DNA of 64,000 bases from Myxococcus landrumus (GTDB lineage: Bacteria; Myxococcota; Myxococcia; Myxococcales; Myxococcaceae), in assembly GCF_017301635.1 (NCBI RefSeq), contig NZ_CP071091.1, positions 2,988,001 to 3,052,000 of the forward strand, read 5' to 3'. Under the pieces are notes generated by a model. It did not search any database and had not been told where the DNA came from. It was given only the letters and a program-made list of their open reading frames with translations. This document shows, piece by piece, positions 1 to 64,000 of this stretch (position 1 is its first letter; each line of letters opens with the position of its first letter). The position numbers and the translations under genes were made by a program.

Positions 1-942
1 CAACACGACGTCATCCGGCCGCACCGCCCAGCGCACCTCGATGCGCCCCTGACGCCCGGTGCCCGCCATGGCTTGCGCCGCGTTGACCACGAGGTTGAGC
101 AACACCTGGCACAACTTCACGGGACCGAAGACGACTCGCACGGGCTCGCCGTTGCTCGTCAGGCGAGCGCGATCTCTCACCTCCGCGCGAGCGAGCTTCA
201 CCGCGAAGGACACCACTTCGGCCACATCCGCGGTGGCCTCCATGTCCTCGCCTCGCGCCTGCGCGCGCAGCCCCAGGGCGACCTGCCGCAGGTGCTCGGC
301 GCCATCCGCCAGGTCCTTGATGAGCGCGGGCAGGTCCTCCACCGTCTCCGCCACCGAGGGGTTCGGGTCCGTGGACAGGTGCCGCGACACGTACTGGATG
401 ACGCTCGTCAGGTCGCGCTGGAGCGAGGCCACGTTCTGCGAGAGGTAGCCCACCGGCCCCATCAGCTCGTGAGCGATGCCCGCCGTCACCTGCCCGAGCG
501 TGGCCAGACGCTCCGACTTCATCATCCGCCCTTCCACTTCGCGGATGCGCAGCTCCAGGCGCGCAATCTTGAGCGCATCGTCGAGCGCGGCCTGCAGCTC
601 CGAGCGGTCCCACGGCTTGACGAAGTAGCGCGTCACCTGTCCGCGGTTCACCGCGTCGATGACGGCCTGCATGTCCGCGTACGCCGTGACGAGCATGCGC
701 TTGGCGTCGGGCGCAATCGAGCGCGCTCGCTCCAGCAGCTCCACGCCCGTCATCCCCGGCATGCGCTGGTCCGAGAGGATGACGCCAATCTCGCCCTTGC
801 GCTGCTCGAGCAACGTCAACGCTTCGCTGGGAGACGCGCTGCGGAAGATGCGGAAGCGCTGTCCGAAGTTCGCGTCAAAGACCCGCAGGTTGAGGGCGTC
901 ATCGTCGACGTACAGCACCGCGGGCAGTTCAGACGGGTTCAT
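1..942 (-). CDS. Response regulator-histidine kinase hybrid, 3' end beyond window
   Basis: Two-component signalling protein with a receiver domain followed by a kinase core. The first 314 codons are visible, starting at an ATG at 942. The receiver (about residues 1-120) has the acidic cluster VDDD, phospho-acceptor Asp58 in SDQRMPG, and the conserved Lys in YFVKPWD. A HisKA-type helix follows with His158 in GIAHELMGPVGYL; the usual family motif is AHEINNP, so the second half is atypical. The N-box LNLVVNAAQAM of the ATPase domain is present near the edge. The G boxes lie outside the window. The protein has no membrane segment in the visible part, so it is probably cytoplasmic. The order receiver then kinase suggests it relays phosphate from another kinase. 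The target is unknown. Confidence 0.9.
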   Translation of the reverse strand, partial: MNPSELPAVLYVDDDALNLRVFDANFGQRFRIFRSASPSEALTLLEQRKGEIGVILSDQRMPGMTGVELLERARSIAPDAKRMLVTAYADMQAVIDAVNRGQVTRYFVKPWDRSELQAALDDALKIARLELRIREVEGRMMKSERLATLGQVTAGIAHELMGPVGYLSQNVASLQRDLTSVIQYVSRHLSTDPNPSVAETVEDLPALIKDLADGAEHLRQVALGLRAQARGEDMEATADVAEVVSFAVKLARAEVRDRARLTSNGEPVRVVFGPVKLCQVLLNLVVNAAQAMAGTGRQGRIEVRWAVRPDDVVL

Positions 943-1200
943 GACGCTCCTCCTGGCCGGCTATCCCACGGAGAGGCCAGGCTGGTGCCAACCAGAATAG
1001 CGCCTCCTCCGACTCCCTTTCTTCTCCGCGCCCACGGAACCGTCCCCCCGTGACGCCACGCCTCCCCAACTCTAGAGCAACCAGACAGGTTTGACCCCCA
1101 GGAATTTCTGGACGAGCGCATGGTGGTCCGCCTGCTCCCCGGGCGTACCAGCGGATTGAGCACGCCAGGACAGAGCCTGGCGCGCGCTGGAGAGACGTGT

Positions 1201-1509
1201 TCAGCGGGAGGACGGGAGGGAGGGTGTAGGAGGGAGCGGGTCCGGGCGGGCGGCATCCTGCTCCAACGCCGAAGTCACCGCGTCCATCGAGGAGAAACGT
1301 CCCCGAGGCAGGCTTCCCAACAAGGAGATGACAGAGGACGGCGCCTCGTTCTCCCGAGCCACCCAGGTGAGCTCTTCCGCGGTGAGGGGGAACACCGCTC
1401 CGAGCAGGGCCTTTTGCAGCGACTGCGTGAGAGGCAGCGGCGGGCCCACCCGCGCCTCCAACTCCGACACACCCTGGACAAGCCGTTCGCGTGTCATGTC
1501 GTCGTTCAT
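1201..1509 (-). CDS. DUF2795-like small protein
   Basis: Protein of 102 residues, function unknown. The central part matches the DUF2795 pattern as I know it: a hydrophobic helix, then FPLTAEELTWVARENEAP, then LLGSLPRGRFSSMDAVTSAL. DUF2795 proteins are small helical proteins of unknown role. I start it at the ATG of MNDDMTRERL because upstream in-frame residues are basic and unlike a protein core. A second in-frame ATG lies four codons further on. No good ribosome-binding site is visible. It is transcribed towards the sensor kinase gene, with a gap of about 258 bases that shows no gene. Confidence 0.6.
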   Translation of the reverse strand: MNDDMTRERLVQGVSELEARVGPPLPLTQSLQKALLGAVFPLTAEELTWVARENEAPSSVISLLGSLPRGRFSSMDAVTSALEQDAARPDPLPPTPSLPSSR

Positions 1510-1627
1510 TTGGAACGAAGTTAAGCAGCGAACCGACTCGCCTGCCGGCCTTTTTTTGCGGCCGCCCACTGAGCGGGGGAGCGGGCCACGCAGCGGGCCA
1601 CGAGTGGCCCTCCGCCTCCTCGCGCCG

Positions 1628-1641
1628 CACCGTTAACGGTG
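1628..1641. promoter_or_regulatory. Perfect 14-bp palindrome upstream of small gene
   Basis: CACCGTTAACGGTG is a perfect palindrome 34 bases before the ATG at 1676, in the gap between two divergent small genes. It resembles a dimeric repressor operator. The regulator is unknown. Confidence 0.45.
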
Positions 1642-1675
1642 GAACTCCCGCCACGTCCCGAAGGAGGACACCGTC

Positions 1676-1918
1676 ATGGCGCACCAGGACAAGCCAGACG
1701 ACATGCCGCGCAACGCGCCCCCGGATAACGAGTACGCCGAGCACATCGACCATGTGGAGGCCACGCGCCCGGAGCCCTGGCCCGGCATGGTCGGCCGCTC
1801 CCTGGAGGATGAGCACGAGCTGCCCACCGGCACGCCCAGGGACCAGCAGGCACGCGTCACACGAGAGCAACGCCGGCTGGAGGAACAAGCGCACGGCACA
1901 GAGCCGACCCGCCGGTAG
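1676..1918 (+). CDS. Small hydrophilic protein, unknown function
   Basis: Protein of 80 residues, very rich in Asp, Glu, Arg, Pro and His, without a hydrophobic core, signal peptide or Cys. I do not recognise a family. Coding is supported by a strong Shine-Dalgarno (AAGGAGGACACC) at good distance from the ATG, and by a hairpin terminator right after the stop. The composition suggests an intrinsically disordered protein of the kind often induced by stress in myxobacteria, but that is inference. Confidence 0.7.
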   Translation: MAHQDKPDDMPRNAPPDNEYAEHIDHVEATRPEPWPGMVGRSLEDEHELPTGTPRDQQARVTREQRRLEEQAHGTEPTRR

Positions 1919-1930
1919 TGGATGCAACAA

Positions 1931-1975
1931 GGCCCGCTCCCCCGCGCCAGGGAATGGCGCGGGAGGAAGCGGGCC
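1931..1975. terminator. Bidirectional hairpin terminator
   Basis: The outer stem GGCCCGCT pairs with AGCGGGCC and the inner stem CCCGCGCC with GGCGCGGG around a 7-base loop. It lies between the convergent small gene and pdhC and could serve both. No long T tract is present. Confidence 0.7.
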
Positions 1976-1993
1976 GTCAGGCAACGACGCCGA

Positions 1994-3601
1994 CTAGAAG
2001 AGCAGCCGCGTGGGGTGCTCCAAGAGTCCGCGCAGCTCCCGCATGAACTCGGCGCCGATGGCACCGTCGATGATGCGGTGGTCGCACGACAACGTCGCCG
2101 TCATCATCTTGCGAATCACCATCTGCCCGTCGCGCACCACCACCTTGTCGCTCACCGCGCCCACCGCGAGGATGGACGCCTGCGGCGGGTTGATGATGGC
2201 GACGAACTGGTCGATGCCGTACATGCCCAGGTTGCTCACGGTGATGGAGCCGCCGGTGTACTCGTCGGGCTTGAGGGCGCGCTTGCGGGCGCGCTCCGCC
2301 AGCTCACGCACCTCCGTGGAGATGGCCTGAAGCCCCTTCTGGTCCGCGTCCCGAATCACGGGCGTGATGAGCCCCTGCTCCAGCGCCACGGCCACACCGA
2401 CGTCCACCGAGCCATGGTGGACCACCTGGTCCCCCTGGAGCGAGACGTTGATTTTCGGATAGCGCTTCACCGCCATCGCCACGGCCTTCACGACGAGGTC
2501 GTTGACGGAGACCTTGAGGTCCAGCGCCTTCGCCTCCTCGCGCACCTTCACGGCCGCGTCCATCTCCACCTCGACGGTGAGATAGAAGTGCGGCACGCCG
2601 GGCTTCACCTCCGTCATCCGCTGCGCAATCACCTTGCGCATGGACGACAGCGGCTCGGTCCGGGCCTCGGCGCGTGCAACCACCGCGGCCGGAGCCTTGC
2701 GCGCCACCGGAGCCGTGGGCGCCGAGGGAGCGGGAGCCGTCACGCCCCGAGCCAGGGCCTCTTCGATGTCGCGCTTCACCACGCGACCCGACGGACCCGA
2801 GCCCTGCACGCGCGTGATGTCCACGCCGCGATCACGGGCGATCTTCTTCGCGAGCGGGCTGGCGCGCACCCTGCGGCCCTCCACCTGCGCCGGAGCCACC
2901 GGAGCCGGGGCGGGCGTGGCCTGGGGCTTGGGCGCCGCCGCCACTTCCGCGGGCTTCGCCACGGGAGCGGGAGCCGCCGCCGCGACCGCCTTGCCACCCT
3001 TCGCAGAGAGGTACGCGATGGGCGAGCCAACGGGCGCCGTCTGGTTCTCACCCACGACGATCTCCGCCAGCGTGCCGTCGTCGTAGGCCTCGATTTCGAG
3101 GTTGGACTTGTCCGTCTCCAGCTCCGCGATGGCGTCGCCGGAGGAGACCTTGTCCCCCACCTTCTTCAGCCACTTGACGATCTTCCCCTCCGTCATCGTC
3201 GGGGAGAGGCTCGGCATCTGGATGGCGATGCGGCCGCCCCCTGAAGCTGCGGGAGCAGCGGCCGGAACCGGAGCAGGCGCGGGAGCCTCCACCTTCGGCG
3301 CGGGCGCCGGGGTGGGAGCCGCCTGGGGAGCCGGGGCCGCGCTACCGCCCGCGACCTTCTCTCCCTGCTTGCCGATGTACGCGATGGGCGCGCCGACGGC
3401 CGCCGTCTGATTCGCCTCGACGAGAATCTGCAGCACGTAGCCGTCGTCGTAGGCCTCGATTTCGAGGTTGGACTTGTCCGTCTCCACCTCGGCGAGCGCC
3501 TCACCGGAGGAGACCTTGTCCCCCACCTTCTTCAGCCACTTGACGATCTTCCCCTCCGTCATCGTCGGGGAGAGGCTCGGCATCTGAATGGGAATGGCCA
3601 T
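1994..3601 (-). CDS. pdhC: Pyruvate dehydrogenase E2, dihydrolipoamide acetyltransferase
   Basis: E2 core of the pyruvate dehydrogenase complex: transfers acetyl from lipoyl-lysine to CoA. The 535 residues hold two lipoyl domains (about 1-80 and 126-205), each with the lipoylation motif ETDKSNLEIEAYDDG. Pro/Ala-rich linkers follow, then a peripheral-subunit-binding domain (about 243-282, with ASPLAKKIARDRG), then the acyltransferase domain ending with the catalytic motif DHRIIDG (about 505-511). The start ATG is 4 bases after the pdhB stop, so the genes are translationally coupled. The two lipoyl segments share long identical DNA stretches. No E3 (lpd) gene is in the window. Confidence 0.97.
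   Translation of the reverse strand: MAIPIQMPSLSPTMTEGKIVKWLKKVGDKVSSGEALAEVETDKSNLEIEAYDDGYVLQILVEANQTAAVGAPIAYIGKQGEKVAGGSAAPAPQAAPTPAPAPKVEAPAPAPVPAAAPAASGGGRIAIQMPSLSPTMTEGKIVKWLKKVGDKVSSGDAIAELETDKSNLEIEAYDDGTLAEIVVGENQTAPVGSPIAYLSAKGGKAVAAAAPAPVAKPAEVAAAPKPQATPAPAPVAPAQVEGRRVRASPLAKKIARDRGVDITRVQGSGPSGRVVKRDIEEALARGVTAPAPSAPTAPVARKAPAAVVARAEARTEPLSSMRKVIAQRMTEVKPGVPHFYLTVEVEMDAAVKVREEAKALDLKVSVNDLVVKAVAMAVKRYPKINVSLQGDQVVHHGSVDVGVAVALEQGLITPVIRDADQKGLQAISTEVRELAERARKRALKPDEYTGGSITVSNLGMYGIDQFVAIINPPQASILAVGAVSDKVVVRDGQMVIRKMMTATLSCDHRIIDGAIGAEFMRELRGLLEHPTRLLF
3075..3220. repeat. Lipoyl-domain DNA repeat, copy 2
   Basis: Within pdhC, positions 3075-3120 (46 bases) and 3138-3220 (83 bases) are identical to 3441-3486 and 3504-3586, at a constant offset of 366 bases. 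They encode the second lipoyl domain. Identity at synonymous sites points to recent duplication or gene conversion. Confidence 0.9.
3441..3586. repeat. Lipoyl-domain DNA repeat, copy 1
   Basis: Partner of the repeat at 3075-3220. It encodes the N-terminal lipoyl domain of PdhC. Deletion between the copies would remove exactly 366 bases, or 122 codons, and keep frame. Confidence 0.9.
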
Positions 3602-3605
3602 ACGG

Positions 3606-4592
3606 TCAGGCTCCCTGGCGGTACAGCACCTTCTTCACCGCGGCGATGATCTTGGGCGCGTCCGGCTGGGTCGCGTTCTCCAGGTTCGCCGCGTAGGACA
3701 TGTTCACATCGAGCCCCGTCACGCGCTCCACCGGCGCGTCCAGCTCGTCGAACGCCTTGGACTGGATGATGTCCACCACCGAGGCGCCGATACCCGCCAG
3801 CGCCCACCCCTCCTCCACGATGACGGCGCGGTTCGTCTTGCGCACGCTCGCGAGGATGGCCTCCTCATCCAGGGGCCGCAGCGTGCGCAGGTCCAGGACC
3901 TCCACGCTGATGCCCTCCTTCGCCAACTCCTCGGCCGCCTGCATGCAGAAGTAGTACATGCGGCTCCACGTGATGACGGTGACGTCCGTGCCCTCACGCT
4001 TCACGTCCGCCTTGCCCAGCGGAACCACGTGCTCGCCCTCGGGCACCTCGCCCTTGAGCGCGTAGAGCCGCTCGCCCTCGAACATGATGACGGGGTTCTC
4101 GTCGCGGATGGCCGCCTTCAACATGCCCTTGGCATCCGCGGGCGTCGCGGGCGCGATGACCTTCAGGCCCGGGAAGTGCGCGTAGTTCGCCTCGAGCGCC
4201 TGGCTGTGCTGGCTGGACAGACGTCCCCCCGCGCCACCCGGGCCGCGGAAGACGATGGGGCAGCGCAGCTGTCCACCGGACATGTGGCGCAGCTTGGCGG
4301 CGTTGTTGACGATCTGGTCCATCGCCAGGATGGCGAAGTTCCACGTCATCATCTCCACCACCGGACGCAGGCCCACCATGGCCGCGCCCACGCTCATGCC
4401 ACCAAAGCCCAGCTCGGAGATGGGCGCGTCGATGATGCGCGCGCTCCCGAACCGGTCCAGCAGTCCCTGCGACACCTTGAACGCGCCGTTGTAGCGGCCC
4501 ACTTCCTCGCCAATCAGGAAGACGTTGGCGTCGCGCTCCATCTCCTCGGCGAGCGCCTGGTTCAGGGCCTCGCGGTACATCAACTCGGGCAT
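3606..4592 (-). CDS. pdhB: Pyruvate dehydrogenase E1 beta subunit
   Basis: Beta subunit of the thiamine-diphosphate-dependent E1 that decarboxylates pyruvate and acetylates the lipoyl group of E2. The 328 residues are the usual length for separate beta subunits. Recognisable parts are the N-terminal LNQALAEEMERDANVFLIGEEVG, GSARIIDAPISELGFGGMSVGAA, and the C-terminal transketolase-type domain with LDLRTLRPLDEEAILASVRKT and EEGWALAGIG. It lies between pdhA (58-base gap) and pdhC (4-base gap) on the same strand. The separate alpha/beta arrangement is the type found in Gram-positives, mitochondria and many delta-proteobacteria, unlike the single-chain AceE. Confidence 0.97.
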   Translation of the reverse strand: MPELMYREALNQALAEEMERDANVFLIGEEVGRYNGAFKVSQGLLDRFGSARIIDAPISELGFGGMSVGAAMVGLRPVVEMMTWNFAILAMDQIVNNAAKLRHMSGGQLRCPIVFRGPGGAGGRLSSQHSQALEANYAHFPGLKVIAPATPADAKGMLKAAIRDENPVIMFEGERLYALKGEVPEGEHVVPLGKADVKREGTDVTVITWSRMYYFCMQAAEELAKEGISVEVLDLRTLRPLDEEAILASVRKTNRAVIVEEGWALAGIGASVVDIIQSKAFDELDAPVERVTGLDVNMSYAANLENATQPDAPKIIAAVKKVLYRQGA

Positions 4593-4650
4593 CGTCGGCT
4601 CCGACTCGAAATCAAAAAAGGTTGGGTTTTGCCAAGGGTCCTGAGCGCCT

Positions 4651-5790
4651 TCAGCGGATCAGGCCCGCCTTCTTGTCCGCGGCTTCCGCCTGCTCGCGCG
4701 GCTCCAGGTCCCAGGTGACCTTCAGCTCCTGGCCCGTCGGGTACGACGGCCAGTTCGTCACCTTCATGCCCAGCACCCGCTCGCGGGGACGCACGTCGGC
4801 CTCGCCCGGCTCGACGATGGTGTCGCGCCACAGCTCTTCCAGGCTCGGCTCCGGGGACTCGTCCGCGAACTTCACCGCGGCGTCCACCTGCGCCTTCACT
4901 TCTTCGTCGATGCGCTCGAAGTCCGCCTCCACCGCCAGGCCCTGGCGAATGGTGTACTCGCGCAGCTTGGGGATGGGGTCGTTCTTGCGCTCGTCCTCCA
5001 CCTCCTGCTTGGTGCGGTAGTTGGCCGGGTCCGCCATGGAGTGGCCCCGGAAGCGGTACGTGTTCGCCTCCAGCAGCACCGGGCCCTTGCCCGCGCGGCA
5101 CCACGCGGCCGCGTCCTTCACGGCCTCGTACATCTTCAGCGCGTCCATGCCGTCCACCGGCTCGCCCCGCATGTCGTAGGCGGCGGCGCGCTTGTAGATT
5201 TCAGGCACCGCGGCCGTGCGGGCGATGGCGGTGCCCATGCCATAGCGGTTGTTCTCGCAGATGTAGATGACCGGCAGCTTCCACTTCGACGCCATGTTGA
5301 ACGTCTCGTGCAGCGCGCCCTGGTTGGCGGCCGCATCGCCGAAGTAGCAGACCGTGACGCGGTCCTCGTTGCGATAGCGGCTGGCGAAGGCCATGCCGGC
5401 CGCCAGCGGAATCTGCCCGCCGACGATGCCGTAGCCGCCGTAGAAGTGGTGCTCGATGTCGAAGATGTGCATCGAGCCGCCCTTGCCCTTGCTGTAGCCG
5501 GTGCCGCGGCCGAACAGCTCCGCCATCACCATGCCCGCGTCACTGCCACGCGCCAGGGGCTGGCCGTGGTCGCGGTACGCGCTGAGCATGTAGTCGTCCT
5601 GGCGGATGGCCTCCACCGGACCCACAGCCACCGCCTCCTGCCCGATGTACAGGTGACAGAAGCCGGCAATCTTCCCCAGCGTGTACTGCTGACCCGCACG
5701 CTCCTCGAAACGGCGGATGAGGTACATCTTCCGGTACATCGTCAACAGCAGGTCCTTCGAGTACGGGCTGGCCACCGCGGGTGCCTCCAT
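4651..5790 (-). CDS. pdhA: Pyruvate dehydrogenase E1 alpha subunit
   Basis: Alpha subunit of E1, carrying most of the thiamine-diphosphate site. It has 379 residues. Family landmarks are MYLIRRFEERAGQQYTLGKI, GFCHLYIGQEAVAVG, the ThDP/Mg motif GDAAANQG...CENN (about 148-178; the second Gly of GDG is Ala here), and the loop RFRGHSMADPANYR, which in mitochondrial enzymes holds the regulatory serine. It is the first gene of the operon. The 118-base upstream gap carries a hairpin that belongs to the gene behind it. A short basic tail follows the usual end of the family. Confidence 0.97.
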   Translation of the reverse strand: MEAPAVASPYSKDLLLTMYRKMYLIRRFEERAGQQYTLGKIAGFCHLYIGQEAVAVGPVEAIRQDDYMLSAYRDHGQPLARGSDAGMVMAELFGRGTGYSKGKGGSMHIFDIEHHFYGGYGIVGGQIPLAAGMAFASRYRNEDRVTVCYFGDAAANQGALHETFNMASKWKLPVIYICENNRYGMGTAIARTAAVPEIYKRAAAYDMRGEPVDGMDALKMYEAVKDAAAWCRAGKGPVLLEANTYRFRGHSMADPANYRTKQEVEDERKNDPIPKLREYTIRQGLAVEADFERIDEEVKAQVDAAVKFADESPEPSLEELWRDTIVEPGEADVRPRERVLGMKVTNWPSYPTGQELKVTWDLEPREQAEAADKKAGLIR

Positions 5791-5881
5791 GCTGGCCGCC
5801 CCTACCCTCCAGGAGCGGCGGACGCCGTGCGCCTCATAGCGCGCGGCAGGGGGACTTCAAAGCCTTTCAAACCCCATCTGC

Positions 5882-5904
5882 CCGCGCCTGTCTTTCAGGC
5901 GCGG
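5882..5904 (-). terminator. Hairpin after HAD gene
   Basis: A perfect 9-bp stem CCGCGCCTG/CAGGCGCGG with a 5-base loop starts 4 bases past the stop of the HAD gene. There is no strong T run on the minus strand after it, so it may instead be a Rho-assisted or processing hairpin. Confidence 0.6.
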
Positions 5905-5908
5905 TGCG

Positions 5909-6670
5909 TCAGGAAACGAGCGTGAAATGAGGCACGCTGATGATGCCATCCAACAGCGTGACGGGCCTGCCGGAATGGTCCGTGGCCAGATGAATCACGA
6001 GTGCCTCCGGAAAGCGCCGCTGATAGTCGTTGGCGTGGGTGGGCTCGTTGTCGAAGGCGGCCACCACGGTGCCCAGCCGACCCAGCCTCGCGTGGGCCTC
6101 GCGCTTGAACGCGTCATCGTCGTCGCTCAACGTGGGCTTCATCACCAGGAGCACCCGCTTCTCGTCGGGAACCACCATGCCGTGGCGGCGCATGCAGGCG
6201 GTGGAGCCCGCGCGCATGCCCTCGTGGCGGCCGGTGACGTAGACCAGGTGCGCACCCGTGGCGACCACCGCATGGGTGAAGGCCGCGGCGCCGTCGATGG
6301 CCTCGTCGACCTCGCAGTACTCGCTGGTGAAGAACCGCTCCGCCCAGAACTTTCGCGCGACAGGGAAGTGGTCTTCGACCTGCGCCTCGCCCAGGCCACA
6401 TGCGCGCATTGCGTCACGCATGTCCCAACCGGACGTCCAGTGGTCCGGCCCACACGCGGCCAGGGGTGCAACCGCGTGGGCCTGCCCGTATTCCCTCAGG
6501 ATGAGGGCCTGGCGGTGCCGGTTGTCGAGCAGCGTGGAGTCCAGGTCGAACGCCAGCACCGCCCGCTCACCGAGCGAGCGGGCCCGGGCCAGGACCGCGT
6601 GCAGGCTGTCGCGCCAGTCGGCGCGGATGCGCTTCTTGAAGTCTTCAGGAGCCATGGGCGCGGCGAACAT
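5909..6670 (-). CDS. HAD superfamily hydrolase
   Basis: Probable phosphatase, substrate unknown, 253 residues. Motif I is FDLDSTLLDN (nucleophile and acid/base Asp), motif II is YVTGR, and motif IV is FDNEPTHAND. A Lys in the expected region (VLLVMKPTLSDDDDAFK) fits motif III. A long cap region between motifs I and II (about residues 55-130) includes two tryptophans and several Cys. There is no signal peptide, so it is cytoplasmic. The ATG at 6670 has GAGGG only 3 bases upstream; an internal ATG at 6655 is possible. Confidence 0.85.
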   Translation of the reverse strand: MFAAPMAPEDFKKRIRADWRDSLHAVLARARSLGERAVLAFDLDSTLLDNRHRQALILREYGQAHAVAPLAACGPDHWTSGWDMRDAMRACGLGEAQVEDHFPVARKFWAERFFTSEYCEVDEAIDGAAAFTHAVVATGAHLVYVTGRHEGMRAGSTACMRRHGMVVPDEKRVLLVMKPTLSDDDDAFKREAHARLGRLGTVVAAFDNEPTHANDYQRRFPEALVIHLATDHSGRPVTLLDGIISVPHFTLVS

Positions 6671-6709
6671 TACCCTCGCGCGCGCGACCGTGCCGCCTAA
6701 ACCGCCGCC

Positions 6710-8269
6710 TCAGGCGGCCGACTGCCAGGGCATGGGACCAGGAGGCACGCCCTGCCCCGCGTCCGCGAAGCGCTGCATGCGCTGGATGCCGTTGCGGTCC
6801 AGGACCAGGCGCACCATCTGCGTGCTCTCCTGGCGCCGGTCCGTCTCCCCTTCTTCCACCGTGAAGCGGAACACCACGTCCACGGGGTAGCGCTTGGCGC
6901 CTCGGATGTGGCCCACGGACAGGTCCGCCAGGTCCACGTACTCCAGCGCCAGCTCCGGCTCGTCCATGTCCCGCAGGAAGCGCCCCACGTTGAGCCGGAG
7001 GATGTCCGTCACGCCCGACAGGCCCCGCTCCGTGCGAGGCAACAGGCGCGCATCCAGCACGATGTGCTTCTGGTAGCGGATGACCGTCTCCGTCACCTCG
7101 CCCTGCGACACCATGAGGAAGTCATCCTGGTGGCGAAGCGCCGTCACTGACGCCGGCACCTTGGGCGCGTAGTCCACGCGCTCCTCGCACGTGCCGATGG
7201 TGCGCCCCGTCACCGGGTCCACCAGGGCCGCGGTCCGGTCCGACAGGTGCGTGGCCGCCACCCGGCTCAAGACGCGCCGCAGGCCCTCCTTGATGCGGTC
7301 CTTCATCATGTAGCCGACCACGGCGATGAGGAAGAAGTTGAGGCTCACCTGCGTGAAGCGGATCTGCGCCCACAAGGCCACCGCCGTCGCGAACGACATG
7401 GCGATGCCCGCCGCGAGCGCGAAGAGCACCTCTTCCCAGCCCTGCCGCTTCTGCCGCCGGCGCGAGGAGAGGAAGAGCACGTTCATGCAGAACTTCTTCA
7501 GCATGCCCAGCCGCTGGATGTACTCCTCGTTGTCCCCCGTGGGGCTCAGCACGCTGCGAAGCCGGTTCTCCTTGCGGTAGACCTCCTCGCGCAGCACCGC
7601 GTCCATCAGCCCCTTGCGCAGCCCCAGCCAGGGCTCGCCCCGAGGCAGCGACTTCATGTCCGCCACCGCGCGCCGGAAGCCGTTCTCCACCAGCAGGCTC
7701 ACGTACTCATCCACCAGGCGCAGCGACATGCGCGAGCGGTCCTGCACCCGCAGCTCGCCCACCGAGCGAAGCCACTGACGGAAGCGCTCCAGCACCTGCG
7801 CCACGCCCGACTGCATCGCCAGGACATCCGACTCCAGCGTCGCGCACGCATCGGTGGGCAGCGCCACCGGGCCCTCGCAGCGGGCCTCCACGCCGGTGGC
7901 GAAGCGGCGCAGCGCGCCCCGCAGCACACAGGACAGGAGCTTGGCCTGGTAGACGATGTCCCCTTCGGAGCCCAGCCCCGTGCGCAGCCACGCCTCCAGC
8001 TTCACCAGCGGCGACGCGTCCGACGTGAGCAGCTCCTGCACCGCCATCACCGGCGTCTTGAAGCGCACGTAGTTGTGGATGTCCGCGTAGAAGTCCGCGC
8101 GGGGGTACGTCTCCGCGTCGATGTAGAGGCTGCCCGGAAGAAACAGGTGGGCCTCCACGAGATAGCGAGTCTCATCCACGCCCGAAGGCTGGTACTCGAG
8201 CTTGATCTCGAACTGCTTCCGGTCGTGAACCTCGAAGCGGCTTTGCAGTGGTGCGGGTGCCTGGGTCAC
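6710..8269 (-). CDS. Membrane-anchored protein of unknown function
   Basis: Protein of 519 residues that I do not recognise. The N-terminal about 270 residues are soluble and begin with a beta-rich stretch (KQFEIKLEYQPSG, YLVEAHLFLPGSLYIDAETY). Two adjacent membrane helices lie at about 283-327 (AGIAMSFATAVALWAQIRF; LNFFLIAVVGYMMKD). The soluble C-terminal half contains RRVLSRVAATHLSDRTAALVDP and a beta-rich end. No catalytic motif stands out. With two membrane passes, both soluble halves should lie on the same side, probably the cytoplasm. It stands alone between a HAD gene and a transporter gene, both on the same strand. Confidence 0.85.
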   Translation of the reverse strand: MTQAPAPLQSRFEVHDRKQFEIKLEYQPSGVDETRYLVEAHLFLPGSLYIDAETYPRADFYADIHNYVRFKTPVMAVQELLTSDASPLVKLEAWLRTGLGSEGDIVYQAKLLSCVLRGALRRFATGVEARCEGPVALPTDACATLESDVLAMQSGVAQVLERFRQWLRSVGELRVQDRSRMSLRLVDEYVSLLVENGFRRAVADMKSLPRGEPWLGLRKGLMDAVLREEVYRKENRLRSVLSPTGDNEEYIQRLGMLKKFCMNVLFLSSRRRQKRQGWEEVLFALAAGIAMSFATAVALWAQIRFTQVSLNFFLIAVVGYMMKDRIKEGLRRVLSRVAATHLSDRTAALVDPVTGRTIGTCEERVDYAPKVPASVTALRHQDDFLMVSQGEVTETVIRYQKHIVLDARLLPRTERGLSGVTDILRLNVGRFLRDMDEPELALEYVDLADLSVGHIRGAKRYPVDVVFRFTVEEGETDRRQESTQMVRLVLDRNGIQRMQRFADAGQGVPPGPMPWQSAA

Positions 8270-8292
8270 AGCCTCACTCTACGTTACAACCC

Positions 8293-8322
8293 CGTCACGG
8301 GGGAGGGATGCCCCCCGCGACG
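8293..8322 (-). terminator. GC-rich hairpin after transporter gene
   Basis: CGTCACGGGGG pairs with CCCCCGCGACG (one mismatch) around an A/G-rich loop, within the 73-base gap between the MFS stop and the next start. It is a probable terminator for the MFS gene. Confidence 0.5.
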
Positions 8323-8342
8323 TCTCCCCCTTCACAGGGACC

Positions 8343-9806
8343 TCAGCCCTCGGTACCAGTCCTAGGAGCTGAAACTGTCTGCGCGGTGGCAACCGCCGGC
8401 GCCGCGGTGCCGGCCTTCGGCTGCGGGCGGGCATTCCACACGCGCGTGGCCAGCAACAATCCACCGAAGGACAGCGGCAGCATGGCGAGCGGCCAGTTGC
8501 CCCAGTTGCCCGGGTCCTTGGCGACGTCGCCCGCGGGAAGGATGCGCCCGAGCAGCAGGGACTGGAGCGCGGTGCCCGCATACACCGCGCCGTCGATGAT
8601 GCCCACGGCGAGTCCCGCGTTCTTCTTGCCGCCGAAGTCCATGCTGGCGGTGCCGGACAGCATGCCGTGCACACCAATCACACACAGCGACATGAAGATG
8701 ACCGTCCACCCCAGCGCGGGGCTCTTGAGCAGGAACAGCGCAGCCACCGCGCCCAGGCTCATGCCCGCGTAGAGCACCGCGGAGACAGGCCCTCGGCGCG
8801 AGTCGAAGACGCGGTCGCTGATGACGCCGGCGAACATGCCTCCGGTGATGCCCGCCACGCACAGGAGCATGCCCCAGTTGGACGCGACGAATGTCTCGCC
8901 GATTCCCGTCGCGCGCGCGAACTTGGGGTACCACTGCATGATGGCGTTGCGCATGAAGCCGCTGCAGAACTCCACCAGCATGATGATGATGATGGCGCGG
9001 TTGGTCAGCATCTTCACCAGCACGTCGAACACGCCCAGGTTCTTCCCCTGGTCACCGCTGGAGGCGTCCTGCGTGTCGAAGTCCGGGTGCCCCGTCTGGC
9101 TGGGCGTGTCGCGGATGACGAAGAAGTCCAGCAGGACGAACGCCGCGAGCACCGCCGCCGGCACGAAGAACACCCAGTACGTGGGCGCGGCCTTGGCGAT
9201 GATGCGGCTCCAGTCGTAGGCGAAGTACACGCCCAACGAGATGAGAATGCCGAAGACTCCGCCCAGCTGGCCGCGCTCGCGCACGTGGAACCAGGCCGCG
9301 TTCACCTTGACGATGGAGACCGCGCCGAAGCTCTGGAAGTACATGTTGACGGCGTAGAGGAACGACAGCGACCCCACGATGCCACCGGGCGGCTGCCAGC
9401 CCTCCGTGAGCACCTTGTAGACGACGGTGCCCATCAACACGTTCGCCACCGACGAGCCCGCGGCGGACAGGAGAATCGTCTTGCGGCCGCCCAGCTTGTC
9501 CGTCAGCGGGCCGTTGATGAGGAAGGCGAAGCCGTAGACCAGCGTGCCCCAGAAGAAGATGGTGCCGAAGTCCGCGTTGGACGTGTGGCCCTTCATCGCG
9601 CTGGTGGCTTCGTTGACGTTGTAGCGCCCCATGTAGAGGAACGCGTACGTCATCCCCAGCGGGAACCAGTTGAAGAAGCGGCGTCGGCGGAAGGCATCCG
9701 TGTGGCCCAGCTCCACCTTGGGGAGCCTCGCCAGCACGAGCGAGATGGCTCCCAGCAGGATGACAATGGGCAACAGGTTGGCCAGCCACGGGGGCAGCGA
9801 CGACAT
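8343..9806 (-). CDS. MFS transporter, organophosphate:phosphate antiporter type
   Basis: Inner-membrane carrier of the GlpT/UhpT/UhpC branch of the major facilitator superfamily, 487 residues and about 12 helices. Supporting features are the first helix pair with FAYLYMGRYNVNEA-like sequence (LYMGRYNVNEATSAMKG, with the Arg equivalent to the phosphate-binding Arg of GlpT), the loop NGPLTDKLGGRKTILLSA between helices 2 and 3, and the matching half-repeat GMFAGVISDRVFDSRRGPVS. Expected activity is exchange of a sugar- or glycerol-phosphate for phosphate. The C-terminus is Ala-rich. It has an unusual extra N-terminal helix (LPIVILLGAISLVLA). No two-component partner of the Uhp type is adjacent, so uptake rather than sensing is likelier. 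Confidence 0.88.
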   Translation of the reverse strand: MSSLPPWLANLLPIVILLGAISLVLARLPKVELGHTDAFRRRRFFNWFPLGMTYAFLYMGRYNVNEATSAMKGHTSNADFGTIFFWGTLVYGFAFLINGPLTDKLGGRKTILLSAAGSSVANVLMGTVVYKVLTEGWQPPGGIVGSLSFLYAVNMYFQSFGAVSIVKVNAAWFHVRERGQLGGVFGILISLGVYFAYDWSRIIAKAAPTYWVFFVPAAVLAAFVLLDFFVIRDTPSQTGHPDFDTQDASSGDQGKNLGVFDVLVKMLTNRAIIIIMLVEFCSGFMRNAIMQWYPKFARATGIGETFVASNWGMLLCVAGITGGMFAGVISDRVFDSRRGPVSAVLYAGMSLGAVAALFLLKSPALGWTVIFMSLCVIGVHGMLSGTASMDFGGKKNAGLAVGIIDGAVYAGTALQSLLLGRILPAGDVAKDPGNWGNWPLAMLPLSFGGLLLATRVWNARPQPKAGTAAPAVATAQTVSAPRTGTEG

Positions 9807-9886
9807 GCAGCAACCTCGGCAGTGGAGTTCGAAACGCCGCGCACCCTACCCCGGCACGCGGCCCCGAGGAACCCCGCTGCGACGCC

Positions 9887-10567
9887 TCACCCCATCCGGG
9901 CAAGCAACCTCGTGAGCGACACCTCCGTCTTCGCGTCCGGGATGTCCCCTCGCCTGCACGCCTCCAGCACCTCCTGGAACGGCCGCCAGTGCAGGAGCGT
10001 CCCCTCCTCCAACGGCGACCCGTCCCCCTCCGGCTCCTCCTGCGTCACGCCCGTGACGTCCACCGCCGCGGGGAACACCTTCTCGGAGAGGATGCCCGGC
10101 GCCAGGAAGAACGCGCCCCCCAGCAGCTGGATGTCCTCCGGCCGCACACCGTAGCCCGCCTCCTCCCGCACCTCTTCCGCCGCGCGCCGGCGAAGCCCCT
10201 CCTCGCCCTTGTCCTCCGGCTCCAGCAGCCCCGCGACAATCTCCTCCACCCGCAGGTAGCCCGCCGCCGGGTCCGGCACCGTCATCGCGTCGCGCTGATC
10301 CTTCCGGAAGAAGGCCGCGGGCCTCAGGTTCATCCGCGTCAGCACCTCGAGCCCCGCCGCACCGCGTCGATAAACCAGCACCGACACCGCATCCAGCCGG
10401 GGCCGATCCACCACATCCACCCTGTAGACGGGTGAAGACGAACCATCCGCGCGTCGGTTGCGACACCGCAGGCGTTTGACTCGGAGGAACCCCTCGTCGC
10501 AACGCGCTGAAGACGAGAAATCCTCGATGATCTCGATGTCAGTCACACTGGAATGGCTTTGCCGCAT
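9887..10567 (-). CDS. Nudix hydrolase, ADP-ribose pyrophosphatase-like
   Basis: Hydrolase of nucleoside diphosphates linked to another group, 226 residues. The Nudix box reads E-x7-EEVREEAGY (in GLRRRAAEEVREEAGYGV). The first Arg of the REUxEExGU consensus is Glu and the leading Gly is not in register, so the box is somewhat degenerate, but the catalytic Glu pair is present. The strand layout before it (VDVVDRPRLDAVSVLVYRR) and the acidic loop after it (AFFLAPGILSEKVFPAAVDV) fit the ADP-ribose pyrophosphatase branch. An AGGAG lies about 11 bases before the ATG. It is divergent from the 5'-nucleotidase-like gene, with a shared 140-base upstream region. Confidence 0.85.
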   Translation of the reverse strand: MRQSHSSVTDIEIIEDFSSSARCDEGFLRVKRLRCRNRRADGSSSPVYRVDVVDRPRLDAVSVLVYRRGAAGLEVLTRMNLRPAAFFRKDQRDAMTVPDPAAGYLRVEEIVAGLLEPEDKGEEGLRRRAAEEVREEAGYGVRPEDIQLLGGAFFLAPGILSEKVFPAAVDVTGVTQEEPEGDGSPLEEGTLLHWRPFQEVLEACRRGDIPDAKTEVSLTRLLARMG

Positions 10568-10707
10568 GTCTGGCTGTTCTCCTGAAGGTGCGCATCGCGG
10601 TAGATGAGGCGGGTTGCCATCGCGGCGTTGCTTGCCCGATCTTGTCCGATACCGTACTTTGCGCGCGGTTTACCCCCGACGTCCTACCGAAACACGGAAT
10701 CTTCCTG

Positions 10708-13218
10708 ATGCGTCGCCTCCTGCTCGGCCTTCTATGTGCCCTGGCCACTGCTTCGTGCATGCCTGTGGTGGAGGGCCAGGACTACCACCTCGAGGGGCAG
10801 GAGGTGCGGCTGACGCTCCTTCATACCTCGGACATCCACTCCCGCCTCATCCCCTATGACTTCGCTCCGTTGAAGACGGACCAGGACCTGGGCCTCGTGC
10901 CCGAGGCCGGTCCCTTCGGTGGAGCCACTCGCATGGCCGCGCTGCTCAAGCGCGAGCGCGAGTGCGGGGAGCGAGTGATGCACCTGGACTCTGGAGACTG
11001 CTTCCAGGGTGCTCCCATCTTCAACCTCAACAACGGCGAAGTGGAGTTCCGCTTCCTGTCGGCGTCCCGCCTGGACGCCGCCGTCGTGGGCAACCACGAG
11101 TTCGACGCCGGCGCGCTGAACTTCACCCAGCAGGCCAAGCAGCACGCGACCTTCCCGCTGCTGGCCGCCAACTACAACTGGAACGACTGGCGGCAGAACG
11201 GCAGCAACGAGACGGCGCTGGAGACCTCGCCGTACACCATCCGCAACATCAAGGGCGTGCGGGTCGGTGTCATCGGCATGGCCAACATCTCCTCCCTCAA
11301 CTCCATCGTCGAGGGCGGCAACAGCATGCAGGTCACCCCGCTCGAGCAGAACGAGGTGGTCCGCGCGTACGTGGCGCTGCTGCGTCCGGTGACGGACCTC
11401 ATCGTCATCGTCAGCCACCTGGGCCTCACCGAGGACCAGGACGTCATCCAGGGCTATGAGGCCTATTACGAGTACGGCCGCGCGCGCAGCTTCATCCGCC
11501 GTGAGACGGACCCGTGGCAGGTGCTGGAGTGGTTCGGTCCCGAAGGCCACGAGAAGTCCGTCGTGCGCGTGCACATCCCGGGCGTCAGCGGCGTCGACGT
11601 GGTGATGGGTGGCCACCTGCACGTGGTGCTCAACCCGCCGCAGCTCATCTCCGACCCGAGCGGCCGCAAGGTGGTGCTCGCGCACTCCGGCGCCTTCTCC
11701 AAGTACGTGGGCCGGCTGGACCTGGTCGTGAAGATGCCGGAGATGCTGGGCTCGGGCGAGGGCGGCGAGGTCATCAGCCAGGACTACCGCGTGTTCCCCA
11801 TCGACGCGCTCTGGTGTGACGACGCCATGCGCCGCTTCCGCTACGACTCGAACATCTTCTGGGAGGACGGCCAGTTCATCCAGCTGCCCGCCGTTCGCGC
11901 CGCCATCGACAAGTGCCGCGAGCAGGAGGACCGGTTCACCACGCACCTGCTCCAGCCCTACATCATCGGCATGGACATGAAGCTGCAGCTCACCAACATC
12001 TTCGCGTACGCGCCCACGGATGTGACCCGGCGCAACAACTCGACGGGTGGTGACTCGCCGCTGGGCAACATCGCGGCGGACTCGATGCGCAAGCGCCGCC
12101 GGGTGGACGCGCAGATGGCGCTTACCAACTCGCTGGGCATCCGCGACAACCTCTACTCCGGCGTCATCTCCCAGGAGTCGATGTTCAACGTGTTCCCGTT
12201 CGAGAACACCATCAACATCATGTACATCTCCGGCAAGGAGATGCAGGAGATGTTCGACTTCGTGGCCGAGCGCTCCGCGGAGCGCGGCTGCGTGAGCCAG
12301 GCGCAGATCTCCGGCGCGCGGTTCACCATGGACTGCGCCCAGGTGCAGGTCAACGACCTGCGCATCGAGTGCGACATCGCGATGGCGGGCGCGGACTGCC
12401 CCACCGACAACCGCGAGGGCCACGCGCCCTGGCAGTGCCTCCAGGACGAGAGCAGCTCCTCCACCAAGGGCCGCTGCTACGCGCACCCGGGCACGGACAT
12501 CCAGATTGGCGACGAGCCGCTCAACCCGTTCGGCACCTACCGCGTCGCGGTGAACGACTACATCGCCAAGGGCGGCTCGGGCTTCAACGTCCTCAAGCGC
12601 AACACCACGCGCCAGGAGACGGGCATCTCCCTGCGTGACTCGCTCATCGGCTACATGCAGGACTTCTGCACCTGCGACGACATCAACGCGGGCTACGCCA
12701 CGCGCGGCAACAAGCCGGATGGCCAGCGCTGCGGCGCCTTCATCGGGGGCCGCTGGCTGGTGAACGAGCGGCTGGTCGCGTCCTGCCGCGAGATGCAGGA
12801 CTACGAGAACGAGCTGTCCGCGCGCGTGGGCTCCTGCACCTGCGGAGACCTGCTGCGCAACGGCTTCAATGCGTCCAAGTGCGGCGTGCCGGAAATCACC
12901 AACCCCGACCAGGCCCGCGCGGCCTGCATCGCGGCGAAGCAGGTGGGCACGTGCACGTGCGCCGAGCTGGCCACCAAGAACTACAACCCGAATGGCTGCA
13001 ACGCGCCGGGCATCGACGATTCCGCGAAGGCGCAGGCCGCGTGCGCACCTTCTCCGGGCCCGTTCACCGGCCGCTGTGACTGCCGCGACATCCTGAGCGG
13101 AACCAATCCCGTGTGCGGAACGGTGACGCAGCAGCTGCGCAACTTCTGCTCGAACCCGACGGCGATGCCCATCGCCGACGCCGTGGAAGACGGCCGCATT
13201 GGCCGGAGGGTGAAGTAA
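10708..13218 (+). CDS. UshA-like 5'-nucleotidase/phosphodiesterase lipoprotein
   Basis: Predicted exported metallophosphoesterase of the 5'-nucleotidase/2',3'-cyclic phosphodiesterase family, 836 residues. I start at the ATG that gives MRRLLLGLLCALATASC, a signal peptide with a lipobox-like end. Metal-binding motifs occur in order: HTSDIHSR, LDSGDCFQG, GNHEFD, and MGGHLHV. The C-terminal substrate domain has NSLGIRDNLYSG and MFNVFPFENT. It exceeds UshA (about 550) because of insertions and a Cys-rich C-terminal third: from about residue 652 four repeats of the form CTC-D-[IL]... (CTCDDI, CTCGDLL, CTCAEL, CDCRDI) occur at intervals of roughly 45-75 residues. The stop TAA overlaps the next ATG by one base, so the genes are coupled. 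The product is probably outer-membrane bound. The natural substrate is unknown. Confidence 0.9.
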   Translation: MRRLLLGLLCALATASCMPVVEGQDYHLEGQEVRLTLLHTSDIHSRLIPYDFAPLKTDQDLGLVPEAGPFGGATRMAALLKRERECGERVMHLDSGDCFQGAPIFNLNNGEVEFRFLSASRLDAAVVGNHEFDAGALNFTQQAKQHATFPLLAANYNWNDWRQNGSNETALETSPYTIRNIKGVRVGVIGMANISSLNSIVEGGNSMQVTPLEQNEVVRAYVALLRPVTDLIVIVSHLGLTEDQDVIQGYEAYYEYGRARSFIRRETDPWQVLEWFGPEGHEKSVVRVHIPGVSGVDVVMGGHLHVVLNPPQLISDPSGRKVVLAHSGAFSKYVGRLDLVVKMPEMLGSGEGGEVISQDYRVFPIDALWCDDAMRRFRYDSNIFWEDGQFIQLPAVRAAIDKCREQEDRFTTHLLQPYIIGMDMKLQLTNIFAYAPTDVTRRNNSTGGDSPLGNIAADSMRKRRRVDAQMALTNSLGIRDNLYSGVISQESMFNVFPFENTINIMYISGKEMQEMFDFVAERSAERGCVSQAQISGARFTMDCAQVQVNDLRIECDIAMAGADCPTDNREGHAPWQCLQDESSSSTKGRCYAHPGTDIQIGDEPLNPFGTYRVAVNDYIAKGGSGFNVLKRNTTRQETGISLRDSLIGYMQDFCTCDDINAGYATRGNKPDGQRCGAFIGGRWLVNERLVASCREMQDYENELSARVGSCTCGDLLRNGFNASKCGVPEITNPDQARAACIAAKQVGTCTCAELATKNYNPNGCNAPGIDDSAKAQAACAPSPGPFTGRCDCRDILSGTNPVCGTVTQQLRNFCSNPTAMPIADAVEDGRIGRRVK

Positions 13219-15215
13219 TGAAGAGACTCATGCTGCTGTCGGCGCTGACCCTGGCCGGCTGTTACACCGACGAGACGCCCCAACCTTCCGGGCTCGGGTC
13301 CTTCCAGGTGTCGGTGAAGGGCATCTACGAGGCGAACACGAACCCGCGCAAGGAAGTGCCGGTCGTGGCCACCTGCGCCGCGAAGTACGGCGGCATCCAG
13401 TCCGCGGTCCCCATGGACGTGCGTGGGACCAAGGACTGTCTGCTGGCCCTGCCCCGGACCGTGGTGGAGATCGACCTGGAGCTCCAGGCGCTGGACGTGA
13501 AGGGCCAGCCCATGGAGAACTTCAACGGTCCGGCCTCCTTCCGGACTGTCCCGGGCAACCTCACCGGCCCCTACCGCTACCGCTGGGCGCAGCTGACGAA
13601 CGGCCGGGGCACGGGCAGCGTGCGCACCGGCCAGCTCTACGGTGAGACCCACGTGTGGGTGGAGGACGAGCCCGTCCAGGTCGACTACGCCAACGGCGAA
13701 GTCGTCCCCGGCGAGCTTCCTCCGGAGCCCGCGCACCGCACCTCGTCCACGGGCCTGTCGCGCTCGCTGTTCTTCGAGGAGCCCACCATCGCCACGGTGC
13801 AGGTGCCGCAGAACGGCAACCAGCAGACGGCGTACAGCGGCACGTTCATGCGCATCGGACGCGCGCCCGAGGCGGGCCCCGCGCTGGTGCAGAACTGCGC
13901 CCCGGATGACCCGAACAACGGCCAGCCCGTCACCCTGCTCGTCACGGGCACGGACCCGGGCGGCTTCTTCGTGACCGACCTGACCGCGTGCCAGGTGCGC
14001 GAGGGCAGCATCGCCGGCTCCGTCTCGCAGTTCACCGCGGAGCCCTCCGGCTTCTACCCGGGCCGGTTCAACTCCATGTTCATCTACAACTACTCCTTCC
14101 CGGAGGGGTTGGACCCGGGTGACCTGCTCTGGTCCATCGCGGGCTCGGTGCAGGAGTTCACCTCCACCACGCAGCTGACGTTCCCCTCGTGGAACATCCG
14201 CGAGAAGGTCCGCCTGCTGCCCCAGGAGCAGTGGAACAAGTACCTGGACCTGGCGAAGCCGGTGGAGATCAACGGCCGCCTCTGTGGCTACACCGCGTCG
14301 CCGTACATCACCGACCCGCTGTGTGGTTACAACTACGGCAACTACAAGATGGAGGGCCTGGAGTCCTCGCTGGTGAAGGTGCGCCGGGTGAAGTTCCCGA
14401 CCGTCTTCAAGAGCTGCGACGCCAACGGCAACAACATGGTGGCCTCCTTCTGCCAGACGGGCAGCTCCGGCTACGGCGCCTGCGGCACGGACTCCCCCAC
14501 CGACACGGACGTGCCCGAGCGCCAGTGCAACATCGACTGCACGCTGGGCCGGGGCGAGTTCCGCGGCAAGCTGTGCACGGAGAAGACGACCTACGACAAC
14601 TTCGGTCAGTTCGTGGTGGAGATGAACCCCACGGGCGCGCCGGCCGCCGGCCTGGATGACTCCGTGCCCGCGCGTCTGCACACCGTGAACGCGGCGCCCC
14701 CCGTGGCCCCCGCCACCGAGCTCTGGACGCGCTCGCCCAACACGTACACGTTCGGCGCGACCATGAACATCTGGTGCGACAAGCCGACCCACGTGCGCTT
14801 CGGCGGTGCGAACCAGCCGGGCCCGGAGACCACCGTGTCGCTGGCCGCGACCACCCGCCTGGAGCGCACGCTCCAGGACGACCAGTCCGTCATCTGGGTC
14901 TCCCCGCAGAACCCGCTCGGCGGTGTGGTCACCTGCACCTTGGCCCAGCACCCGAACACCCGCATCAACCTGGTCACCAAGGACGCGGTGCCGGACCTGG
15001 TGGTCCAGTGTGACCCGAATGACTCCGACACGGAAAAGGCCAAGCAGTGCCAGTTCCTGCGGGGGGCGACGTTCGATGTCGTCGGCCACCTGCGCCATGT
15101 CGGCGCGGCGCGTCCCCGGTGGGTCGTGCTGCCTCGAGACCAGGACGACCTCTGCTGCTACCCCGGTCCGGGCCTGGAGTGCCCGCGTCCCATCAAGCCT
15201 TGCGTGACTCAGTAG
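13218..15215 (+). CDS. Large Cys-containing lipoprotein, unknown function
   Basis: Protein of 665 residues. The start ATG overlaps the upstream stop (TAATG) and gives MKRLMLLSALTLAGC, with a textbook lipobox LAGC. The mature part is beta-rich, with many Cys that could pair, and repeated short beta segments (SFQVSVKGIYEANT, TVVEIDLELQALDVKG, ATMNIWCDKPTHVRFGG). I recognise no domain. It lies in the middle of a three-gene envelope operon: nucleotidase-like lipoprotein, this protein, then an outer-membrane barrel. A joint surface complex is the simplest reading, by inference only. Confidence 0.85.
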   Translation: MKRLMLLSALTLAGCYTDETPQPSGLGSFQVSVKGIYEANTNPRKEVPVVATCAAKYGGIQSAVPMDVRGTKDCLLALPRTVVEIDLELQALDVKGQPMENFNGPASFRTVPGNLTGPYRYRWAQLTNGRGTGSVRTGQLYGETHVWVEDEPVQVDYANGEVVPGELPPEPAHRTSSTGLSRSLFFEEPTIATVQVPQNGNQQTAYSGTFMRIGRAPEAGPALVQNCAPDDPNNGQPVTLLVTGTDPGGFFVTDLTACQVREGSIAGSVSQFTAEPSGFYPGRFNSMFIYNYSFPEGLDPGDLLWSIAGSVQEFTSTTQLTFPSWNIREKVRLLPQEQWNKYLDLAKPVEINGRLCGYTASPYITDPLCGYNYGNYKMEGLESSLVKVRRVKFPTVFKSCDANGNNMVASFCQTGSSGYGACGTDSPTDTDVPERQCNIDCTLGRGEFRGKLCTEKTTYDNFGQFVVEMNPTGAPAAGLDDSVPARLHTVNAAPPVAPATELWTRSPNTYTFGATMNIWCDKPTHVRFGGANQPGPETTVSLAATTRLERTLQDDQSVIWVSPQNPLGGVVTCTLAQHPNTRINLVTKDAVPDLVVQCDPNDSDTEKAKQCQFLRGATFDVVGHLRHVGAARPRWVVLPRDQDDLCCYPGPGLECPRPIKPCVTQ

Positions 15216-15231
15216 ACTTTTGACAAAGCTC

Positions 15232-15253
15232 GCGCCCCGTTTCATCGGGGCGC
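15232..15253 (+). promoter_or_regulatory. Intercistronic hairpin before the barrel gene
   Basis: A perfect 8-bp stem GCGCCCCG/CGGGGCGC with a 6-base loop (TTTCAT) lies 17 bases after the lipoprotein stop and 41 bases before the TTG start of the next gene. No T run follows. It may be an mRNA processing or attenuation site rather than a full terminator. Confidence 0.5.
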
Positions 15254-15294
15254 AGGGAGGAGCGTTCCAAGCGGGCGCTCCGTGGAGAGGGACA

Positions 15295-16827
15295 TTGAAA
15301 ACGCTGCAGAAGCTGGCCCTGTCGGGGCTTATCTCCTTGAGTGCGCCCGCCTGGGCCAGTGACTTCGTGGACACGCGCCTGTCGTTCGTCTTCGCGGACG
15401 ACAACGTGCTGGCGGGCTCGGGCGAAACGACGCCCAACAGCCCCAATGCGCGGTTTGGCGCGGGCAATCAGAACACCCAGTTCTACGACAACTTCAACAC
15501 GCGCTTCTCCGGCTTCGAGTCGCTCTCGAACATCGTGCTCTACAAGCGGGCACCGGCGTTCTTCGAGGGACTGACGACGGAGGCGGCGCTGACGCTGCTG
15601 GTGCTCGAGCGGCCCAGTGGAAACGTCGCCATCCAGGACAACTCCAGCTACATCCGGCTGAACTACCAGCCGCCGGGCTGGGGTGAGAAGGAAGGCGTCT
15701 CGCTCGTCGGCTTCCCGGTGTCCGCGGACCGCTTCCGTCTGGGCTACGCGTACCGCATCTCCTGGGGCGGCAGCGGCGTGTTCACCACGCGCTCGGCCAC
15801 CAACGGCGTGCCCGGCGCCAAGCTGCAGATTACGCGTGAGAAGTGGTACGCGTACGTCGGCGGCAAGACGGCGCTGGTGCAGAACGAGCTCATCCGCGAG
15901 GAAGAGACGCTCTACGGCGTCATGGCCGGCGCGGGCTGGGACATCCTGGACACGCTGCGCGTCGAGGCGGGCGGCGGCTACTTCCAGAAGGGCCTGGTTC
16001 CGGGTCTCGCCACGCTCGGCGTCGAGGCGCCCGTGAATGCGGCGGGCCTGTCCGCCCAGGTCGTCTACCACGTGGGTGTGCCGGTCGGCACGAGCGTGGA
16101 CTTCCGGCTCTACAAGAACGACCCGGAGATCTACGAGCGCTTCTTCGCGCCGGAGCAGTACCCGGGTGGCCTGTCCTACTCCGTGTCGCTCGAGGGCAGC
16201 TACCTGTCCCAGACGCTGGAGAAGCCGGACGAGTTCGGCGCGACCAAGCCCCAGGGCGCCACGGCGCTGGCGCTCCAGGCGCGCGCCAAGCTGGGCTTCC
16301 TGCGCATGAACGTGCTGGGCCTGTACCGCAGCCTCTCGTACATCCAGTTCGACGTGCCGGGCTTCCCCCCGTTCCAGGACTTCCCCGAGGGGACGAAGCT
16401 GAACCCGGAGATGTTCCTGGCCATCGGCGCGGACTACCACCTGCCGAAGCTGCACTTCACGCCCGGCGTCATCGTCGGCGTGCAGCGTCCGGCGTCGTTC
16501 CGCAGCCCCTCGCCCGTGCTGGGTGGCAACAACCCGCCGGCGAACCTGATTGGCACGCGCACCGTGGTGGTGCGTGACGTCAACCAGCTGAGCATCCTGC
16601 CGGAGACGTGCGGTGGTTCGGGCGCGTGCGGCGCGGAGCCCATCTACTCCGCCAAGGCCACGTTCCGCTGGGACCTGTCGGACTCCGTCGCCGCGGTCGG
16701 CGAGGTCTACTACACGTACGACACCAACCGGACCACGTTCCGCGACGACATCACCGGCGTGGCGCAGCCCACGTTCGAGAAGCCGCACGCGCTGGGCTTC
16801 AACACGCTGCTGCAGGCGCGCTTCTAG
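15295..16827 (+). CDS. Outer-membrane beta-barrel protein, unknown function
   Basis: Protein of 510 residues. I choose the TTG at 15295 because GGAGAGG lies 5-6 bases upstream and the product begins with a good signal peptide (KTLQKLALSGLISLSAPAWA, cleaved before SDF). Any earlier start would put about 25 odd residues ahead of it. The mature part has alternating amphipathic strands with many Tyr/Phe/Trp, short turns, and ends in QARF with a C-terminal Phe, the signal for BAM-dependent insertion. The loop ETCGGSGACGAEP may hold a disulfide. It is last in the operon with two lipoproteins. It is not TonB-dependent (no plug domain). Confidence 0.85.
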   Translation: MKTLQKLALSGLISLSAPAWASDFVDTRLSFVFADDNVLAGSGETTPNSPNARFGAGNQNTQFYDNFNTRFSGFESLSNIVLYKRAPAFFEGLTTEAALTLLVLERPSGNVAIQDNSSYIRLNYQPPGWGEKEGVSLVGFPVSADRFRLGYAYRISWGGSGVFTTRSATNGVPGAKLQITREKWYAYVGGKTALVQNELIREEETLYGVMAGAGWDILDTLRVEAGGGYFQKGLVPGLATLGVEAPVNAAGLSAQVVYHVGVPVGTSVDFRLYKNDPEIYERFFAPEQYPGGLSYSVSLEGSYLSQTLEKPDEFGATKPQGATALALQARAKLGFLRMNVLGLYRSLSYIQFDVPGFPPFQDFPEGTKLNPEMFLAIGADYHLPKLHFTPGVIVGVQRPASFRSPSPVLGGNNPPANLIGTRTVVVRDVNQLSILPETCGGSGACGAEPIYSAKATFRWDLSDSVAAVGEVYYTYDTNRTTFRDDITGVAQPTFEKPHALGFNTLLQARF

Positions 16828-16855
16828 TCGTCAGCGCCTCGGCCTGCCGTCCCAT

Positions 16856-16887
16856 CGGCCCGGTCCCCTTCCCTGGGGGCCGGGCCG
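16856..16887 (+). terminator. Hairpin terminator of the barrel operon (array hairpin 1)
   Basis: A 13-bp stem CGGCCCGGTCCCC/GGGGGCCGGGCCG (one T-G pair) with a 6-base loop is followed by CTGTCATTCCAG. The same design follows each lipoprotein gene downstream. Confidence 0.8.
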
Positions 16888-16913
16888 CTGTCATTCCAGG
16901 CCTGGGCACGTCC

Positions 16914-16953
16914 GATTCAACCGACAGTGAATTGGCGACTATGCAATAATTAC
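16914..16953 (+). promoter_or_regulatory. Conserved upstream block of lipoprotein paralogue 1
   Basis: A 40-base block beginning GATTCA and containing GAATTGGCGACTATGC and CAATAAT aligns without gaps with 18627-18666 upstream of paralogue 2. Both end 67 bases before the respective ATG. It is probably the promoter; the sigma class is not clear. Confidence 0.45.
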
Positions 16954-17020
16954 AGGGTTCGAGCTGGAGAGGGGGTGGCACGCGGTCTGGCCATGGCTCG
17001 AGCCGAAAGCAGGATGAACG

Positions 17021-18481
17021 ATGCGATGTCGTGACACGGCGGTGTTGCTGGCTGTGCTGGTCGTCATGGGTTGCTCCCCGTCGAAAGACGAAGGTGGCGA
17101 AGGACCGGGGCCGGAGACGCCCGACGACTTCTACAAGAGCGGCTCCCGGCTGAAGGCGCAGGTGACGACCACGGTGGACGGCCTGCGCTGGCCGAGCGAA
17201 GGGCTCCTCTGGTTCGACATCACATTGAACCAACCCTGCTCCTGGGAAGAGACCGCCGCGGACGGCGCCGTCTCCTGCATCCCGCGCGAGATGAACTCCA
17301 TCCCCTCAGGGAAGGTCGGCTTCTACTTCGACGCGAGCTGCACCGAGGGGCTCATCATCCGGTCTGAACCTCTCACTCCAGGTCCCCACTTCGCGAGGAA
17401 GGGGGCCGCGTGTGGCGAGTACCCGCGCTACCACTTCATGGGGGACTTGGTCTCGAACACGACCGCGTACTTCCATGACGGCACGACGTGCTCGGCAGTG
17501 TCCCTGCCCCCCACGTCCAAGGTGTATCGCGTGGGAGCCATGGTGACCGCGGGGACCTTCGCGAGAGGGGCCTTGAAGGAGCGGACGAGGGACTCCGGCA
17601 TCTCGGCCCACTTCATCGACGGCGAAGATGGGTCGGCGCAATTCGCTCGCCTCCACGACACGGTCCGGGACACCGCCTGCGGGAACCACTGGGCAAGCGA
17701 CGGAAAGAAGCGCTGCCTGCCAGTCGGCGCCACCACCGCACACGGCCAGGGGGCCTTCGCCGCGGCGAACACGACGTGCACCGAACCCGCCTACTCCGCG
17801 ACCTGCATGACGGCGCCCCGCTTCGCGGTGACCTTCGCGCAATCGTCGTGTGCCCCTGGCTCCAAGGTCCACGAGGCCGGGGAGCAGGTCACCCAGGTCT
17901 ACAGCGCCGCGGGCGCGGGCGTGTGCCAGCCGCTCACGATGGTGCCTCCAGATACCCGCTTCTTCCGGGGGGGCGCAGAGATTCCGGCCTCCCACTTCGT
18001 GGAGCTGAAGGAGGTCGACCTCAAGACCCACGGCCGGCTCAAGGTGCGTGGGATGGCAGCGGGTGACTCGGTCCGGATTCCCGTCGTGGTGCACGACACC
18101 GAGCTCAACACCGACTGCAGGTTCCTGGAGGACGCGAGCCGAAAGCTGCGCTGCTTCCCCCTCTCGAACCTCAGCAGCAATCAAAGCCTCTTCGCGGACT
18201 CCGCATGCACGAGTCCGTTGGGCCTCGAAGACGTGCCGACGTGCGCGTCCTCTCCCCCATCCCGCCATGTCCTCGTGCGCACCTTCACTGCGACGACGCC
18301 GTACTACCGCGCCTACAACGCAGGCCCGAAGCACGACGGTCCCATTTTCGAACGCGCACCAGGGGGAGGGACGCCGAGCACCTGTCAGCCAGCGCAGCGT
18401 GCATCCGGGGCCACGTACTACTCACTGGGGACGGAAATCGCGGCGACTTCATTGGTTGAAGGCACGCGAATCCGGGAATGA
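17021..18481 (+). CDS. Array lipoprotein, paralogue 1
   Basis: Lipoprotein of 486 residues, function unknown. The signal is MRCRDTAVLLAVLVVMGC with lipobox VMGC, then an acidic/Gly linker (KDEGGEGPGPETPDD). The mature part is three repeats of about 146 residues. Each holds a Cys-x(11-13)-[RS]C-[LFI]-P signature (Cys at 73, 220 and 366) followed by an ACT or TCTEP element, and a YR-x-G element. Paired Cys in each module suggest disulfides and an extracytoplasmic location. Its neighbours 2 and 3 share the whole architecture. A conserved sequence block lies 67 bases upstream and a strong hairpin follows. I do not recognise a named function. Confidence 0.88.
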   Translation: MRCRDTAVLLAVLVVMGCSPSKDEGGEGPGPETPDDFYKSGSRLKAQVTTTVDGLRWPSEGLLWFDITLNQPCSWEETAADGAVSCIPREMNSIPSGKVGFYFDASCTEGLIIRSEPLTPGPHFARKGAACGEYPRYHFMGDLVSNTTAYFHDGTTCSAVSLPPTSKVYRVGAMVTAGTFARGALKERTRDSGISAHFIDGEDGSAQFARLHDTVRDTACGNHWASDGKKRCLPVGATTAHGQGAFAAANTTCTEPAYSATCMTAPRFAVTFAQSSCAPGSKVHEAGEQVTQVYSAAGAGVCQPLTMVPPDTRFFRGGAEIPASHFVELKEVDLKTHGRLKVRGMAAGDSVRIPVVVHDTELNTDCRFLEDASRKLRCFPLSNLSSNQSLFADSACTSPLGLEDVPTCASSPPSRHVLVRTFTATTPYYRAYNAGPKHDGPIFERAPGGGTPSTCQPAQRASGATYYSLGTEIAATSLVEGTRIRE

Positions 18482-18531
18482 CGCTCCAAGGTTGAGCGCG
18501 AAGCCTCTCCACTGCTGAGCGACCAAGACAT

Positions 18532-18563
18532 CGGCCCGGCTCTCTCGCATGGGGGCCGGGCCG
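18532..18563 (+). terminator. Array hairpin 2
   Basis: Stem CGGCCCGGCTCTC/GGGGGCCGGGCCG (13 bp with T-G pairs), 6-base loop, then CTGTGTTTCCAGG. The geometry is identical to the hairpin at 16856. It follows paralogue 1. Confidence 0.8.
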
Positions 18564-18626
18564 CTGTGTTTCCAGGCCCGCGTGGCAGCGCACAGCGACA
18601 GGGCAAGAGGACACACAACCCGTGCG

Positions 18627-18666
18627 GATTCAGTCCACAACGAATTGACGTTCATGCGACAATCGC
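18627..18666 (+). promoter_or_regulatory. Conserved upstream block of lipoprotein paralogue 2
   Basis: Counterpart of 16914-16953: GATTCA..., then CGAATTGACGTTCATGCGAC. It has the same 67-base distance to the start codon as in paralogue 1. Confidence 0.45.
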
Positions 18667-18733
18667 GGGGCCAGGGCCGGAGAGAGACGGCACGAGGGGG
18701 GGTCCACGGCTCGTGCCGCGTGCGGGAAGAACC

Positions 18734-20194
18734 ATGCGGAGTCGCTACACAGGGTTGTTGCTGGCAGTGACGGTGGTGCTGGGATGCCCCTCGTCAGATG
18801 ACGGAGGAGAAGGGCCTGGGGGCGGGAACCCCGAGGAGTTCTACAAGGGGGGCTCACGTCTCAAGGCCCAGGTGACGAAGACAGCGGAGGGCGTGCGCTG
18901 GCCGAGCGAGGGGTATCAGTGGTTCGACAGCACGTTGAACCAGATCTGCCTCTGGCAGGAGACCGGTACGGATGGAGCCTTCTCCTGCGTACCGCGAGAC
19001 ATGGACACCCTCCCCAACGGCGAGGCGGGCTTTTTCGTCGATGCGAGCTGCACGGAGAAGCTGCTCAGCCGGAGCGCGCCGCTGCCTTCGGGCTCCCACT
19101 TCGTGAGGAAGCAGGGCGCCTGTGGCGAACCCTCGCGCTTCTACTCCGTGGGGGAGCCGTTCACGAACACGACCGCGTACTACAAGTCCGGCGCGAGCTG
19201 CCGCTCCTTCTCCGTGCCGTCCAACGACAAGATGTACCGGGTCGGGGCGGAGGTGGCCGCGGGAACCTTCGCCCGAGGAACGCTGCGCATCGGGGTGAGC
19301 GACGCCCGCCTGTCGCTCCAGTTCATCGAAGGCGAGGATGGCTCGGGGCAGTTCGTCCGCCTCATGGACACGGCCCGGAACACCGCCTGTGGGGCGCGCT
19401 GGGCGAGCGACGGGAAGTCTCGATGCCTGCCGCTCGGCCCCACCACCGCACTGGGCCAGTTGCCCTTCACCGCGGCGAACGAGTCGTGCACCGAAACCGC
19501 GTTCGCCTCGACCTGCGTGACGGCGCCCCGCTTCGCGGTGAACTACTCGCAAGGGCCGTGTGGGCCTGGCGCCAAGGTTCATGAGGTCGGGGAGCAGCTC
19601 GCGCAGGCCTACTCCTCGGCGGGTTCGGGCGTGTGCCAGCCACTCACGCGGGCGCCTGTCGATACGTTCTACTTCCGCGCGGGAGCCGAGGTTCCCCCCT
19701 CCAACTTCGTGGAGGCGAAGGAGATCGACATCAAGACCCATGGCCGGCTCAAGGTGCGCGGCGTGGCGCTGGGTGACTCGGTCAAGGTTCCCCTGATGCT
19801 GCACGACACCGAGCTGAACACCCCCTGCGACTTCATGGAGGACATGAACCGGAAGCTGCGCTGCTTCCCCAGCTCGAGCACCTTCACCAGCAACGACCTC
19901 TTCGCAGATGCCGCCTGCACGACGCCCCTGGCCATCGATGACAACCCGACGTGCGCGGCGGCACCCCCTTCCCGTTACATCATCCAGTCCACCTTCACGG
20001 GAGACGGGCCCCCGCGCTACCGCGCGTACCACGCAGGCGCGAAGCACGACGGTCCCGTCTTCGTACGCCCCATGGGCGGAGGGACGCCGGCGGGTTGTCG
20101 GTCCGCACAGCGGATTCCGGAGGCCACGTACTACAAGCTGGGCGCGGAGATCGCCGCCACCTCACTGGTCGAAGGCACGCCAGGACGAGACTGA
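18734..20194 (+). CDS. Array lipoprotein, paralogue 2
   Basis: Lipoprotein of 486 residues, exactly the length of paralogue 1. The ATG at 18734 gives MRSRYTGLLLAVTVVLGC with lipobox VLGC. The longer in-frame upstream extension is basic and out of character, so I reject it. The mature protein repeats the three-module plan, with shared stretches such as GSRLKAQVT, IEGEDGSGQFVRL, IKTHGRLKVRG and DTELNTPC. The C-terminus YRAYHAGAKHDGPVF and SLVEGT matches paralogue 1. Its own upstream block and downstream hairpin suggest it can be transcribed separately. The function is unknown; the role could be adhesion or surface display. Confidence 0.88.
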   Translation: MRSRYTGLLLAVTVVLGCPSSDDGGEGPGGGNPEEFYKGGSRLKAQVTKTAEGVRWPSEGYQWFDSTLNQICLWQETGTDGAFSCVPRDMDTLPNGEAGFFVDASCTEKLLSRSAPLPSGSHFVRKQGACGEPSRFYSVGEPFTNTTAYYKSGASCRSFSVPSNDKMYRVGAEVAAGTFARGTLRIGVSDARLSLQFIEGEDGSGQFVRLMDTARNTACGARWASDGKSRCLPLGPTTALGQLPFTAANESCTETAFASTCVTAPRFAVNYSQGPCGPGAKVHEVGEQLAQAYSSAGSGVCQPLTRAPVDTFYFRAGAEVPPSNFVEAKEIDIKTHGRLKVRGVALGDSVKVPLMLHDTELNTPCDFMEDMNRKLRCFPSSSTFTSNDLFADAACTTPLAIDDNPTCAAAPPSRYIIQSTFTGDGPPRYRAYHAGAKHDGPVFVRPMGGGTPAGCRSAQRIPEATYYKLGAEIAATSLVEGTPGRD

Positions 20195-20244
20195 CGCTCC
20201 GGGGTTGAGCACCAAGACGCCTCACCATGGCGGATGAGAGACGA

Positions 20245-20276
20245 CGGCCCGGACCCCTTTCACGGAGGCCGGGCCG
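20245..20276 (+). terminator. Array hairpin 3
   Basis: Arms CGGCCCGGACCCC and GGAGGCCGGGCCG (two mismatches) with a 6-base loop, then CTGTCGTTCCAG. Same 13-6-13 geometry. It follows paralogue 2. Confidence 0.75.
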
Positions 20277-20458
20277 CTGTCGTTCCAGATTTGGGATTCT
20301 TGAGCGGCGCAACGTTTGGAGGCTGAACCCATGACATCGGTCGACTGTCGGGTTGTCGCCGCGCTGCGTTGGGGCTAAGCCCATGTCTCCGGCCTTGGGG
20401 GCTGGATGGACGCGGCATGGGGGCCGCGCCACTACTCGAGCATCATCGGGAACACACC

Positions 20459-21925
20459 ATGCGTTGCATCTACACAGGATTGGTGCTGGCTGTGCTGTGG
20501 GGGACTGGTTGCGGTGGAACCAAGGACTCGGATGACGACAACAATCCGGGGCCGGGTGGCGAACCAGGAGGGACCATCAACCTCGCCGACTTCTACAAGA
20601 GCGGCTCGCGCATCAAGGCCCAGGTGACGACCACGACCGACGGCCTGCGCTGGCCGGATGAGTGGCACGACAGCAAGCTGAAGAAGCCTTGCACCTGGGA
20701 GACCGCGGGCGCGGATGGTGCCCTCTACTGCGTGCCGGGTGGCATGGAGTACATCCCGAATGGAGGCTCGGGTTACTACTTCGATGCGAGCTGCACCGAG
20801 GGCATCGTGGTCACCTCCGAGCCCGTGGCCGCGACTGACTTCTTCGTGAAGCGCAGCACCGGATGTGGCGTGAACCCGCGCTACCACACCGTGGGCGCCG
20901 AAATCACGACGTCCGTCTACGCCAAGAGCAGCTCGGGCACCTGCTCCTCCATTCCCGTGTCGACGGGCTTCAAGGCCTATCGCCCCGGTCCCGAGGTCGC
21001 CGCTGGCACCTTCGTTCGCGCCACGGTGAAGCAGAAGCAGACCGACAAGGGCGTCACGGTTCACTTCATGGAGGGTGAGGACGGCTCGGCGCAGTTCCAC
21101 CACGTCCAGGACACGGCCCGGAACACGGAGTGCGCCATCCAGAAGGCGAGCGACAACAAGCTGCGCTGCCTGCCCTCCGGTGCCACCACCGCGTCGGGCA
21201 ATGCGGCGATCGCCTCGGTGAACTCGACCTGCACCGAGCCCGCCTTCTATTCCACCTGCGGGACGCCCGAGTTCGCGGTGACCTTCGAGCAGGACCGGTG
21301 TGGTCCCGGCGCCAAGGTCTACGCGACCGGTGCGAAGGTCACGCAGATCTACGGCACGACGGGCACGGGCTCGTGCCAGGCGCACCCGCAGACGCCTCCG
21401 AACTTCACCTACTACCGCGCGGGCGCGGAGATTGCCGCCGCGAGCTTCGTGGAGGCGAAGGAGCTCGACATCAAGACCTTTGGCCGGCTCAAGGTGCGTG
21501 GCGCGGGAATGGGCGACAAGGTCCAGATTCCCATGATGCTGCACGACACGCAGCTGAACACCCCCTGTGCCTTCATGAAGGACTCGGCGGGCGCGAAGCG
21601 TTGCTTCCCCACCTCCAGCATCTTCTCCACGGGGACCCTCTTCGCGGATGACGCGTGCAAGAACCCGGTGGGCCTCGCCAACACGACCACGTGCACCCCG
21701 GACCGCTACGTGCTCGCGAACGACGTGTCGAATCCGTCGGACACGACCTACCGCGCGTACAACGTGGGCCAGCAGTTCAATGGCACCGTCTACGTCAGCA
21801 TGGTGTTCGGCACCGGCGCGCCCCGCTGCATGCAGACCGAGCGCATCCCCGGGTCCACGTACTACACCCTGGGCTCCGAGATTGCCGCCGCGTCGTTGGT
21901 CCTGGGCACGACCAAGGTGGAGTAA
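20459..21925 (+). CDS. Array lipoprotein, paralogue 3
   Basis: Lipoprotein of 488 residues with signal MRCIYTGLVLAVLWGTGC (lipobox GTGC) and linker SDDDNNPGPGGEPGG. Three modules as in the other paralogues; shared elements include GSRIKAQVTTTTDGLRW, GEDGSAQFHHVQDTARNT, LDIKTFGRLKVRG and DTQLNTPC. It is somewhat more diverged than copies 1 and 2. Its upstream region of 264 bases does not carry the 40-base block seen before copies 1 and 2, so its control may differ. The collapsed fourth copy resembles this one most (GCG-TKDSD after the lipobox). Confidence 0.88.
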   Translation: MRCIYTGLVLAVLWGTGCGGTKDSDDDNNPGPGGEPGGTINLADFYKSGSRIKAQVTTTTDGLRWPDEWHDSKLKKPCTWETAGADGALYCVPGGMEYIPNGGSGYYFDASCTEGIVVTSEPVAATDFFVKRSTGCGVNPRYHTVGAEITTSVYAKSSSGTCSSIPVSTGFKAYRPGPEVAAGTFVRATVKQKQTDKGVTVHFMEGEDGSAQFHHVQDTARNTECAIQKASDNKLRCLPSGATTASGNAAIASVNSTCTEPAFYSTCGTPEFAVTFEQDRCGPGAKVYATGAKVTQIYGTTGTGSCQAHPQTPPNFTYYRAGAEIAAASFVEAKELDIKTFGRLKVRGAGMGDKVQIPMMLHDTQLNTPCAFMKDSAGAKRCFPTSSIFSTGTLFADDACKNPVGLANTTTCTPDRYVLANDVSNPSDTTYRAYNVGQQFNGTVYVSMVFGTGAPRCMQTERIPGSTYYTLGSEIAAASLVLGTTKVE

Positions 21926-21972
21926 CGCTTCGGAGCAAGCCTCGCGGCGTCCGCGCCGCGACGTAACTCCAC

Positions 21973-22010
21973 ACAACGACCCGGTCACCTCTTGGTGGTC
22001 GGGTCGTTGT
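21973..22010 (+). terminator. Array hairpin 4
   Basis: A 17-bp stem, from ACAACGACCCGG... to ...CGGGTCGTTGT, with two G-T pairs and a 4-base loop, followed by CATTCCAG. It follows paralogue 3. It is a diverged relative of the other array hairpins. Confidence 0.8.
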
Positions 22011-22026
22011 CATTCCAGCAGACTTC

Positions 22027-22336
22027 GTGTCAACTGGACACTCAATCTTCCTGCGCCTTGTGCACCTGATGGGATGCGGGAGCACGAAGGATTCGGATGA
22101 AGAGGGGCCTGGGGGAGAGCCACCGAAGGAGGTATCGCACCTGCGCAGTGGGCGCGCGGTACGAGGGAGCCATCCATGTCTGGGTTCAGGCCAGCCCCAG
22201 CGCACCCGCCGAATGCATGCAGGGAGAACGTCAGTCTGGCCATGCATTCTACTGTCTCGGCGAGGAGCTTCCCGCCTGGTCGCTGGTTCAGGGGACGAAG
22301 CGCATCGACTGGCATTCCGCGAGGGTGAGAGCCTGA
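22027..22336 (+). pseudogene. Collapsed fourth copy of the array lipoprotein
   Basis: The first part reads (one frame) a hydrophobic stretch, then LMGCGSTKDSDEEGPGGEP, matching the lipobox and linker of paralogue 3. From 22133 a different frame reads YRTCAVGARYEGAIHVWVQ, later MQGERQSGHAFYCLGEELP and SLVQGTKRID, matching the last about 60 residues of the paralogues. Everything between, about 400 residues, is missing and the junction shifts frame, so no full-length product can form. A related hairpin follows at 22338. Decay by internal deletion is the best explanation. Confidence 0.85.
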
Positions 22337-22337
22337 C

Positions 22338-22371
22338 GACGGCCCGGTCCTCTCTGAGTGGCCAGGCCGTC
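22338..22371 (+). terminator. Array hairpin 5
   Basis: Stem GACGGCC.GGTCC against GTGGCC.GGCCGTC with one internal mismatch, followed by TGTCTTTTC. It is the diverged partner of hairpins 1-4, after the collapsed copy. Confidence 0.6.
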
Positions 22372-22412
22372 TGTCTTTTCATCTCCGCGTCGCCCCAGGG
22401 CGCGTGGACCGC

Positions 22413-23033
22413 TCAACCTCGCGAAGGCTCGCACCCCAGCGTCATCTCGGGGAAGGCTGCGGACCACGCGGACCGAATGGCAACCAACGTGGCCTTCGCA
22501 TCCTGCGCATTGGCACTCCCCTCCCCCACCTGCTCCCAGAAAGGGAAGTGCGCGAACACCGCCTCCTGATTCGCCATCACCTCGCGGTGAAGGGCGCCCG
22601 CATCCTGGGCACGGAGGGTCCGCAACACCTCGAACTGGTCGCGCGCGTTCTTCCCTTTCAGCGCGGACTCCGTGGGAACCACTCCAGCGAACGACGCGCC
22701 GAAGAAGGCGCCCAGCACACGAACCGTCCCCTGGATGTGGTCATTGAACACGTCGAGTGCCTCGGCGGGAACCCAGAGCTCCACGTGCTCTCGGCCCCCC
22801 ACCTGCTGCACCTCGAAGGAACGTGCATGCGAGTCCTCGACGTCGAACTCCGAGACGTAACCGGCCAGCGTCCCGCTCTTCGTGTTCCAATCCCGAGCAA
22901 TCTGCTCCGCGTACCCACGATTGAGCACCGGATAGAAGATGGGTTGGTCTGGCAGGCGCGGCGGAAACCGCCGCATCCCAGCCCGGTAGATCAACAGCAA
23001 CTCCTCAAGCCCGACAGGTCGAAACAGAATCAC
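22413..23033 (-). CDS. ADP-ribosylation/crystallin J1-like small protein
   Basis: Protein of 206 residues. The first about 115 residues (FRPVGLEELLLIYRAGMRRF, PPRLPDQPIFYPVLNRGYAEQ, IARDWNTKSG, VELWVPAEALDVFNDHI) match a family that databases label ADP-ribosylation/crystallin J1; that name comes from weak similarity and no activity is established. The C-terminal about 80 residues (FEVLRTLRAQDAGALHREVM...FPFWEQVG) are an Ala-rich helical extension I do not recognise. It has no signal peptide. It follows the GspE-like gene by 42 bases on the same strand and may be co-transcribed. Confidence 0.75.
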   Translation of the reverse strand: MILFRPVGLEELLLIYRAGMRRFPPRLPDQPIFYPVLNRGYAEQIARDWNTKSGTLAGYVSEFDVEDSHARSFEVQQVGGREHVELWVPAEALDVFNDHIQGTVRVLGAFFGASFAGVVPTESALKGKNARDQFEVLRTLRAQDAGALHREVMANQEAVFAHFPFWEQVGEGSANAQDAKATLVAIRSAWSAAFPEMTLGCEPSRG

Positions 23034-23075
23034 GGCACTGCTCCCACACCCACGAAGACCCGATACTTCGTCGCC

Positions 23076-24920
23076 CTACGCCGACGTCATGCGTACCACT
23101 TCATCGAAGGCGGTGAGCCCCTGCGCCAGCTTGCGCACCGCGGCCTCGCGCAGCGTGCGCATGCCTCCGCGCCGGGCAATCTCCACCAGCTTCTCGTACG
23201 GCGACTCGCGAGCAATGTGCTCTCGCAGCTCGCCATTCGTGGTGACGATTTCAAAGACACCCGTACGGCCCACGTAGCCCGTGCCTCGGCACCTCACGCA
23301 GCCCGCGCCCTTGAGCACCCGCACTCCCCCCGGCAACAACGGCAACGGGGCCTGGAGCGCCAGCAGCTCATCGGGTGTGAGGCTCGCCTCCTCCGCGCAA
23401 TGACTGCACACCCGTCGCAGCAGTCGCTGCGCCATGACCCCGAGCAGGCTCTGCGCCAGGAGGAACGAGGGCACACCCAGGTCCCTCATTCGCGCCACCG
23501 CCCCCAACGCGTCATTCGTGTGCAGCGTGGACAGCACCAGGTGGCCCGTGAGCGCGGACTGGATGGCGTTCTCCGCCGTCTCCGTGTCGCGAATCTCGCC
23601 CACCATGATGACGTCCGGGTCCTGGCGCAGGATGTGGCGCAGCGCCCCCGCGAAGTCGAGCCCCACCTTGGGCTGCACCTGCACCTGGTTGAAGGCGTCC
23701 CACACCATTTCGATGGGGTCTTCAATCGTGGTGACGTTGACGTCCGGCCCCGCCAGCGCCTTGAGCGCCGAGTAGAGCGTCGTCGTCTTCCCGCTGCCCG
23801 TGGGCCCCGTGACGAGGATGAGCCCATGCGGCTGGTCTATCCACGACTCGAAGGAGCCCTTCTCGTCCGGCTCGAACCCGAGCTGGGCAATGTCCTGCAC
23901 CAGCGTCTCCGGGTCGAAGATGCGGATGACCACCTTCTCGCCGAAGGCCGTGGGCAGCGTGCTGACGCGCAACTCCACCTCGCGCCCGTCCCGCTCCGTC
24001 TTGATGCGGCCGTCCTGCGCCTTGCGCTTCTCCGAGATGTCGATGCGCGCGAGCATCTTCACGCGCGAGACGATGGGCGGATGCACCTGCGCCGGCAGCG
24101 AGTACACCGGGTGCAGCACACCGTCGATGCGCAGCCGCACCACGCTGGTGGACCGCTTGGGCTCGATGTGGATATCCGAGGCGCGGTTGTCGAACGCGTA
24201 GCGCAAGAGGTAGTCCACCGCCTGGACCACGGGCCGGTCCGACGCCTCCAACTCCTGCGTCCCGCTGAGCGAGACGAGCTGCTCGAAGTTGGAGACTTGC
24301 TGCGCGCTCGCCACGCTGCCGAAGTCATCCGCCGCGCGCGCCAGCGTCTTCTTGAAGCCATAGATGTCCGAGATGGCCTTGAGGATGTCCGCCTTCGCGC
24401 TCAACACCGGCTCCACGGGCATCCCCGTGAGCCGATGGAAGCTCTCGAACAACTCGCGGTCGAACGGATTGGCCACGGCGACCACCAGCCGCCCCTGGGC
24501 CGTGCGCTCCAGAGGCAGCAGGACATGCTTCTGCGCATAGGGCCGGGACACGGTGCGCGTGGCCAGCGTCATGTCCAGCTTGAGCGGGTCTATCTTCCGA
24601 TAGGCCAGCCCCGCCGCGCGGGCGGCGGCCTCGGTGACGCGGTCCTCGTCCAGCACACCCCGGCCATTGGCCAGGGGTATCTGGAATGCGGCCACCACCT
24701 CCACCGGCGACACGTCGTACCGTGCGGCATCCTTGCCGCCAGTGGCCGTCTGCGTCTTGAGGACGCGGGCTCTCGCCGCGCCCTCCTTCGCGAGCACCTC
24801 CTGGGCTTGCTGTGGTGTCAGCAGCCCTTGCCCCACGAGCGCCTCGAGGACGAACAGGGTGGTGAAATCAACCCGGCTCCTCGCCGGCGATGGGCTCGAG
24901 CCGCTCACTGCTTGTGCCAA
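23076..24920 (-). CDS. GspE/PilB-family secretion or pilus assembly ATPase
   Basis: Hexameric ATPase that powers type II secretion or type IV pilus extension, 614 residues. An N-terminal T2SSE-N-type domain is followed by the ATPase domain: Walker A GPTGSGKTTTLYSAL (Lys about 377), Asp box TTIEDPIE, Walker B LRQDPDVIMVGEIRD, His box LSTLHTNDALGA. The zinc-binding Cys tetrad is C505xxC508 and C541xxC544. Start: the TTG at 24920 has GGAAGGAG 6 bases upstream; a GTG at 24908 overlapping the upstream stop (GTGA) is the alternative. Either way it overlaps the protease gene. No other Gsp or Pil gene is in the window, so the machine it serves is undetermined. Confidence 0.9.
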   Translation of the reverse strand: MAQAVSGSSPSPARSRVDFTTLFVLEALVGQGLLTPQQAQEVLAKEGAARARVLKTQTATGGKDAARYDVSPVEVVAAFQIPLANGRGVLDEDRVTEAAARAAGLAYRKIDPLKLDMTLATRTVSRPYAQKHVLLPLERTAQGRLVVAVANPFDRELFESFHRLTGMPVEPVLSAKADILKAISDIYGFKKTLARAADDFGSVASAQQVSNFEQLVSLSGTQELEASDRPVVQAVDYLLRYAFDNRASDIHIEPKRSTSVVRLRIDGVLHPVYSLPAQVHPPIVSRVKMLARIDISEKRKAQDGRIKTERDGREVELRVSTLPTAFGEKVVIRIFDPETLVQDIAQLGFEPDEKGSFESWIDQPHGLILVTGPTGSGKTTTLYSALKALAGPDVNVTTIEDPIEMVWDAFNQVQVQPKVGLDFAGALRHILRQDPDVIMVGEIRDTETAENAIQSALTGHLVLSTLHTNDALGAVARMRDLGVPSFLLAQSLLGVMAQRLLRRVCSHCAEEASLTPDELLALQAPLPLLPGGVRVLKGAGCVRCRGTGYVGRTGVFEIVTTNGELREHIARESPYEKLVEIARRGGMRTLREAAVRKLAQGLTAFDEVVRMTSA

Positions 24921-26692
24921 TTCCGTCTCCTTCCAGCCACGAGCAGCAGCAGGACCAGGGCCCCCAGGAACGCCGCCGACACCGGCGTGCTCTGGCAACC
25001 ACAGCCACCCGACTCTCCCTTGGGGCTTTCAGGGCCCGCGTCCGGGAGCGGCGGCGGAGTCCCCGCGTCATTGCACAACACGCAGCCTCCCGCGTCCGGC
25101 CGCGCCTTGGGATCGTAACAGGTCCCCCCATTGCCACAGCGCATCGAGGGTCCGCAGTCCTGGTCCGACTGGCAGGCGGGGTGGCAGGCAGGAGTCCCCT
25201 GCTCCGTCGTGCCGCAGCGGAGGGAGGAGGCACACGTGCTCGCCGCGCAGTACTTCATGCACGCACGCTCTCCATCCTTGTTCACCACCTGACACGACGT
25301 CCCGCCAGGGCAGGAGCAGGACGCCACCGAGCACGGCTGAGCGCAGACGCCCTGGGGGTTGCCCTCCGCGAAGAGGCAGTACTGATTGGTGCCGCACTCC
25401 GCGTCGGCCGTGCACGCATCGCCCACCTGCTTCGCCGACGTCTTCTTCGGCACACAGACGCGGTCGCACGTCCTGCAGACGGAGTTGCTGTCGCAATCCT
25501 GGTCACCAAAGCAACCCGGGACACAGACGTTGCCCTCGGCGCGGGCCTCGCACGTATAGCCAGGGCGGCAATCGCTTCCATTCACGTCGCAGGTCTTCAA
25601 GCAGATGGAGCCCTGCCCCGGCATTCTGGCGCACTCGGCGCCCGCGGGGCATGAACCCGCGCCACTGCAAGCCTCCGTGCAGTAGCCCAGGTCCCAGCGG
25701 TCGAAGTCGCCGTTGCCCGACGGAGTGGTCACGGGAGGAATACAGGTGCCGTTGGTGTTGCCACAGGCCCGAGGCCCTGGCGTGCACTCGCGGCCCACCG
25801 GCGTCACGCCGTCGGGCAGGGCGGGGAGACACGCCTGGGTGGAGCCAGCGACGAGCGTGGAGGCACGGCACACGTAGGGGTCCGGACACTCACCGGTGGT
25901 CGTGCCCGAGCAGCCCTTCGCGCAGACCTTGAGGTCCTTGCCGGAGACGGTGGAGGGCACGGTGACACACGTCAGGCCGGTGCCACACGCGGAGGAGTCA
26001 CAGGGTGAGCCCACCGCGCCCGTCTTCGGATAGAAGCGGCACAGCGCGGAGGTGTCGTAGCTGGCGAGCGTCCTGCGGGTCTCCCCTTCCGGAAGGTAGA
26101 AGAACATCACCGCGCCCTGGGCCTCATAGGAGTCGCCCAGGCCCAGGCAGTGGCCAATCTCGTGCATCAGGGTGCTCTGGATGTCCAGGTGACCCGAGGG
26201 CGTGGGCGTCTGGGTGGACCAGCGGTGGTCCACCGCATTGAGGAAGATGTCGCACTGGTACACGTAGCCCGCGAAGGTCAGCGGCCTCGCCGCCGCGGGT
26301 CTGTCCCCGCCCCTGAGCGAGTCCACGTACCTGGGGTCCTGCCGGTCCGTCACCCAGACGGGGACGACGTTGAAGCGGTCCGCCGGGTCATCCACCTTCG
26401 GCATGGGTGAGCCCGTCGTGGCCACGCCCCCGTCCGGAGGGAAGGAGAAGACGGGCCAGGCACAGTTCACACCCTGCCACGCCTGGAAGGCCGCGCGGCT
26501 GGCCGCCACCACCTTGGCCAGGTCGTTTCCCGCGGGCAGCGACGAGCGCCCATCCACGTAGAAGACGAAGGGGTCCGCTGGCGTGCTGAGCACGCGATGA
26601 CCCAGGTCCTTGTATTCCACTTCCTGAGCCGCCGCCGTCACGGCCAACAGCAGACCCAGCACCCCGGCGACTCGCTGCGAACCCCGCATCAT
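24905..26692 (-). CDS. Secreted metzincin-type metalloprotease with MYXO-CTERM tail
   Basis: Predicted zinc protease, 595 residues. Signal peptide MRGSQRVAGVLGLLLAVTAAAQ; start ATG at 26692 preceded by GGAGGGG at 6 bases. The zinc motif is H177EIGHCLGLGD187S. The HExxHxxGxx frame is that of metzincins, but the third ligand position is Asp, as in snapalysins, not His as in matrixins. A Met-turn candidate (GAVMFFYLP) follows. The second half is a chain of short Cys-rich repeats (CVPGCFGDQDCDSNSVC and similar). The C-terminus GGCGCQSTPVSAAFLGALVL...RRR is a MYXO-CTERM sorting signal, which in myxobacteria is cut by a myxosortase to leave a surface-anchored protein. Its gene overlaps a GspE-family ATPase gene. 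Confidence 0.9.
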   Translation of the reverse strand: MMRGSQRVAGVLGLLLAVTAAAQEVEYKDLGHRVLSTPADPFVFYVDGRSSLPAGNDLAKVVAASRAAFQAWQGVNCAWPVFSFPPDGGVATTGSPMPKVDDPADRFNVVPVWVTDRQDPRYVDSLRGGDRPAAARPLTFAGYVYQCDIFLNAVDHRWSTQTPTPSGHLDIQSTLMHEIGHCLGLGDSYEAQGAVMFFYLPEGETRRTLASYDTSALCRFYPKTGAVGSPCDSSACGTGLTCVTVPSTVSGKDLKVCAKGCSGTTTGECPDPYVCRASTLVAGSTQACLPALPDGVTPVGRECTPGPRACGNTNGTCIPPVTTPSGNGDFDRWDLGYCTEACSGAGSCPAGAECARMPGQGSICLKTCDVNGSDCRPGYTCEARAEGNVCVPGCFGDQDCDSNSVCRTCDRVCVPKKTSAKQVGDACTADAECGTNQYCLFAEGNPQGVCAQPCSVASCSCPGGTSCQVVNKDGERACMKYCAASTCASSLRCGTTEQGTPACHPACQSDQDCGPSMRCGNGGTCYDPKARPDAGGCVLCNDAGTPPPLPDAGPESPKGESGGCGCQSTPVSAAFLGALVLLLLVAGRRRNWHKQ

Positions 26693-26798
26693 CGAAGACC
26701 CCTCCGCGTCGTCCTGGCCCGAGCGCACCTTCGCCCGGACCGTGACGGGATGGGCAGTCTACTCGCGAACAGCGCCCGCGGAGGTATCCCCGCGCCCG

Positions 26799-27560
26799 CT
26801 AACCACGCACGGCGCGGACCGTGGCGTCCACGAGCGACTCCGGGGTGGGCCGCTCGGCGACGGCCGAGGGCGGCAACCCGAGCTGCTCCAAGGCGGACGC
26901 CGTCGTGGGGCCAATGGCCACCACCTTCGCGTTCCCCAGCCGCTCACGCCCCGCGGCCTCCAGGAAGGCCTCGATGGTGCGAGGCGAGGCGAACACCGCC
27001 ACGTCCGGCGGGGTGGCGCCCAGTTGCTCCAGGGCCTCGGGAGGCAGCTCCGCGGGCATGGAGCGGTAGGCCGTCACGCGCGTGACGAGCAGGCCCGCCT
27101 CCCGCAACGAGTCCTCCAGCTCCCGCCGTCCTTCTTCCGCGGCGGGCAACAGCACCTCGTCACCCGACTGGAGGCTGTCCTTGATGAGCTCGAAGAGCGC
27201 CAGGCCCGTGCCCTCCTCGGGCTCGGCGGCGACCTCCAGGCCATAGCCCTTCACCGCGCGCGCCGTCCGAGGCCCCACCGCCGCCAGCCTCACGCGGTCC
27301 AACCGGGACACCGTCCCAGCCTCGCGCAGGGCGTCCATCAGGGCGTCCACGCCCGAGGGACTGGCGAACACCACCCACCGGTAGCGCTGGATGTGCTCGG
27401 CCGCGGACGCCAGGGGACGTGGGTCCTCCGGCGGACGCAGCTCCAGGAGCGGGAGGCTGAGCACCTCCGCGCCCTCGTCCTCCAGCAGGAAGCACAGCTC
27501 CTCGGCCCGCTCACGCGGGCGCGTCACCAAAACTCGAATGCCTTCCAGTCGCCGTTCCAC
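26799..27560 (-). CDS. hemD: Uroporphyrinogen-III synthase
   Basis: Closes hydroxymethylbilane to uroporphyrinogen III with inversion of ring D. Protein of 253 residues with the two-domain fold of this poorly conserved family: VLVTRPRERAEELCFLLEDEG at the start, VFASPSGVDALMDAL in the middle, and VAVFASPRTIEAFLEAA plus VVAIGPTTASALEQLGL near the end (the Y/F-x-S-P and GPTT segments are typical). Assignment leans on position: it follows hemC by 12 bases on the same strand and ends the haem operon. Confidence 0.9.
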   Translation of the reverse strand: MERRLEGIRVLVTRPRERAEELCFLLEDEGAEVLSLPLLELRPPEDPRPLASAAEHIQRYRWVVFASPSGVDALMDALREAGTVSRLDRVRLAAVGPRTARAVKGYGLEVAAEPEEGTGLALFELIKDSLQSGDEVLLPAAEEGRRELEDSLREAGLLVTRVTAYRSMPAELPPEALEQLGATPPDVAVFASPRTIEAFLEAAGRERLGNAKVVAIGPTTASALEQLGLPPSAVAERPTPESLVDATVRAVRG

Positions 27561-27572
27561 GCGGGCGGCAGT

Positions 27573-28511
27573 CTAGGCCCCGGAGCCCGGGCGGCGAGCG
27601 AAATCACGCAGGATGTCCGCCGCGCCACGCGACAGCAGGTCCGCCGCCAGTGCTTCACCCAGGTCCTGGGCCCGTTCCACCGGGCCACGGACCTCGCCCC
27701 GCACCACGCGTGCGCCGTCTGGACGGCCCACGAGCGCGCGCAGGTACACCATGCCGTCGGCCACCGTCGCATGGCCGGCCAGGGGAACCGTGCAGCCCCC
27801 CTCCAGCTTCGCGAGCAGCGCCCGCTCCGCCGTCACCGCCACGCGAGTCGTCGCGTCCTCCAGGGGCGCGAGCAACCCGCGAACACGCGCGTCCTCTCCC
27901 CGGCATTGGATGGCGAGCACGCCCTGCCCCACCGCCGGAAGACTCACTTCCGTGGAGAGCACCTGGGTGATGACGTCCTCGAGCCCCAACCGACGGAGGC
28001 CCGCGTACGCGAGCACCGCGCCGGCCAGCCCCAGCTCCTTCGTCTTCTGCAGGCGCGTCTGCACGTTGCCGCGCAGGCTCACGATGTCCAGGTCCGGGCG
28101 GCGCGAGCGGAGGATGCAGCTGCGGCGCAGCGACGACGTGCCCACGCGAGCCCCCTGCGGCAGCGTGTCCAGCGTCAGGCCCCCGAGCCCACAGAAGGCA
28201 TCGCGAGGGTCTTCTCGCGTGGGAACCGCCGCGAGAATCAGCCCCTCGGGCAGCTCGGATGTCATGTCCTTCAAGCTGTGCACGGCCAGGTCCGCGCGGC
28301 CATCGATGAGCGCCTGCTCGATCTCCTTCACGAACAGCCCCTTGCCGCCCACCGCGGACAGCGGGGCGGACAGGAAGCGGTCTCCCTCCGTGGTCATCTC
28401 CACGAGGGACACTTCCAGCCCCGGGTGGTGCGCGGCCAGGAGCGCCCCCACGTGACGGGCCTGCCAGAGCGCCAGCGGACTCTGTCGGGTGGCGATTCGC
28501 ACGGACTTCAT
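27573..28511 (-). CDS. hemC: Porphobilinogen deaminase
   Basis: Hydroxymethylbilane synthase: polymerises four porphobilinogens on a dipyrromethane cofactor. The 312 residues are typical. Motifs include [33 protein letters not shown], the catalytic-Asp region [10 protein letters not shown], the Arg-rich [19 protein letters not shown], and the cofactor Cys240 in [10 protein letters not shown]. Its ATG overlaps the end of hemA (4-base ATGA), so the two are coupled. Confidence 0.97.
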
Positions 28512-29839
28512 CGCTTCGCCCCCGGCGAGGCCTGGGCGGCCGGCGCCATGGAGGACTGCTCCTCCGCCGCCTCGAGCTCCGCCTCCAGCAGCCCGAACAG
28601 CTCCGCGGCCGCCCCCGCCAGCCGGTTCCCTTCACCCTCCGGGCCCACCGCGCGCAGGCGCGACGTGGGCTCGTGCAGCAACTTGTTCACGATGGCGCGT
28701 CCCATGGCCTCGATGCTCTTGCGCTGTTTCTCCGTGAGCCCGTCCCCCAGCGCCGCCAGGGTGCGCTCGACTTCCGCGCGGGCAATGGTCTCCGCGCGCT
28801 GGCGAAGCCTCGCCAACACCGGCATGCCTTCGCGCAGCGCACGCTCCTTGACGAAGCGCGCCACCTCCTGCGCCACCAGCACGCCCGCCTTGTGCGCCTC
28901 CTCGGCGCGCGCCGCCGCGTTGTCCGCGACGAACTTCTGGATGTCGTCCACGTCGTAGGCGTGCACCCAGTCCAGCGTGCCCACCCCGGGGTCGATGTCG
29001 CGAGGCACGGCCAGGTCCACCATGAACAGGGGACGGCCCTTGCGCGCCTTGCCCACCGCGCCCACGTTCTCCTTCGTGAAGAGGGGCACCGGCGACGCGG
29101 TGCTGCACACCACCACGTCCGCGGCCGTCAGGAGCGAGAACAGCTCCTCGAAGGGCCGCGCCGCGCCGCCCACCTCCGCCGCGAGCGCCTCCGCGCGGGA
29201 CAACGTGCGGTTGGTGATGAAGAGCTTCGTCGCGCCCGCCTGTTGCAGATGGCGCGCCGCCAGCTCTCCCATCTCTCCCGCGCCCACCACCAGCACCGTC
29301 TTGCCCTTCAAGCCGTCAAACACCTTGCTGGCCAGTTGCACCGCCGCCGACGCCATGGACGTCGCCGCCCGGCCGATGGCCGTCTCCGTGCGTACCCGCT
29401 TGGCGCACCCAAACGCCGCCGCGCACGCCCGAGTCAATTCGCCTCGCACCGCGCCCGCGCCCTGCCCCCGCTCGAAGGCGTCCTTCACCTGCCCCAGGAT
29501 CTGCGCCTCGCCCAGCACCATGGAGTCCAGGCTGGACGCCACCCGGAACAGGTGGATGAGGGCCGCCTCCCCCCGGTGCTCGTACAGGTGGTCCAGCGCC
29601 TCCACGCCCCCCAGCGCCTCCAGCTCCGCCACCGCGCGCGCCCGGGCCATCTGCCCATCGGGCGCGGCCAGGTACACCTCCACGCGGTTGCACGTGGAGA
29701 CCCACAACACTTCCACCGGGGCCTGCGCCAACCGCTGGAGCACCTCGACCTGCCGCGTGTCGGACAAGGCCAACCGCTCACGCACCACCAGGGGCGCGGT
29801 CCGGTGCGACAAGCCAATACAGACGAGCTCCGTGCTCAC
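28508..29839 (-). CDS. hemA: Glutamyl-tRNA reductase
   Basis: First committed step of C5-pathway haem synthesis: NADPH-dependent reduction of glutamyl-tRNA to glutamate-1-semialdehyde. The 443 residues show the N-terminal catalytic domain with the nucleophilic Cys in [11 protein letters not shown], the helix [22 protein letters not shown], the Rossmann domain [17 protein letters not shown], and the long dimerisation helix. The C-terminus has an extra acidic/Ala-rich tail. It starts with GTG overlapping the hemX stop (GTGA). The use of C5 rather than ALA synthase is usual for this group. Confidence 0.97.
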
Positions 29840-30651
29840 GGAATCCTCATGGCGGCCGTGGGGCTCGACGCCAGGTCATACGAAGTCAGGAACGACACGA
29901 GCACCAGACAGAACCCCGCCATCGTCAAGAGCGCCACCCGGCGCCCCCGCCAGCCCGCGAAGATGCGCGCGTTCACCAGCGCCGCGAACACCGCCCACGC
30001 CACCACCGTGGCAATGGACTTGCCATCCCAGGTCCAGCCCCGCGTGGTGCTCACGAAGAACGCGCCCGTCGCCAACGTGATGGACAGCGCGATGAAACCC
30101 CACACCACCAGGCGCCGGTTGAGGGTGTCCAGGAACTCCAGCGATGGCAGGCGCGCGAACAGCAGCCCGAAGCGCTTGGCGCGCACCTGGCGCTCCATGA
30201 GCAGGTACATCACCCCCACCCCCGCGGCCACCGCGAACGCCGCCAATCCCAACAACGCCAGCGTGATGTGCAGCGGCAGCAAAGGCTGGCGCACACCCGC
30301 GGGCAGCGGCGACTGGCCGCCGTGCATCAACAGCCCCGGCAAGAGCACCGTCACCGCCAGCGGCGTCAGGAACGCGCCAATGACGGGACGGCGGTAGCGC
30401 ACATCCAGCGCCAGGAAGATGGCCAAGAGCAGGAAGGCCAGCGTGGAGAAGCCCTGCGCCATGCCCACCGGGCGGCCGGACTGGGCCCCCAGCAGTTCGA
30501 ACAGCGCCACGCCGTGCAACACCAGGCCTCCGCCCACCAGCACACGGCCGGCCATGGCCAGCGCGTCCGACTGGCGGACGAGGTAGGCGAGGTACGCCAC
30601 GGCGGCGAGGCCGTAGGCGTGGCAGGCAAGCGAGACGAGCGTATGGCTCAT
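29836..30651 (-). CDS. CcsA/HemX-type cytochrome c assembly membrane protein
   Basis: Integral membrane protein of 271 residues, about eight helices, of the cytochrome c assembly (CcsA/CcmC/HemX) family. The family signature region is present as GWTWDGKSIATVVAWAVFAAL. Position directly before hemA matches HemX, which in other bacteria influences HemA level; a haem-handling role is the alternative. I start at the ATG at 30651 because it gives MSHTLVSLACHAYGLAAVAYL, a membrane helix. The end overlaps the hemA start by four bases. Confidence 0.88.
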   Translation of the reverse strand: MSHTLVSLACHAYGLAAVAYLAYLVRQSDALAMAGRVLVGGGLVLHGVALFELLGAQSGRPVGMAQGFSTLAFLLLAIFLALDVRYRRPVIGAFLTPLAVTVLLPGLLMHGGQSPLPAGVRQPLLPLHITLALLGLAAFAVAAGVGVMYLLMERQVRAKRFGLLFARLPSLEFLDTLNRRLVVWGFIALSITLATGAFFVSTTRGWTWDGKSIATVVAWAVFAALVNARIFAGWRGRRVALLTMAGFCLVLVSFLTSYDLASSPTAAMRIP

Positions 30652-30685
30652 GGGGTCGGGCACATAACCGGGTCGGACAGGCGAA

Positions 30686-31066
30686 TCAGCCCATCTTGTT
30701 GAGGAGGAACGCCGCCAGCAGGTCCGTCTCTGAATCGGGCTTCTTCCCCGCGCTCTCCGGCTTGGGAGCTCCGGAAGGCACCTCCGCCACGTACCCTGGA
30801 ACGACCTCGTAGGCGGACTCTCCCACCAGCACCGAGTCGGCCATCTGCTCGGCACCCAGGCGGGTGAGCTGCTCCTCGGTCTTCACCCGGGCGACCAGCC
30901 CATAGGTGTCCTCACCCGACACGATTTGCAAGAAATGCACGGCCGGGGCGACGGCGAAGGCCGTTCCGCCCTCCGCCATGACCACCAGCCTGCCGTCACG
31001 CAGGTCTGCTTTGTCCGCCAGTGCCCACTCCTCGAGCTGGGCCTGCGGCAGAAAGAGCTTCGTCAC
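30686..31066 (-). CDS. Conserved-looking protein of unknown function before hemX
   Basis: Protein of 126 residues starting at GTG. The N-terminal half is beta-rich (VMAEGGTAFAVAPAVHFLQIVSG, TYGLVARVKTEEQL), the middle helical, and the C-terminus carries charged and Pro-rich stretches. No Cys, signal peptide or known motif. It is 34 bases upstream of hemX on the same strand, so it is probably the first gene of the haem operon. The gap to the divergent trxA (183 bases) would hold the promoters of both. Confidence 0.75.
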   Translation of the reverse strand: MTKLFLPQAQLEEWALADKADLRDGRLVVMAEGGTAFAVAPAVHFLQIVSGEDTYGLVARVKTEEQLTRLGAEQMADSVLVGESAYEVVPGYVAEVPSGAPKPESAGKKPDSETDLLAAFLLNKMG

Positions 31067-31194
31067 GGCAGGCAGCCTACACCAGCGCCCCGTCCCTGGG
31101 GGGAACCGTTCTCGGTGGAGGTGAAACGCCCGACACGGCTCCGCATCCTTTCGGGCAGATCGGCTGATGGTCGGCCGATGGTTGCAGGCCCACG

Positions 31195-31218
31195 GGGCGC
31201 GTACTAGACGACGCGCCC
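31195..31218 (+). promoter_or_regulatory. Leader hairpin before trxA
   Basis: An 8-bp stem GGGCGCGT/ACGCGCCC with an 8-base loop lies 31 bases before the trxA ATG, flanked by direct copies of TGCAGGCC. It may be a leader structure or operator; no direct evidence. Confidence 0.35.
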
Positions 31219-31249
31219 TGCAGGCCACAGAGGGCCCGAAGGAGACACC

Positions 31250-31579
31250 ATGGCAGGCGACAACGTGACGAACGTGGGAGATGGCGACTTCAAGGCGCAG
31301 GTGCTGGATTCCCAGCAGCCCGTGTTGGTGGACTTCTGGGCGACCTGGTGCGCGCCGTGCCGCGCCATCGCCCCGCACATCGATGCGCTCGCGACCCAGT
31401 ATGGCAGCCAGGTGAAGTTCACCAAGATCAACATCGACGACAACCAGGACACGCCGCAGCAATACGGCATCCGGTCCATCCCCACGCTGCTCGTCTTCAA
31501 GGGCGGCAAGGTCGTGGAACAGATTGTCGGCGCTGTCCCGAAAGCGAAAATCGAGGACGCCATCAAGAAGGCGCTGTAA
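31250..31579 (+). CDS. trxA: Thioredoxin
   Basis: Small disulfide reductase of the cytoplasm, 109 residues, one thioredoxin fold. The active site is FWATWCAPCR: the usual CGPC is CAPC. The cis-Pro loop RSIPTLLVFKGG is intact, as are the buried Asp and the C-terminal helix. GAAGGAGACACC before the ATG is a strong ribosome-binding site. It is single, followed by a long hairpin. The Gly-to-Ala change is seen in some thioredoxins and might tune redox potential. Confidence 0.95.
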   Translation: MAGDNVTNVGDGDFKAQVLDSQQPVLVDFWATWCAPCRAIAPHIDALATQYGSQVKFTKINIDDNQDTPQQYGIRSIPTLLVFKGGKVVEQIVGAVPKAKIEDAIKKAL

Positions 31580-31586
31580 TCGTATC

Positions 31587-31636
31587 GCCGGACCTCGGCG
31601 CGCGGAGCCATCCGGTTCCGCGGCGCGGGGTCCGGC
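31587..31636 (+). terminator. trxA terminator
   Basis: A long imperfect stem, GCCGGACC...CGCGGA against TCCGCG...GGTCCGGC with a 3-base internal mismatch, begins 7 bases past the stop. Confidence 0.7.
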
Positions 31637-31841
31637 GCGTCGCTCCCGCCCCACCCGGCACCCCAGGACCCGGTCCCCGCCAGATGCCTTCCGCATCCCG
31701 GAGTCCTACCGAACGCTCGCCCTCTATCGCTGCCTGTCTCGGTGATTGAGCCGCGCCGTCTGCCCTCAGGCCGTGCGCTCTCACGCAAGCTTTGTCCGCG
31801 AGCCTTCAGCGATTTCTCATATTTCGTACCATTTTCATCGC

Positions 31842-31857
31842 TGTGGACAAATCCACA
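31842..31857. promoter_or_regulatory. Inverted DnaA-box-like pair
   Basis: TGTGGACAAATCCACA has perfect 6-base arms around CAAA. On the minus strand it reads TTGTCCACA, a known DnaA-box variant; the plus arm is AATCCACA. Two head-to-head sites in an AT-rich zone could bind DnaA, or this may be an unrelated palindromic operator. Confidence 0.4.
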
Positions 31858-31911
31858 ATGGACAGTGTCTCGCAGTGAGACGCGCCTGTGGGAAACACGT
31901 ATCCCCTTGCA

Positions 31912-32020
31912 GTCTTGTCATCAATTTTTCCCCGATGCCTTGCGAGTCAGACAAGACCCCTCAATGGTTGTATTGACAGTGTTGACATCCGCAGCCAAAT
32001 AAGCGCATTGGAAGTCTTGT
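31912..32020. repeat. Three copies of the heptamer GTCTTGT/ACAAGAC
   Basis: GTCTTGT at 31912 and 32014, and its complement ACAAGAC at 31951. The flanking base A is shared by the two direct copies. They bracket the possible promoter at 31973, as operator half-sites often do. Confidence 0.4.
31973..32002 (+). promoter_or_regulatory. Possible promoter of AT-hook gene
   Basis: TTGACA (31973-31978) and AAATAA (31997-32002) are 18 bases apart. A second TTGACA lies at 31982. They are about 50-75 bases before the ATG. The -35 match is perfect, the -10 weak. Confidence 0.35.
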
Positions 32021-32049
32021 TTGGTTTGACTGTTTTCACAGGAGTTTTC

Positions 32050-32373
32050 ATGGCACGACCACGTAAGGAGTTGTCGAAGGTCCCGCTGACCCCCACCATG
32101 GTGAACTGGGCGGAGGCGCTGGGTGATGCGATTGGCCGAGGCGTCCTCCGCGCGATGAATCAGGGGATTCCCTCAGGGAGCAATGGCCACAACGTGATGG
32201 TGGCCAGCCGCCGCCGTGGCCGTCCGCCCAAGGCCCTTGCGGGCAACATGGTCGCGGCGGACCGGCGCTGCACCATGCCGGAGTGCACGCGCGAGCAGCG
32301 CTCGAAGGGACTGTGTTCAGCACACTATCAGGCTGAGCGCCGGCGCTTGCTGGCCGGCGGAAAGCCCGCCTGA
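32050..32373 (+). CDS. AT-hook and zinc-cluster protein, probable DNA-binding
   Basis: Small basic protein of 107 residues. The middle holds an AT-hook, SRRRGRPPKAL, which binds the minor groove of AT-rich DNA. The end holds CTMPECTREQRSKGLCSAHY, a Cys/Cys/Cys/His cluster that could bind zinc. The N-terminus (MARPRKELSK) is also basic. I start at the ATG that follows GGAGTTTTC; an upstream in-frame extension would run through the AT-rich control region. Lying next to AT-rich DNA with repeats, it may regulate itself, by inference. I know no named family. Confidence 0.8.
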   Translation: MARPRKELSKVPLTPTMVNWAEALGDAIGRGVLRAMNQGIPSGSNGHNVMVASRRRGRPPKALAGNMVAADRRCTMPECTREQRSKGLCSAHYQAERRRLLAGGKPA

Positions 32374-32490
32374 GACACGCGGTTCGCGGTGACGCCCACG
32401 GCCCTGGGCGAGCCGCTGTGCAATCCGTGTCTCCCACCTGCTTGTCCCACATTTGAGACAGGCGGAACTCAAAGCAGAGGGTTATCAGTC

Positions 32491-33159
32491 CTACTTGGCC
32501 TGCCAGGGGTCGGCTTCGGTGCTCGTGGCCTTGAGCAGCTCCCAAGCGGAAAGGACATCCACCACCCGCTCCAGCTCATTGGGCAATGAACGCGCCCGCT
32601 GAGAGCGCAGGTAGTCTTCCGCGAAAGCTCTCAATCGCGCCCCCACGAAGAGCCGAGCCAGCGCCACTTCTGTCTGTCCACTGAAGTCCAGGAAGCGGAT
32701 GCCAAAGCCGCTGCGTCCCTCCGGCCCATCCGAGCGCTCCTCCCGGACGATTTCCGCCCGAGCCCTCACCGGCGAAGCGCCCGGCTCCAGGATGAAGCTC
32801 ACCCCCAACACCGTGCCCAGCGGCAGGTAGAAGGTGCTCTCCAGGAAGGCGCCACTGACGCTGACGTTGACGGACGCCAGGCTCGCCGAGAAGCGGCGCC
32901 CGCCGGCATCGTCATCCACCCAGACCTCGAAACGCGTCGTCAGCTGCGCCCGGGGAAACTCACGGTGCTCCGGCTCCCCCTGGTTGCGCTCGATGACAGG
33001 CAGGAATGACGCACCCGGCTGTGTCACCGGCCGGCGAATCTCCTCCTTCACCGGGCCGCCACCAGGCCTCACCTCGGGCGGCTTCACGTCTCTCGCCGCC
33101 ATGGTGATGTCCGCCACGCGGACGCTCCCAGTCGCCTTCAGCCCACCCTTCCGCTGCAT
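32491..33159 (-). CDS. PilZ-domain c-di-GMP-binding protein
   Basis: Protein of 222 residues. A disordered N-terminal 60 residues precede a PilZ domain with both parts of the c-di-GMP site intact: R66EFPR70 and N98VSVSG103. The beta-barrel strands (GTVLGVSFILEPG, ARAEIVREE, GFGIRFLDFS) fit. A helical C-terminal tail (about 45 residues) follows. It starts at the ATG at 33159, preceded by GGTGGAGG; an upstream GTG is not favoured. The target is unknown. It is a likely c-di-GMP receiver for motility or envelope control. Confidence 0.88.
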   Translation of the reverse strand: MQRKGGLKATGSVRVADITMAARDVKPPEVRPGGGPVKEEIRRPVTQPGASFLPVIERNQGEPEHREFPRAQLTTRFEVWVDDDAGGRRFSASLASVNVSVSGAFLESTFYLPLGTVLGVSFILEPGASPVRARAEIVREERSDGPEGRSGFGIRFLDFSGQTEVALARLFVGARLRAFAEDYLRSQRARSLPNELERVVDVLSAWELLKATSTEADPWQAK

Positions 33160-33291
33160 GCAAACCTCCACCGGCCCGAGAGGGACTTGCCCTCCCCCCG
33201 GAATTGGTGGGGCGATTCATACACCACTGTCAGGGCGCCCGCCGAGCCTCCCGCATGGAAGCACTAGCGGGGAGTCAATACTCGCGACGTC

Positions 33292-34443
33292 TCAGAACAT
33301 GTGACGGCGCATGCTGATGTTCACTAGCAAGCCAATACTGAGCATCACGGACATCATGGAAGACCCGCCATAACTCATTAATGGCAAGGTAATTCCCGTC
33401 ACCGGCAGCAAGCCGATGACCATGCCGATGTTCTCGAACACCTGCCAGAAGAGCATGGCCACCACCCCCACGGCGACGAAGGCGCCGAATCGGTCGCGGG
33501 CGTTGAAGCCCACCCCCAGGCCGAAGATGAAGATGGCGCCATAGAGCACGAGCAGCAGCGTGCACAGCACGAAGCCGTGCTCTTCCGCCCACACGGAGAA
33601 GATGAAGTCGGTGTGTTGTTCCGGAAGGAAGCGCAGGCCCGTCTGGGTTCCCTCGCGCCAGCCCTTGCCGGAGACGCCGCCGCTGCCCACCGCGATTTTC
33701 GACTGCGCCGCGTGGTAGCCGCTGCCGCGCAAGTCCGCCTCCGGGTCCAACCATCCGGAGATGCGCTGGCTCTGGTGCTTCTTGAGGTAGTGCCGGACGA
33801 TGGTGGGCCGGGGCTCCGGCACGTCTCGGACGTAGTCGTTCCAGATGACGATGGCGCCCGCGAGCACCGCCGCCAACAAGGTGGCCACCAGGTACCAGCG
33901 CACCTTCCCGAAGAGGATGACGGTGAGCGACGACAGGCCAATCATCAGCGCCGTGCCCAGGTCTGGCTGCACCAGAACCAGGATGAAGGGCACCGCCACC
34001 ACCAGCACCGGCTTCCACAGGCGCAGCAGGCTGTAGGACGGCTCATTGGGGCGGAAGTCGTCGTGGTAGACCTTGGCCAGCATCAGCACGACGCCAATCT
34101 TCATGAACTCCGCGGGCTGGAGGCGGAACGGGCCGATGGCGAACCAGCTCTCCGCGCCCTTGGCGGTATGGCCCACGAAGCGCAGGGCGATGAGCGCCAG
34201 GATGTTGACGACGTAGATGGGCACCGCCATCCGCTGAATCCAGCGGTAGTCCACCAGGCACACCACCAGGACGGCGGCGACGCCCAGCCCCAGGTACAGC
34301 GCCTGGGTGGACCACACCGGCGCCAGCGGAGGACGCGACGCGGACGCCAGGTTCCAGATGCCCAGCAGGGCCACGCCCAGCACGCAGATGATGAGGCCCC
34401 AGGGGACGTGGGGCACCATCCGCCGCTCAATCCTGAGTTGCAT
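33292..34443 (-). CDS. rodA: RodA peptidoglycan glycosyltransferase
   Basis: SEDS-family glycosyltransferase that polymerises lipid II during side-wall growth, partner of PBP2. The 383 residues hold about ten membrane helices. Family landmarks are GAESWFAIGPFRLQPAEFMKI, LVQPDLGTALM, the periplasmic loop with HYLKKHQSQRISGWLDPEADL and GSGGVSGKGW, and EQHTDFIFSVWAEEHGF. The Asp in the WLDPE stretch is close to the catalytic region of SEDS proteins. It is last in the operon, overlapping mrdA by 17 bases. Confidence 0.96.
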   Translation of the reverse strand: MQLRIERRMVPHVPWGLIICVLGVALLGIWNLASASRPPLAPVWSTQALYLGLGVAAVLVVCLVDYRWIQRMAVPIYVVNILALIALRFVGHTAKGAESWFAIGPFRLQPAEFMKIGVVLMLAKVYHDDFRPNEPSYSLLRLWKPVLVVAVPFILVLVQPDLGTALMIGLSSLTVILFGKVRWYLVATLLAAVLAGAIVIWNDYVRDVPEPRPTIVRHYLKKHQSQRISGWLDPEADLRGSGYHAAQSKIAVGSGGVSGKGWREGTQTGLRFLPEQHTDFIFSVWAEEHGFVLCTLLLVLYGAIFIFGLGVGFNARDRFGAFVAVGVVAMLFWQVFENIGMVIGLLPVTGITLPLMSYGGSSMMSVMLSIGLLVNISMRRHMF

Positions 34444-36469
34444 GCGTGTCCTCTGACTCCTCGTCGCCCGGCAACAGCACCTTGGGGGGACGCACGCCGC
34501 GCGTCAGGGCCGTCTCGTCGGGCGACGGAGCGCGCGTGAGCGTGGGGGTATAGGGCTGGTTGGGCCGGGGCGGTGGAGCGGTGGCGTCCAGCTTCTTCAG
34601 GTCCATGTACTTCTGGATGACGGCCATCGCCGTGGGCGCCGCGTCCGCGCCACCGTGGCCTCCGTGCTCGTTGAGCACCACCACGGCGAGCTCCGGCTTG
34701 TCCGCCGGAGCGAAGCCCGCGAACCACGCATGGTCGCGCTCGAAGAAGCTCATCTGGTAGGTCTTCAGGCGGACGGCGCCCAGCCGCGCGACCTGGGCCG
34801 TGCCTGTCTTCGCCGCGACCTTGATGTCCAGGTCCCGCATCACCTTGAGACGGGAGCGATAGGCCGTGCCGCCCGGCTCGTGGGCCACCTTCACCAGGCC
34901 CTCGATGACCGCCTTCAGGTGCGCGGGAGGCAGGTCCACCTTGCGCACCACCTCCGGCTGGAACTCCTCGACGACCTGGCCGTCCAGATTCTCCAGTCGC
35001 TGCACCAGCTGCGGCTTGTAGAGCGTGCCGCCGTTGGCGATGGCCGCATAGACGAGCGCGAGCTGCAGCGGCGTGACGTTGTTGTCGCCCTGGCCGATGG
35101 AGCTGTTGAGCGCCATGCCCTTGGTGTAGCCGCCCGGGGAGGCTTTGTCGTGGTACGCGGTGGTGGGCATGATGCCGGGCACCTCGGCCACCACGTTGAT
35201 GCCGGTGGGACTGCCCAGGCCCAGCGACTTGCCCATCTCGCCAATGGGGTCCAGGCCGATGGTGTCCGCGACCTTGTAGAACCACGTGTCGCACGAGCTC
35301 TTCATCGCCACCAGACCGTCGACCAGGCCATGGCCCCGGTCCAGGTGGCAGCGCCACGTGCGTGCGCCCAGGCGGTAGCCACCGGGGCAGTTCACCATCG
35401 TCTCCGGACGGAAGGCGCCGGACTTGAAGGCCGCCAGCGCGGTGACGACCTTGAACGTGGACCCCGGGCTGTAGTGCTCCGCGGCCACGCGGTTGATCAT
35501 CGGCTCCAGCGGATCTCTCGACAGCTGCGCCATCTGCGTGGGCGTCACGCGTCCCGTCAGGAGGTTGGGGTCGAAGCCCGGCCGCGACACCAGCGCGCGG
35601 ATGAAGCCCGTGTTGACGTCGATGGCCACCACCGCGCCCGTGACACCAGGGAACGCGCGCTCCGCCTCTTCCTGCAGGCGCATGTCGATGGACAGCACCA
35701 GGTTGCTGCCCGCCTTGGGCTGCACCACGGCGTTGTCGCCCAGCTTGACGTTGAGCTCTTCAATCTTCTGGCCGCGGGCGTTGACCACTTCCTTGCGCAC
35801 GCCGTCCGCGCCACGCAGGCGCTGCTCGAAGTAGCGCTCCAGGCCCCGGCGGCCGATGTAGTCCCCCAACGCGTAGCGAGAGCCGTCCGCGTTGAGCCGG
35901 TCCAGCTCCTCCTGGGTGATTTCGTTCATGTAGCCCAGCACGTGCGACAGCACCGTGTTGGTCCGGTAGTAGCGATGCGGGACGGGCGCCACCTCCACGC
36001 CATCCAGGATGTCCCGGCGCGCGGCCAGCCGGTCATACTCGTCCCGCGTGAGGTCCACGCGCACGGGCACCGGCTGGAAGGGCGCGTTGCGGCGGCCCTG
36101 GCGCACCAGGTCCTCCACCTTCTTCGCCTGGTCCGCGTCCCATCGGAGCAGCTCCGCCAGACGGGGGATGACCTGCTCGGCGCACTCGGTGCAGAAGGCG
36201 GGCGTCACCACCGCGTCGAAGGACGGGCGGCTGTCGACCAGGATGGTGCCGCGCGCGTCCTTGATGACGCCGCGGTCGGCGCGCAGCCGCACTTCCTTGA
36301 CGAAGTTGGCCACGCTCTTGGCGGAGTACTCCTCGCCTCGGGTGATTTGCAGCCGGTAGAGCTGGATGGACAACAGGGCCAGGCCCGCCGTCATGGCCAG
36401 GCCCAGCCACAAGAAGCGCCGGCGCAGCTCGCGTCCGGGCGTCGTGTTCCCCAGCGTCGGGGGCGTCAC
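34427..36469 (-). CDS. mrdA: Penicillin-binding protein 2, elongasome transpeptidase
   Basis: Class B PBP that cross-links peptidoglycan during elongation; inner membrane, periplasmic catalytic domain. It has 680 residues: an N-terminal membrane helix (FLWLGLAMTAGLALLSIQLY), a dimerisation/pedestal domain, then the transpeptidase domain. The active-site Ser337 lies in SPGSTFK, a second motif in KSSCDTWFYKVA, and KTG at 554-556. The C-terminus has a Pro-rich tail and DATAPPPRPNQPYTPTLTRA, longer than in E. coli. The start ATG overlaps the mreD stop (4 bases). Confidence 0.96.
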   Translation of the reverse strand: MTPPTLGNTTPGRELRRRFLWLGLAMTAGLALLSIQLYRLQITRGEEYSAKSVANFVKEVRLRADRGVIKDARGTILVDSRPSFDAVVTPAFCTECAEQVIPRLAELLRWDADQAKKVEDLVRQGRRNAPFQPVPVRVDLTRDEYDRLAARRDILDGVEVAPVPHRYYRTNTVLSHVLGYMNEITQEELDRLNADGSRYALGDYIGRRGLERYFEQRLRGADGVRKEVVNARGQKIEELNVKLGDNAVVQPKAGSNLVLSIDMRLQEEAERAFPGVTGAVVAIDVNTGFIRALVSRPGFDPNLLTGRVTPTQMAQLSRDPLEPMINRVAAEHYSPGSTFKVVTALAAFKSGAFRPETMVNCPGGYRLGARTWRCHLDRGHGLVDGLVAMKSSCDTWFYKVADTIGLDPIGEMGKSLGLGSPTGINVVAEVPGIMPTTAYHDKASPGGYTKGMALNSSIGQGDNNVTPLQLALVYAAIANGGTLYKPQLVQRLENLDGQVVEEFQPEVVRKVDLPPAHLKAVIEGLVKVAHEPGGTAYRSRLKVMRDLDIKVAAKTGTAQVARLGAVRLKTYQMSFFERDHAWFAGFAPADKPELAVVVLNEHGGHGGADAAPTAMAVIQKYMDLKKLDATAPPPRPNQPYTPTLTRAPSPDETALTRGVRPPKVLLPGDEESEDTHATQD

Positions 36470-36966
36470 CTCAGCAACCCCGCGGGACGTTCCTGGGCCG
36501 ACTCGAAGCGGCGCAGCAACGGAAAGAGCAGCAGGGCCGCGGCGCCCGTCAGCGCCACCTGCACGGGCAACCCGGCCAGCACGGGGCCCGTGCCGCCATC
36601 CTTCACCGTCAGCCAGGTGAAGAAGGCCGCGAGCAACCCATGCCCCACGTCCGCGCCCACCGCGAACAGCGCGAAGGGCAAGGCGCCTCGCACGTCCACG
36701 AAGGTGGAGACGAGCCGGCCCACCAGGAAGGTGAAGACCGCGAGGAACGTGAACAGCCCCGTGGGCTGGCCACTCATCAGGTCCAAAAGATAGCCGACCG
36801 CGAACGCGGAGAAGGCCCCTTCGAGCAGCGTGGCACGCAGCGCGAGGAAGGCCACCAGCACCACGGTGACATCGATGCGGCCGAGCACCAGCCCCGCCTG
36901 CTTGACGACCACCGACTCCAAAGTGAGCAGCGCCAGCGCGATGCCCACCGTCACCAGGAACTTCAT
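36466..36966 (-). CDS. mreD: Rod shape-determining protein MreD
   Basis: Inner-membrane protein of the elongasome, 166 residues with about five helices. It has the family's GAFSAFAVGYLLDLMSGQPTG region and TFLVGRLVSTFVDVRG. Position between mreC and mrdA, overlapping both by four bases, confirms the assignment. Confidence 0.92.
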   Translation of the reverse strand: MKFLVTVGIALALLTLESVVVKQAGLVLGRIDVTVVLVAFLALRATLLEGAFSAFAVGYLLDLMSGQPTGLFTFLAVFTFLVGRLVSTFVDVRGALPFALFAVGADVGHGLLAAFFTWLTVKDGGTGPVLAGLPVQVALTGAAALLLFPLLRRFESAQERPAGLLR

Positions 36967-37823
36967 TTCGACGCGCCCTCCGCCGCGCTGCCCTGCGCCA
37001 TGGCGCTGTACGGGCTGCCCACCACCAGCACCTCCTCCAGCTTGCTGGTGTCCACCGCCGGCACGATGTCCGCCCCCTGGAACATGCCGTGCTCCTTCTT
37101 CTCCAGGTTCGTCACCCGGCCTACCACGAGCCCGGGAGGATAGATGCCATCCGTGCCGGACGTAATGATGAGGTCGCCGTTGTCCACGTCCTCGGTGCGA
37201 AGCATGTTCTCCAGCTTCAGGGGCCCATTACCCGCCCCCGAGGCAGTTCCGCGCGCACGCGAGCGTTGCACCCTCACCGCCACCCGGCTCTGCGGGTCCG
37301 TCACCAGCGCCACGTCCGAGTAGCTCCCGGTCGCCCGGATGACCTGCCCCACGATTCCGTCCGGCGTCACCACCGACATGCCCCGGAACACGCCGTCCTT
37401 CTCACCGCCACTGATGCGCACCGACAAGAGCTTGGCCACCGGGTTGACGCCCACCACCCGCGCGGGAATCTCCGGTCCGGCCGCCGCCTCCGCGTAGCCC
37501 AGGAGCTTGCGCAGCCGCTCGTTCTCCGTGCGCGACTCCCCCAGCGCCTGGACCGAGGCCCTCAGCTGGAGGTTCTCCAGCCGCAGGGCGTCGTTCTCCT
37601 GACGCACCCCACGCAGGTCCAGGTAGTGGCGCACGGCCGACACCGACCCTTCGATGCTGGCCGTGAGGGCCTGCTGGACGGGGGACGTCACCGCGATGAC
37701 GGCCCGGTCAATGGGGTTGGGGTCCCTGCCCTTGCGCCCGCTCAACAGGAAGGCGACCAGAGGGTAGAGCAACAGGGCCCCGACGATGAGGGGGCGCCGA
37801 TATCGCTTGAGGAGCGACAGCAC
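36963..37823 (-). CDS. mreC: Rod shape-determining protein MreC
   Basis: Periplasmic scaffold of the elongasome with one N-terminal membrane helix (RRPLIVGALLLYPLVAFLLSG), a coiled-coil (about 65-110: RQENDALRLENLQLRASVQAL) and a beta-domain with ARVVGVNPVAKLLSVRISGG and GIVGQVIRATGSYSDVALVTDP. The 286 residues are typical. It is first in the operon mreC-mreD-mrdA-rodA. mreB is not adjacent: upstream is a divergent chaperone gene. Confidence 0.95.
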   Translation of the reverse strand: MLSLLKRYRRPLIVGALLLYPLVAFLLSGRKGRDPNPIDRAVIAVTSPVQQALTASIEGSVSAVRHYLDLRGVRQENDALRLENLQLRASVQALGESRTENERLRKLLGYAEAAAGPEIPARVVGVNPVAKLLSVRISGGEKDGVFRGMSVVTPDGIVGQVIRATGSYSDVALVTDPQSRVAVRVQRSRARGTASGAGNGPLKLENMLRTEDVDNGDLIITSGTDGIYPPGLVVGRVTNLEKKEHGMFQGADIVPAVDTSKLEEVLVVGSPYSAMAQGSAAEGASK

Positions 37824-37893
37824 AGAGGGGAATTCCGGGGTGGAAGGGAGGAATGAAGGGAGGGGGTCCGGCTAAGCTCTCTAAATCTCTTGC

Positions 37894-37923
37894 ATTTTCT
37901 GGTGCAGTGTCCTAGGCAGTCAA
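37894..37923 (-). promoter_or_regulatory. Possible promoter of the mre operon
   Basis: On the minus strand, TTGACT (37923-37918) and GAAAAT (37899-37894) are 18 bases apart, about 70 bases upstream of mreC. Match to sigma-A-type consensus is fair. Confidence 0.3.
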
Positions 37924-38032
37924 GGCCCTGCGAGGGGGGTGGTCGCAGGTCAACCACCCTTCGGCCGGGCTACCAACAACACCGCGTCGCGAGTCCTTCC
38001 GCACGACTTTTCTCGGCGCGTTTGCTCTCGAA

Positions 38033-39613
38033 GTGACGACAATGGACGGTCTGAACCCCCGGAAGGTCTTCTCCCTGCTGTTCATCATCGGCATCGCGGT
38101 GGTGTTCACGTTGCAGTTCGGGCCGGGAAGCACCGGCTTTGGCGCCTCGGGACCGGCCACCACGGCCCCCGGCTCGGTCGCCACCGTGAACGGCAAGGAA
38201 ATTCCGCTGCGCGACTTCGCCACCGCCTGGGCCCGGCAGATGAATCAGCTGCGCGCCCAGGGCAGCCCCATCCCTGAGTCCGTGGCACGCCAGTTCGGCA
38301 TGCACAACCAGGTGCTCGACAGGTTGGTGAACACGGAACTGCTCGCCCAGGCGGCCGAGCAGCGTGGCATCACCCCGTCCGACGAGGAGCTGCGCAAGCT
38401 CATCCACCAGAACACGGACTTCCACGCCAAGGAGGGCGGGTTCGACTTCGCGCGCTACCAGCAGGTGCTGCGCGACTTCTACCGGAAGACGCCGCAGGAG
38501 TTCGAGGGTGAGCTGCGCCGCCAGCTGGCCGCCCAGAAGATGATCGAGGTCGTCCGCTCCAACGCGGCCGTCTCCGAGGACGAGGTCCGGGCCCGCTACG
38601 AGAAGGACGGCAACCAGGCCAAGGTCGTCTTCGCGCGCTTCCTGCCCACCATGTACGCGGACAAGGTCGCGGCGCCCACCGCCGCCCAGCTCGCCGAGTG
38701 GAAGAAGGCGCACGAGAAGGAGATCAAGGACTACTTCGAGGCCAACAAGTTCGTGTACCAGCAGCCCGAGCGCATCCGCGCCCGTCAGGTGCTGGTGAAG
38801 CTGCCCCCGGAGGCCACCGCCGAGCAGAAGGCGGAGGCCCTGAAGAAGGCCGAGGCCCTGAAGAAGGAGCTCGACGGCGGCAAGGACTTCGCCGCGGTGG
38901 CTCGCGAGAGCAGCGAGGACCCGGGCAGCAAGGCGCGCGGTGGCGACCTGGGCTGGGTGGAGCGCGGCAGCTGGGAGCCGGCGCTGGCGAACGCGGCGTT
39001 CTCGCTCAAGGCCGGAGAAGTCACTCCGCCGGTGGAGACGAAGTTCGGCGTGCACCTGGTGAAGGTGGAGGAGAAGCAGGCGGCCCAGGACAAGAAGCTG
39101 GAAGACGTCCAGGACGAGATTGCCACGACCCTCTTCAAGCAGGACCGCGCGAAGGAGCAGGCGAAGACGGAGGCCCAGAAGGCCCTGGCCGACGCGCAGG
39201 CGGGCAAGGCGCTGAAGGACCTCTTCCCGCCGGAGAAGGAGCAGCCCGCGCTGCTGCGCTTCGAGACGGAGACGCGTCCGGAGGCCGTGCAGACGGACAG
39301 CTTCACGGCCGAGGGTGAGGCGGTGCCGCACCTGGGCCCCGCGCCCGCGCTGGCGAAGGCGGCCTTCGCGGCCAGTGCTCCGCAGGTGCTGGGTGAGGTC
39401 TTCCCGGTGGGCGAGGGCTTCGTCGTGGCGCAGGTGGTGGAGCGTCAGAAGCCGGATGCCGCGGGCTTCGACCAGAAGAAGGACGCGCTGCGCACCCAGG
39501 CCGAGCAGGCCAAGCAGATCGAGGTGACGGACTCCTTCCTCAAGGCGCTGAAGAAGAACGGCAACGTGGTGACGAACACCGAGGCCATCGACTCGGTGGT
39601 GGGCGCGGGGTAG
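38033..39613 (+). CDS. PpiD/SurA-like peptidyl-prolyl isomerase chaperone
   Basis: Membrane-anchored periplasmic folding factor, 526 residues. One N-terminal helix (KVFSLLFIIGIAVVFTLQFG), a SurA-N-type chaperone region (about 45-190, GSVATVNGKEIPLRDF...), then a parvulin PPIC domain (about 245-345, with IRARQVLVKLPP, DFAAVARESSEDPGSKARGGDLGW, and FGVHLVKVEEK). A C-terminal helical part follows. The topology is that of PpiD. Starts: GTG at 38033 or ATG at 38042, both without a clear ribosome-binding site. It is divergent from mreC and followed by a good terminator. Confidence 0.9.
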   Translation: MTTMDGLNPRKVFSLLFIIGIAVVFTLQFGPGSTGFGASGPATTAPGSVATVNGKEIPLRDFATAWARQMNQLRAQGSPIPESVARQFGMHNQVLDRLVNTELLAQAAEQRGITPSDEELRKLIHQNTDFHAKEGGFDFARYQQVLRDFYRKTPQEFEGELRRQLAAQKMIEVVRSNAAVSEDEVRARYEKDGNQAKVVFARFLPTMYADKVAAPTAAQLAEWKKAHEKEIKDYFEANKFVYQQPERIRARQVLVKLPPEATAEQKAEALKKAEALKKELDGGKDFAAVARESSEDPGSKARGGDLGWVERGSWEPALANAAFSLKAGEVTPPVETKFGVHLVKVEEKQAAQDKKLEDVQDEIATTLFKQDRAKEQAKTEAQKALADAQAGKALKDLFPPEKEQPALLRFETETRPEAVQTDSFTAEGEAVPHLGPAPALAKAAFAASAPQVLGEVFPVGEGFVVAQVVERQKPDAAGFDQKKDALRTQAEQAKQIEVTDSFLKALKKNGNVVTNTEAIDSVVGAG

Positions 39614-39637
39614 TCCGCTCCCAACGCAGTCCCCCCG

Positions 39638-39681
39638 AGGGCCGGGCTGAGGGTACTCCCCTCCCCGGCCCTTGTTCTTTT
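39638..39681 (+). terminator. Rho-independent terminator after ppiD-like gene
   Basis: Stem AGGGCCGGG/CCCGGCCCT with an inner GAGGG/CCCTC, followed by TTGTTCTTTT. It is a classic intrinsic terminator. Confidence 0.85.
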
Positions 39682-39729
39682 CGTGGACGCCCCAGCGGTC
39701 ACGCCCGTGCCGTGAGACGGCGCCTGCCG

Positions 39730-40824
39730 TCAGCGCACGGGGACGTCGGAGCCGCCGCCGCTCGTGTCGGGGCTGGAGGGCTCCGCGACGCAGATGCCGT
39801 CACGGCCCCGCGCCTTGGCCGCGTACATGGCGAAGTCGGCCGAGCGGATGAGGTCCACCGCGGAGGTGGCGTGCTCCGGGAACGTGGCCACGCCCACGCT
39901 GGCGGTGACGCGCACGTCCAACCCGTGGTCGACGAGGAAGGAGCGGCCACGGAACGCGTCGCACACGCGCTGGGCGATTTGCGTCGCGCCCTCCTGGTCC
40001 GTCTCCACCAGGAGGATGGCGAACTCGTCGCCGCCGTAGCGGAAGACGGCATCCAGGCCGTTGCGGCCCTGGGCCATGAGCAGGTCGCCCACTTCCTTGA
40101 GCGTGGCGCTGCCCATCAAGTGCCCGTGCCGGTCGTTGACGCTCTTGAAGTGGTCCAGGTCCAGGAACACGAGCGACAGCGGATGGCGGAAGCGCGCCGA
40201 GCGCTTCACCTCCGTGTCCAGCAGCGCGCGCAGGTGCCGGGCGTTGTAGCAGCCGGTGTGCTCGTCCGTAATCGTGAGCTCCTGCACCCGGCGGAAGTTG
40301 CGCGCGTTCTCGATGGCGATGGCCGCGTAGTCCGCGATGGCCGTCAGCGTGGTGAGGTCGTCATTGGAGAACGGCGGGTCGGTGGGGCCGTTGACCAGCT
40401 CGATGACGCCCAGCACGTGGCCCCTCGACAGGAGCGGCACCGCGAGGATGGAGCGGGTGTGGAAGGCGGACGCCTCGTCGAAGCGGGGCGAGAAGCTGGG
40501 GTCTCCGCCCACATCGTGGACGAGCCGCGCCACGCCCGAGGAGAAGACGGCGCCGGCGATGCCTTCTCCGGGGTTGAGCTGGAGGCCCTTGAGGACGCCC
40601 GCGCCCTCGCCCACGGCGATTTCGAAGGAGAGCTTTCCAGTGCGCTCATCCAGGAGGATGAGCGACCAGTTGCGAGGCAGCAGCAGGCTGCTGACCTTCT
40701 GCATCACGAGCGCGAGCACCTCGCGCAGCTCCAGCGTGGACGTCAACGCCTTCGCCATCTCGTTGTAGGCGGCCAGTTGCTCCACTGTCCGCTTCATGGC
40801 CGACAGGAGGTCCGCGGGATTCAT
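39730..40824 (-). CDS. GAF-GGDEF diguanylate cyclase
   Basis: Makes c-di-GMP from two GTP, probably under control of its GAF sensor. Protein of 364 residues: a GAF domain (about 20-170, with [12 protein letters not shown] and [20 protein letters not shown]) and a GGDEF domain (about 185-345). The active site is RYGGDEFAI (about 262), and [10 protein letters not shown] is intact, so catalysis is expected. An RxxD inhibitory site at the usual distance before GGDEF is not visible, so product inhibition may be absent. No membrane segment. It is divergent from maf, 53 bases away. A PilZ effector lies 6.6 kb away but no link is proven. Confidence 0.93.
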
Positions 40825-40877
40825 CCGTAGAGTCCACTCCGAGGCACAAGTCTGCTAAGGACGCCTGGAGCCGTAAC

Positions 40878-41471
40878 ATGCACACGCACGCTGATCAAAC
40901 GTTGCTCGTCCTGGCCTCGGGTTCTCCCCGCCGCCGCGACTTCTTGTCGCAATTGGGACTCACTTTTACCGTCTCCGCGGCGGACATCGACGAAACGCCC
41001 CACCCGGGCGAGGAGGCCAGGGCCTACGTCCTGCGTCTGGCCCGCGAGAAGGCACGCGTCGTGGCCGCCCGTTCGCCGGGAGCCTGGGTGTTGGCCGCGG
41101 ACACCACCGTGGCCGTGGGTACGGAGCTGCTCGGAAAGCCCCAGAGCCCGGACGAGGCCCACGAGATGCTCAGCCGGCTGTCGGGCAAGACACATGACGT
41201 GTTCACCGGCGTCGCGCTCGCGGGCCGTCACGAGGAGGCGCTGGCGGTGCACACCCGCGTCACCTTCCGCGCGCTGAGCGCCGCGGAGATTGCCTGGTAC
41301 GTGAGCACCGGCGAGCCCGTGGACCGTGCGGGCGCCTACGCCATCCAGGGCAAGGGCGGCTTCCTCGTGGCCTCCGTGGACGGAAGCCCCACCAATGTCG
41401 TGGGCCTGCCGCTGGGAGAGACCCTCGCGCTGATGGAGCGCGCGGGCGTGCCCCTGGCCTGGAAGCGTTGA
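40878..41471 (+). CDS. maf: Maf family nucleotide pyrophosphatase
   Basis: House-cleaning pyrophosphatase that hydrolyses dTTP/UTP or modified nucleotides, formerly called septum formation inhibitor. Protein of 197 residues. Motifs: [16 protein letters not shown] at the start, [10 protein letters not shown] with the catalytic Asp, and [11 protein letters not shown]. The stop is followed after 2 bases by the start of yggS. The exact base preference is not readable from the sequence. Confidence 0.93.
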
Positions 41472-41473
41472 CC

Positions 41474-42145
41474 ATGGGTTCGCAAATCGCGGAGCGGTTG
41501 GCGTCGGTGCGAGCACGCGTGGCCGAGGCCTGTGTGCGGGCGGGCCGGCCCGTGGAGTCGGTGACGTTGGTCGCCGTGTCCAAGCTGAAGCCGGCGGCCC
41601 TCATCCGGGAGGCCTACGCGGCGGGTCAGCGCGACTTCGGGGAGAACTACGCCCAGGAGCTGCGGGACAAGGCCGCGGAGCTGGCCGACCTGGAAGGTCT
41701 TCGCTGGCACGCCATCGGTCCGCTCCAGACGAACAAGGTGAAGTACGTGGCCAAGGTGGCCCACGCCTTCCACGCGCTGGAGCGACTGGAGGTGGCGCGC
41801 GAGCTGTCCAAGCGGCGCGAAGGCACCACGCCCCTGCCCTGCTACGTCGAGGTCAACGTGGGCGGCGAGTCCACCAAGTCCGGCCTCGAGCCCTCCGCGC
41901 TGCCGGAGTTCCTGACGCAGGTGCGGGCGCTGCCGGGCCTGGAGCTGGTGGGGCTCATGTCGCTGCCCCCGCCCACCGACGACGAGGCGCGTGCGCTCGG
42001 GTACTTCCAGGCGCTGCGGGACCTGGCGCGGCAGCACGGCCTGCCCCAGTTGTCCATGGGCACCACCCACGACTTCGAGCTGGCCATCCAGGCGGGCGCC
42101 ACGCAGGTTCGCGTGGGCACCGCCCTCTTCGGCGAGCGCACCTGA
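41474..42145 (+). CDS. YggS/PROSC-family pyridoxal phosphate homeostasis protein
   Basis: PLP-binding protein that keeps vitamin B6 and amino acid pools balanced, 223 residues. The TIM-barrel signature is here: VTLVAVSKLKPAALI (PLP-binding Lys), DFGENYAQELRDKA, WHAIGPLQTNKVKY, LMSLPP, and LSMGTTHDFELAIQAGATQVRVGTALFG. I start at the ATG at 41474; a TTG at 41468 that overlaps the maf stop is possible. Confidence 0.94.
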   Translation: MGSQIAERLASVRARVAEACVRAGRPVESVTLVAVSKLKPAALIREAYAAGQRDFGENYAQELRDKAAELADLEGLRWHAIGPLQTNKVKYVAKVAHAFHALERLEVARELSKRREGTTPLPCYVEVNVGGESTKSGLEPSALPEFLTQVRALPGLELVGLMSLPPPTDDEARALGYFQALRDLARQHGLPQLSMGTTHDFELAIQAGATQVRVGTALFGERT

Positions 42146-42169
42146 GACACGAGGGCGCCTCGCGCGTCC

Positions 42170-42379
42170 TCAAATCTCCTTGAACCGCACGCGTCCTTCC
42201 GCGTTGACGGTGACCTTGTACTCGCAGCCGCAGTAGTTGCAGCGCAGTTCGTCACCGTCGCCGAAGCCGTCGTCCACGGGGTTGTTCGCATTGCACCCCG
42301 GACAGTCGAACTCCTTGCGGCGTCCTCCCGCCGCCGAGTCCTTGTGGTCGTCGTCGTCGAAGTCGTAGTCACCGGCCAT
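42170..42379 (-). CDS. Small zinc-ribbon protein
   Basis: Protein of 69 residues. An acidic N-terminal stretch (DYDFDDDDHKD) is followed by a zinc ribbon with CPGC and CNYCGC, and a beta-hairpin end (YKVTVNAEGRVRFKE). The ATG has GGAGG upstream (about 9 bases). The type is common in myxobacteria, of unknown role. It is convergent with yggS, with only 24 bases between them. Confidence 0.8.
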   Translation of the reverse strand: MAGDYDFDDDDHKDSAAGGRRKEFDCPGCNANNPVDDGFGDGDELRCNYCGCEYKVTVNAEGRVRFKEI

Positions 42380-42703
42380 GTTCCCGCGCCTCCGGGCAAG
42401 GCACCTCCGGGCTGGAGATGCGCCAGCCTGGAAGGCTAGCAGCCGTGTCCGCCGGTGGACATGCTCGACTCGCCTGGAAGGCGGCCTGCCTGGGGGTGGA
42501 AAGAGGCGCCCTGGGGTTCCCCCGTGCCAGACTGCGACGGCGCTCGCCCTCGGGGTGCCCCGACGTTCGGGTGGACGTGCGCCCGTTGAATGCCCGCCGG
42601 GCGGGCGCGTCGGTGGGAAATGTGGAGTGGCGGGAATGGTTCGGGGCAAGGCCTGGCGGCATGCAGGCGCGCTACTTAACGTCCAAGCGAGGGAGCTCAC
42701 TCG

Positions 42704-43513
42704 ATGCCTACGCAGTCCAATTGGGGGTTCGCGGCGGTGGTTGCGGGCCTGGTCTGGTCCGCATCGGCCCTGGCACAGCAAGCCCCCACGACCTCGGCGT
42801 TCAGCCCCGGTGAGCAGGCCCAGTATCGCGTGAAGTACTTCGGCGTCACGGCCGGCACCGCGCAGGTGACGGTGGGCGCCCCCATGAAGCAATGGGGTGT
42901 GGATGTGTGGCCCATCGTCGCCGTGGCGCGCTCGGACGCGCTCATCGGGGTCTGGCCCATCAAGGACAAGTTCGTGTCCTACTGGCAGGCGGACACCCAG
43001 CGGGTGGTGGGCAGCGAGCTGCACGCGGACGAGAACGGCAAGCGCCGCCGCCAGCGCATCCAGATGATGCCGGATGGCAAGAGCGCGCACGTCGTGAAGC
43101 AGCGGGAAGGCGAGGCCGCGCGCGAGTCCACCGCGGAGCTCGTCGAGGGCACGCTGGACGTGACGGGCGCGACCTTCGCGCTGCGCAACCAGACCCTGGT
43201 CGTCGGCGGCGAGTATGCCTATCCGGTGTTCACCGGCAGCAAGAGCTTCACGATGCGCGCGAAGGTGGAGTCGCGCGAGACGCTCGAGACGGAGCTCGGA
43301 GAGCAGGAGGTCTTCAAGACCCGGGTGCAGGCGGAGTTCGGCGGCAACCTGAACACGAAGCGGGACATGGTCGTCTACTTCACGGCCGACAGCCGGCATG
43401 TGCTGGTGCGTGTGGAAGCGGACCTGGTCCTGGGCACGGTGGTGGCGGAAATCACGGACTATCAACCCGGGCGCGCCGTGACGGTGGCGCGCGCGGAGGG
43501 CGGTGGCGGGTAG
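42704..43513 (+). CDS. Secreted DUF3108 protein
   Basis: Protein of 269 residues with signal peptide (FAAVVAGLVWSASALAQ). The mature part is a DUF3108-type beta-rich domain: FSPGEQAQYRVKYFGVTAGTAQVTV at the start, the middle with DTQRVVGSELHADENGKRRRQ, and VYFTADSRHVLVRVEADLVLGTV near the end. DUF3108 proteins are periplasmic, function unknown. It is the first of three adjacent genes. A second DUF3108 gene lies after DUF4091. Confidence 0.85.
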   Translation: MPTQSNWGFAAVVAGLVWSASALAQQAPTTSAFSPGEQAQYRVKYFGVTAGTAQVTVGAPMKQWGVDVWPIVAVARSDALIGVWPIKDKFVSYWQADTQRVVGSELHADENGKRRRQRIQMMPDGKSAHVVKQREGEAARESTAELVEGTLDVTGATFALRNQTLVVGGEYAYPVFTGSKSFTMRAKVESRETLETELGEQEVFKTRVQAEFGGNLNTKRDMVVYFTADSRHVLVRVEADLVLGTVVAEITDYQPGRAVTVARAEGGGG

Positions 43514-43538
43514 GACCGCTGGAGAGCGAAGGGGGCGG

Positions 43539-45227
43539 ATGGGCGCGGAATGGGCGTGGGTGGTGATGGCGGCGATGGCCGCCACGCAGCAGGAAGCCGT
43601 GGTGGTGTCCCCCCTGGTCAAGGTGAGACCTGGAGCCTCGCTCCAGGGCCCTCGCCAGGCCCGGGTGAGCGTGGCGCGCGGTGAGTGCGAGGGAGTGCAG
43701 GTGGTGCTCCCCGGCACCGTGCGGCAGTTGAAAGTCCCCTCGCTGTTCCTCAAGGGCCCTGGCGAGCCGCTGCGCGCCGCGGTCTGGCGCGAGGGATACC
43801 TGGACGTGGCGGTGCCCTCCAACGCGCAGGGCGCCAAGGGCGCGTGGCCCGACCCACTTCTCCCGGTGAGCGCGCCCGTCGAGAACCCGGAGTTGCCCGC
43901 GGTCCTCTACGTCGAGGTCTGCGCTCCCGAGGGCCAGGAGCCCGGCACATACCGAGGCAAGCTGCGCGCGCGCATCGACTCACGCGAACAAGTCTCGGTG
44001 CCCTTCACGGTGGAGGTGCAGCCCTTCGTGCTTCCGGCGACGTCTTCGCTGCCCACGAGCTTCGGCATCTCGCAGTTGAGCATCGCCCGAGGCCATGGGC
44101 TGAGCGCGGAATCGCCCGAGGCGCGGGCCCTGCTGCGAGCGTATGCGCGCATGCTGTTGGAGCACCGCGTGAGTGCGCACGGCATGAGCATGTCACCGCC
44201 GCCGGTGCGCTTCGAGGACGGCCGGGCCGTCGTCGACTGGCGGGAGTACGACGCGGAGATGGCGCCCTTCCTCGACGGGAGCCTGCTGCCCTCCGGTGCC
44301 CGCTTCACCACGACGGACCTGCGCGACAACAAGAAGGCGAGCACCGAGGCGGAGCGCGTCGCGTACTACCGCGCCTTCGTGGAGCACTTCCGGAAGAAGG
44401 ACTGGCCCACCCAGCTCTTCTTCTACGCCAAGGACGAACCCAAGCCGCAGGACGTGCCGCTGGTGCTGACCCAGTCGCGCCGCGTCCGCGAAGCCGGGGG
44501 TGCCCGAGTACTCATCACCACGCCGCTGGATGGCGAGCTCTCCGACGCCGCGGACATCCTCGCGCCCACGCTCAACTGCTTCTTCCCCCGCCCCGGCCCC
44601 GCGACGTGCCGCGCCATCCACACCGTCACCGAGCTGCGCAAGCAACTGCACTCTGGAACCCAGGTGTGGTGGTATCAGAGTTGCAATTCCCATGGCTGCA
44701 ACGGGGGCCCGTCGACGGAGGCCGCGCAGGAGCGAGCCTACAGCGGCTGGGCCTCGTACATGGTGGACCACTCCGCCATGCTCAACCGGGCCATGGGGCC
44801 GTTGGCGTTCGTCAACGGCGTGGACGGCGAGCTCTATTTCGACACCGTCTTCGCCTACAACACGAAGAAGGACCCCTGGAAGGACCTCTTCGAGTTCGGC
44901 GGCAACGGAGACGGGACGTTCTTCTACCCAGGGACGCCCGCGCGCCTGGGAGATTCTCGACACCAGCCCGTGCCTTCATTGCGTCTCAAGCACTTGCGAG
45001 ATGGCCTGGAGGACTTTGAGTACCTGCGGCTGCTCGCCAGGCTGGGCGACGAGAAGTTCGCCCGAGACGCGGCGCGCCAGCTCGTCCGGTCCGGTTGGGA
45101 CATCCGCCAGGATGCGAGAGAATGGGCCCAGGTCCGCCAGGTCGTGACGGCGCGGCTCCGGCAGCGATGGTCCACCTCCGAATTTGCGAAGCGCTCGGGC
45201 CGTCACACGCCCGAGAGCACCCCGTAG
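43539..45227 (+). CDS. Secreted DUF4091 protein, glycoside hydrolase 123-like
   Basis: Protein of 562 residues starting at the ATG at 43539 (preceded by GAAGGGGG), with a short N-terminal hydrophobic signal (WAWVVMAAMAAT). An N-terminal beta domain (about 25-170) precedes a TIM-barrel-like region: LPTSFGISQLSIARGHGL, YAKDEPKPQDVPLVL (Asp-Glu pair as in GH123), WWYQSCNSHGC, and DGELYFDTVFAYN. The end SLRLKHLRDGLEDFEYLRLL is the DUF4091 hallmark. GH123 enzymes are beta-N-acetylgalactosaminidases using a substrate-assisted Asp-Glu. The substrate here is unknown. Confidence 0.85.
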   Translation: MGAEWAWVVMAAMAATQQEAVVVSPLVKVRPGASLQGPRQARVSVARGECEGVQVVLPGTVRQLKVPSLFLKGPGEPLRAAVWREGYLDVAVPSNAQGAKGAWPDPLLPVSAPVENPELPAVLYVEVCAPEGQEPGTYRGKLRARIDSREQVSVPFTVEVQPFVLPATSSLPTSFGISQLSIARGHGLSAESPEARALLRAYARMLLEHRVSAHGMSMSPPPVRFEDGRAVVDWREYDAEMAPFLDGSLLPSGARFTTTDLRDNKKASTEAERVAYYRAFVEHFRKKDWPTQLFFYAKDEPKPQDVPLVLTQSRRVREAGGARVLITTPLDGELSDAADILAPTLNCFFPRPGPATCRAIHTVTELRKQLHSGTQVWWYQSCNSHGCNGGPSTEAAQERAYSGWASYMVDHSAMLNRAMGPLAFVNGVDGELYFDTVFAYNTKKDPWKDLFEFGGNGDGTFFYPGTPARLGDSRHQPVPSLRLKHLRDGLEDFEYLRLLARLGDEKFARDAARQLVRSGWDIRQDAREWAQVRQVVTARLRQRWSTSEFAKRSGRHTPESTP

Positions 45228-45248
45228 TCTCAAGTGGAAGGAAGAAGG

Positions 45249-46166
45249 ATGAGCTCCCTGCGCCCCCTGCTCGCGACCTGGTTGCTGCTGTGCTCCAGCG
45301 GCACCGCCTGGGCCCAGCTTCCAGACACGGAGGCCGACAAGCCCGACGCCGACAAGCCCGCTGACACCCATGCGGCGGCCCCCATCGAGGAGCCTCCGCT
45401 CACCGTCGAGCCCTGCGCCCAGGCCCTCCCCGCGCTGCGCATGCCGCTGACGTTCATGCCCGGTGAGGTGCTCGAGTTCGACCTGGATGCCATGGGCGCC
45501 CAGGCGGGGAAGATGACCCTGCGCGTCCAGAAGCAACAGAACGGACAGATACCCGTGCTGGCGGAGGCACAGACCAACTCCTTCTTCTCCAAGGTCCGCC
45601 GCGTCCGAGGCAGCGCCACCACCTGGCTCCACCCGCGCACGTTGCGTCCCCGGCGCTACGTGGAAGACGCGACGGAGAACGAGCTGCGCCGCAAGGTGGA
45701 GGTCGCCTTCACGCACAAGGACCGCGCCATCAAGGTCGACTACCAGATTGGCCAGCGCAACAAGGGACAGTTCAACTACACCTACGACAAGGATGGCCTC
45801 GACGTCGCGGGCTCCATCTACCTGCTGCGCCAGCTCCCGCTCGAAGAGAACATGAACGTCTGCTTCGACGTCTACGGCGTGCGCAGGCTGTGGCGGATGC
45901 AGGGACAGGTCCTCAAGAAGGAACAGGTGACCACCCCGTTGGGGCAGTTCAACGCGTGGCACCTGTCGGGAATCGCCGTGCGCCTGGACCGCCCGAAGCA
46001 GAAGCGCGAGGTCCACGTGTGGATCTCCGACGACGCCCGGCGGCTGCCCCTGGCCGCCGTCGGCACCCTGGACCTGGGCACCGTGCGCGCCACCCTCACC
46101 GGCGTGAGCCGCCCCGGCGAGAAGCGACAGGAGGCCGGCCCCGGCAAGGAAGAGATGAAGTGGTGA
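45249..46166 (+). CDS. Secreted DUF3108 protein, second copy
   Basis: Protein of 305 residues. ATG at 45249 lies just after GGAAGGAAGAAGG; the in-frame GTG before it would place the ribosome site inside the gene. Signal peptide LLATWLLLCSSGTAWA. A Lys/Asp/Pro linker (EADKPDADKPAD) follows, then a DUF3108 domain: FMPGEVLEFDLDAMGAQAGKMTLRV, FFSKVRRVRGSATTWLHP, RKVEVAFTHKD, and VHVWISDDARRLPLAAVGTLDLGTVRATLTG. It may be lipid-free periplasmic. It ends the three-gene cluster before a strong terminator. Confidence 0.85.
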   Translation: MSSLRPLLATWLLLCSSGTAWAQLPDTEADKPDADKPADTHAAAPIEEPPLTVEPCAQALPALRMPLTFMPGEVLEFDLDAMGAQAGKMTLRVQKQQNGQIPVLAEAQTNSFFSKVRRVRGSATTWLHPRTLRPRRYVEDATENELRRKVEVAFTHKDRAIKVDYQIGQRNKGQFNYTYDKDGLDVAGSIYLLRQLPLEENMNVCFDVYGVRRLWRMQGQVLKKEQVTTPLGQFNAWHLSGIAVRLDRPKQKREVHVWISDDARRLPLAAVGTLDLGTVRATLTGVSRPGEKRQEAGPGKEEMKW

Positions 46167-46195
46167 GCCGCTGACACGACCCCACTCCGTCCTCG

Positions 46196-46230
46196 AGGCC
46201 CGAGGAGCCGCGCTCTCGGGCCTTTCCTTT
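46196..46230 (+). terminator. Terminator after second DUF3108 gene
   Basis: A 9-bp stem AGGCCCGAG/CTCGGGCCT with a 10-base loop, then TTTCCTTTT. It is a good intrinsic terminator. Confidence 0.85.
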
Positions 46231-46241
46231 TGAGCCTAAAT

Positions 46242-46268
46242 TGATTCTGGTTTGCAAAATCAAAATCA
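46242..46268. promoter_or_regulatory. Palindromic operator before porin gene, Fur-like
   Basis: A 27-base imperfect palindrome starts TGATTCTG and ends AAAATCA, with about 19 of 27 positions symmetric. It lies 25 bases before the ATG of an imelysin-porin operon, is AT-rich against its surroundings, and the half-site TGATT/AATCA recalls Fur boxes. Binding is not shown. Confidence 0.5.
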
Positions 46269-46293
46269 TGAGCGTAGGGTGCGCGCCGCACCA

Positions 46294-47787
46294 ATGCCCG
46301 CACGTCCTCGCTCCGTTCCGTCGTCGCTGTTGCTCTGTTCCACCCTGATGCTCTCCGCGGCGGTCGCCCGCGCGGACGACCCCGCCAGCGCAGGGGAGTC
46401 GCCCCCGGCGCCAGCGAGTGCCTCCGCGCCCGCGGCTTCGGAGCCGGCGAGCCCCGCGCCCGCTGATGCGCCGGCCTCGCCCCCGAGCCCGACGCCCGCG
46501 CCCTCCCCGGACGCGACGCCCGCCCCGGTGGCGGAGCAGCCCGCTCCCGTGTCGCTGTTTCCGAAGCGTCCGAAGCTGGAGGCGTTCTTCACGTCGTACG
46601 GGGAGCTTCAGTTCGCGTACTTCAACCACGGGCTCAACCAGAACCGGGCTCGCGGCTCGCAGCGCGACTCACGCGTGGAGTTCGATACGACGCGTCTGGT
46701 GGTGGAGCTGAAGGGCGTGCTGCCCGACTACGGCCTCGAAGCGGAGGTCGAGGTCGAGTTCGAGCACGGCGGCACCGGCACCGCGATGGAGCTCGAGTAC
46801 GAGGAGTTCGGCGAGTTCGAGCAGGAGCTGGACAAGGGCGGCGAGATCCTGGTGGAGGAGTTGTTTCTCTCCAAGAAGCTGGGCCAGAACGCGTCGCTCA
46901 CGGTGGGCCGCTTCTATGTCGCGGTGGGGACGCTGAGTGAGTTCTCGCGCCCCATCGACTACCTGGGCACCAGCCGCGACGAGGCGGAGACGAGCATCAT
47001 CCCCAACACGTGGGACGAGATGGGCTTGCGCCTGCGCTACAAGTTCCCCTGGGGACTGCGCCTCACCGGACAGCTGGTCAACGGGCTGGACTCCACGGGC
47101 TTCAGCTCGCGGAACTGGGTGGTGGGCGGGCATCAGCGCCGCTTCGAGGTGCAGCGCGCCACGGACATGGCCGTGGTGGTGCGCGCCGACGTCACCCACT
47201 TCGATGGGTTCATCTTTGGCGCCTCCGCCTACTACGGCGACACCACGCGCAACCGCCCGAAGGCGGACCTGGTGAAGAACTGCGAGGACGGAAACAACGA
47301 AGCGGAGGTCGCGCCGTGCGGCTATGTGTCCGCGCCGCTGACCATCCTCGATGCGCACCTCTCGGTGCGCAAGGGGCCGTGGAGCGCGAAGGCACTGGTG
47401 ATGTGGGGCCATCTGAAGAACGCGGAGGCCATCTCGCAGCGCAACGCGCGCCTATCCAATCTGCTCGGCGTGCAGCGCACGCCGGTGTCCGACAACGCGT
47501 TGGCCGTGTGGGGCGAGGTTGGCTACGACATCGCGCCCGTCGTCGGCCTCGATGGTGACCACCAGCTCTTCCCGTTCGTCCGTTACGACTACGTCGATTC
47601 GCAGTTCAAGCCGCGCGCGGAGCTGTTCGACAACCCTCGCTTCCGCCGCTCCGTCTACACGGTGGGCGTCTCGTACCAGTTGATGAACGTGGCCTTCGCG
47701 AAGCTCGACTTCGGCCATCGGCGCCTGGGCTCCTCCGTCTACCGCCCGGAGAACACCCTGCGAATCGCCACGGGCTTCAACTACTGA
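46294..47787 (+). CDS. Outer-membrane porin, phosphate-selective porin-like
   Basis: Protein of 497 residues starting at the ATG at 46294; in-frame TTG and GTG upstream lie on the operator and are not favoured. Signal peptide (SSLLLCSTLMLSAAVARA), then a long Ala/Pro/Ser linker (about 55 residues), then a barrel similar to OprO/OprP-type porins: FFTSYGELQFAYFNHGL, DTTRLVVELKGVLPDYGLEAE, VTHFDGFIFGASAYYGDT, and PFVRYDYVDSQF. The end IATGFNY is an aromatic C-terminus. It is first in an operon with imelysin and a dihaem protein, so a role in metal import is likelier than phosphate. Confidence 0.85.
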   Translation: MPARPRSVPSSLLLCSTLMLSAAVARADDPASAGESPPAPASASAPAASEPASPAPADAPASPPSPTPAPSPDATPAPVAEQPAPVSLFPKRPKLEAFFTSYGELQFAYFNHGLNQNRARGSQRDSRVEFDTTRLVVELKGVLPDYGLEAEVEVEFEHGGTGTAMELEYEEFGEFEQELDKGGEILVEELFLSKKLGQNASLTVGRFYVAVGTLSEFSRPIDYLGTSRDEAETSIIPNTWDEMGLRLRYKFPWGLRLTGQLVNGLDSTGFSSRNWVVGGHQRRFEVQRATDMAVVVRADVTHFDGFIFGASAYYGDTTRNRPKADLVKNCEDGNNEAEVAPCGYVSAPLTILDAHLSVRKGPWSAKALVMWGHLKNAEAISQRNARLSNLLGVQRTPVSDNALAVWGEVGYDIAPVVGLDGDHQLFPFVRYDYVDSQFKPRAELFDNPRFRRSVYTVGVSYQLMNVAFAKLDFGHRRLGSSVYRPENTLRIATGFNY

Positions 47788-47834
47788 CGCCGGCCGCATC
47801 CCGCGTCCCCCTCTCCCCCACAGAAAGGTCTGTC

Positions 47835-48935
47835 ATGAAGCGCATGTCCCTGCCCCTCCGCCTGGCGTTCGCGCCGGCGCTGCTGTCCGGAGCCCTGTTC
47901 CTCGGTGGCTGCGGTGACGACGCGGAACCGTGCTGCGATTCGCCCGACTCCAAGATCAACTCGGAGCTCATCATCACGTTCGCGGACCAGGTGGTCGTTC
48001 CCACCTACGCGAAGCTCGCCACGCGGTTGACGGAGCTGGACGCAGCCTGCAAGGCGCTCGCGACCGCTCCTTCCGCGGAGAAGCTGAATGCCGCGAAGCA
48101 GGCATGGCAGGCCGCGCGCGTTCCGTGGGAGCAGAGCGAAGGCTTCCTGTTCGGCCCTGTCTCGGGTGGCTATGACCCCGCGATGGACAGCTGGCCCCTG
48201 AACCTCGCGGACCTCGACAAGGTGCTCACGAACGGCGACACCCTCACGCCCGAGTACATGGGCAACCTCGAGAATTCGCAGAAGGGATTCCACACGGTGG
48301 AGTTCCTCATCTTCGGCGATGGCGGCACCAAGACGGTGGGGCAGCTCACGCCGCGTGAGTCCGACTACCTCCTGGCGACTTCGGCGGAGCTCAAGCGTGT
48401 GGCCACGGTGGTGCACGCCCTCTGGACTCAGCCCTCCGACGGCAATCCGCCGTTCCGCGACACGCTGACGACCGCGGGCAAGGCCGGCAACACCGCGTAT
48501 CCGTCCATCCACGCCGCCGCACAGGAAATCGGGGATGGCATCATCGCCATCCTCGACGAAGTGGCGAACGGGAAGATCGCCGATCCGTTCGACGCGGGTG
48601 ACCCCAACCTGGTGGAGAGCCAGTTCGCGTACAACTCGCTGAGCGACTTCACCAACAACATCCGCAGCGTGGAGAACGTGTACCTGGGCCACCTGCAGGG
48701 TGAGACGAAGAAGGGCACGTCGCTTCAGGACGTGGTCGGCGTGGGCAGCGCGCTCGACGTCAAGATTCGCGGACAGATTGCCGCGTCCATCACCGCGCTG
48801 GCCGCGGTCCCCGAGCCCTTCCGTGAGTCCATCAACAACGCCGCGGCGGCGGACAAAATCCGGGCGGCCCAGACGGCCATTCGCACGCTCCTCGAGACGT
48901 TCCAGGGTGAGGTGAAGCCCCTGCTCACGAAGTGA
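47835..48935 (+). CDS. Imelysin-family lipoprotein
   Basis: Imelysin-fold protein of 366 residues, probably in iron uptake. Signal LPLRLAFAPALLSGALFLGGC with lipobox LGGC. Then CGDDAEPCC, a pair of helix bundles, and the GxHxxE motif in GFHTVEFLIFGD (residue region about 155). A second half repeats the helical pattern (YNSLSDFTNNIRSVENVYLG). Imelysin proteins are related to EfeO; in many bacteria they are Fur-controlled and paired with cytochrome-like proteins. It follows the porin by 47 bases and precedes the dihaem gene by 24. Confidence 0.9.
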   Translation: MKRMSLPLRLAFAPALLSGALFLGGCGDDAEPCCDSPDSKINSELIITFADQVVVPTYAKLATRLTELDAACKALATAPSAEKLNAAKQAWQAARVPWEQSEGFLFGPVSGGYDPAMDSWPLNLADLDKVLTNGDTLTPEYMGNLENSQKGFHTVEFLIFGDGGTKTVGQLTPRESDYLLATSAELKRVATVVHALWTQPSDGNPPFRDTLTTAGKAGNTAYPSIHAAAQEIGDGIIAILDEVANGKIADPFDAGDPNLVESQFAYNSLSDFTNNIRSVENVYLGHLQGETKKGTSLQDVVGVGSALDVKIRGQIAASITALAAVPEPFRESINNAAAADKIRAAQTAIRTLLETFQGEVKPLLTK

Positions 48936-48959
48936 CACCCGGCTGATACTCAGGAGCGA

Positions 48960-50306
48960 ATGAACGCCATGCGACGTGCCGCGATGTGGGGAGCCTTGCT
49001 GCTGTGGACAGCCGGCTGTGGAGAGGAGGCACCGGGTGTGCCCTTCGCACCACCGCGTGCGGGCGGGGCCACCACCATCGACAACCGCTCGTCGCTGGCG
49101 TTCATGCAGCCGGCGAACAACCTCTTGCCGGAGAATGACCGCCCACACCGGGACGGAGACGCGGCCTTCGCGGCGATATTCGTGCCGGCCCCCTCGCGCA
49201 TCAACCCAGGGTTGGGGCCCACGTTCAACAACGACTCCTGCAACAACTGCCACCTGCGCAATGGGCGCGGCCTGCCGGTGATGGGCCATAGCCTCCAACG
49301 CACCCAGCTCCTCGTGCGAGTGAGCTTGCCCAACGGAACCCCGGACCATCCACGGGGCGCTGTTCCCGTCCCGGGCCTCGGGTTCCAGGTGCAGGACCGC
49401 GCCACCGTCGGCATCGCTCCGGAAGCAAGCCTCTCCCTCTCCTGGGTGGAGCACGCGGGCCAGTATCCCGATAGGGCGCAGTACACGCTCCGCTCGCCGC
49501 GCGTGCGCATCGTCCCCACGGATGGCTCCGCGCTTCCGCCCGACATGCTCATGTCACTGCGCCTGCCGCCCCCCGTCTTCGGGCTGGGGCTGCTCGAGGC
49601 GGTGCCTGTCGAAACACTGCGCTCGCTCGAGGACCCGGACGACCGGAACGGCGACGGCATCTCCGGGCGGATGAACGAAGTCTGGGATGTGGCGACTCGC
49701 ACACTCGTGCCCGGACGCTTTGGATGGAAGGCGAACAGCCCCACCCTCGTTCAGCAATCCGCCGAGGCCTACTTCAACGACATGGGCCTGACGACCCCAC
49801 TCTTCCCGGAGGCGGACGGGACGCATGAGGTCTCCGCGGACGTGCTCCAGGCCGCCGTCTTCTATTCGCAGTCGCTGGGCGTGCCGGCACGCACATTCCT
49901 GGACGACCCGACCGTCCAGCGCGGAGAAAAGCTGTTCCGCAAGCTGGGGTGTGAAGCCTGCCACCGGGAGACCCTGGAGACGGGAGCGCATCCCGTCGAG
50001 GAGGTCTCATGGCAGCGCATTCATCCGTACACGGACATGCTGTTGCACGACCTGGGACCCGAGCTCGCGGATGGGCGACCGGATGGCGCGGCCACGGGAA
50101 CGGAGTGGCGCACGCCCCCGCTTTGGGGACTGGGGCTGACCCAGACCGTGCTGCCCTATTCGACCTTCCTGCACGACGGCCGTGCACGCACCCTCGAAGA
50201 AGCCATTCTCTGGCACGGTGGCGAGGCGCTGTCGGCGCGCGACGGCTTCAGGGCCTTGTCCAACGATGAGCGCGGCGCGGTCCTGAAGTTCCTGGGCTCG
50301 CTGTAG
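48960..50306 (+). CDS. Dihaem oxidoreductase (DUF1111-type), lipoprotein
   Basis: c-type cytochrome of 448 residues with signal WGALLLWTAGC (lipobox TAGC). Two haem sites: NNCH in NDSCNNCHLRNGRGLP and CEACH in RKLGCEACHRETL. It matches the DUF1111/dihaem oxidoreductase family, which occurs beside imelysins in iron-responsive loci. AGGAGCGA precedes the ATG. Predicted periplasmic face of a membrane; electron partner unknown. It is the last gene of the operon. Confidence 0.88.
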   Translation: MNAMRRAAMWGALLLWTAGCGEEAPGVPFAPPRAGGATTIDNRSSLAFMQPANNLLPENDRPHRDGDAAFAAIFVPAPSRINPGLGPTFNNDSCNNCHLRNGRGLPVMGHSLQRTQLLVRVSLPNGTPDHPRGAVPVPGLGFQVQDRATVGIAPEASLSLSWVEHAGQYPDRAQYTLRSPRVRIVPTDGSALPPDMLMSLRLPPPVFGLGLLEAVPVETLRSLEDPDDRNGDGISGRMNEVWDVATRTLVPGRFGWKANSPTLVQQSAEAYFNDMGLTTPLFPEADGTHEVSADVLQAAVFYSQSLGVPARTFLDDPTVQRGEKLFRKLGCEACHRETLETGAHPVEEVSWQRIHPYTDMLLHDLGPELADGRPDGAATGTEWRTPPLWGLGLTQTVLPYSTFLHDGRARTLEEAILWHGGEALSARDGFRALSNDERGAVLKFLGSL

Positions 50307-50336
50307 AGAGCGCGGCGCCGCATCACGCAGGTCGAC

Positions 50337-51233
50337 TCACGGCGGCAGGGGTTTGTGCTTCAACGCGTCCATCAGGAAGTCCCTGAAGGCCGCCACCTTC
50401 CGGGGCATGTGCCGCTCAGCGGTGGAGACGAACCACACGCTCCCCGCGGGCATGCTCCACTTCGGTAGCACGGCGACCAGGCGCCCCTCCGCGACCTCGG
50501 GCTCGGCGAGCAGCGAGTGGAGAAAGCCGACGCCCGCGCCCAATCGTAGAGCCTCCCGCATGAAGAACATGTCATCGCAGCGGATGACGCCCATGCGAGG
50601 AACAGGGCTCGTCTCGTCTCCAGGCCCCGCCAACCGCAAGGGCATCTCCGAGCGGAAGGTGACCCACGAATGGCTCGCCAGCTCGCGAGGATGACGCGGA
50701 GTCCCTCTGCGCGCGAGGTACGAAGGGGAAGCGTAGAGGCGCAGCGTGAGTGGCCCCAGGCGGCGGGCTCGCAGCGCCGAGTCCTTCAGCGGAGAGAGGG
50801 ACAACCGGAGCGCGGCGTCGAATCCTTCCGCCACCAGGTCCACCACGCGGTTGTCCAGGTGCAGGTCCACCTTCACCGCGGGGTACCGCACCACGAACCG
50901 CGTGATGACATCCGCGAGCAACGTCGCGCCCCAGTCCACCACCGCCGTGAGCCGCAGCTCACCTGAAGGTTCCTCCTCCAGTTCGGGAAGCTCTCCCACC
51001 GACTTGCGCAGCGACGCGAGCATCGGCGACACGCGCTCGTACAGCGCCTGGCCCGCGGTGCTCAGAGATACTCGGCGCGTCGTGCGATGGAGGAGCTGAA
51101 CCCCCAGCGAGGACTCCAACTGCGCAATGCCCCGGCTCACCGACGACTTGGGCATGCCCAGCTTCTTCGCCGCGCTGGAGAAACTGGCGCCCTCGGCGAC
51201 GGCGACGAAGAGCGCGAGCTGGTTCAGGTCCAT
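50337..51233 (-). CDS. LysR-family transcription regulator
   Basis: Protein of 298 residues. The N-terminal winged helix-turn-helix is DLNQLALFVAVAEGASFSSAAKKLG, then SVSRGIAQLESSLGVQLLHRT. An inducer-binding domain follows. It is divergent from the SDR gene and begins 1 base from an inverted repeat; LysR regulators usually control the divergent gene and themselves. Of the CrgA/AphB-like branch by sequence, inducer unknown. Confidence 0.93.
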   Translation of the reverse strand: MDLNQLALFVAVAEGASFSSAAKKLGMPKSSVSRGIAQLESSLGVQLLHRTTRRVSLSTAGQALYERVSPMLASLRKSVGELPELEEEPSGELRLTAVVDWGATLLADVITRFVVRYPAVKVDLHLDNRVVDLVAEGFDAALRLSLSPLKDSALRARRLGPLTLRLYASPSYLARRGTPRHPRELASHSWVTFRSEMPLRLAGPGDETSPVPRMGVIRCDDMFFMREALRLGAGVGFLHSLLAEPEVAEGRLVAVLPKWSMPAGSVWFVSTAERHMPRKVAAFRDFLMDALKHKPLPP

Positions 51234-51251
51234 TGTTCCTCCGATGGAACA
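51234..51251. promoter_or_regulatory. Inverted repeat between LysR and SDR genes
   Basis: TGTTCC and GGAACA, perfect arms around a 6-base spacer, immediately upstream of the LysR ATG at 51233. It is a likely LysR binding site. Confidence 0.55.
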
Positions 51252-51345
51252 GTATGCTCCATGAGTGGACATTGTGCAGCGAGAGGCGGACCGATACCTC
51301 TTTGCGCGGAAGTTGAAACCACACCCCGCCACTTGGAGCCTGCCC

Positions 51346-52245
51346 ATGTCCGCCTCCTCCCCCACCCTGCTCGTCACTGGAGCTTCCGGTCAGCTCGGCC
51401 GCCGCGTCGTGGAGCTCCTGTTGGAGTCCCACCGAGGTCCCCTCATCGTCACCACCCGAGAGCCCGCGAAGCTCGCGGACCTGGCGGCGCGAGGTGTCGT
51501 CGTGCGCAAGGCCGACTTCGACGATGCCGCCTCTCTCGACGCCGCGTTCGCGGGCGCACAGCGGCTGCTGCTCATCAGCACGGACGCGCTCGACGTTCCC
51601 GGGCGTCGCATCACCCAGCACAAGAACGCCGTGGAGGCCGCGCGCCGCTCGGGAGTCCGGCACATCGTCTACACGTCCCTCACCCGCCCGGAGCCGGATT
51701 CCCCCGTCACCATCGCCAGGGACCACTGGGCGACGGAGCAGACGCTGGAGAAGAGCGGACTGGGCTTCACCGTGCTGCGCAACAACTTCTACGCGGACCT
51801 GCTGCTGCACAGCCTGCCCAGGGCCGTGGCGACGGGTCAGCTCATCGCCGCCACGGGTACGGGGGCCACCGCTTTCGTCACGCGCGAGGACTGCGCTCGC
51901 ATCGCCGTGGCGGCGCTCGCCTCGGACTTTGATGGGAAGCGCACGCTGGATGTCACGGGACCCGCGGCGGTGAGCCACGAGGAGTTGGCGCGGCTCGTCA
52001 GCAAGCTGTCTGGCCGCCCCGTGCAGTACCTCGCCGTGGATGCCGCGAGCCTCACCGCGGGAATGGTGTCCCATGGCCTGCCCGCGCCCTTGGCGGAGGC
52101 CATTGCCTCGTTCGACGTGGCGGTGGCCGAGGGGCGCATGGACAAGACGTCTCCCGCTGTCGCGGAGCTCACGGGTGGAGCCCCTGCCAGCATCTCGAGC
52201 TTCCTGGAGAAGCATCAGGAGGCCCTCAAGGCGGCGGCGCACTGA
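51346..52245 (+). CDS. NmrA/QorB-like NAD(P)-binding protein
   Basis: Atypical short-chain dehydrogenase, 299 residues. The nucleotide-binding loop is LLVTGASGQLGRRVVELLL. Other marks are KADFDDAASLDAAFAGAQRLLLIS, GVRHIVYTSL, and FVTREDCARIAVAAL. QorB (NAD(P)H:quinone reductase) and NmrA redox sensors share the fold and length. It lacks the classical Tyr-xxx-Lys pair. The divergent LysR gene probably controls it. ATG at 51346 follows GGAG; a longer start is not supported. Confidence 0.85.
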   Translation: MSASSPTLLVTGASGQLGRRVVELLLESHRGPLIVTTREPAKLADLAARGVVVRKADFDDAASLDAAFAGAQRLLLISTDALDVPGRRITQHKNAVEAARRSGVRHIVYTSLTRPEPDSPVTIARDHWATEQTLEKSGLGFTVLRNNFYADLLLHSLPRAVATGQLIAATGTGATAFVTREDCARIAVAALASDFDGKRTLDVTGPAAVSHEELARLVSKLSGRPVQYLAVDAASLTAGMVSHGLPAPLAEAIASFDVAVAEGRMDKTSPAVAELTGGAPASISSFLEKHQEALKAAAH

Positions 52246-52305
52246 GCAGGCGGAGAGGGGGGCGGGAAAATTGACGAGGTGCTACGGACCTGTAGCGTCG
52301 AGGCC

Positions 52306-52668
52306 ATGCCCCCTCTCGCCCTCGCCGCCCCCGTGCTCTCGCGCCAGGCCGACCCGGTCCGGGTGGCCACCGAGCGTCTCGCAAGCGCCCTGCCTGCCCG
52401 CGAAGATGCGGCGGTGCTCGTCGACCTGCTCGAGGACGACTTGAGAGAGGGACTCGATGCACTCGGCGATGTCGAAGCCCACTTCGCCGAGCTGCTGAGC
52501 ACGCTGCGCACAGGCCCGCTGTCCCCCGTGAGCCTGGTCAACGCAGGGGATGACCTGCGCGTCGTCGAGCGGCTCGACTACCTCCATGACCTCGTTCTTC
52601 AGTTGCGCAAGCGCATGGCTCAAGCCGCTGCGATGGCGCGGCAGGTTCCCTCGACACGGACGCGCTGA
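52306..52668 (+). CDS. Small helical protein, unknown function
   Basis: Protein of 120 residues from the ATG at 52306. A Leu/Ala-rich helical core (VLVDLLEDDLREGLDALGDVEA, HFAELLSTLRTG, VVERLDYLHDLVLQLRKRM) suggests a coiled coil or helical bundle. Third codon positions are strongly G/C. No signal peptide. It follows the SDR gene by 60 bases, but I see no functional link. Confidence 0.6.
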   Translation: MPPLALAAPVLSRQADPVRVATERLASALPAREDAAVLVDLLEDDLREGLDALGDVEAHFAELLSTLRTGPLSPVSLVNAGDDLRVVERLDYLHDLVLQLRKRMAQAAAMARQVPSTRTR

Positions 52669-52781
52669 GCGCGAGCCGTTCACGTTTCGAGGCTCCGCAC
52701 CCAGTCGACGGTTCCCCATCCGCCTGCGCGCGGCCCGCGCGGACTGAAGTCACGCTCACGCGGACTGCGAACACCCACGAG

Positions 52782-54053
52782 TCATGGCGCGGGCGCTCCG
52801 GGCGAAGGTGCAACCGGCGCCGCATTGGCCGGCGGAGGAGTGGTCGTCAGCGGAGTCGCTGGCGTCGCATTGAGTGGTGCCGGCGTGCCCACCGGCGCAG
52901 GCGCAACACCGGCATTCAGTGGCGGCGGCGCAGTCACCCGTGGCGCACTGTCGCTGACGCCCAGCGGCTGCTCGGTGGCGATGATCCCCGGACTCACCTG
53001 CGCGGCACCGGTGAAGGTGTTGAAGCTGGGAGCCCCCACCAACGGCACCGAGAAGCTCCCCGTCGTCGACAGCCCCCCATTGGCACCGCTGCCCCCCGTC
53101 GCGGATGCACCTGGCACCGTCACCAACGGACCCGAAACGTTCAGTGGTGGATTCTGCGACCTGATGACAGGAACCCCGCCCTCCAACACGCGCGGCGCAC
53201 TTCCTGGCACCACCACCCGCGTCGACCCCTCGGGAACAGGACGGGGCGGCGGCGGTGGCAGCACGGGCGCCAGGCCCAGATAGGTCGTCGACGGCACCGG
53301 CGTCAGCTGGTCCGGAGGCACCGTCACATGGCCCGTGTTCTCCACCACCGCCAACGAGGGCACGGGGATGCCCCCTACCTCGATGGCCACGTCCTCGAAG
53401 ATGTACTGGACGAAACCTCGCGGCTCCATCTCCGGAGGCAGGTTCCACGCGAGGACCACCAGCTCCGTGTCCCCCTTGCGCGCCTGGCGCATCAGCCGGT
53501 GCGTGCCGTCGTCCGAGAACGCCCCCGCGTCCAACGCCGCCACATGCACGAACGCCGAATCCGTCAGCAACTGCCCATTGCGCCACACCCGCCCCACGCC
53601 CCACACCGCCACCGCCGCGTGTGAGCGGGTCATCGCCGACCACCCCAACCCCGTGTCGCCGTAGATGGGCACGTCCAACAGCACGCCCCCCACCACCGGA
53701 TGAGGCGGCGGTGGAGGAAGCGGCCGGGAAGGCGCCTGCGAATGGGCCAGAACAGGCGGGAAACCGGCCTGGGACAGCTCCACCCGGTATTCGGAGGCTC
53801 CCAGGCGGAACGACGAAGAGAACGTCGCCTTGTCGCCATAGGTGGCGTCCAGGAGGGGCACCCGGTCCTCCACCGAGAGCTCCGCGCTCCCGGTTCCGGA
53901 CTCCGCCAGGTCGGTGAAGGGCAAGGGCCCCTGGATGAGGAATCCGTCCGGCTGCCTGGTTCTCGCGCTGGCCGCCTGGCCCTCGAACGTGAACCCGCCT
54001 GGCCCCGCGGCCAGCACTCCGGACAACAGTAACGTGGTGAGAGGTCCCGCCAT
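52782..54053 (-). CDS. Secreted Pro/Ala-rich protein, unknown function
   Basis: Protein of 423 residues. ATG at 54053 has AAGGAGG upstream; signal peptide (GPLTTLLLSGVLAAG). A folded N-terminal half (about 20-260) with beta segments (FTFEGQAAS, FSSSFRLGASEYRVELSQAG, VVLAWNLPPEMEPRGFVQYIFED) is split by a Pro tract (PLPPPPPHPVV). A long low-complexity C-terminus follows, with TPAPLNATPATPLTTTPPP-like repeats. No family recognised. Probably exposed in the periplasm or outside. Confidence 0.75.
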   Translation of the reverse strand: MAGPLTTLLLSGVLAAGPGGFTFEGQAASARTRQPDGFLIQGPLPFTDLAESGTGSAELSVEDRVPLLDATYGDKATFSSSFRLGASEYRVELSQAGFPPVLAHSQAPSRPLPPPPPHPVVGGVLLDVPIYGDTGLGWSAMTRSHAAVAVWGVGRVWRNGQLLTDSAFVHVAALDAGAFSDDGTHRLMRQARKGDTELVVLAWNLPPEMEPRGFVQYIFEDVAIEVGGIPVPSLAVVENTGHVTVPPDQLTPVPSTTYLGLAPVLPPPPPRPVPEGSTRVVVPGSAPRVLEGGVPVIRSQNPPLNVSGPLVTVPGASATGGSGANGGLSTTGSFSVPLVGAPSFNTFTGAAQVSPGIIATEQPLGVSDSAPRVTAPPPLNAGVAPAPVGTPAPLNATPATPLTTTPPPANAAPVAPSPGAPAP

Positions 54054-54124
54054 CGACGCTGCCTCCTTGTGGAACAAGGTAGGCAGCGGAGCGGGGAGTG
54101 GCAGCCCTCTCCCCCCGAGAACGC

Positions 54125-54643
54125 CTAGATGAGACCTCGAGCGCGGCGGATCTGCTCCACCGTCTTGTTGTACTCGATGTCGAAGGCGCTGGTGCCCTCC
54201 TGCAGATGCTTCAGGCGGGAGCGAGCCTCCTTGTCGATTTCGTCATCGACGTCCAGGTGCCGCTTCATCACCGCGAAAATCTTCTGCCGCAGGGAGGTGT
54301 CCGCCGAGAACACCTCTTCGACGTTCCGGCTGATGAGCAGGAACTCAATCATCTGGTTGATGACGTACTCGATGCCCTCGTCGCCCATCTTGAAGCCGCG
54401 GACGTCCGCCATCTCGCGCTTCACCTGGTTGAACTTCGAGTAGTCATACCCACGACGCTCCAGTGCCTCGCGCGTCGCCTGGTTCACACGCTCTTCGTTC
54501 GCGAGGTACTCACGCATGATGGCGGAGAGGTCCATCTCGGCGTCCGCCACGCGCATCGGCTCCACCTCGATGTCCCCATCCTGCATGAGCTGCTGAATCG
54601 CCTCTCGCGAGATGATCGGGATCACCTTCGGATACAGCCTCAT
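54125..54643 (-). CDS. Double DUF507 protein
   Basis: Protein of 172 residues made of two DUF507-like halves. The first begins MRLYPKVIPIISREAIQQLM and has EVEPMRVADAEMDLSAIMREYL. The second has YVINQMIEFLLISRNVEEVF and IFAVMKRHLDVDDEIDKEARSRL. DUF507 is usually about 90 residues, so this is a fused pair. Highly charged, helical, cytoplasmic; function unknown. Its presence upstream of UvrC may be chance. Confidence 0.85.
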   Translation of the reverse strand: MRLYPKVIPIISREAIQQLMQDGDIEVEPMRVADAEMDLSAIMREYLANEERVNQATREALERRGYDYSKFNQVKREMADVRGFKMGDEGIEYVINQMIEFLLISRNVEEVFSADTSLRQKIFAVMKRHLDVDDEIDKEARSRLKHLQEGTSAFDIEYNKTVEQIRRARGLI

Positions 54644-54776
54644 GTCGGTCCCTCGCCCTCTTTGGACGTGCTCGAATCATCAACCGCTATAAATCAGCGT
54701 CGAGCCCAGTCGCAATGAAAAACCCCAGGAACGTCGCGGTTCCAGCGCCCTTCCCCCGCAGTCTGGAGCAAGTTAA

Positions 54777-56717
54777 TCACGCCGTTCCGTGCGGCGACCC
54801 TCCCCGCGATTTTTCGTTCGCGGGTTCTTGAGCGTCATCCAGGGAGGCTTCTCGAATGGGGTCTTCGTCCTCTTCATCGAGGTGTCCATGAAGCCCCGCA
54901 TGGACGCGCTCCGCCATCGCCGGGCCCACGACTTCCGCGAGCTCCTCGATGCTGGCGTCGTTCACACGCTTGAGCGAACCAAAGTGCCGCAAGAGCGTCT
55001 TGCGCCGCACCTCCCCCACCCCTGGAATGTCCTCCAGCGCCGAGCGTACCCGACTCTTGCGCAGCACCTGCTTCTGAAAAGTGATGGCGAAGCGATGCGC
55101 CTCGTCCCTCATGCGCGTCAGCATGAACATCTCCGCTGAATTCTGCGTCAGGACGATGGGGTCCTTTCGCCCCACGACAAACACGCGCTCCGGACTGCTC
55201 GCGCGCTCCGCGTCGCGATCAAACACTTCCAGGTCCCGGCTCTTGGCCAGGCCCACCACGTCCACCGTCTCCACGCCCAGGTCCTTCATGGCCGCATGGG
55301 CGCTGGCGAGCTGGCCCTTGCCACCGTCGATGACGAGCAGGTCCGGAAGGTCGCCCTCCTCCAGTCCGCGCTTGAGGCGGCGCGTCACGACCTCGTACAT
55401 GCTGGCGAAGTCGTCCTGCTTCTCCAGCGTCTTGATTTTGTACTTCCGGTAACGGGACTTGTCCGCGTCGCCGTCCGTGACGGCCACCTGGGAGGCGACG
55501 ATGGCCGAGCCCTGGAAGTGGGAGATGTCGAAGCACTCCATGCGGCGCGGGAAGTTGCGCAGGCTCAGCCGCTGCTGAAGACGCGAGAGCACCTGGTCCG
55601 TCTCGTCCTTCGTGCGGCGGCGCTCCAGGAAGGCCTGCTCCGCGTTCTTCTCCGCCATCTTCACCAGCTCGTGCTTCTCGCCCCGCTTGGGAACGAGCAC
55701 GCGCACGCGGTCGCCCTTGCGCTCGGAGAGCAGGCCCTCCAGTCCTTCGGTGCCATCCCCAGGCTCCAGGGGCAACAGCACCTCCTCCGGCACGAAGCTG
55801 CCCTGGTCGTAGTAGAGGTTCACGAACGAGGCGAGCAGCTCCTCGTTGGGAAACTCCTGGCTGCCGAAGGGGAACGCCTGTCCGCCGTTGAGGCGGCCCT
55901 GCCGCACCCACAACACGTAGAACAGGATGCGGTCGCCCTCGCGGTGCAAGGCGAAGACGTCCTGGTCCTTGAAGTCCGTGGTGGCCACCTTCTGCCGCTC
56001 CAGGCTGCGTTCAATCGCCTGGAGCTGGTCCCTCACCCGCGCGGCCTCCTCGAACTTGAGGTCCTGGGACGCGCGCTTCATGCGAAGGCGCAAGCCCTCC
56101 ACCAGCTCGCTCGCCTTGCCCTCCAGGAACATCACCACTTCATCCACGCTGCGGTGGTAGTCGTCCTCGGGCACCGGGTAGACGCACGGTGCTGGACAGC
56201 GACCAATCTGGAACAACAGGCAGGGACGCTTGCGGTTGGCCAGGACGTGGTCCGTGCACGTGCGCAGGCGGAAGAAGCGGTTGATGATGCGCAGCGTCTC
56301 GCGAATGGCGCCCGCGCTGGAGTACGGGCCGAAGTAGCGCGCCCCATCCCGCTCGTACTTGCGCACGACTTCCAGCCGCGGATAGGCGTGGGTGCGGTCC
56401 AGGCGCAGCGAGATGAACTGCTTGTCGTCCTTGAGCAGGACGTTGAAGCGCGGGCGGTGCTTCTTGATGAGCTCGTTCTCGAGAAGCAGCGCTTCCTTCT
56501 CGTTGTGGACGAGCACCGTCTCCAGGTCGCCCAGGAGCTCATCCAGGAGCGACACGAAGACCCGCGTGTCGCCGGTGCGCGTGAAGTAGGAGCGCACGCG
56601 GCTGCGCAGGTTGATGGCCTTGCCCACGTAGATGATCTGCCCCCGGCGGTCCTTCATCAGGTACACGCCGGGCTCGGTGGGAAGGGCGTCGAGCTTCTCC
56701 TGGAGCTTCACGTCCAT
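54777..56717 (-). CDS. uvrC: Excinuclease ABC subunit C
   Basis: Nuclease that makes both incisions in nucleotide excision repair, 646 residues. GIY-YIG domain at the start ([20 protein letters not shown]), Cys cluster region ([21 protein letters not shown]), a UVR motif for UvrB contact, the RNase H-like domain with [11 protein letters not shown], and C-terminal helix-hairpin-helix ([20 protein letters not shown]). A short charged tail follows. Its ATG is 12 bases after the uvrB stop. Confidence 0.97.
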
Positions 56718-56729
56718 GGCCAGTGGCTC

Positions 56730-58832
56730 CTAGCGACGTCCTCGGGGGCGCGACGTCCGGCCCTTGCCCCGCCCGCGCTTGGGAGCATCGTCCTCCTTGC
56801 CCTTGGCGGGGGCCTTGAGCAGCGAGCGCGAGGCGGGCTTCAGCCCCAGGTCCATGTCCTTGAGCAACTGCACCCGGTCCCGGTACTCGGCGGCCTTCTC
56901 GAACTCCATCGACTCCGCCGCGCTGAGCATGTCCCGGGTGTATTCCTCGATGAGCCGTTTGATCTCCTTGGCGGCAAGCAGGTCATCCTCGCCCTCGGCC
57001 GCCATGGGCAGCGTGCCACCGCCCTCCGCGTCGTAGATGTGCTCGGAGAGGTCGGTGATGTTGCTCTTGACCGAGCGCGGGGTGATGCCGTGCTCCTCAT
57101 TGTGCTTACGCTGGATTTCGCGCCGGCGCGTCGTCTCCTCCAACGCCTTCTTCATCGAGTCGGTGATGGAGTCCGCGTACATGATGACGCGGCCATTCAG
57201 GTTGCGCGCGGCGCGGCCGATGGTCTGGATGAGCGACACGTGGCTGCGCAGGAAGCCTTCCTTGTCCGCGTCGAGGATGGCCACCAGCGACACCTCGGGG
57301 ATGTCCAGACCTTCACGCAGGAGGTTGATGCCCACCAGCACGTCGAACTCGCCCTTGCGCAAGTCGCGGATGATGGCGGTGCGTTCAATCGCGTCGATGT
57401 CCGAGTGCAGATAGCGCACGCGCACGCCCACGTCGGCGTAGTACTCCGTGAGGTCCTCCGCCATGCGCTTGGTGAGCGTCGTCACGAGGACACGCTCGTT
57501 GCGGCTGACACGCAGGCGGACCTCCTCGAGCAGGTCGTCCACCTGGTTGCCCACCGGACGCGTCTCCACCTCGGGGTCCGTCAGGCCCGTGGGGCGGATG
57601 ATCTGCTCCACCACCACGCCCTGGGACTTCTGCAGCTCGTACTCGGACGGCGTGGCGGAGACGAACACCGCCTGCGGCACCAGCTCCTCGAACTCGCCGA
57701 ACTTCAGCGGGCGATTGTCCAGGGCGCTGGGCATGCGGAAGCCAAAGTTGACCAGCGTCTCCTTGCGCGCGCGGTCGCCCCGGTACATCGCGCCAATCTG
57801 CGGAACCGTCTGGTGGCTCTCGTCGATGAGGACGAGCAGGTTGCGCGGGAAGTAGTCGATGAGGCACGGGGGCGGCTCGCCCGTGCCGCGACCCGAGAAG
57901 TGCCGCGAGTAGTTCTCGATGCCGTTGCAGTAGCCGACCTGCTCAATCATCTCCAGGTCGAACAACGTGCGCTGCTCCAGGCGCTGCGCCTCCACCAGCT
58001 TGTTCTCGCGCTTGAACGTCTGCAGCTGGTCGGTCAGCTCGTCGCGGATGGTCTGCAACGCGCGCTTGCGCACGTCCTCGCCCGCGACGTAGTGGCTGGC
58101 GGGGAAGATGACGATCTTCTCCAACGTGCCCAGCGTCACGCCGCGCAGCGGGTCGAACTCGGTGATGCGCTCCACCTCGTCGCCGAAGAAGCTGACGCGC
58201 ACGGCGCGCTCCTCCTCGTAGGCGGGAAACACCTCCACCGTGTCTCCGCGCGCGCGGAAGGTGCCTCGGTGGAAGTCCATGTCGTTGCGCTCGTACTGGC
58301 CTTCCACCAGCCGGCGCATGAAGGCGTCGCGCCCCATCTCACCGCCGGTGTCCACGCGCACCGCGAGGTCCACGTAGCTGCGCGCCGCGCCCAGGCCGTA
58401 GATGCAGGACACGCTGGCCACAATCACCACGTCATCGCGCGTGCGCAGCGAGTGCGTCGCCGAGTGGCGCATCCGTTCGATGTTGTCGTTGATGGACGAG
58501 TCCTTCTCGATGAAGGTGTCCGTCGACGGAACGTAGGCCTCGGGCTGGTAGTAGTCGTAGTACGAGACGAAGTACTCGACGGCGTTGTTCGGGAAGAGCG
58601 CCTTGAACTCGCCGTAGAGCTGCGCGGCCAGCGTCTTGTTGTGGGCGATGACCAGCGTGGGCCGCTGTACGTTGGCGATGATGTTCGCCATGGTGAATGT
58701 CTTGCCCGACCCCGTGACGCCCAGGAGGGTCTGGTAGCGGTCGCCCCGAAGCACGCCCTCCGTGAGCTCTCCAATGGCCCTCGGCTGGTCGCCTCCAGGC
58801 TGGTGTTCGCTGACGATCTGGAACTCAGGCAT
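56730..58832 (-). CDS. uvrB: Excinuclease ABC subunit B
   Basis: Damage-verifying helicase-like subunit, 700 residues. Walker [18 protein letters not shown], the beta-hairpin region [24 protein letters not shown] box [14 protein letters not shown], helicase motif [12 protein letters not shown], and a C-terminal UVR domain. The last about 30 residues are a very basic tail ([16 protein letters not shown]). I start at the ATG giving [17 protein letters not shown], the family's usual beginning; two upstream GTG codons are not favoured. Confidence 0.97.
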
Positions 58833-58916
58833 ATCCGCGAGATCTAACACCCTCGCGGTTCGAAACACTGGACATTTGTATCCGCCCGTCGTGCGACGGA
58901 CGGAGCACTCCGCGCC

Positions 58917-60614
58917 CTACTTCGACGCGCCCTCCGTCGGCTCGGGCCGAGGTGCCTTGAGGGCCTCGAGTGCCGCCAGGCGGGCGGCTTCGAACTCGTC
59001 GCCCTTGTTCCAGCGAGGCAGCTCCGGAGCGCGGGCCACATGCGCGCCCAGGAGGAAGAAGAGGCGGGCATCCTCCACGGCCCCCGACATGTCCCACTCC
59101 GGACGCAGCTCGTCGGACGGCTGGTGGTAGTGCTTCGCCTCCCAGGCCTCGCGCTGCAGGCGGCCCCACCCCTCGGGCCGGCCGATGAAGTCCATGCCGC
59201 TGCCAAAGTACGCGGCGGGAATGCCCCGGCGCGCGAAGTTGAACTGGTCGGAGCGGTAGAAGAAGCCCCGGTCCGCGAGCTGGTCCGCCTTCACCACGCG
59301 GTTCTGCGTCTTCGCCAACGAGGTGATGAGGCTGTCGAGGTTCGACTTGCCCAGACCGATGACGGTGATGTCGCGCGTGCGGCCGTGGATGTTGGCACCG
59401 TCGATGTTGACGTTGGCCGCGATGCGTCCGGCTGGAACAGGCGGATGCTCGGCGAGGTATTGCGAGCCCAGGAGCCCCTGCTCCTCCGCGGCCACCGCGG
59501 CGAAGAGGATGGAGCGACGAGGCGGCTGCGGAAGCGCGCGATAGGCCCGCGCCACCGCCAGCATCGCGGACACACCCGCCGCGTTGTCGAGCGCGCCGTT
59601 GTAGAGGGTGTCCTCGCCGCCACGGCCCCCGTCCTTCATGCCCAGATGGTCATGGTGCGCGCTGTAGAGCACCACCTCCTGGGACAACTTCGGGTCGCTG
59701 CCAGGCAGCAAGGCCAACACGTTCCCGGTGGGCCGGCGCCGCACCTCGGTGGCGAAGCGCGTGGACACCGTCACTCCCAGCGGCACCGGCTGGAAGTCAC
59801 GCGAACGAGCCGCCTCGCGCAACACCTCCAGGTCCCTGCCCGCAAGCCGCAGCACGCGCCGCGTGGCGTCCTCCGTGGCCCATCCCTTCACCTGAAGGCG
59901 AGGACCCGAGGCCTCGGGCAACTCGAACTGCTCGCCCGTCCACGACGACTGAACGACCTGCCACGGATAGCCCGCGCTGGCCGTGGTGTGGAGGATGATG
60001 GCGCCCGCCGCGCCCACCTTCGCGGCCTGCTCGTACTTGTAATCCCAGCGGCCGTACCAGAGACGCGTGCGTCCCGCGAAGATGCGCGGGTCGTCCTCCG
60101 GGTCGCTGTTGAGGACGAGCAGCGTCTTGCCGCGCAGGTCCATCCCCTTGAAGTCATCCCACGCATACTCGGGTGCCTGGATGCCGTAGCCCACGAAGAC
60201 GAGCTCGGAGGATTCGAGGCTCGCCTCCGGGCTCTGCACACCGGAGACGGCGATGAAGTCCTCGTGGAACTTCAAGTCCAGGCCGCCCTGCGGCGCGCGA
60301 ATGGACATCGCCTTCGGATGGCTGGTGATGCCCACCAGGTCGAAGGGCTGGAAGAACGTGCCGTCCGTCCCCGCGGGCTTCAGGCCCAGCGCCTCCAGTT
60401 GCGAGGCGATATAGGCCTGCCCCAGCGCATCGCCTCGCGTGCCCGGGCCTCGGCCTTCGAGCAGGTCATGCGCGAGAAAGCGGATGTGGGCGCGAAGGAC
60501 CTCCGCGTCGATGCTCGCCGAGGCGGCCTTCTCCGCGGGCGTGGAGAGCGGCACGCGCTGCGCGAGGGCGGACGTCGACGACAGGGCCAGGACCAGGGGC
60601 AGCAGGCGCTTCAT
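58917..60614 (-). CDS. Secreted M28 family metallopeptidase
   Basis: Predicted zinc aminopeptidase, 565 residues. Signal peptide LLPLVLALSSTSALAQ. A PA domain insert (about 120-260: FHEDFIAVSGVQSPEASLESSEL...GAAGAIILHTTASAGYP) precedes the M28 catalytic part, with YSAHHDHLGM, YNGALDNAAGVSAML, and AAEEQGLLGSQYL, which give the zinc ligands and the catalytic Glu. Late ligand His in KHYHQPSDEL. Myxobacteria secrete many such enzymes for feeding. The ATG at 60614 starts the signal peptide. Confidence 0.92.
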   Translation of the reverse strand: MKRLLPLVLALSSTSALAQRVPLSTPAEKAASASIDAEVLRAHIRFLAHDLLEGRGPGTRGDALGQAYIASQLEALGLKPAGTDGTFFQPFDLVGITSHPKAMSIRAPQGGLDLKFHEDFIAVSGVQSPEASLESSELVFVGYGIQAPEYAWDDFKGMDLRGKTLLVLNSDPEDDPRIFAGRTRLWYGRWDYKYEQAAKVGAAGAIILHTTASAGYPWQVVQSSWTGEQFELPEASGPRLQVKGWATEDATRRVLRLAGRDLEVLREAARSRDFQPVPLGVTVSTRFATEVRRRPTGNVLALLPGSDPKLSQEVVLYSAHHDHLGMKDGGRGGEDTLYNGALDNAAGVSAMLAVARAYRALPQPPRRSILFAAVAAEEQGLLGSQYLAEHPPVPAGRIAANVNIDGANIHGRTRDITVIGLGKSNLDSLITSLAKTQNRVVKADQLADRGFFYRSDQFNFARRGIPAAYFGSGMDFIGRPEGWGRLQREAWEAKHYHQPSDELRPEWDMSGAVEDARLFFLLGAHVARAPELPRWNKGDEFEAARLAALEALKAPRPEPTEGASK

Positions 60615-60658
60615 GGTACCCCGAGCCCTAACACGAAGGCCCGGGGCACCGCAGCCCA

Positions 60659-62137
60659 TCAGCCCTGAGCGGGCGCCACCTTCCACGTGGTGCCGCCAAC
60701 CGTGTCCATGATTTCCACGCCCTTCTCCTTCAGCGTGGTCCTGACGCGGTCCGCCGCGGCGAAGTCCTTCGCGGCCCGAGCGGCCGCCCGCTCGCCCAGC
60801 AACCGCTCCACTTCCGCCACGTCGATGCCCCGCTCACGCACCGCTCGCTCACGACGGCGCAGGAGCCACGCCCCCGCATCGTCCTCGAACAGCCCGAGCA
60901 CGCCGGACACCTTGCGCACGTCATCGCGCAGCGCGAGGAGCGTGCGCCCCACCAGGGGCTTGTCCTTCACGGGGGGCTTGTCGGTCAGCTCGTTCATCAG
61001 GCCGAACAGGCCCGACAACGCCCCCAGGCCGCCGGCGCTGTTGAAGTCGTCATCCATGGCGCACTCGAACTCGCCGAGGAAACGGTGCGGCTCTCCATGG
61101 ACCGGGCCCGTGCCGAAGTCCTTGCCCGCGAGCCGCTCATCCACCTTGCGCAGCGTCTCGTAGAAGTACTCCATGCGCGCTTCCGCGTCGGCGAGCGCCT
61201 TGTCGGAGAAGCTGAGCGGGTGACGGTAGTGCGTGGACAGGAAGAAGAAGCGCAGGGCCTCCGCGTCCACCTTCTCCAGTGCGTCTCGCAGGCGCACCAC
61301 GTTGCCCAGCGACTTGGACATCTTCGCGCCTTCGAGGTCCAGGAAGCCGCAGTGCATCCAGTACTTCGCCAGGTCCTTGCCGTGCGCGGACTCGCTCTGG
61401 GCGATTTCGTTCTCGTGGTGGGGGAAGATGAGGTCCAACGCCCCGCCGTGGATGTCGAAGGTCTCCCCCAGGTACTTCTCGCTCATGGCGGAGCACTCGA
61501 TGTGCCAGCCCGGACGCCCCAGTCCCCAGGGGCTCTCCCACGACGGCTCACCCGGCTTGGCCGCCTTCCACAGCGCGAAGTCGAGTGGTTCGCGCTTCTG
61601 GTCACCAGGCTGCACGCGCTCGCCGACGGACAAGTCATCCAGGTTGCGCTTGGACAACTTCGCGTAGTCCTTGTCCGCGCGAACGGAGAAGTACACGTCG
61701 CCCTGCGACTCGTACGCGAAGCCCTTGTCCACCAGCGTCTGGATGATGCGGACGATTTCGGGCAGGTGCTCGCTCACCTTGGGCGCGACATCCGGCTCCA
61801 CCATGTGGAGCGCCTTCGCGTCCTCGCGGAAGTACTCCACGAAGCGCGAGGCCAACGCCACCGGGGCCTCGCCCGTCTCGTGGGCGGCCTTGATGATTTT
61901 GTCGTCCACGTCCGTGAAGTTCCGGACATAGCGAACCGAGTAGCCGCGGTACCGGAGGTAGCGGACCACCACGTCGAAAGACGTGAAGGTACGAGCATTC
62001 CCGATATGAATGTAGCTGTAGACAGTGGGACCACAGACGTAGACCCCCACGCAGCCCGGGACAGCGGGCTCCAGCAGCTCCTTCTGCATGGACATCGTGT
62101 TGAAGAGCCGGATGGGTGCGGGAGTCACTTTCGCCAT
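60659..62137 (-). CDS. cysS: Cysteinyl-tRNA synthetase
   Basis: Class I aminoacyl-tRNA synthetase charging tRNA-Cys, 492 residues. Zinc ligand Cys35 in YVCGPTVYSYIHIGNARTF, with the HIGH motif as HIGN (44-47); WHIECSAMSEKYLG and HHENEIAQSE supply further zinc ligands; KMSKSLGN is the KMSKS loop (about 270). The C-terminal DALR-type domain is present. It is divergent from the FHA gene. Confidence 0.97.
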   Translation of the reverse strand: MAKVTPAPIRLFNTMSMQKELLEPAVPGCVGVYVCGPTVYSYIHIGNARTFTSFDVVVRYLRYRGYSVRYVRNFTDVDDKIIKAAHETGEAPVALASRFVEYFREDAKALHMVEPDVAPKVSEHLPEIVRIIQTLVDKGFAYESQGDVYFSVRADKDYAKLSKRNLDDLSVGERVQPGDQKREPLDFALWKAAKPGEPSWESPWGLGRPGWHIECSAMSEKYLGETFDIHGGALDLIFPHHENEIAQSESAHGKDLAKYWMHCGFLDLEGAKMSKSLGNVVRLRDALEKVDAEALRFFFLSTHYRHPLSFSDKALADAEARMEYFYETLRKVDERLAGKDFGTGPVHGEPHRFLGEFECAMDDDFNSAGGLGALSGLFGLMNELTDKPPVKDKPLVGRTLLALRDDVRKVSGVLGLFEDDAGAWLLRRRERAVRERGIDVAEVERLLGERAAARAAKDFAAADRVRTTLKEKGVEIMDTVGGTTWKVAPAQG

Positions 62138-62286
62138 TCCTCGTGGGGGTCCGTCATTGTGTGTGTGGCCGCTACTCTAGATTCCCGGTCCTGAAACAGG
62201 CCAGCATTCACACGGCCCTGGACAACTTCGAACGGCCCCGGCCTGAGAACCTTCCAGCCGGTCCTCAATCAGCGAGAATGGTGTTC

Positions 62287-63948
62287 ATGGCTCCACCGAA
62301 TCCCAAGCGCCCGCCCCGCCCTCCCCGTCCACCGGGTACGCAGGCGCCGAAGGACTCCGATGTGGAGTTGCCCTTCGACGACGACGAGGTGGCGCCCCTC
62401 CAGGCCGACGACCCGCGTCCTCAGCGAGTGCCCCAGTTCCCGGCGGGCTCACGCAAGCCGACGCGCCAGGGCGGTGGCAGGGGACGCGAGCGGGGTGACC
62501 GGGAGCTGTCGTCCAAGTTCGACTGGGGCCGCGAGTACTCGAACCCTGGCCACCCTCCGGCCTTCCTCTACGTCGAGCGAGGCCCCGGCGCCGGCCAGCT
62601 CGTGCCCGTGCAGCCAGGAACGCTGGTCCTGGGACGCTCCTCCTCCTCGGACCTGCGCCTCCAGCACCCGTCCATCAGCCGCCGCCATGCACAGGTCACC
62701 CGGAAGGGCGACCAGATCTTCCTGAAGGACCTGGGCAGCCAGAACGGCACCTTCATCAATCGCAACCGAGTCACAGATGAAGTCGAGGTGATGTCCGGCG
62801 ACGAAATCACCCTGGGCAACGCGATGATGCGGCTGCGCGGTCCCGGAGGGACTCCCGCCGCGGGGCTCCCCGCGTTCGCTGGCGACGTTGCACCGCCCGC
62901 GCCTCGCAAGCGTGGACTGAGCCCGCTGGGCGTGGGGCTCCTCGCCGCGGGGCTGGGCTCCACCGTGGCCGCCCTGTTCACCGTGCTCGCGGTGGGACTG
63001 AGCTCGAATCGCACTGGAAACACCGACGAGGCGCCGCGCACGGCACGCCCCTCGACGTCGAGCCAGGCTCCGTCGTCGGGAGCCAATCCCGCGGACACCG
63101 AGCGCCCGCTCCTCGTGGACACCGGCAACACACGGCCCACCGAAGGCACTCGTGCGCCTGGGGATGACAGGGCTCCGACGCCCCCGGGCCTCAGCGCTCG
63201 TGACATCGCCTCGGGCTCCAAGCGAGTGACAGCCCAGACGGGCGCCGCGAGCTCAGGCACCGGGCGCAGTGCTCGCGACATCGCCTCCGGCACGAATTCC
63301 GGACGGACCTCCGCACCCGATGAGGACTCGGCCGCCCCTCCCGCGAAGGAGACGGGTGTTCGCGACCTCTCCGCGGGAGTGACTCGGACGCCCGCTCGCG
63401 GCGCTTCCCCGGTGAGTGCCCAGAGTGTCGCCAATGGCGAGGTCGCGGCGTTCCCGGACCCGACCGACAACGATGCCTCGACCCTCGCGAAGAACGGCGC
63501 GAGCACGAAGCCTCGCAGTGGCAAGCCGACCGGCCCGGTGACGGAGGCGGAAGTCCTGCGGCTCTACGAGGCCGACGACCTTCCCGCGGCGCTCGACCTC
63601 GCCAAGGCTGGCAGGTTCACCGCCTTGAATGCGCAACTGTCTCGCTTCGACTCCGCGCGGAGCGAGGCGAACAAGGCGATCAAGGCGGAGGACACGGCCC
63701 GCGCCATCTCCCAGCTCACCATCGCGGTCCGCGTCGACCAGGAGCTCGCGAAGGGCTGGAGCCGGCAGGGGCCCCAGCTTCGCAAGCAGCTCGCGACCCT
63801 GTACGTGAACCTGGGCGTAGAGCACATGAAGCAGCAGAACGCGCCCGCGGCCCGCGAAGCCTTCGAGCAGGCGCTGAAGCACGACAAGGGCAACAGTCGG
63901 GCCGTCGAGGGACTCAGGCGCCTCGAAAGCGCCGCGACAGCCCCTTGA
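62287..63948 (+). CDS. FHA-domain membrane protein with TPR-like C-terminus
   Basis: Protein of 553 residues. A Pro/Arg-rich N-terminus leads to an FHA domain (about 113-185): LVLGRSSSSDLRLQHPSISRRH and GSQNGTFINRNRV hold the Arg, Ser and Asn that read phosphothreonine. One membrane helix (about 213-238, GVGLLAAGLGSTVAALFTVLAVG). A long linker follows, in which [SV]ARDIASG-type motifs recur (LSARDIASG, RSARDIASG, VRDLSAG, SAQSVANG) about every 22-30 residues. The C-terminal domain has TPR-like helices (LYVNLGVEHMKQQNAPAARE). With the FHA domain in the cytoplasm, the repeats and C-terminus would be periplasmic. The start is ATG 62287; ATG 62278 is possible. Confidence 0.85.
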   Translation: MAPPNPKRPPRPPRPPGTQAPKDSDVELPFDDDEVAPLQADDPRPQRVPQFPAGSRKPTRQGGGRGRERGDRELSSKFDWGREYSNPGHPPAFLYVERGPGAGQLVPVQPGTLVLGRSSSSDLRLQHPSISRRHAQVTRKGDQIFLKDLGSQNGTFINRNRVTDEVEVMSGDEITLGNAMMRLRGPGGTPAAGLPAFAGDVAPPAPRKRGLSPLGVGLLAAGLGSTVAALFTVLAVGLSSNRTGNTDEAPRTARPSTSSQAPSSGANPADTERPLLVDTGNTRPTEGTRAPGDDRAPTPPGLSARDIASGSKRVTAQTGAASSGTGRSARDIASGTNSGRTSAPDEDSAAPPAKETGVRDLSAGVTRTPARGASPVSAQSVANGEVAAFPDPTDNDASTLAKNGASTKPRSGKPTGPVTEAEVLRLYEADDLPAALDLAKAGRFTALNAQLSRFDSARSEANKAIKAEDTARAISQLTIAVRVDQELAKGWSRQGPQLRKQLATLYVNLGVEHMKQQNAPAAREAFEQALKHDKGNSRAVEGLRRLESAATAP

Positions 63949-64000
63949 TGAGCAGCACGGCGTTGAGGGCGGCGAACGCCAGCAGCGCGAGCGTCACCAG
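63914..64000 (-). CDS. C-terminal end of a membrane protein (partial)
   Basis: The last 28 codons are visible on the minus strand: a membrane helix (LVTLALLAFAALNAVLLIKG) and a basic end (LSRRFRGA). It converges with the FHA gene and overlaps its end by 35 bases. Too little is visible to name it. Confidence 0.5.
   Translation of the reverse strand: MVTLALLAFAALNAVLLIKGLSRRFRGA

Follow-up and report, generated by a model that had tools for sequence, protein, structure and literature searches.

The three intact array genes encode predicted lipoproteins of the Pfam family DUF7481, each built from three tandem copies of a cysteine-rich unit of ~145 residues. This architecture of three repeats, each holding as many as six conserved cysteines, together with the occurrence of the unit on its own in other proteins, is new here. 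The best explanation, to which we give roughly an even chance of being right, is that the three units form a closed pseudo-trimeric ring serving as a surface binding head, with gene copies turned over by recombination. The window (the whole stretch of 64,000 nucleotides of Myxococcus landrumus DNA that was analyzed) is part of a single-contig genome of 10,367,529 bases, and its relevant features are collected in Table 1.

Table 1. Coordinates of the array, its repeats and hairpins, and flanking genes, in positions of the window.
Feature	Position	Strand	Remarks
Barrel gene (so called by the sequence-only reading)	15220..16827	+	flank outside the array; no Pfam match
Terminator-like hairpin after barrel gene	16857..16886	+	first of the repeated set
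Gene A, DUF7481 lipoprotein	17021..18481	+	486 aa, three repeats
Gene A repeat 1	17129..17584	+	cysteines C1-C3, C5, C6
Gene A repeat 2	17579..18022	+	cysteines C1-C6
Gene A repeat 3	18017..18478	+	cysteines C1-C4, C6
Barrel-hairpin copy after gene A	18529..18566	+	
Gene B, DUF7481 lipoprotein	18734..20194	+	486 aa, three repeats
Gene B repeats 1-3	18839..20191	+	18839-19294, 19289-19732, 19727-20191
Copy of barrel-hairpin region after gene B	20242..20291	+	arm score below the strict finder's listing
Gene C, DUF7481 lipoprotein	20459..21925	+	488 aa, three repeats
Gene C repeats 1-3	20591..21922	+	20591-21037, 21032-21472, 21467-21922
Diverged barrel-hairpin copy after gene C	21976..22018	+	below the finder's arm score; by eye
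Collapsed fourth copy, group D	22068..22337	+	lipobox/linker piece and last ~65-70 codons
Hairpin after remnant	22338..22371	+	by eye; matches hairpin after intact orthologues
206-aa protein, flanking accessory gene	22413..23033	-	no family match
gspE-like secretion ATPase, right edge of site	23076..24998	-	convergent with barrel gene; name assigned from sequence

Array genes and family membership

The three same-strand lipoprotein genes of 486, 486, and 488 residues described by the sequence-only reading were confirmed at the coordinates in Table 1, as was their paralogy: the products of genes B and C are 62% and 50% identical to that of gene A, and the intact copies retrieved one another at E values of 7e-141 or better. 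DNA repeats across the array are mostly spaced 1710-1752 bases apart. The precursors carry an N-terminal signal peptide with a lipobox at Cys18 (...VVMGC18 in gene A, ...VVLGC18 in gene B, and ...WGTGC18 in gene C; read by eye) and a short Gly/Pro/acidic linker, in keeping with the export predicted earlier. The proteins are also as rich in cysteine as had been claimed, with 16 mature cysteines in each after subtracting the lipobox cysteine and, where present, Cys3.

All three proteins exceeded the curated DUF7481 (PF24297) cut-off of 26.1, scoring 93.0 (A), 77.6 (B), and 92.3 (C) bits, and the 425-position model matched along the proteins in varying registers. The Pfam model detected DUF7481 in 14 of 195 Myxococcota genomes and in eight of the 27 sampled genomes of the genus Myxococcus, while a single-unit model (E <= 1e-4) placed the family in 25 of the 195. 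In the window's own genome, further intact DUF7481 genes lie outside the array at 7.816 Mb and 9.636 Mb. Beside the latter, another DUF7481 gene (9.634-9.6355 Mb; L046:6272-7738, - strand) is split between two frames and is therefore broken or misassembled.

The suggestion that the array represents an undescribed system holds in part: the family is already catalogued as DUF7481, but it is uncharacterized, which agrees with the absence of an assigned function in the earlier reading, and our literature search found no paper that names "DUF7481". Pfam returned nothing but DUF7481, and no toxin domain, for all three proteins; PADLOC gave no match for P0001 and P0003, nor did PHROGs for P0001, so that no known anti-phage defense or toxin family was recognized in these searches. 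NCBIfam gave nothing beyond a chance-level match to one of these proteins. Sequence searches of the PDB returned no match for gene C and a single chance-level match (E 0.5) for the unit profile.

Unit architecture and single-unit relatives

Comparison by hhalign between thirds of a 19-row alignment (A2) gave probabilities of 98.8-99.1 and E values of 9e-17 to 9e-19, and the unit profile matched each window protein three times (1e-30 to 8e-47). Among 55 matching open reading frames (ORFs), 31 had three units and four had two strong units and one weak one (L071, L072, L073, and L075); these were pooled as 35 three-unit ORFs. The single-unit form occurred in 11 ORFs from other Myxococcota, five ORFs were partial or unresolved (L074, L111, L113, L118, and L120), and four were decay fragments. 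No clear two-unit or four-unit protein was present among the 55; L118 and L074, the latter cut by a contig end, gave two unit matches only. A tree of the repeats was mostly unresolved outside the genus, within which r1, r2, and r3 tended to cluster by position, and one supported pair joined the first repeat of the G025 triple with the collagen-stalked single unit of G033. The halves of the unit shared no similarity by hhalign (E 0.19, within the range of 20 shuffles), leaving a propeller with two blades per unit unsupported.

A collagen-like GXY stretch of at least six triplets stands just before the unit in five of the 11 single-unit ORFs versus none of the 35 three-unit ORFs (one-sided Fisher P 3e-4, calculated by hand from rows that are not independent). 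These five stalked ORFs (L048, L078, L108, L109, and L117) span two families and three genera and thus do not represent five independent cases; L048, L108, and L117 exceeded the cut-off of the Pfam Collagen model, L078 and L109 scored under it, and a signal peptide was legible by eye in L078, L108, and L109. Because Pfam Collagen matches are few in the five genomes concerned (six in G026, four each in G033, G070, and G071, and none in G074), the association between collagen and unit is not a background effect. The collagen stretch is absent from the other six single-unit ORFs, and none of the three window proteins has a GXY stalk. In PHROGs, L109 matched tail-fiber entries with a best E of 8e-13, most of the match falling on the GXY stretch, and it had no tblastn match in phages. 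One single-unit protein (L114:6443-7102, + strand) lies behind the stretch SAGGAIRAEEMNSNFDAVRASF, which we take to resemble trimeric fiber stalks.

Cysteine pattern and a possible ring

Six cysteine positions (C1-C6) were recognized in an alignment of 110 repeats, with C3 present in all 110. The joint loss of C1 and C2 in all six repeats that lack either suggests that these two pair in a disulfide within the unit, and, by exclusion, a C3-C6 disulfide within the unit is suggested as well. In single units, C4 and C5 were both present in four and both missing in six, with L117 the odd one (10 of 11 concordant). In 21 of the 24 Myxococcus triples, r1 lacks C4 only and r3 lacks C5 only; in the remaining three (L036 twice and L037), r1C5 is also missing and r2 holds a seventh cysteine. 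Distant triples show other C4/C5 combinations.

When protein types were compared, C5 of one repeat and C4 of the next, taken cyclically, were concordant in 25 of 30 pairs (permutation P 0.0007), with the states of distant proteins coded by eye and several types sharing one genome and so not fully independent. The alternatives fared worse, with 13 of 30 pairs concordant within repeats (P 0.91) and nine of 30 in the reverse direction (P 1.0). The eight informative types coded first gave 20 of 24 (P 0.0036; within-repeat 10, reverse 8), to which the larger count adds L120, which stops at a contig end, and L075, both coded after the idea was formed; dropping two possibly dependent types gave 21 of 24 (P 0.0017). 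No cysteine count includes L118 (not alignable) or L074, L111, and L113 (partial), and L047, though among the three-unit ORFs, was kept out of the pair counts with its last repeat cut; it fits cyclic pairing by eye. All five discordant pairs belong to protein types that carry an additional, seventh cysteine (by eye), which could stand in for the missing partner. L072 and L120 have the closing pair, r3C5-r1C4, only (by eye).

A closed ring of three units is the simplest reading of this covariation, and from the cyclic concordance we infer a pseudo-trimeric arrangement. The three units would close with pseudo-three-fold symmetry, pinned by C1-C2 and C3-C6 inside each unit and by C5(i)-C4(i+1) between neighbors. 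Each window protein has three like units in its chain; cysteine covariation across types supports a link between r3 and r1, but the closing pair itself is absent from the window proteins. The three-unit protein would then correspond, in one chain, to the homotrimer that is expected to arise when collagen joins three single-unit chains, and collagen-stalked single units presumably make the ring from three chains. More broadly, DUF7481 may represent a new kind of surface head, a ring of three units joined by cysteines that is either homotrimeric and borne on a collagen-like stalk or formed by one lipid-anchored chain of three units, with Myxococcus swapping, multiplying, and discarding variants at one fixed site. 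We hold this wider reading only tentatively, at somewhat under an even chance, and as part of it the C5-C4 disulfides of the stalked homotrimer would be interchain.

Structure prediction of one copy, proposed earlier as a check, could be carried out for gene A but was of poor quality. AlphaFold2, given a three-row alignment of the window proteins, returned mainly beta strands with a pLDDT of 54 and a pTM of 0.39, which is too poor to use, and none of the 289 matches in a Foldseek search of PDB folds reached E <= 0.001.

Gain, loss, and divergence at the array site

The gene order around the site is nucleotidase, lipoprotein, barrel, array, 206-aa gene (-), gspE (-), matrixin-like protease (-), hemD, and hemC, with the gspE, hemD, and hemC names assigned from sequence. 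Neither the upstream 664-aa lipoprotein (13221-15215) nor the barrel protein has a Pfam or NCBIfam family match. The barrel gene is present in all 27 sampled genomes of the genus, and the gap between it and gspE contains DUF7481 genes in seven (G003, G005, G008, G009, G011, G014, and the window genome, G000), is empty and just 88-349 bp long in 16, and is unreadable at contig ends or rearrangements in four (G004, G010, G019, and G143). The comparison of copy number and order that had been called for therefore revealed one site with one to three intact copies, though occupied in only seven genomes: one copy in G005 and G011, two in G003, G008, and G009, and three in G000 and G014; G000 and G009 each have a remnant as well. 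By tree, ortholog group A comprises G000 and G014; B, G000 and G008; C, G000, G008, G009, and G014; and D, G014, G009, and the remnant in G000. When two empty sites were set against an occupied relative, homology stopped just after the barrel hairpin, and in one of the two it resumed at the gspE end.

A 22-base motif of the barrel hairpin, searched with up to three mismatches, occurs at five sites in the genome: one behind the barrel gene, one behind each of genes A, B, and C, and a fifth at another place, there with three mismatches. The barrel hairpin is also present at empty sites (by eye), and in G014, G009, and G008 hairpins follow the barrel gene and some or all array genes. In G003 and G005 the strict finder, which also missed the copies after window genes B and C, found none after any DUF7481 gene. 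We infer that the unit duplicated in the window's clade is gene plus hairpin; duplicated together, they form direct repeats that would favor gain and loss. Copies may thus be gained and lost by unequal recombination between hairpin copies and genes, which would leave each lineage with a different set of heads.

The broken fourth copy is real, as judged by blastn against the intact G014 orthologue, which matched positions 22068-22131 at 81% and 22134-22382 at 79% identity, the second stretch taking in the hairpin after the gene; the end coordinate of 22371 given in the earlier reading is the end of this hairpin. Relative to the orthologue, the remnant has two internal deletions (~141 bp and ~1.19 kb) and lacks the start and most of the coding region, with ~65 bases kept around the lipobox and linker. 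Its pieces were matched more clearly by this orthologue (E 2e-43 and 1e-10) than by the gene C protein (E 1e-5 and 0.3). Group D is intact in G014 and G009 and collapsed in the window genome, and G009 is the mirror image, with the first copy decayed (L034:10517-11431, - strand) and the fourth intact. Decay is therefore lineage-specific, and the copies and remnant together bear out the proposed local amplification, in which copies have both multiplied and decayed.

Array orthologues of G000 and its relatives (five pairs) are 74-84% identical, with dS of 0.26-0.46 and dN/dS of 0.26-0.42, and their changes are spread over all three repeats. Compared with G014, identity and dN/dS were 99.4% and 0.04 for the barrel gene, 96.7% and 0.08 for gspE, 96.4% and 0.22 for the nucleotidase, 96.0% and 0.18 for hemD, and 94.7% and 0.13 for the protease. 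The 206-aa neighbor is as diverged as the array (82.1%, dN/dS 0.26, dS 0.40). In the array dS is raised as well as dN, as would be expected of old alleles, of exchange, or of hidden paralogues, combined with moderate constraint, and not of clear positive selection. Since the upstream 664-aa lipoprotein gene (93.8%) has a dN/dS of 0.40, as high as that of the array, relaxed evolution alone does not mark a special role.

Among the sites read, the 206-aa protein is found at the array's right edge only in G000, G008, G009, and G014; of the 27 genomes, 18 others have more distant relatives of it away from this site, and searches of Pfam, NCBIfam, and PHROGs gave no match for the protein. In all three genomes examined for it, one and the same small lipoprotein-like gene lies behind the 7.8-Mb DUF7481 orthogroup (L045:5975-6658, L039:4363-5157, and L043:6814-7527), making this gene a possible partner. 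Across different DUF7481 loci, no recurring partner gene was seen when neighbors were compared by eye.

Predicted localization and function

In the Myxococcus lipoprotein sorting rules given in PMC3222651, Lys at +2 directs proteins to the inner membrane and Ala at +7 to the matrix. The array proteins have neither, with S, P, and G at +2 and E, G, and S at +7 in A, B, and C, and by these sorting rules all three should be outer membrane lipoproteins. The ring would be held there by its lipid anchor, acting as a putative ligand-binding head. No signature of an enzyme, a toxin, or a recurring partner was found for the array proteins, and a putative surface binding head is most likely their function.

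Alternative explanations

The three units could instead be beads on a string, that is, independent domains that add avidity or length without forming a ring, with the odd cysteines tracing to one ancestral loss in Myxococcus. The clustering of repeats by position within the genus accords with this, as the loss of C4 from r1 and C5 from r3 in 21 of 24 proteins may be one inherited event, and the predicted structure of gene A, having no clear arrangement of units, favors it too. However, other lineages show different, complementary losses that fit cyclic pairing (L072 and L120, for example, retain just the closing pair), and no protein clearly has two or four units. We consider independent domains unlikely, though a serious competitor to the closed ring.

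Two further readings concern what the array is for. The genes could form a diversifying set of social or competitive lipoproteins, for example of the SitBAI toxin/immunity type, with paralogues serving to mark kin or to protect them. The variable array of lipoproteins would suit such a role, as would their divergence relative to the barrel, gspE, lipoprotein, nucleotidase, hemD, and protease genes (94-99% identity), even if the 206-aa neighbor is equally diverged; yet the Pfam, PADLOC, and PHROGs searches described above revealed no toxin domain, the copies are alike over their full length without a variable C-terminus, and no small cognate gene was recognized within the array by eye, leaving this explanation improbable. 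The sequence-only reading had also proposed that the array belongs to one surface system with the nucleotidase, lipoprotein, and barrel genes upstream. Their adjacency on the same strand is kept in all seven genomes with an occupied site, but a barrel gene found throughout the genus beside a site that is empty in 16 genomes, the terminator-like hairpin between barrel and array, and the further DUF7481 loci elsewhere in the same genome speak against that proposal and make it very improbable indeed.

Significance and comparison with known systems

The closed-ring reading turns a Pfam entry without a function into a testable structural model with unit boundaries, disulfide connectivity, and symmetry. 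If true, it provides one head in two natural forms, a trimer and a single-chain pseudo-trimer, for studying how oligomers evolve into single chains. The site itself is a cleanly delimited variable locus whose empty versions can be read, and it belongs to a genus for which surface recognition is important.

The name of the existing entry for the family, Pfam PF24297, conveys neither the ~145-residue unit nor the cysteine logic found here. SitBAI proteins are transferable toxin/immunity lipoproteins of myxobacteria. The array resembles them in consisting of variable, multi-copy Myxococcus lipoproteins but differs in having no toxin domain or recognized immunity gene. The lectin of Ralstonia solanacearum and the fungal six-bladed lectin AAL illustrate how one closed ring can be made by three chains or by a single repeat-bearing chain. 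They offer a precedent for the trimer versus single-chain ring, although no sequence or fold link to DUF7481 was found, and Foldseek listed Ralstonia lectin only in weak rows without meaning. Collagen-like adhesins (SclA/SclB and Lcl; NF038330, NF038329, and NF046116) share with five single-unit relatives the GXY stretch before a head, and the NCBIfam collagen-adhesin matches of the two relatives tested, L048 and L109, fall mainly on the GXY part and far under the cut-offs. Unlike these adhesins, the window proteins are stalkless and carry three units in one chain.
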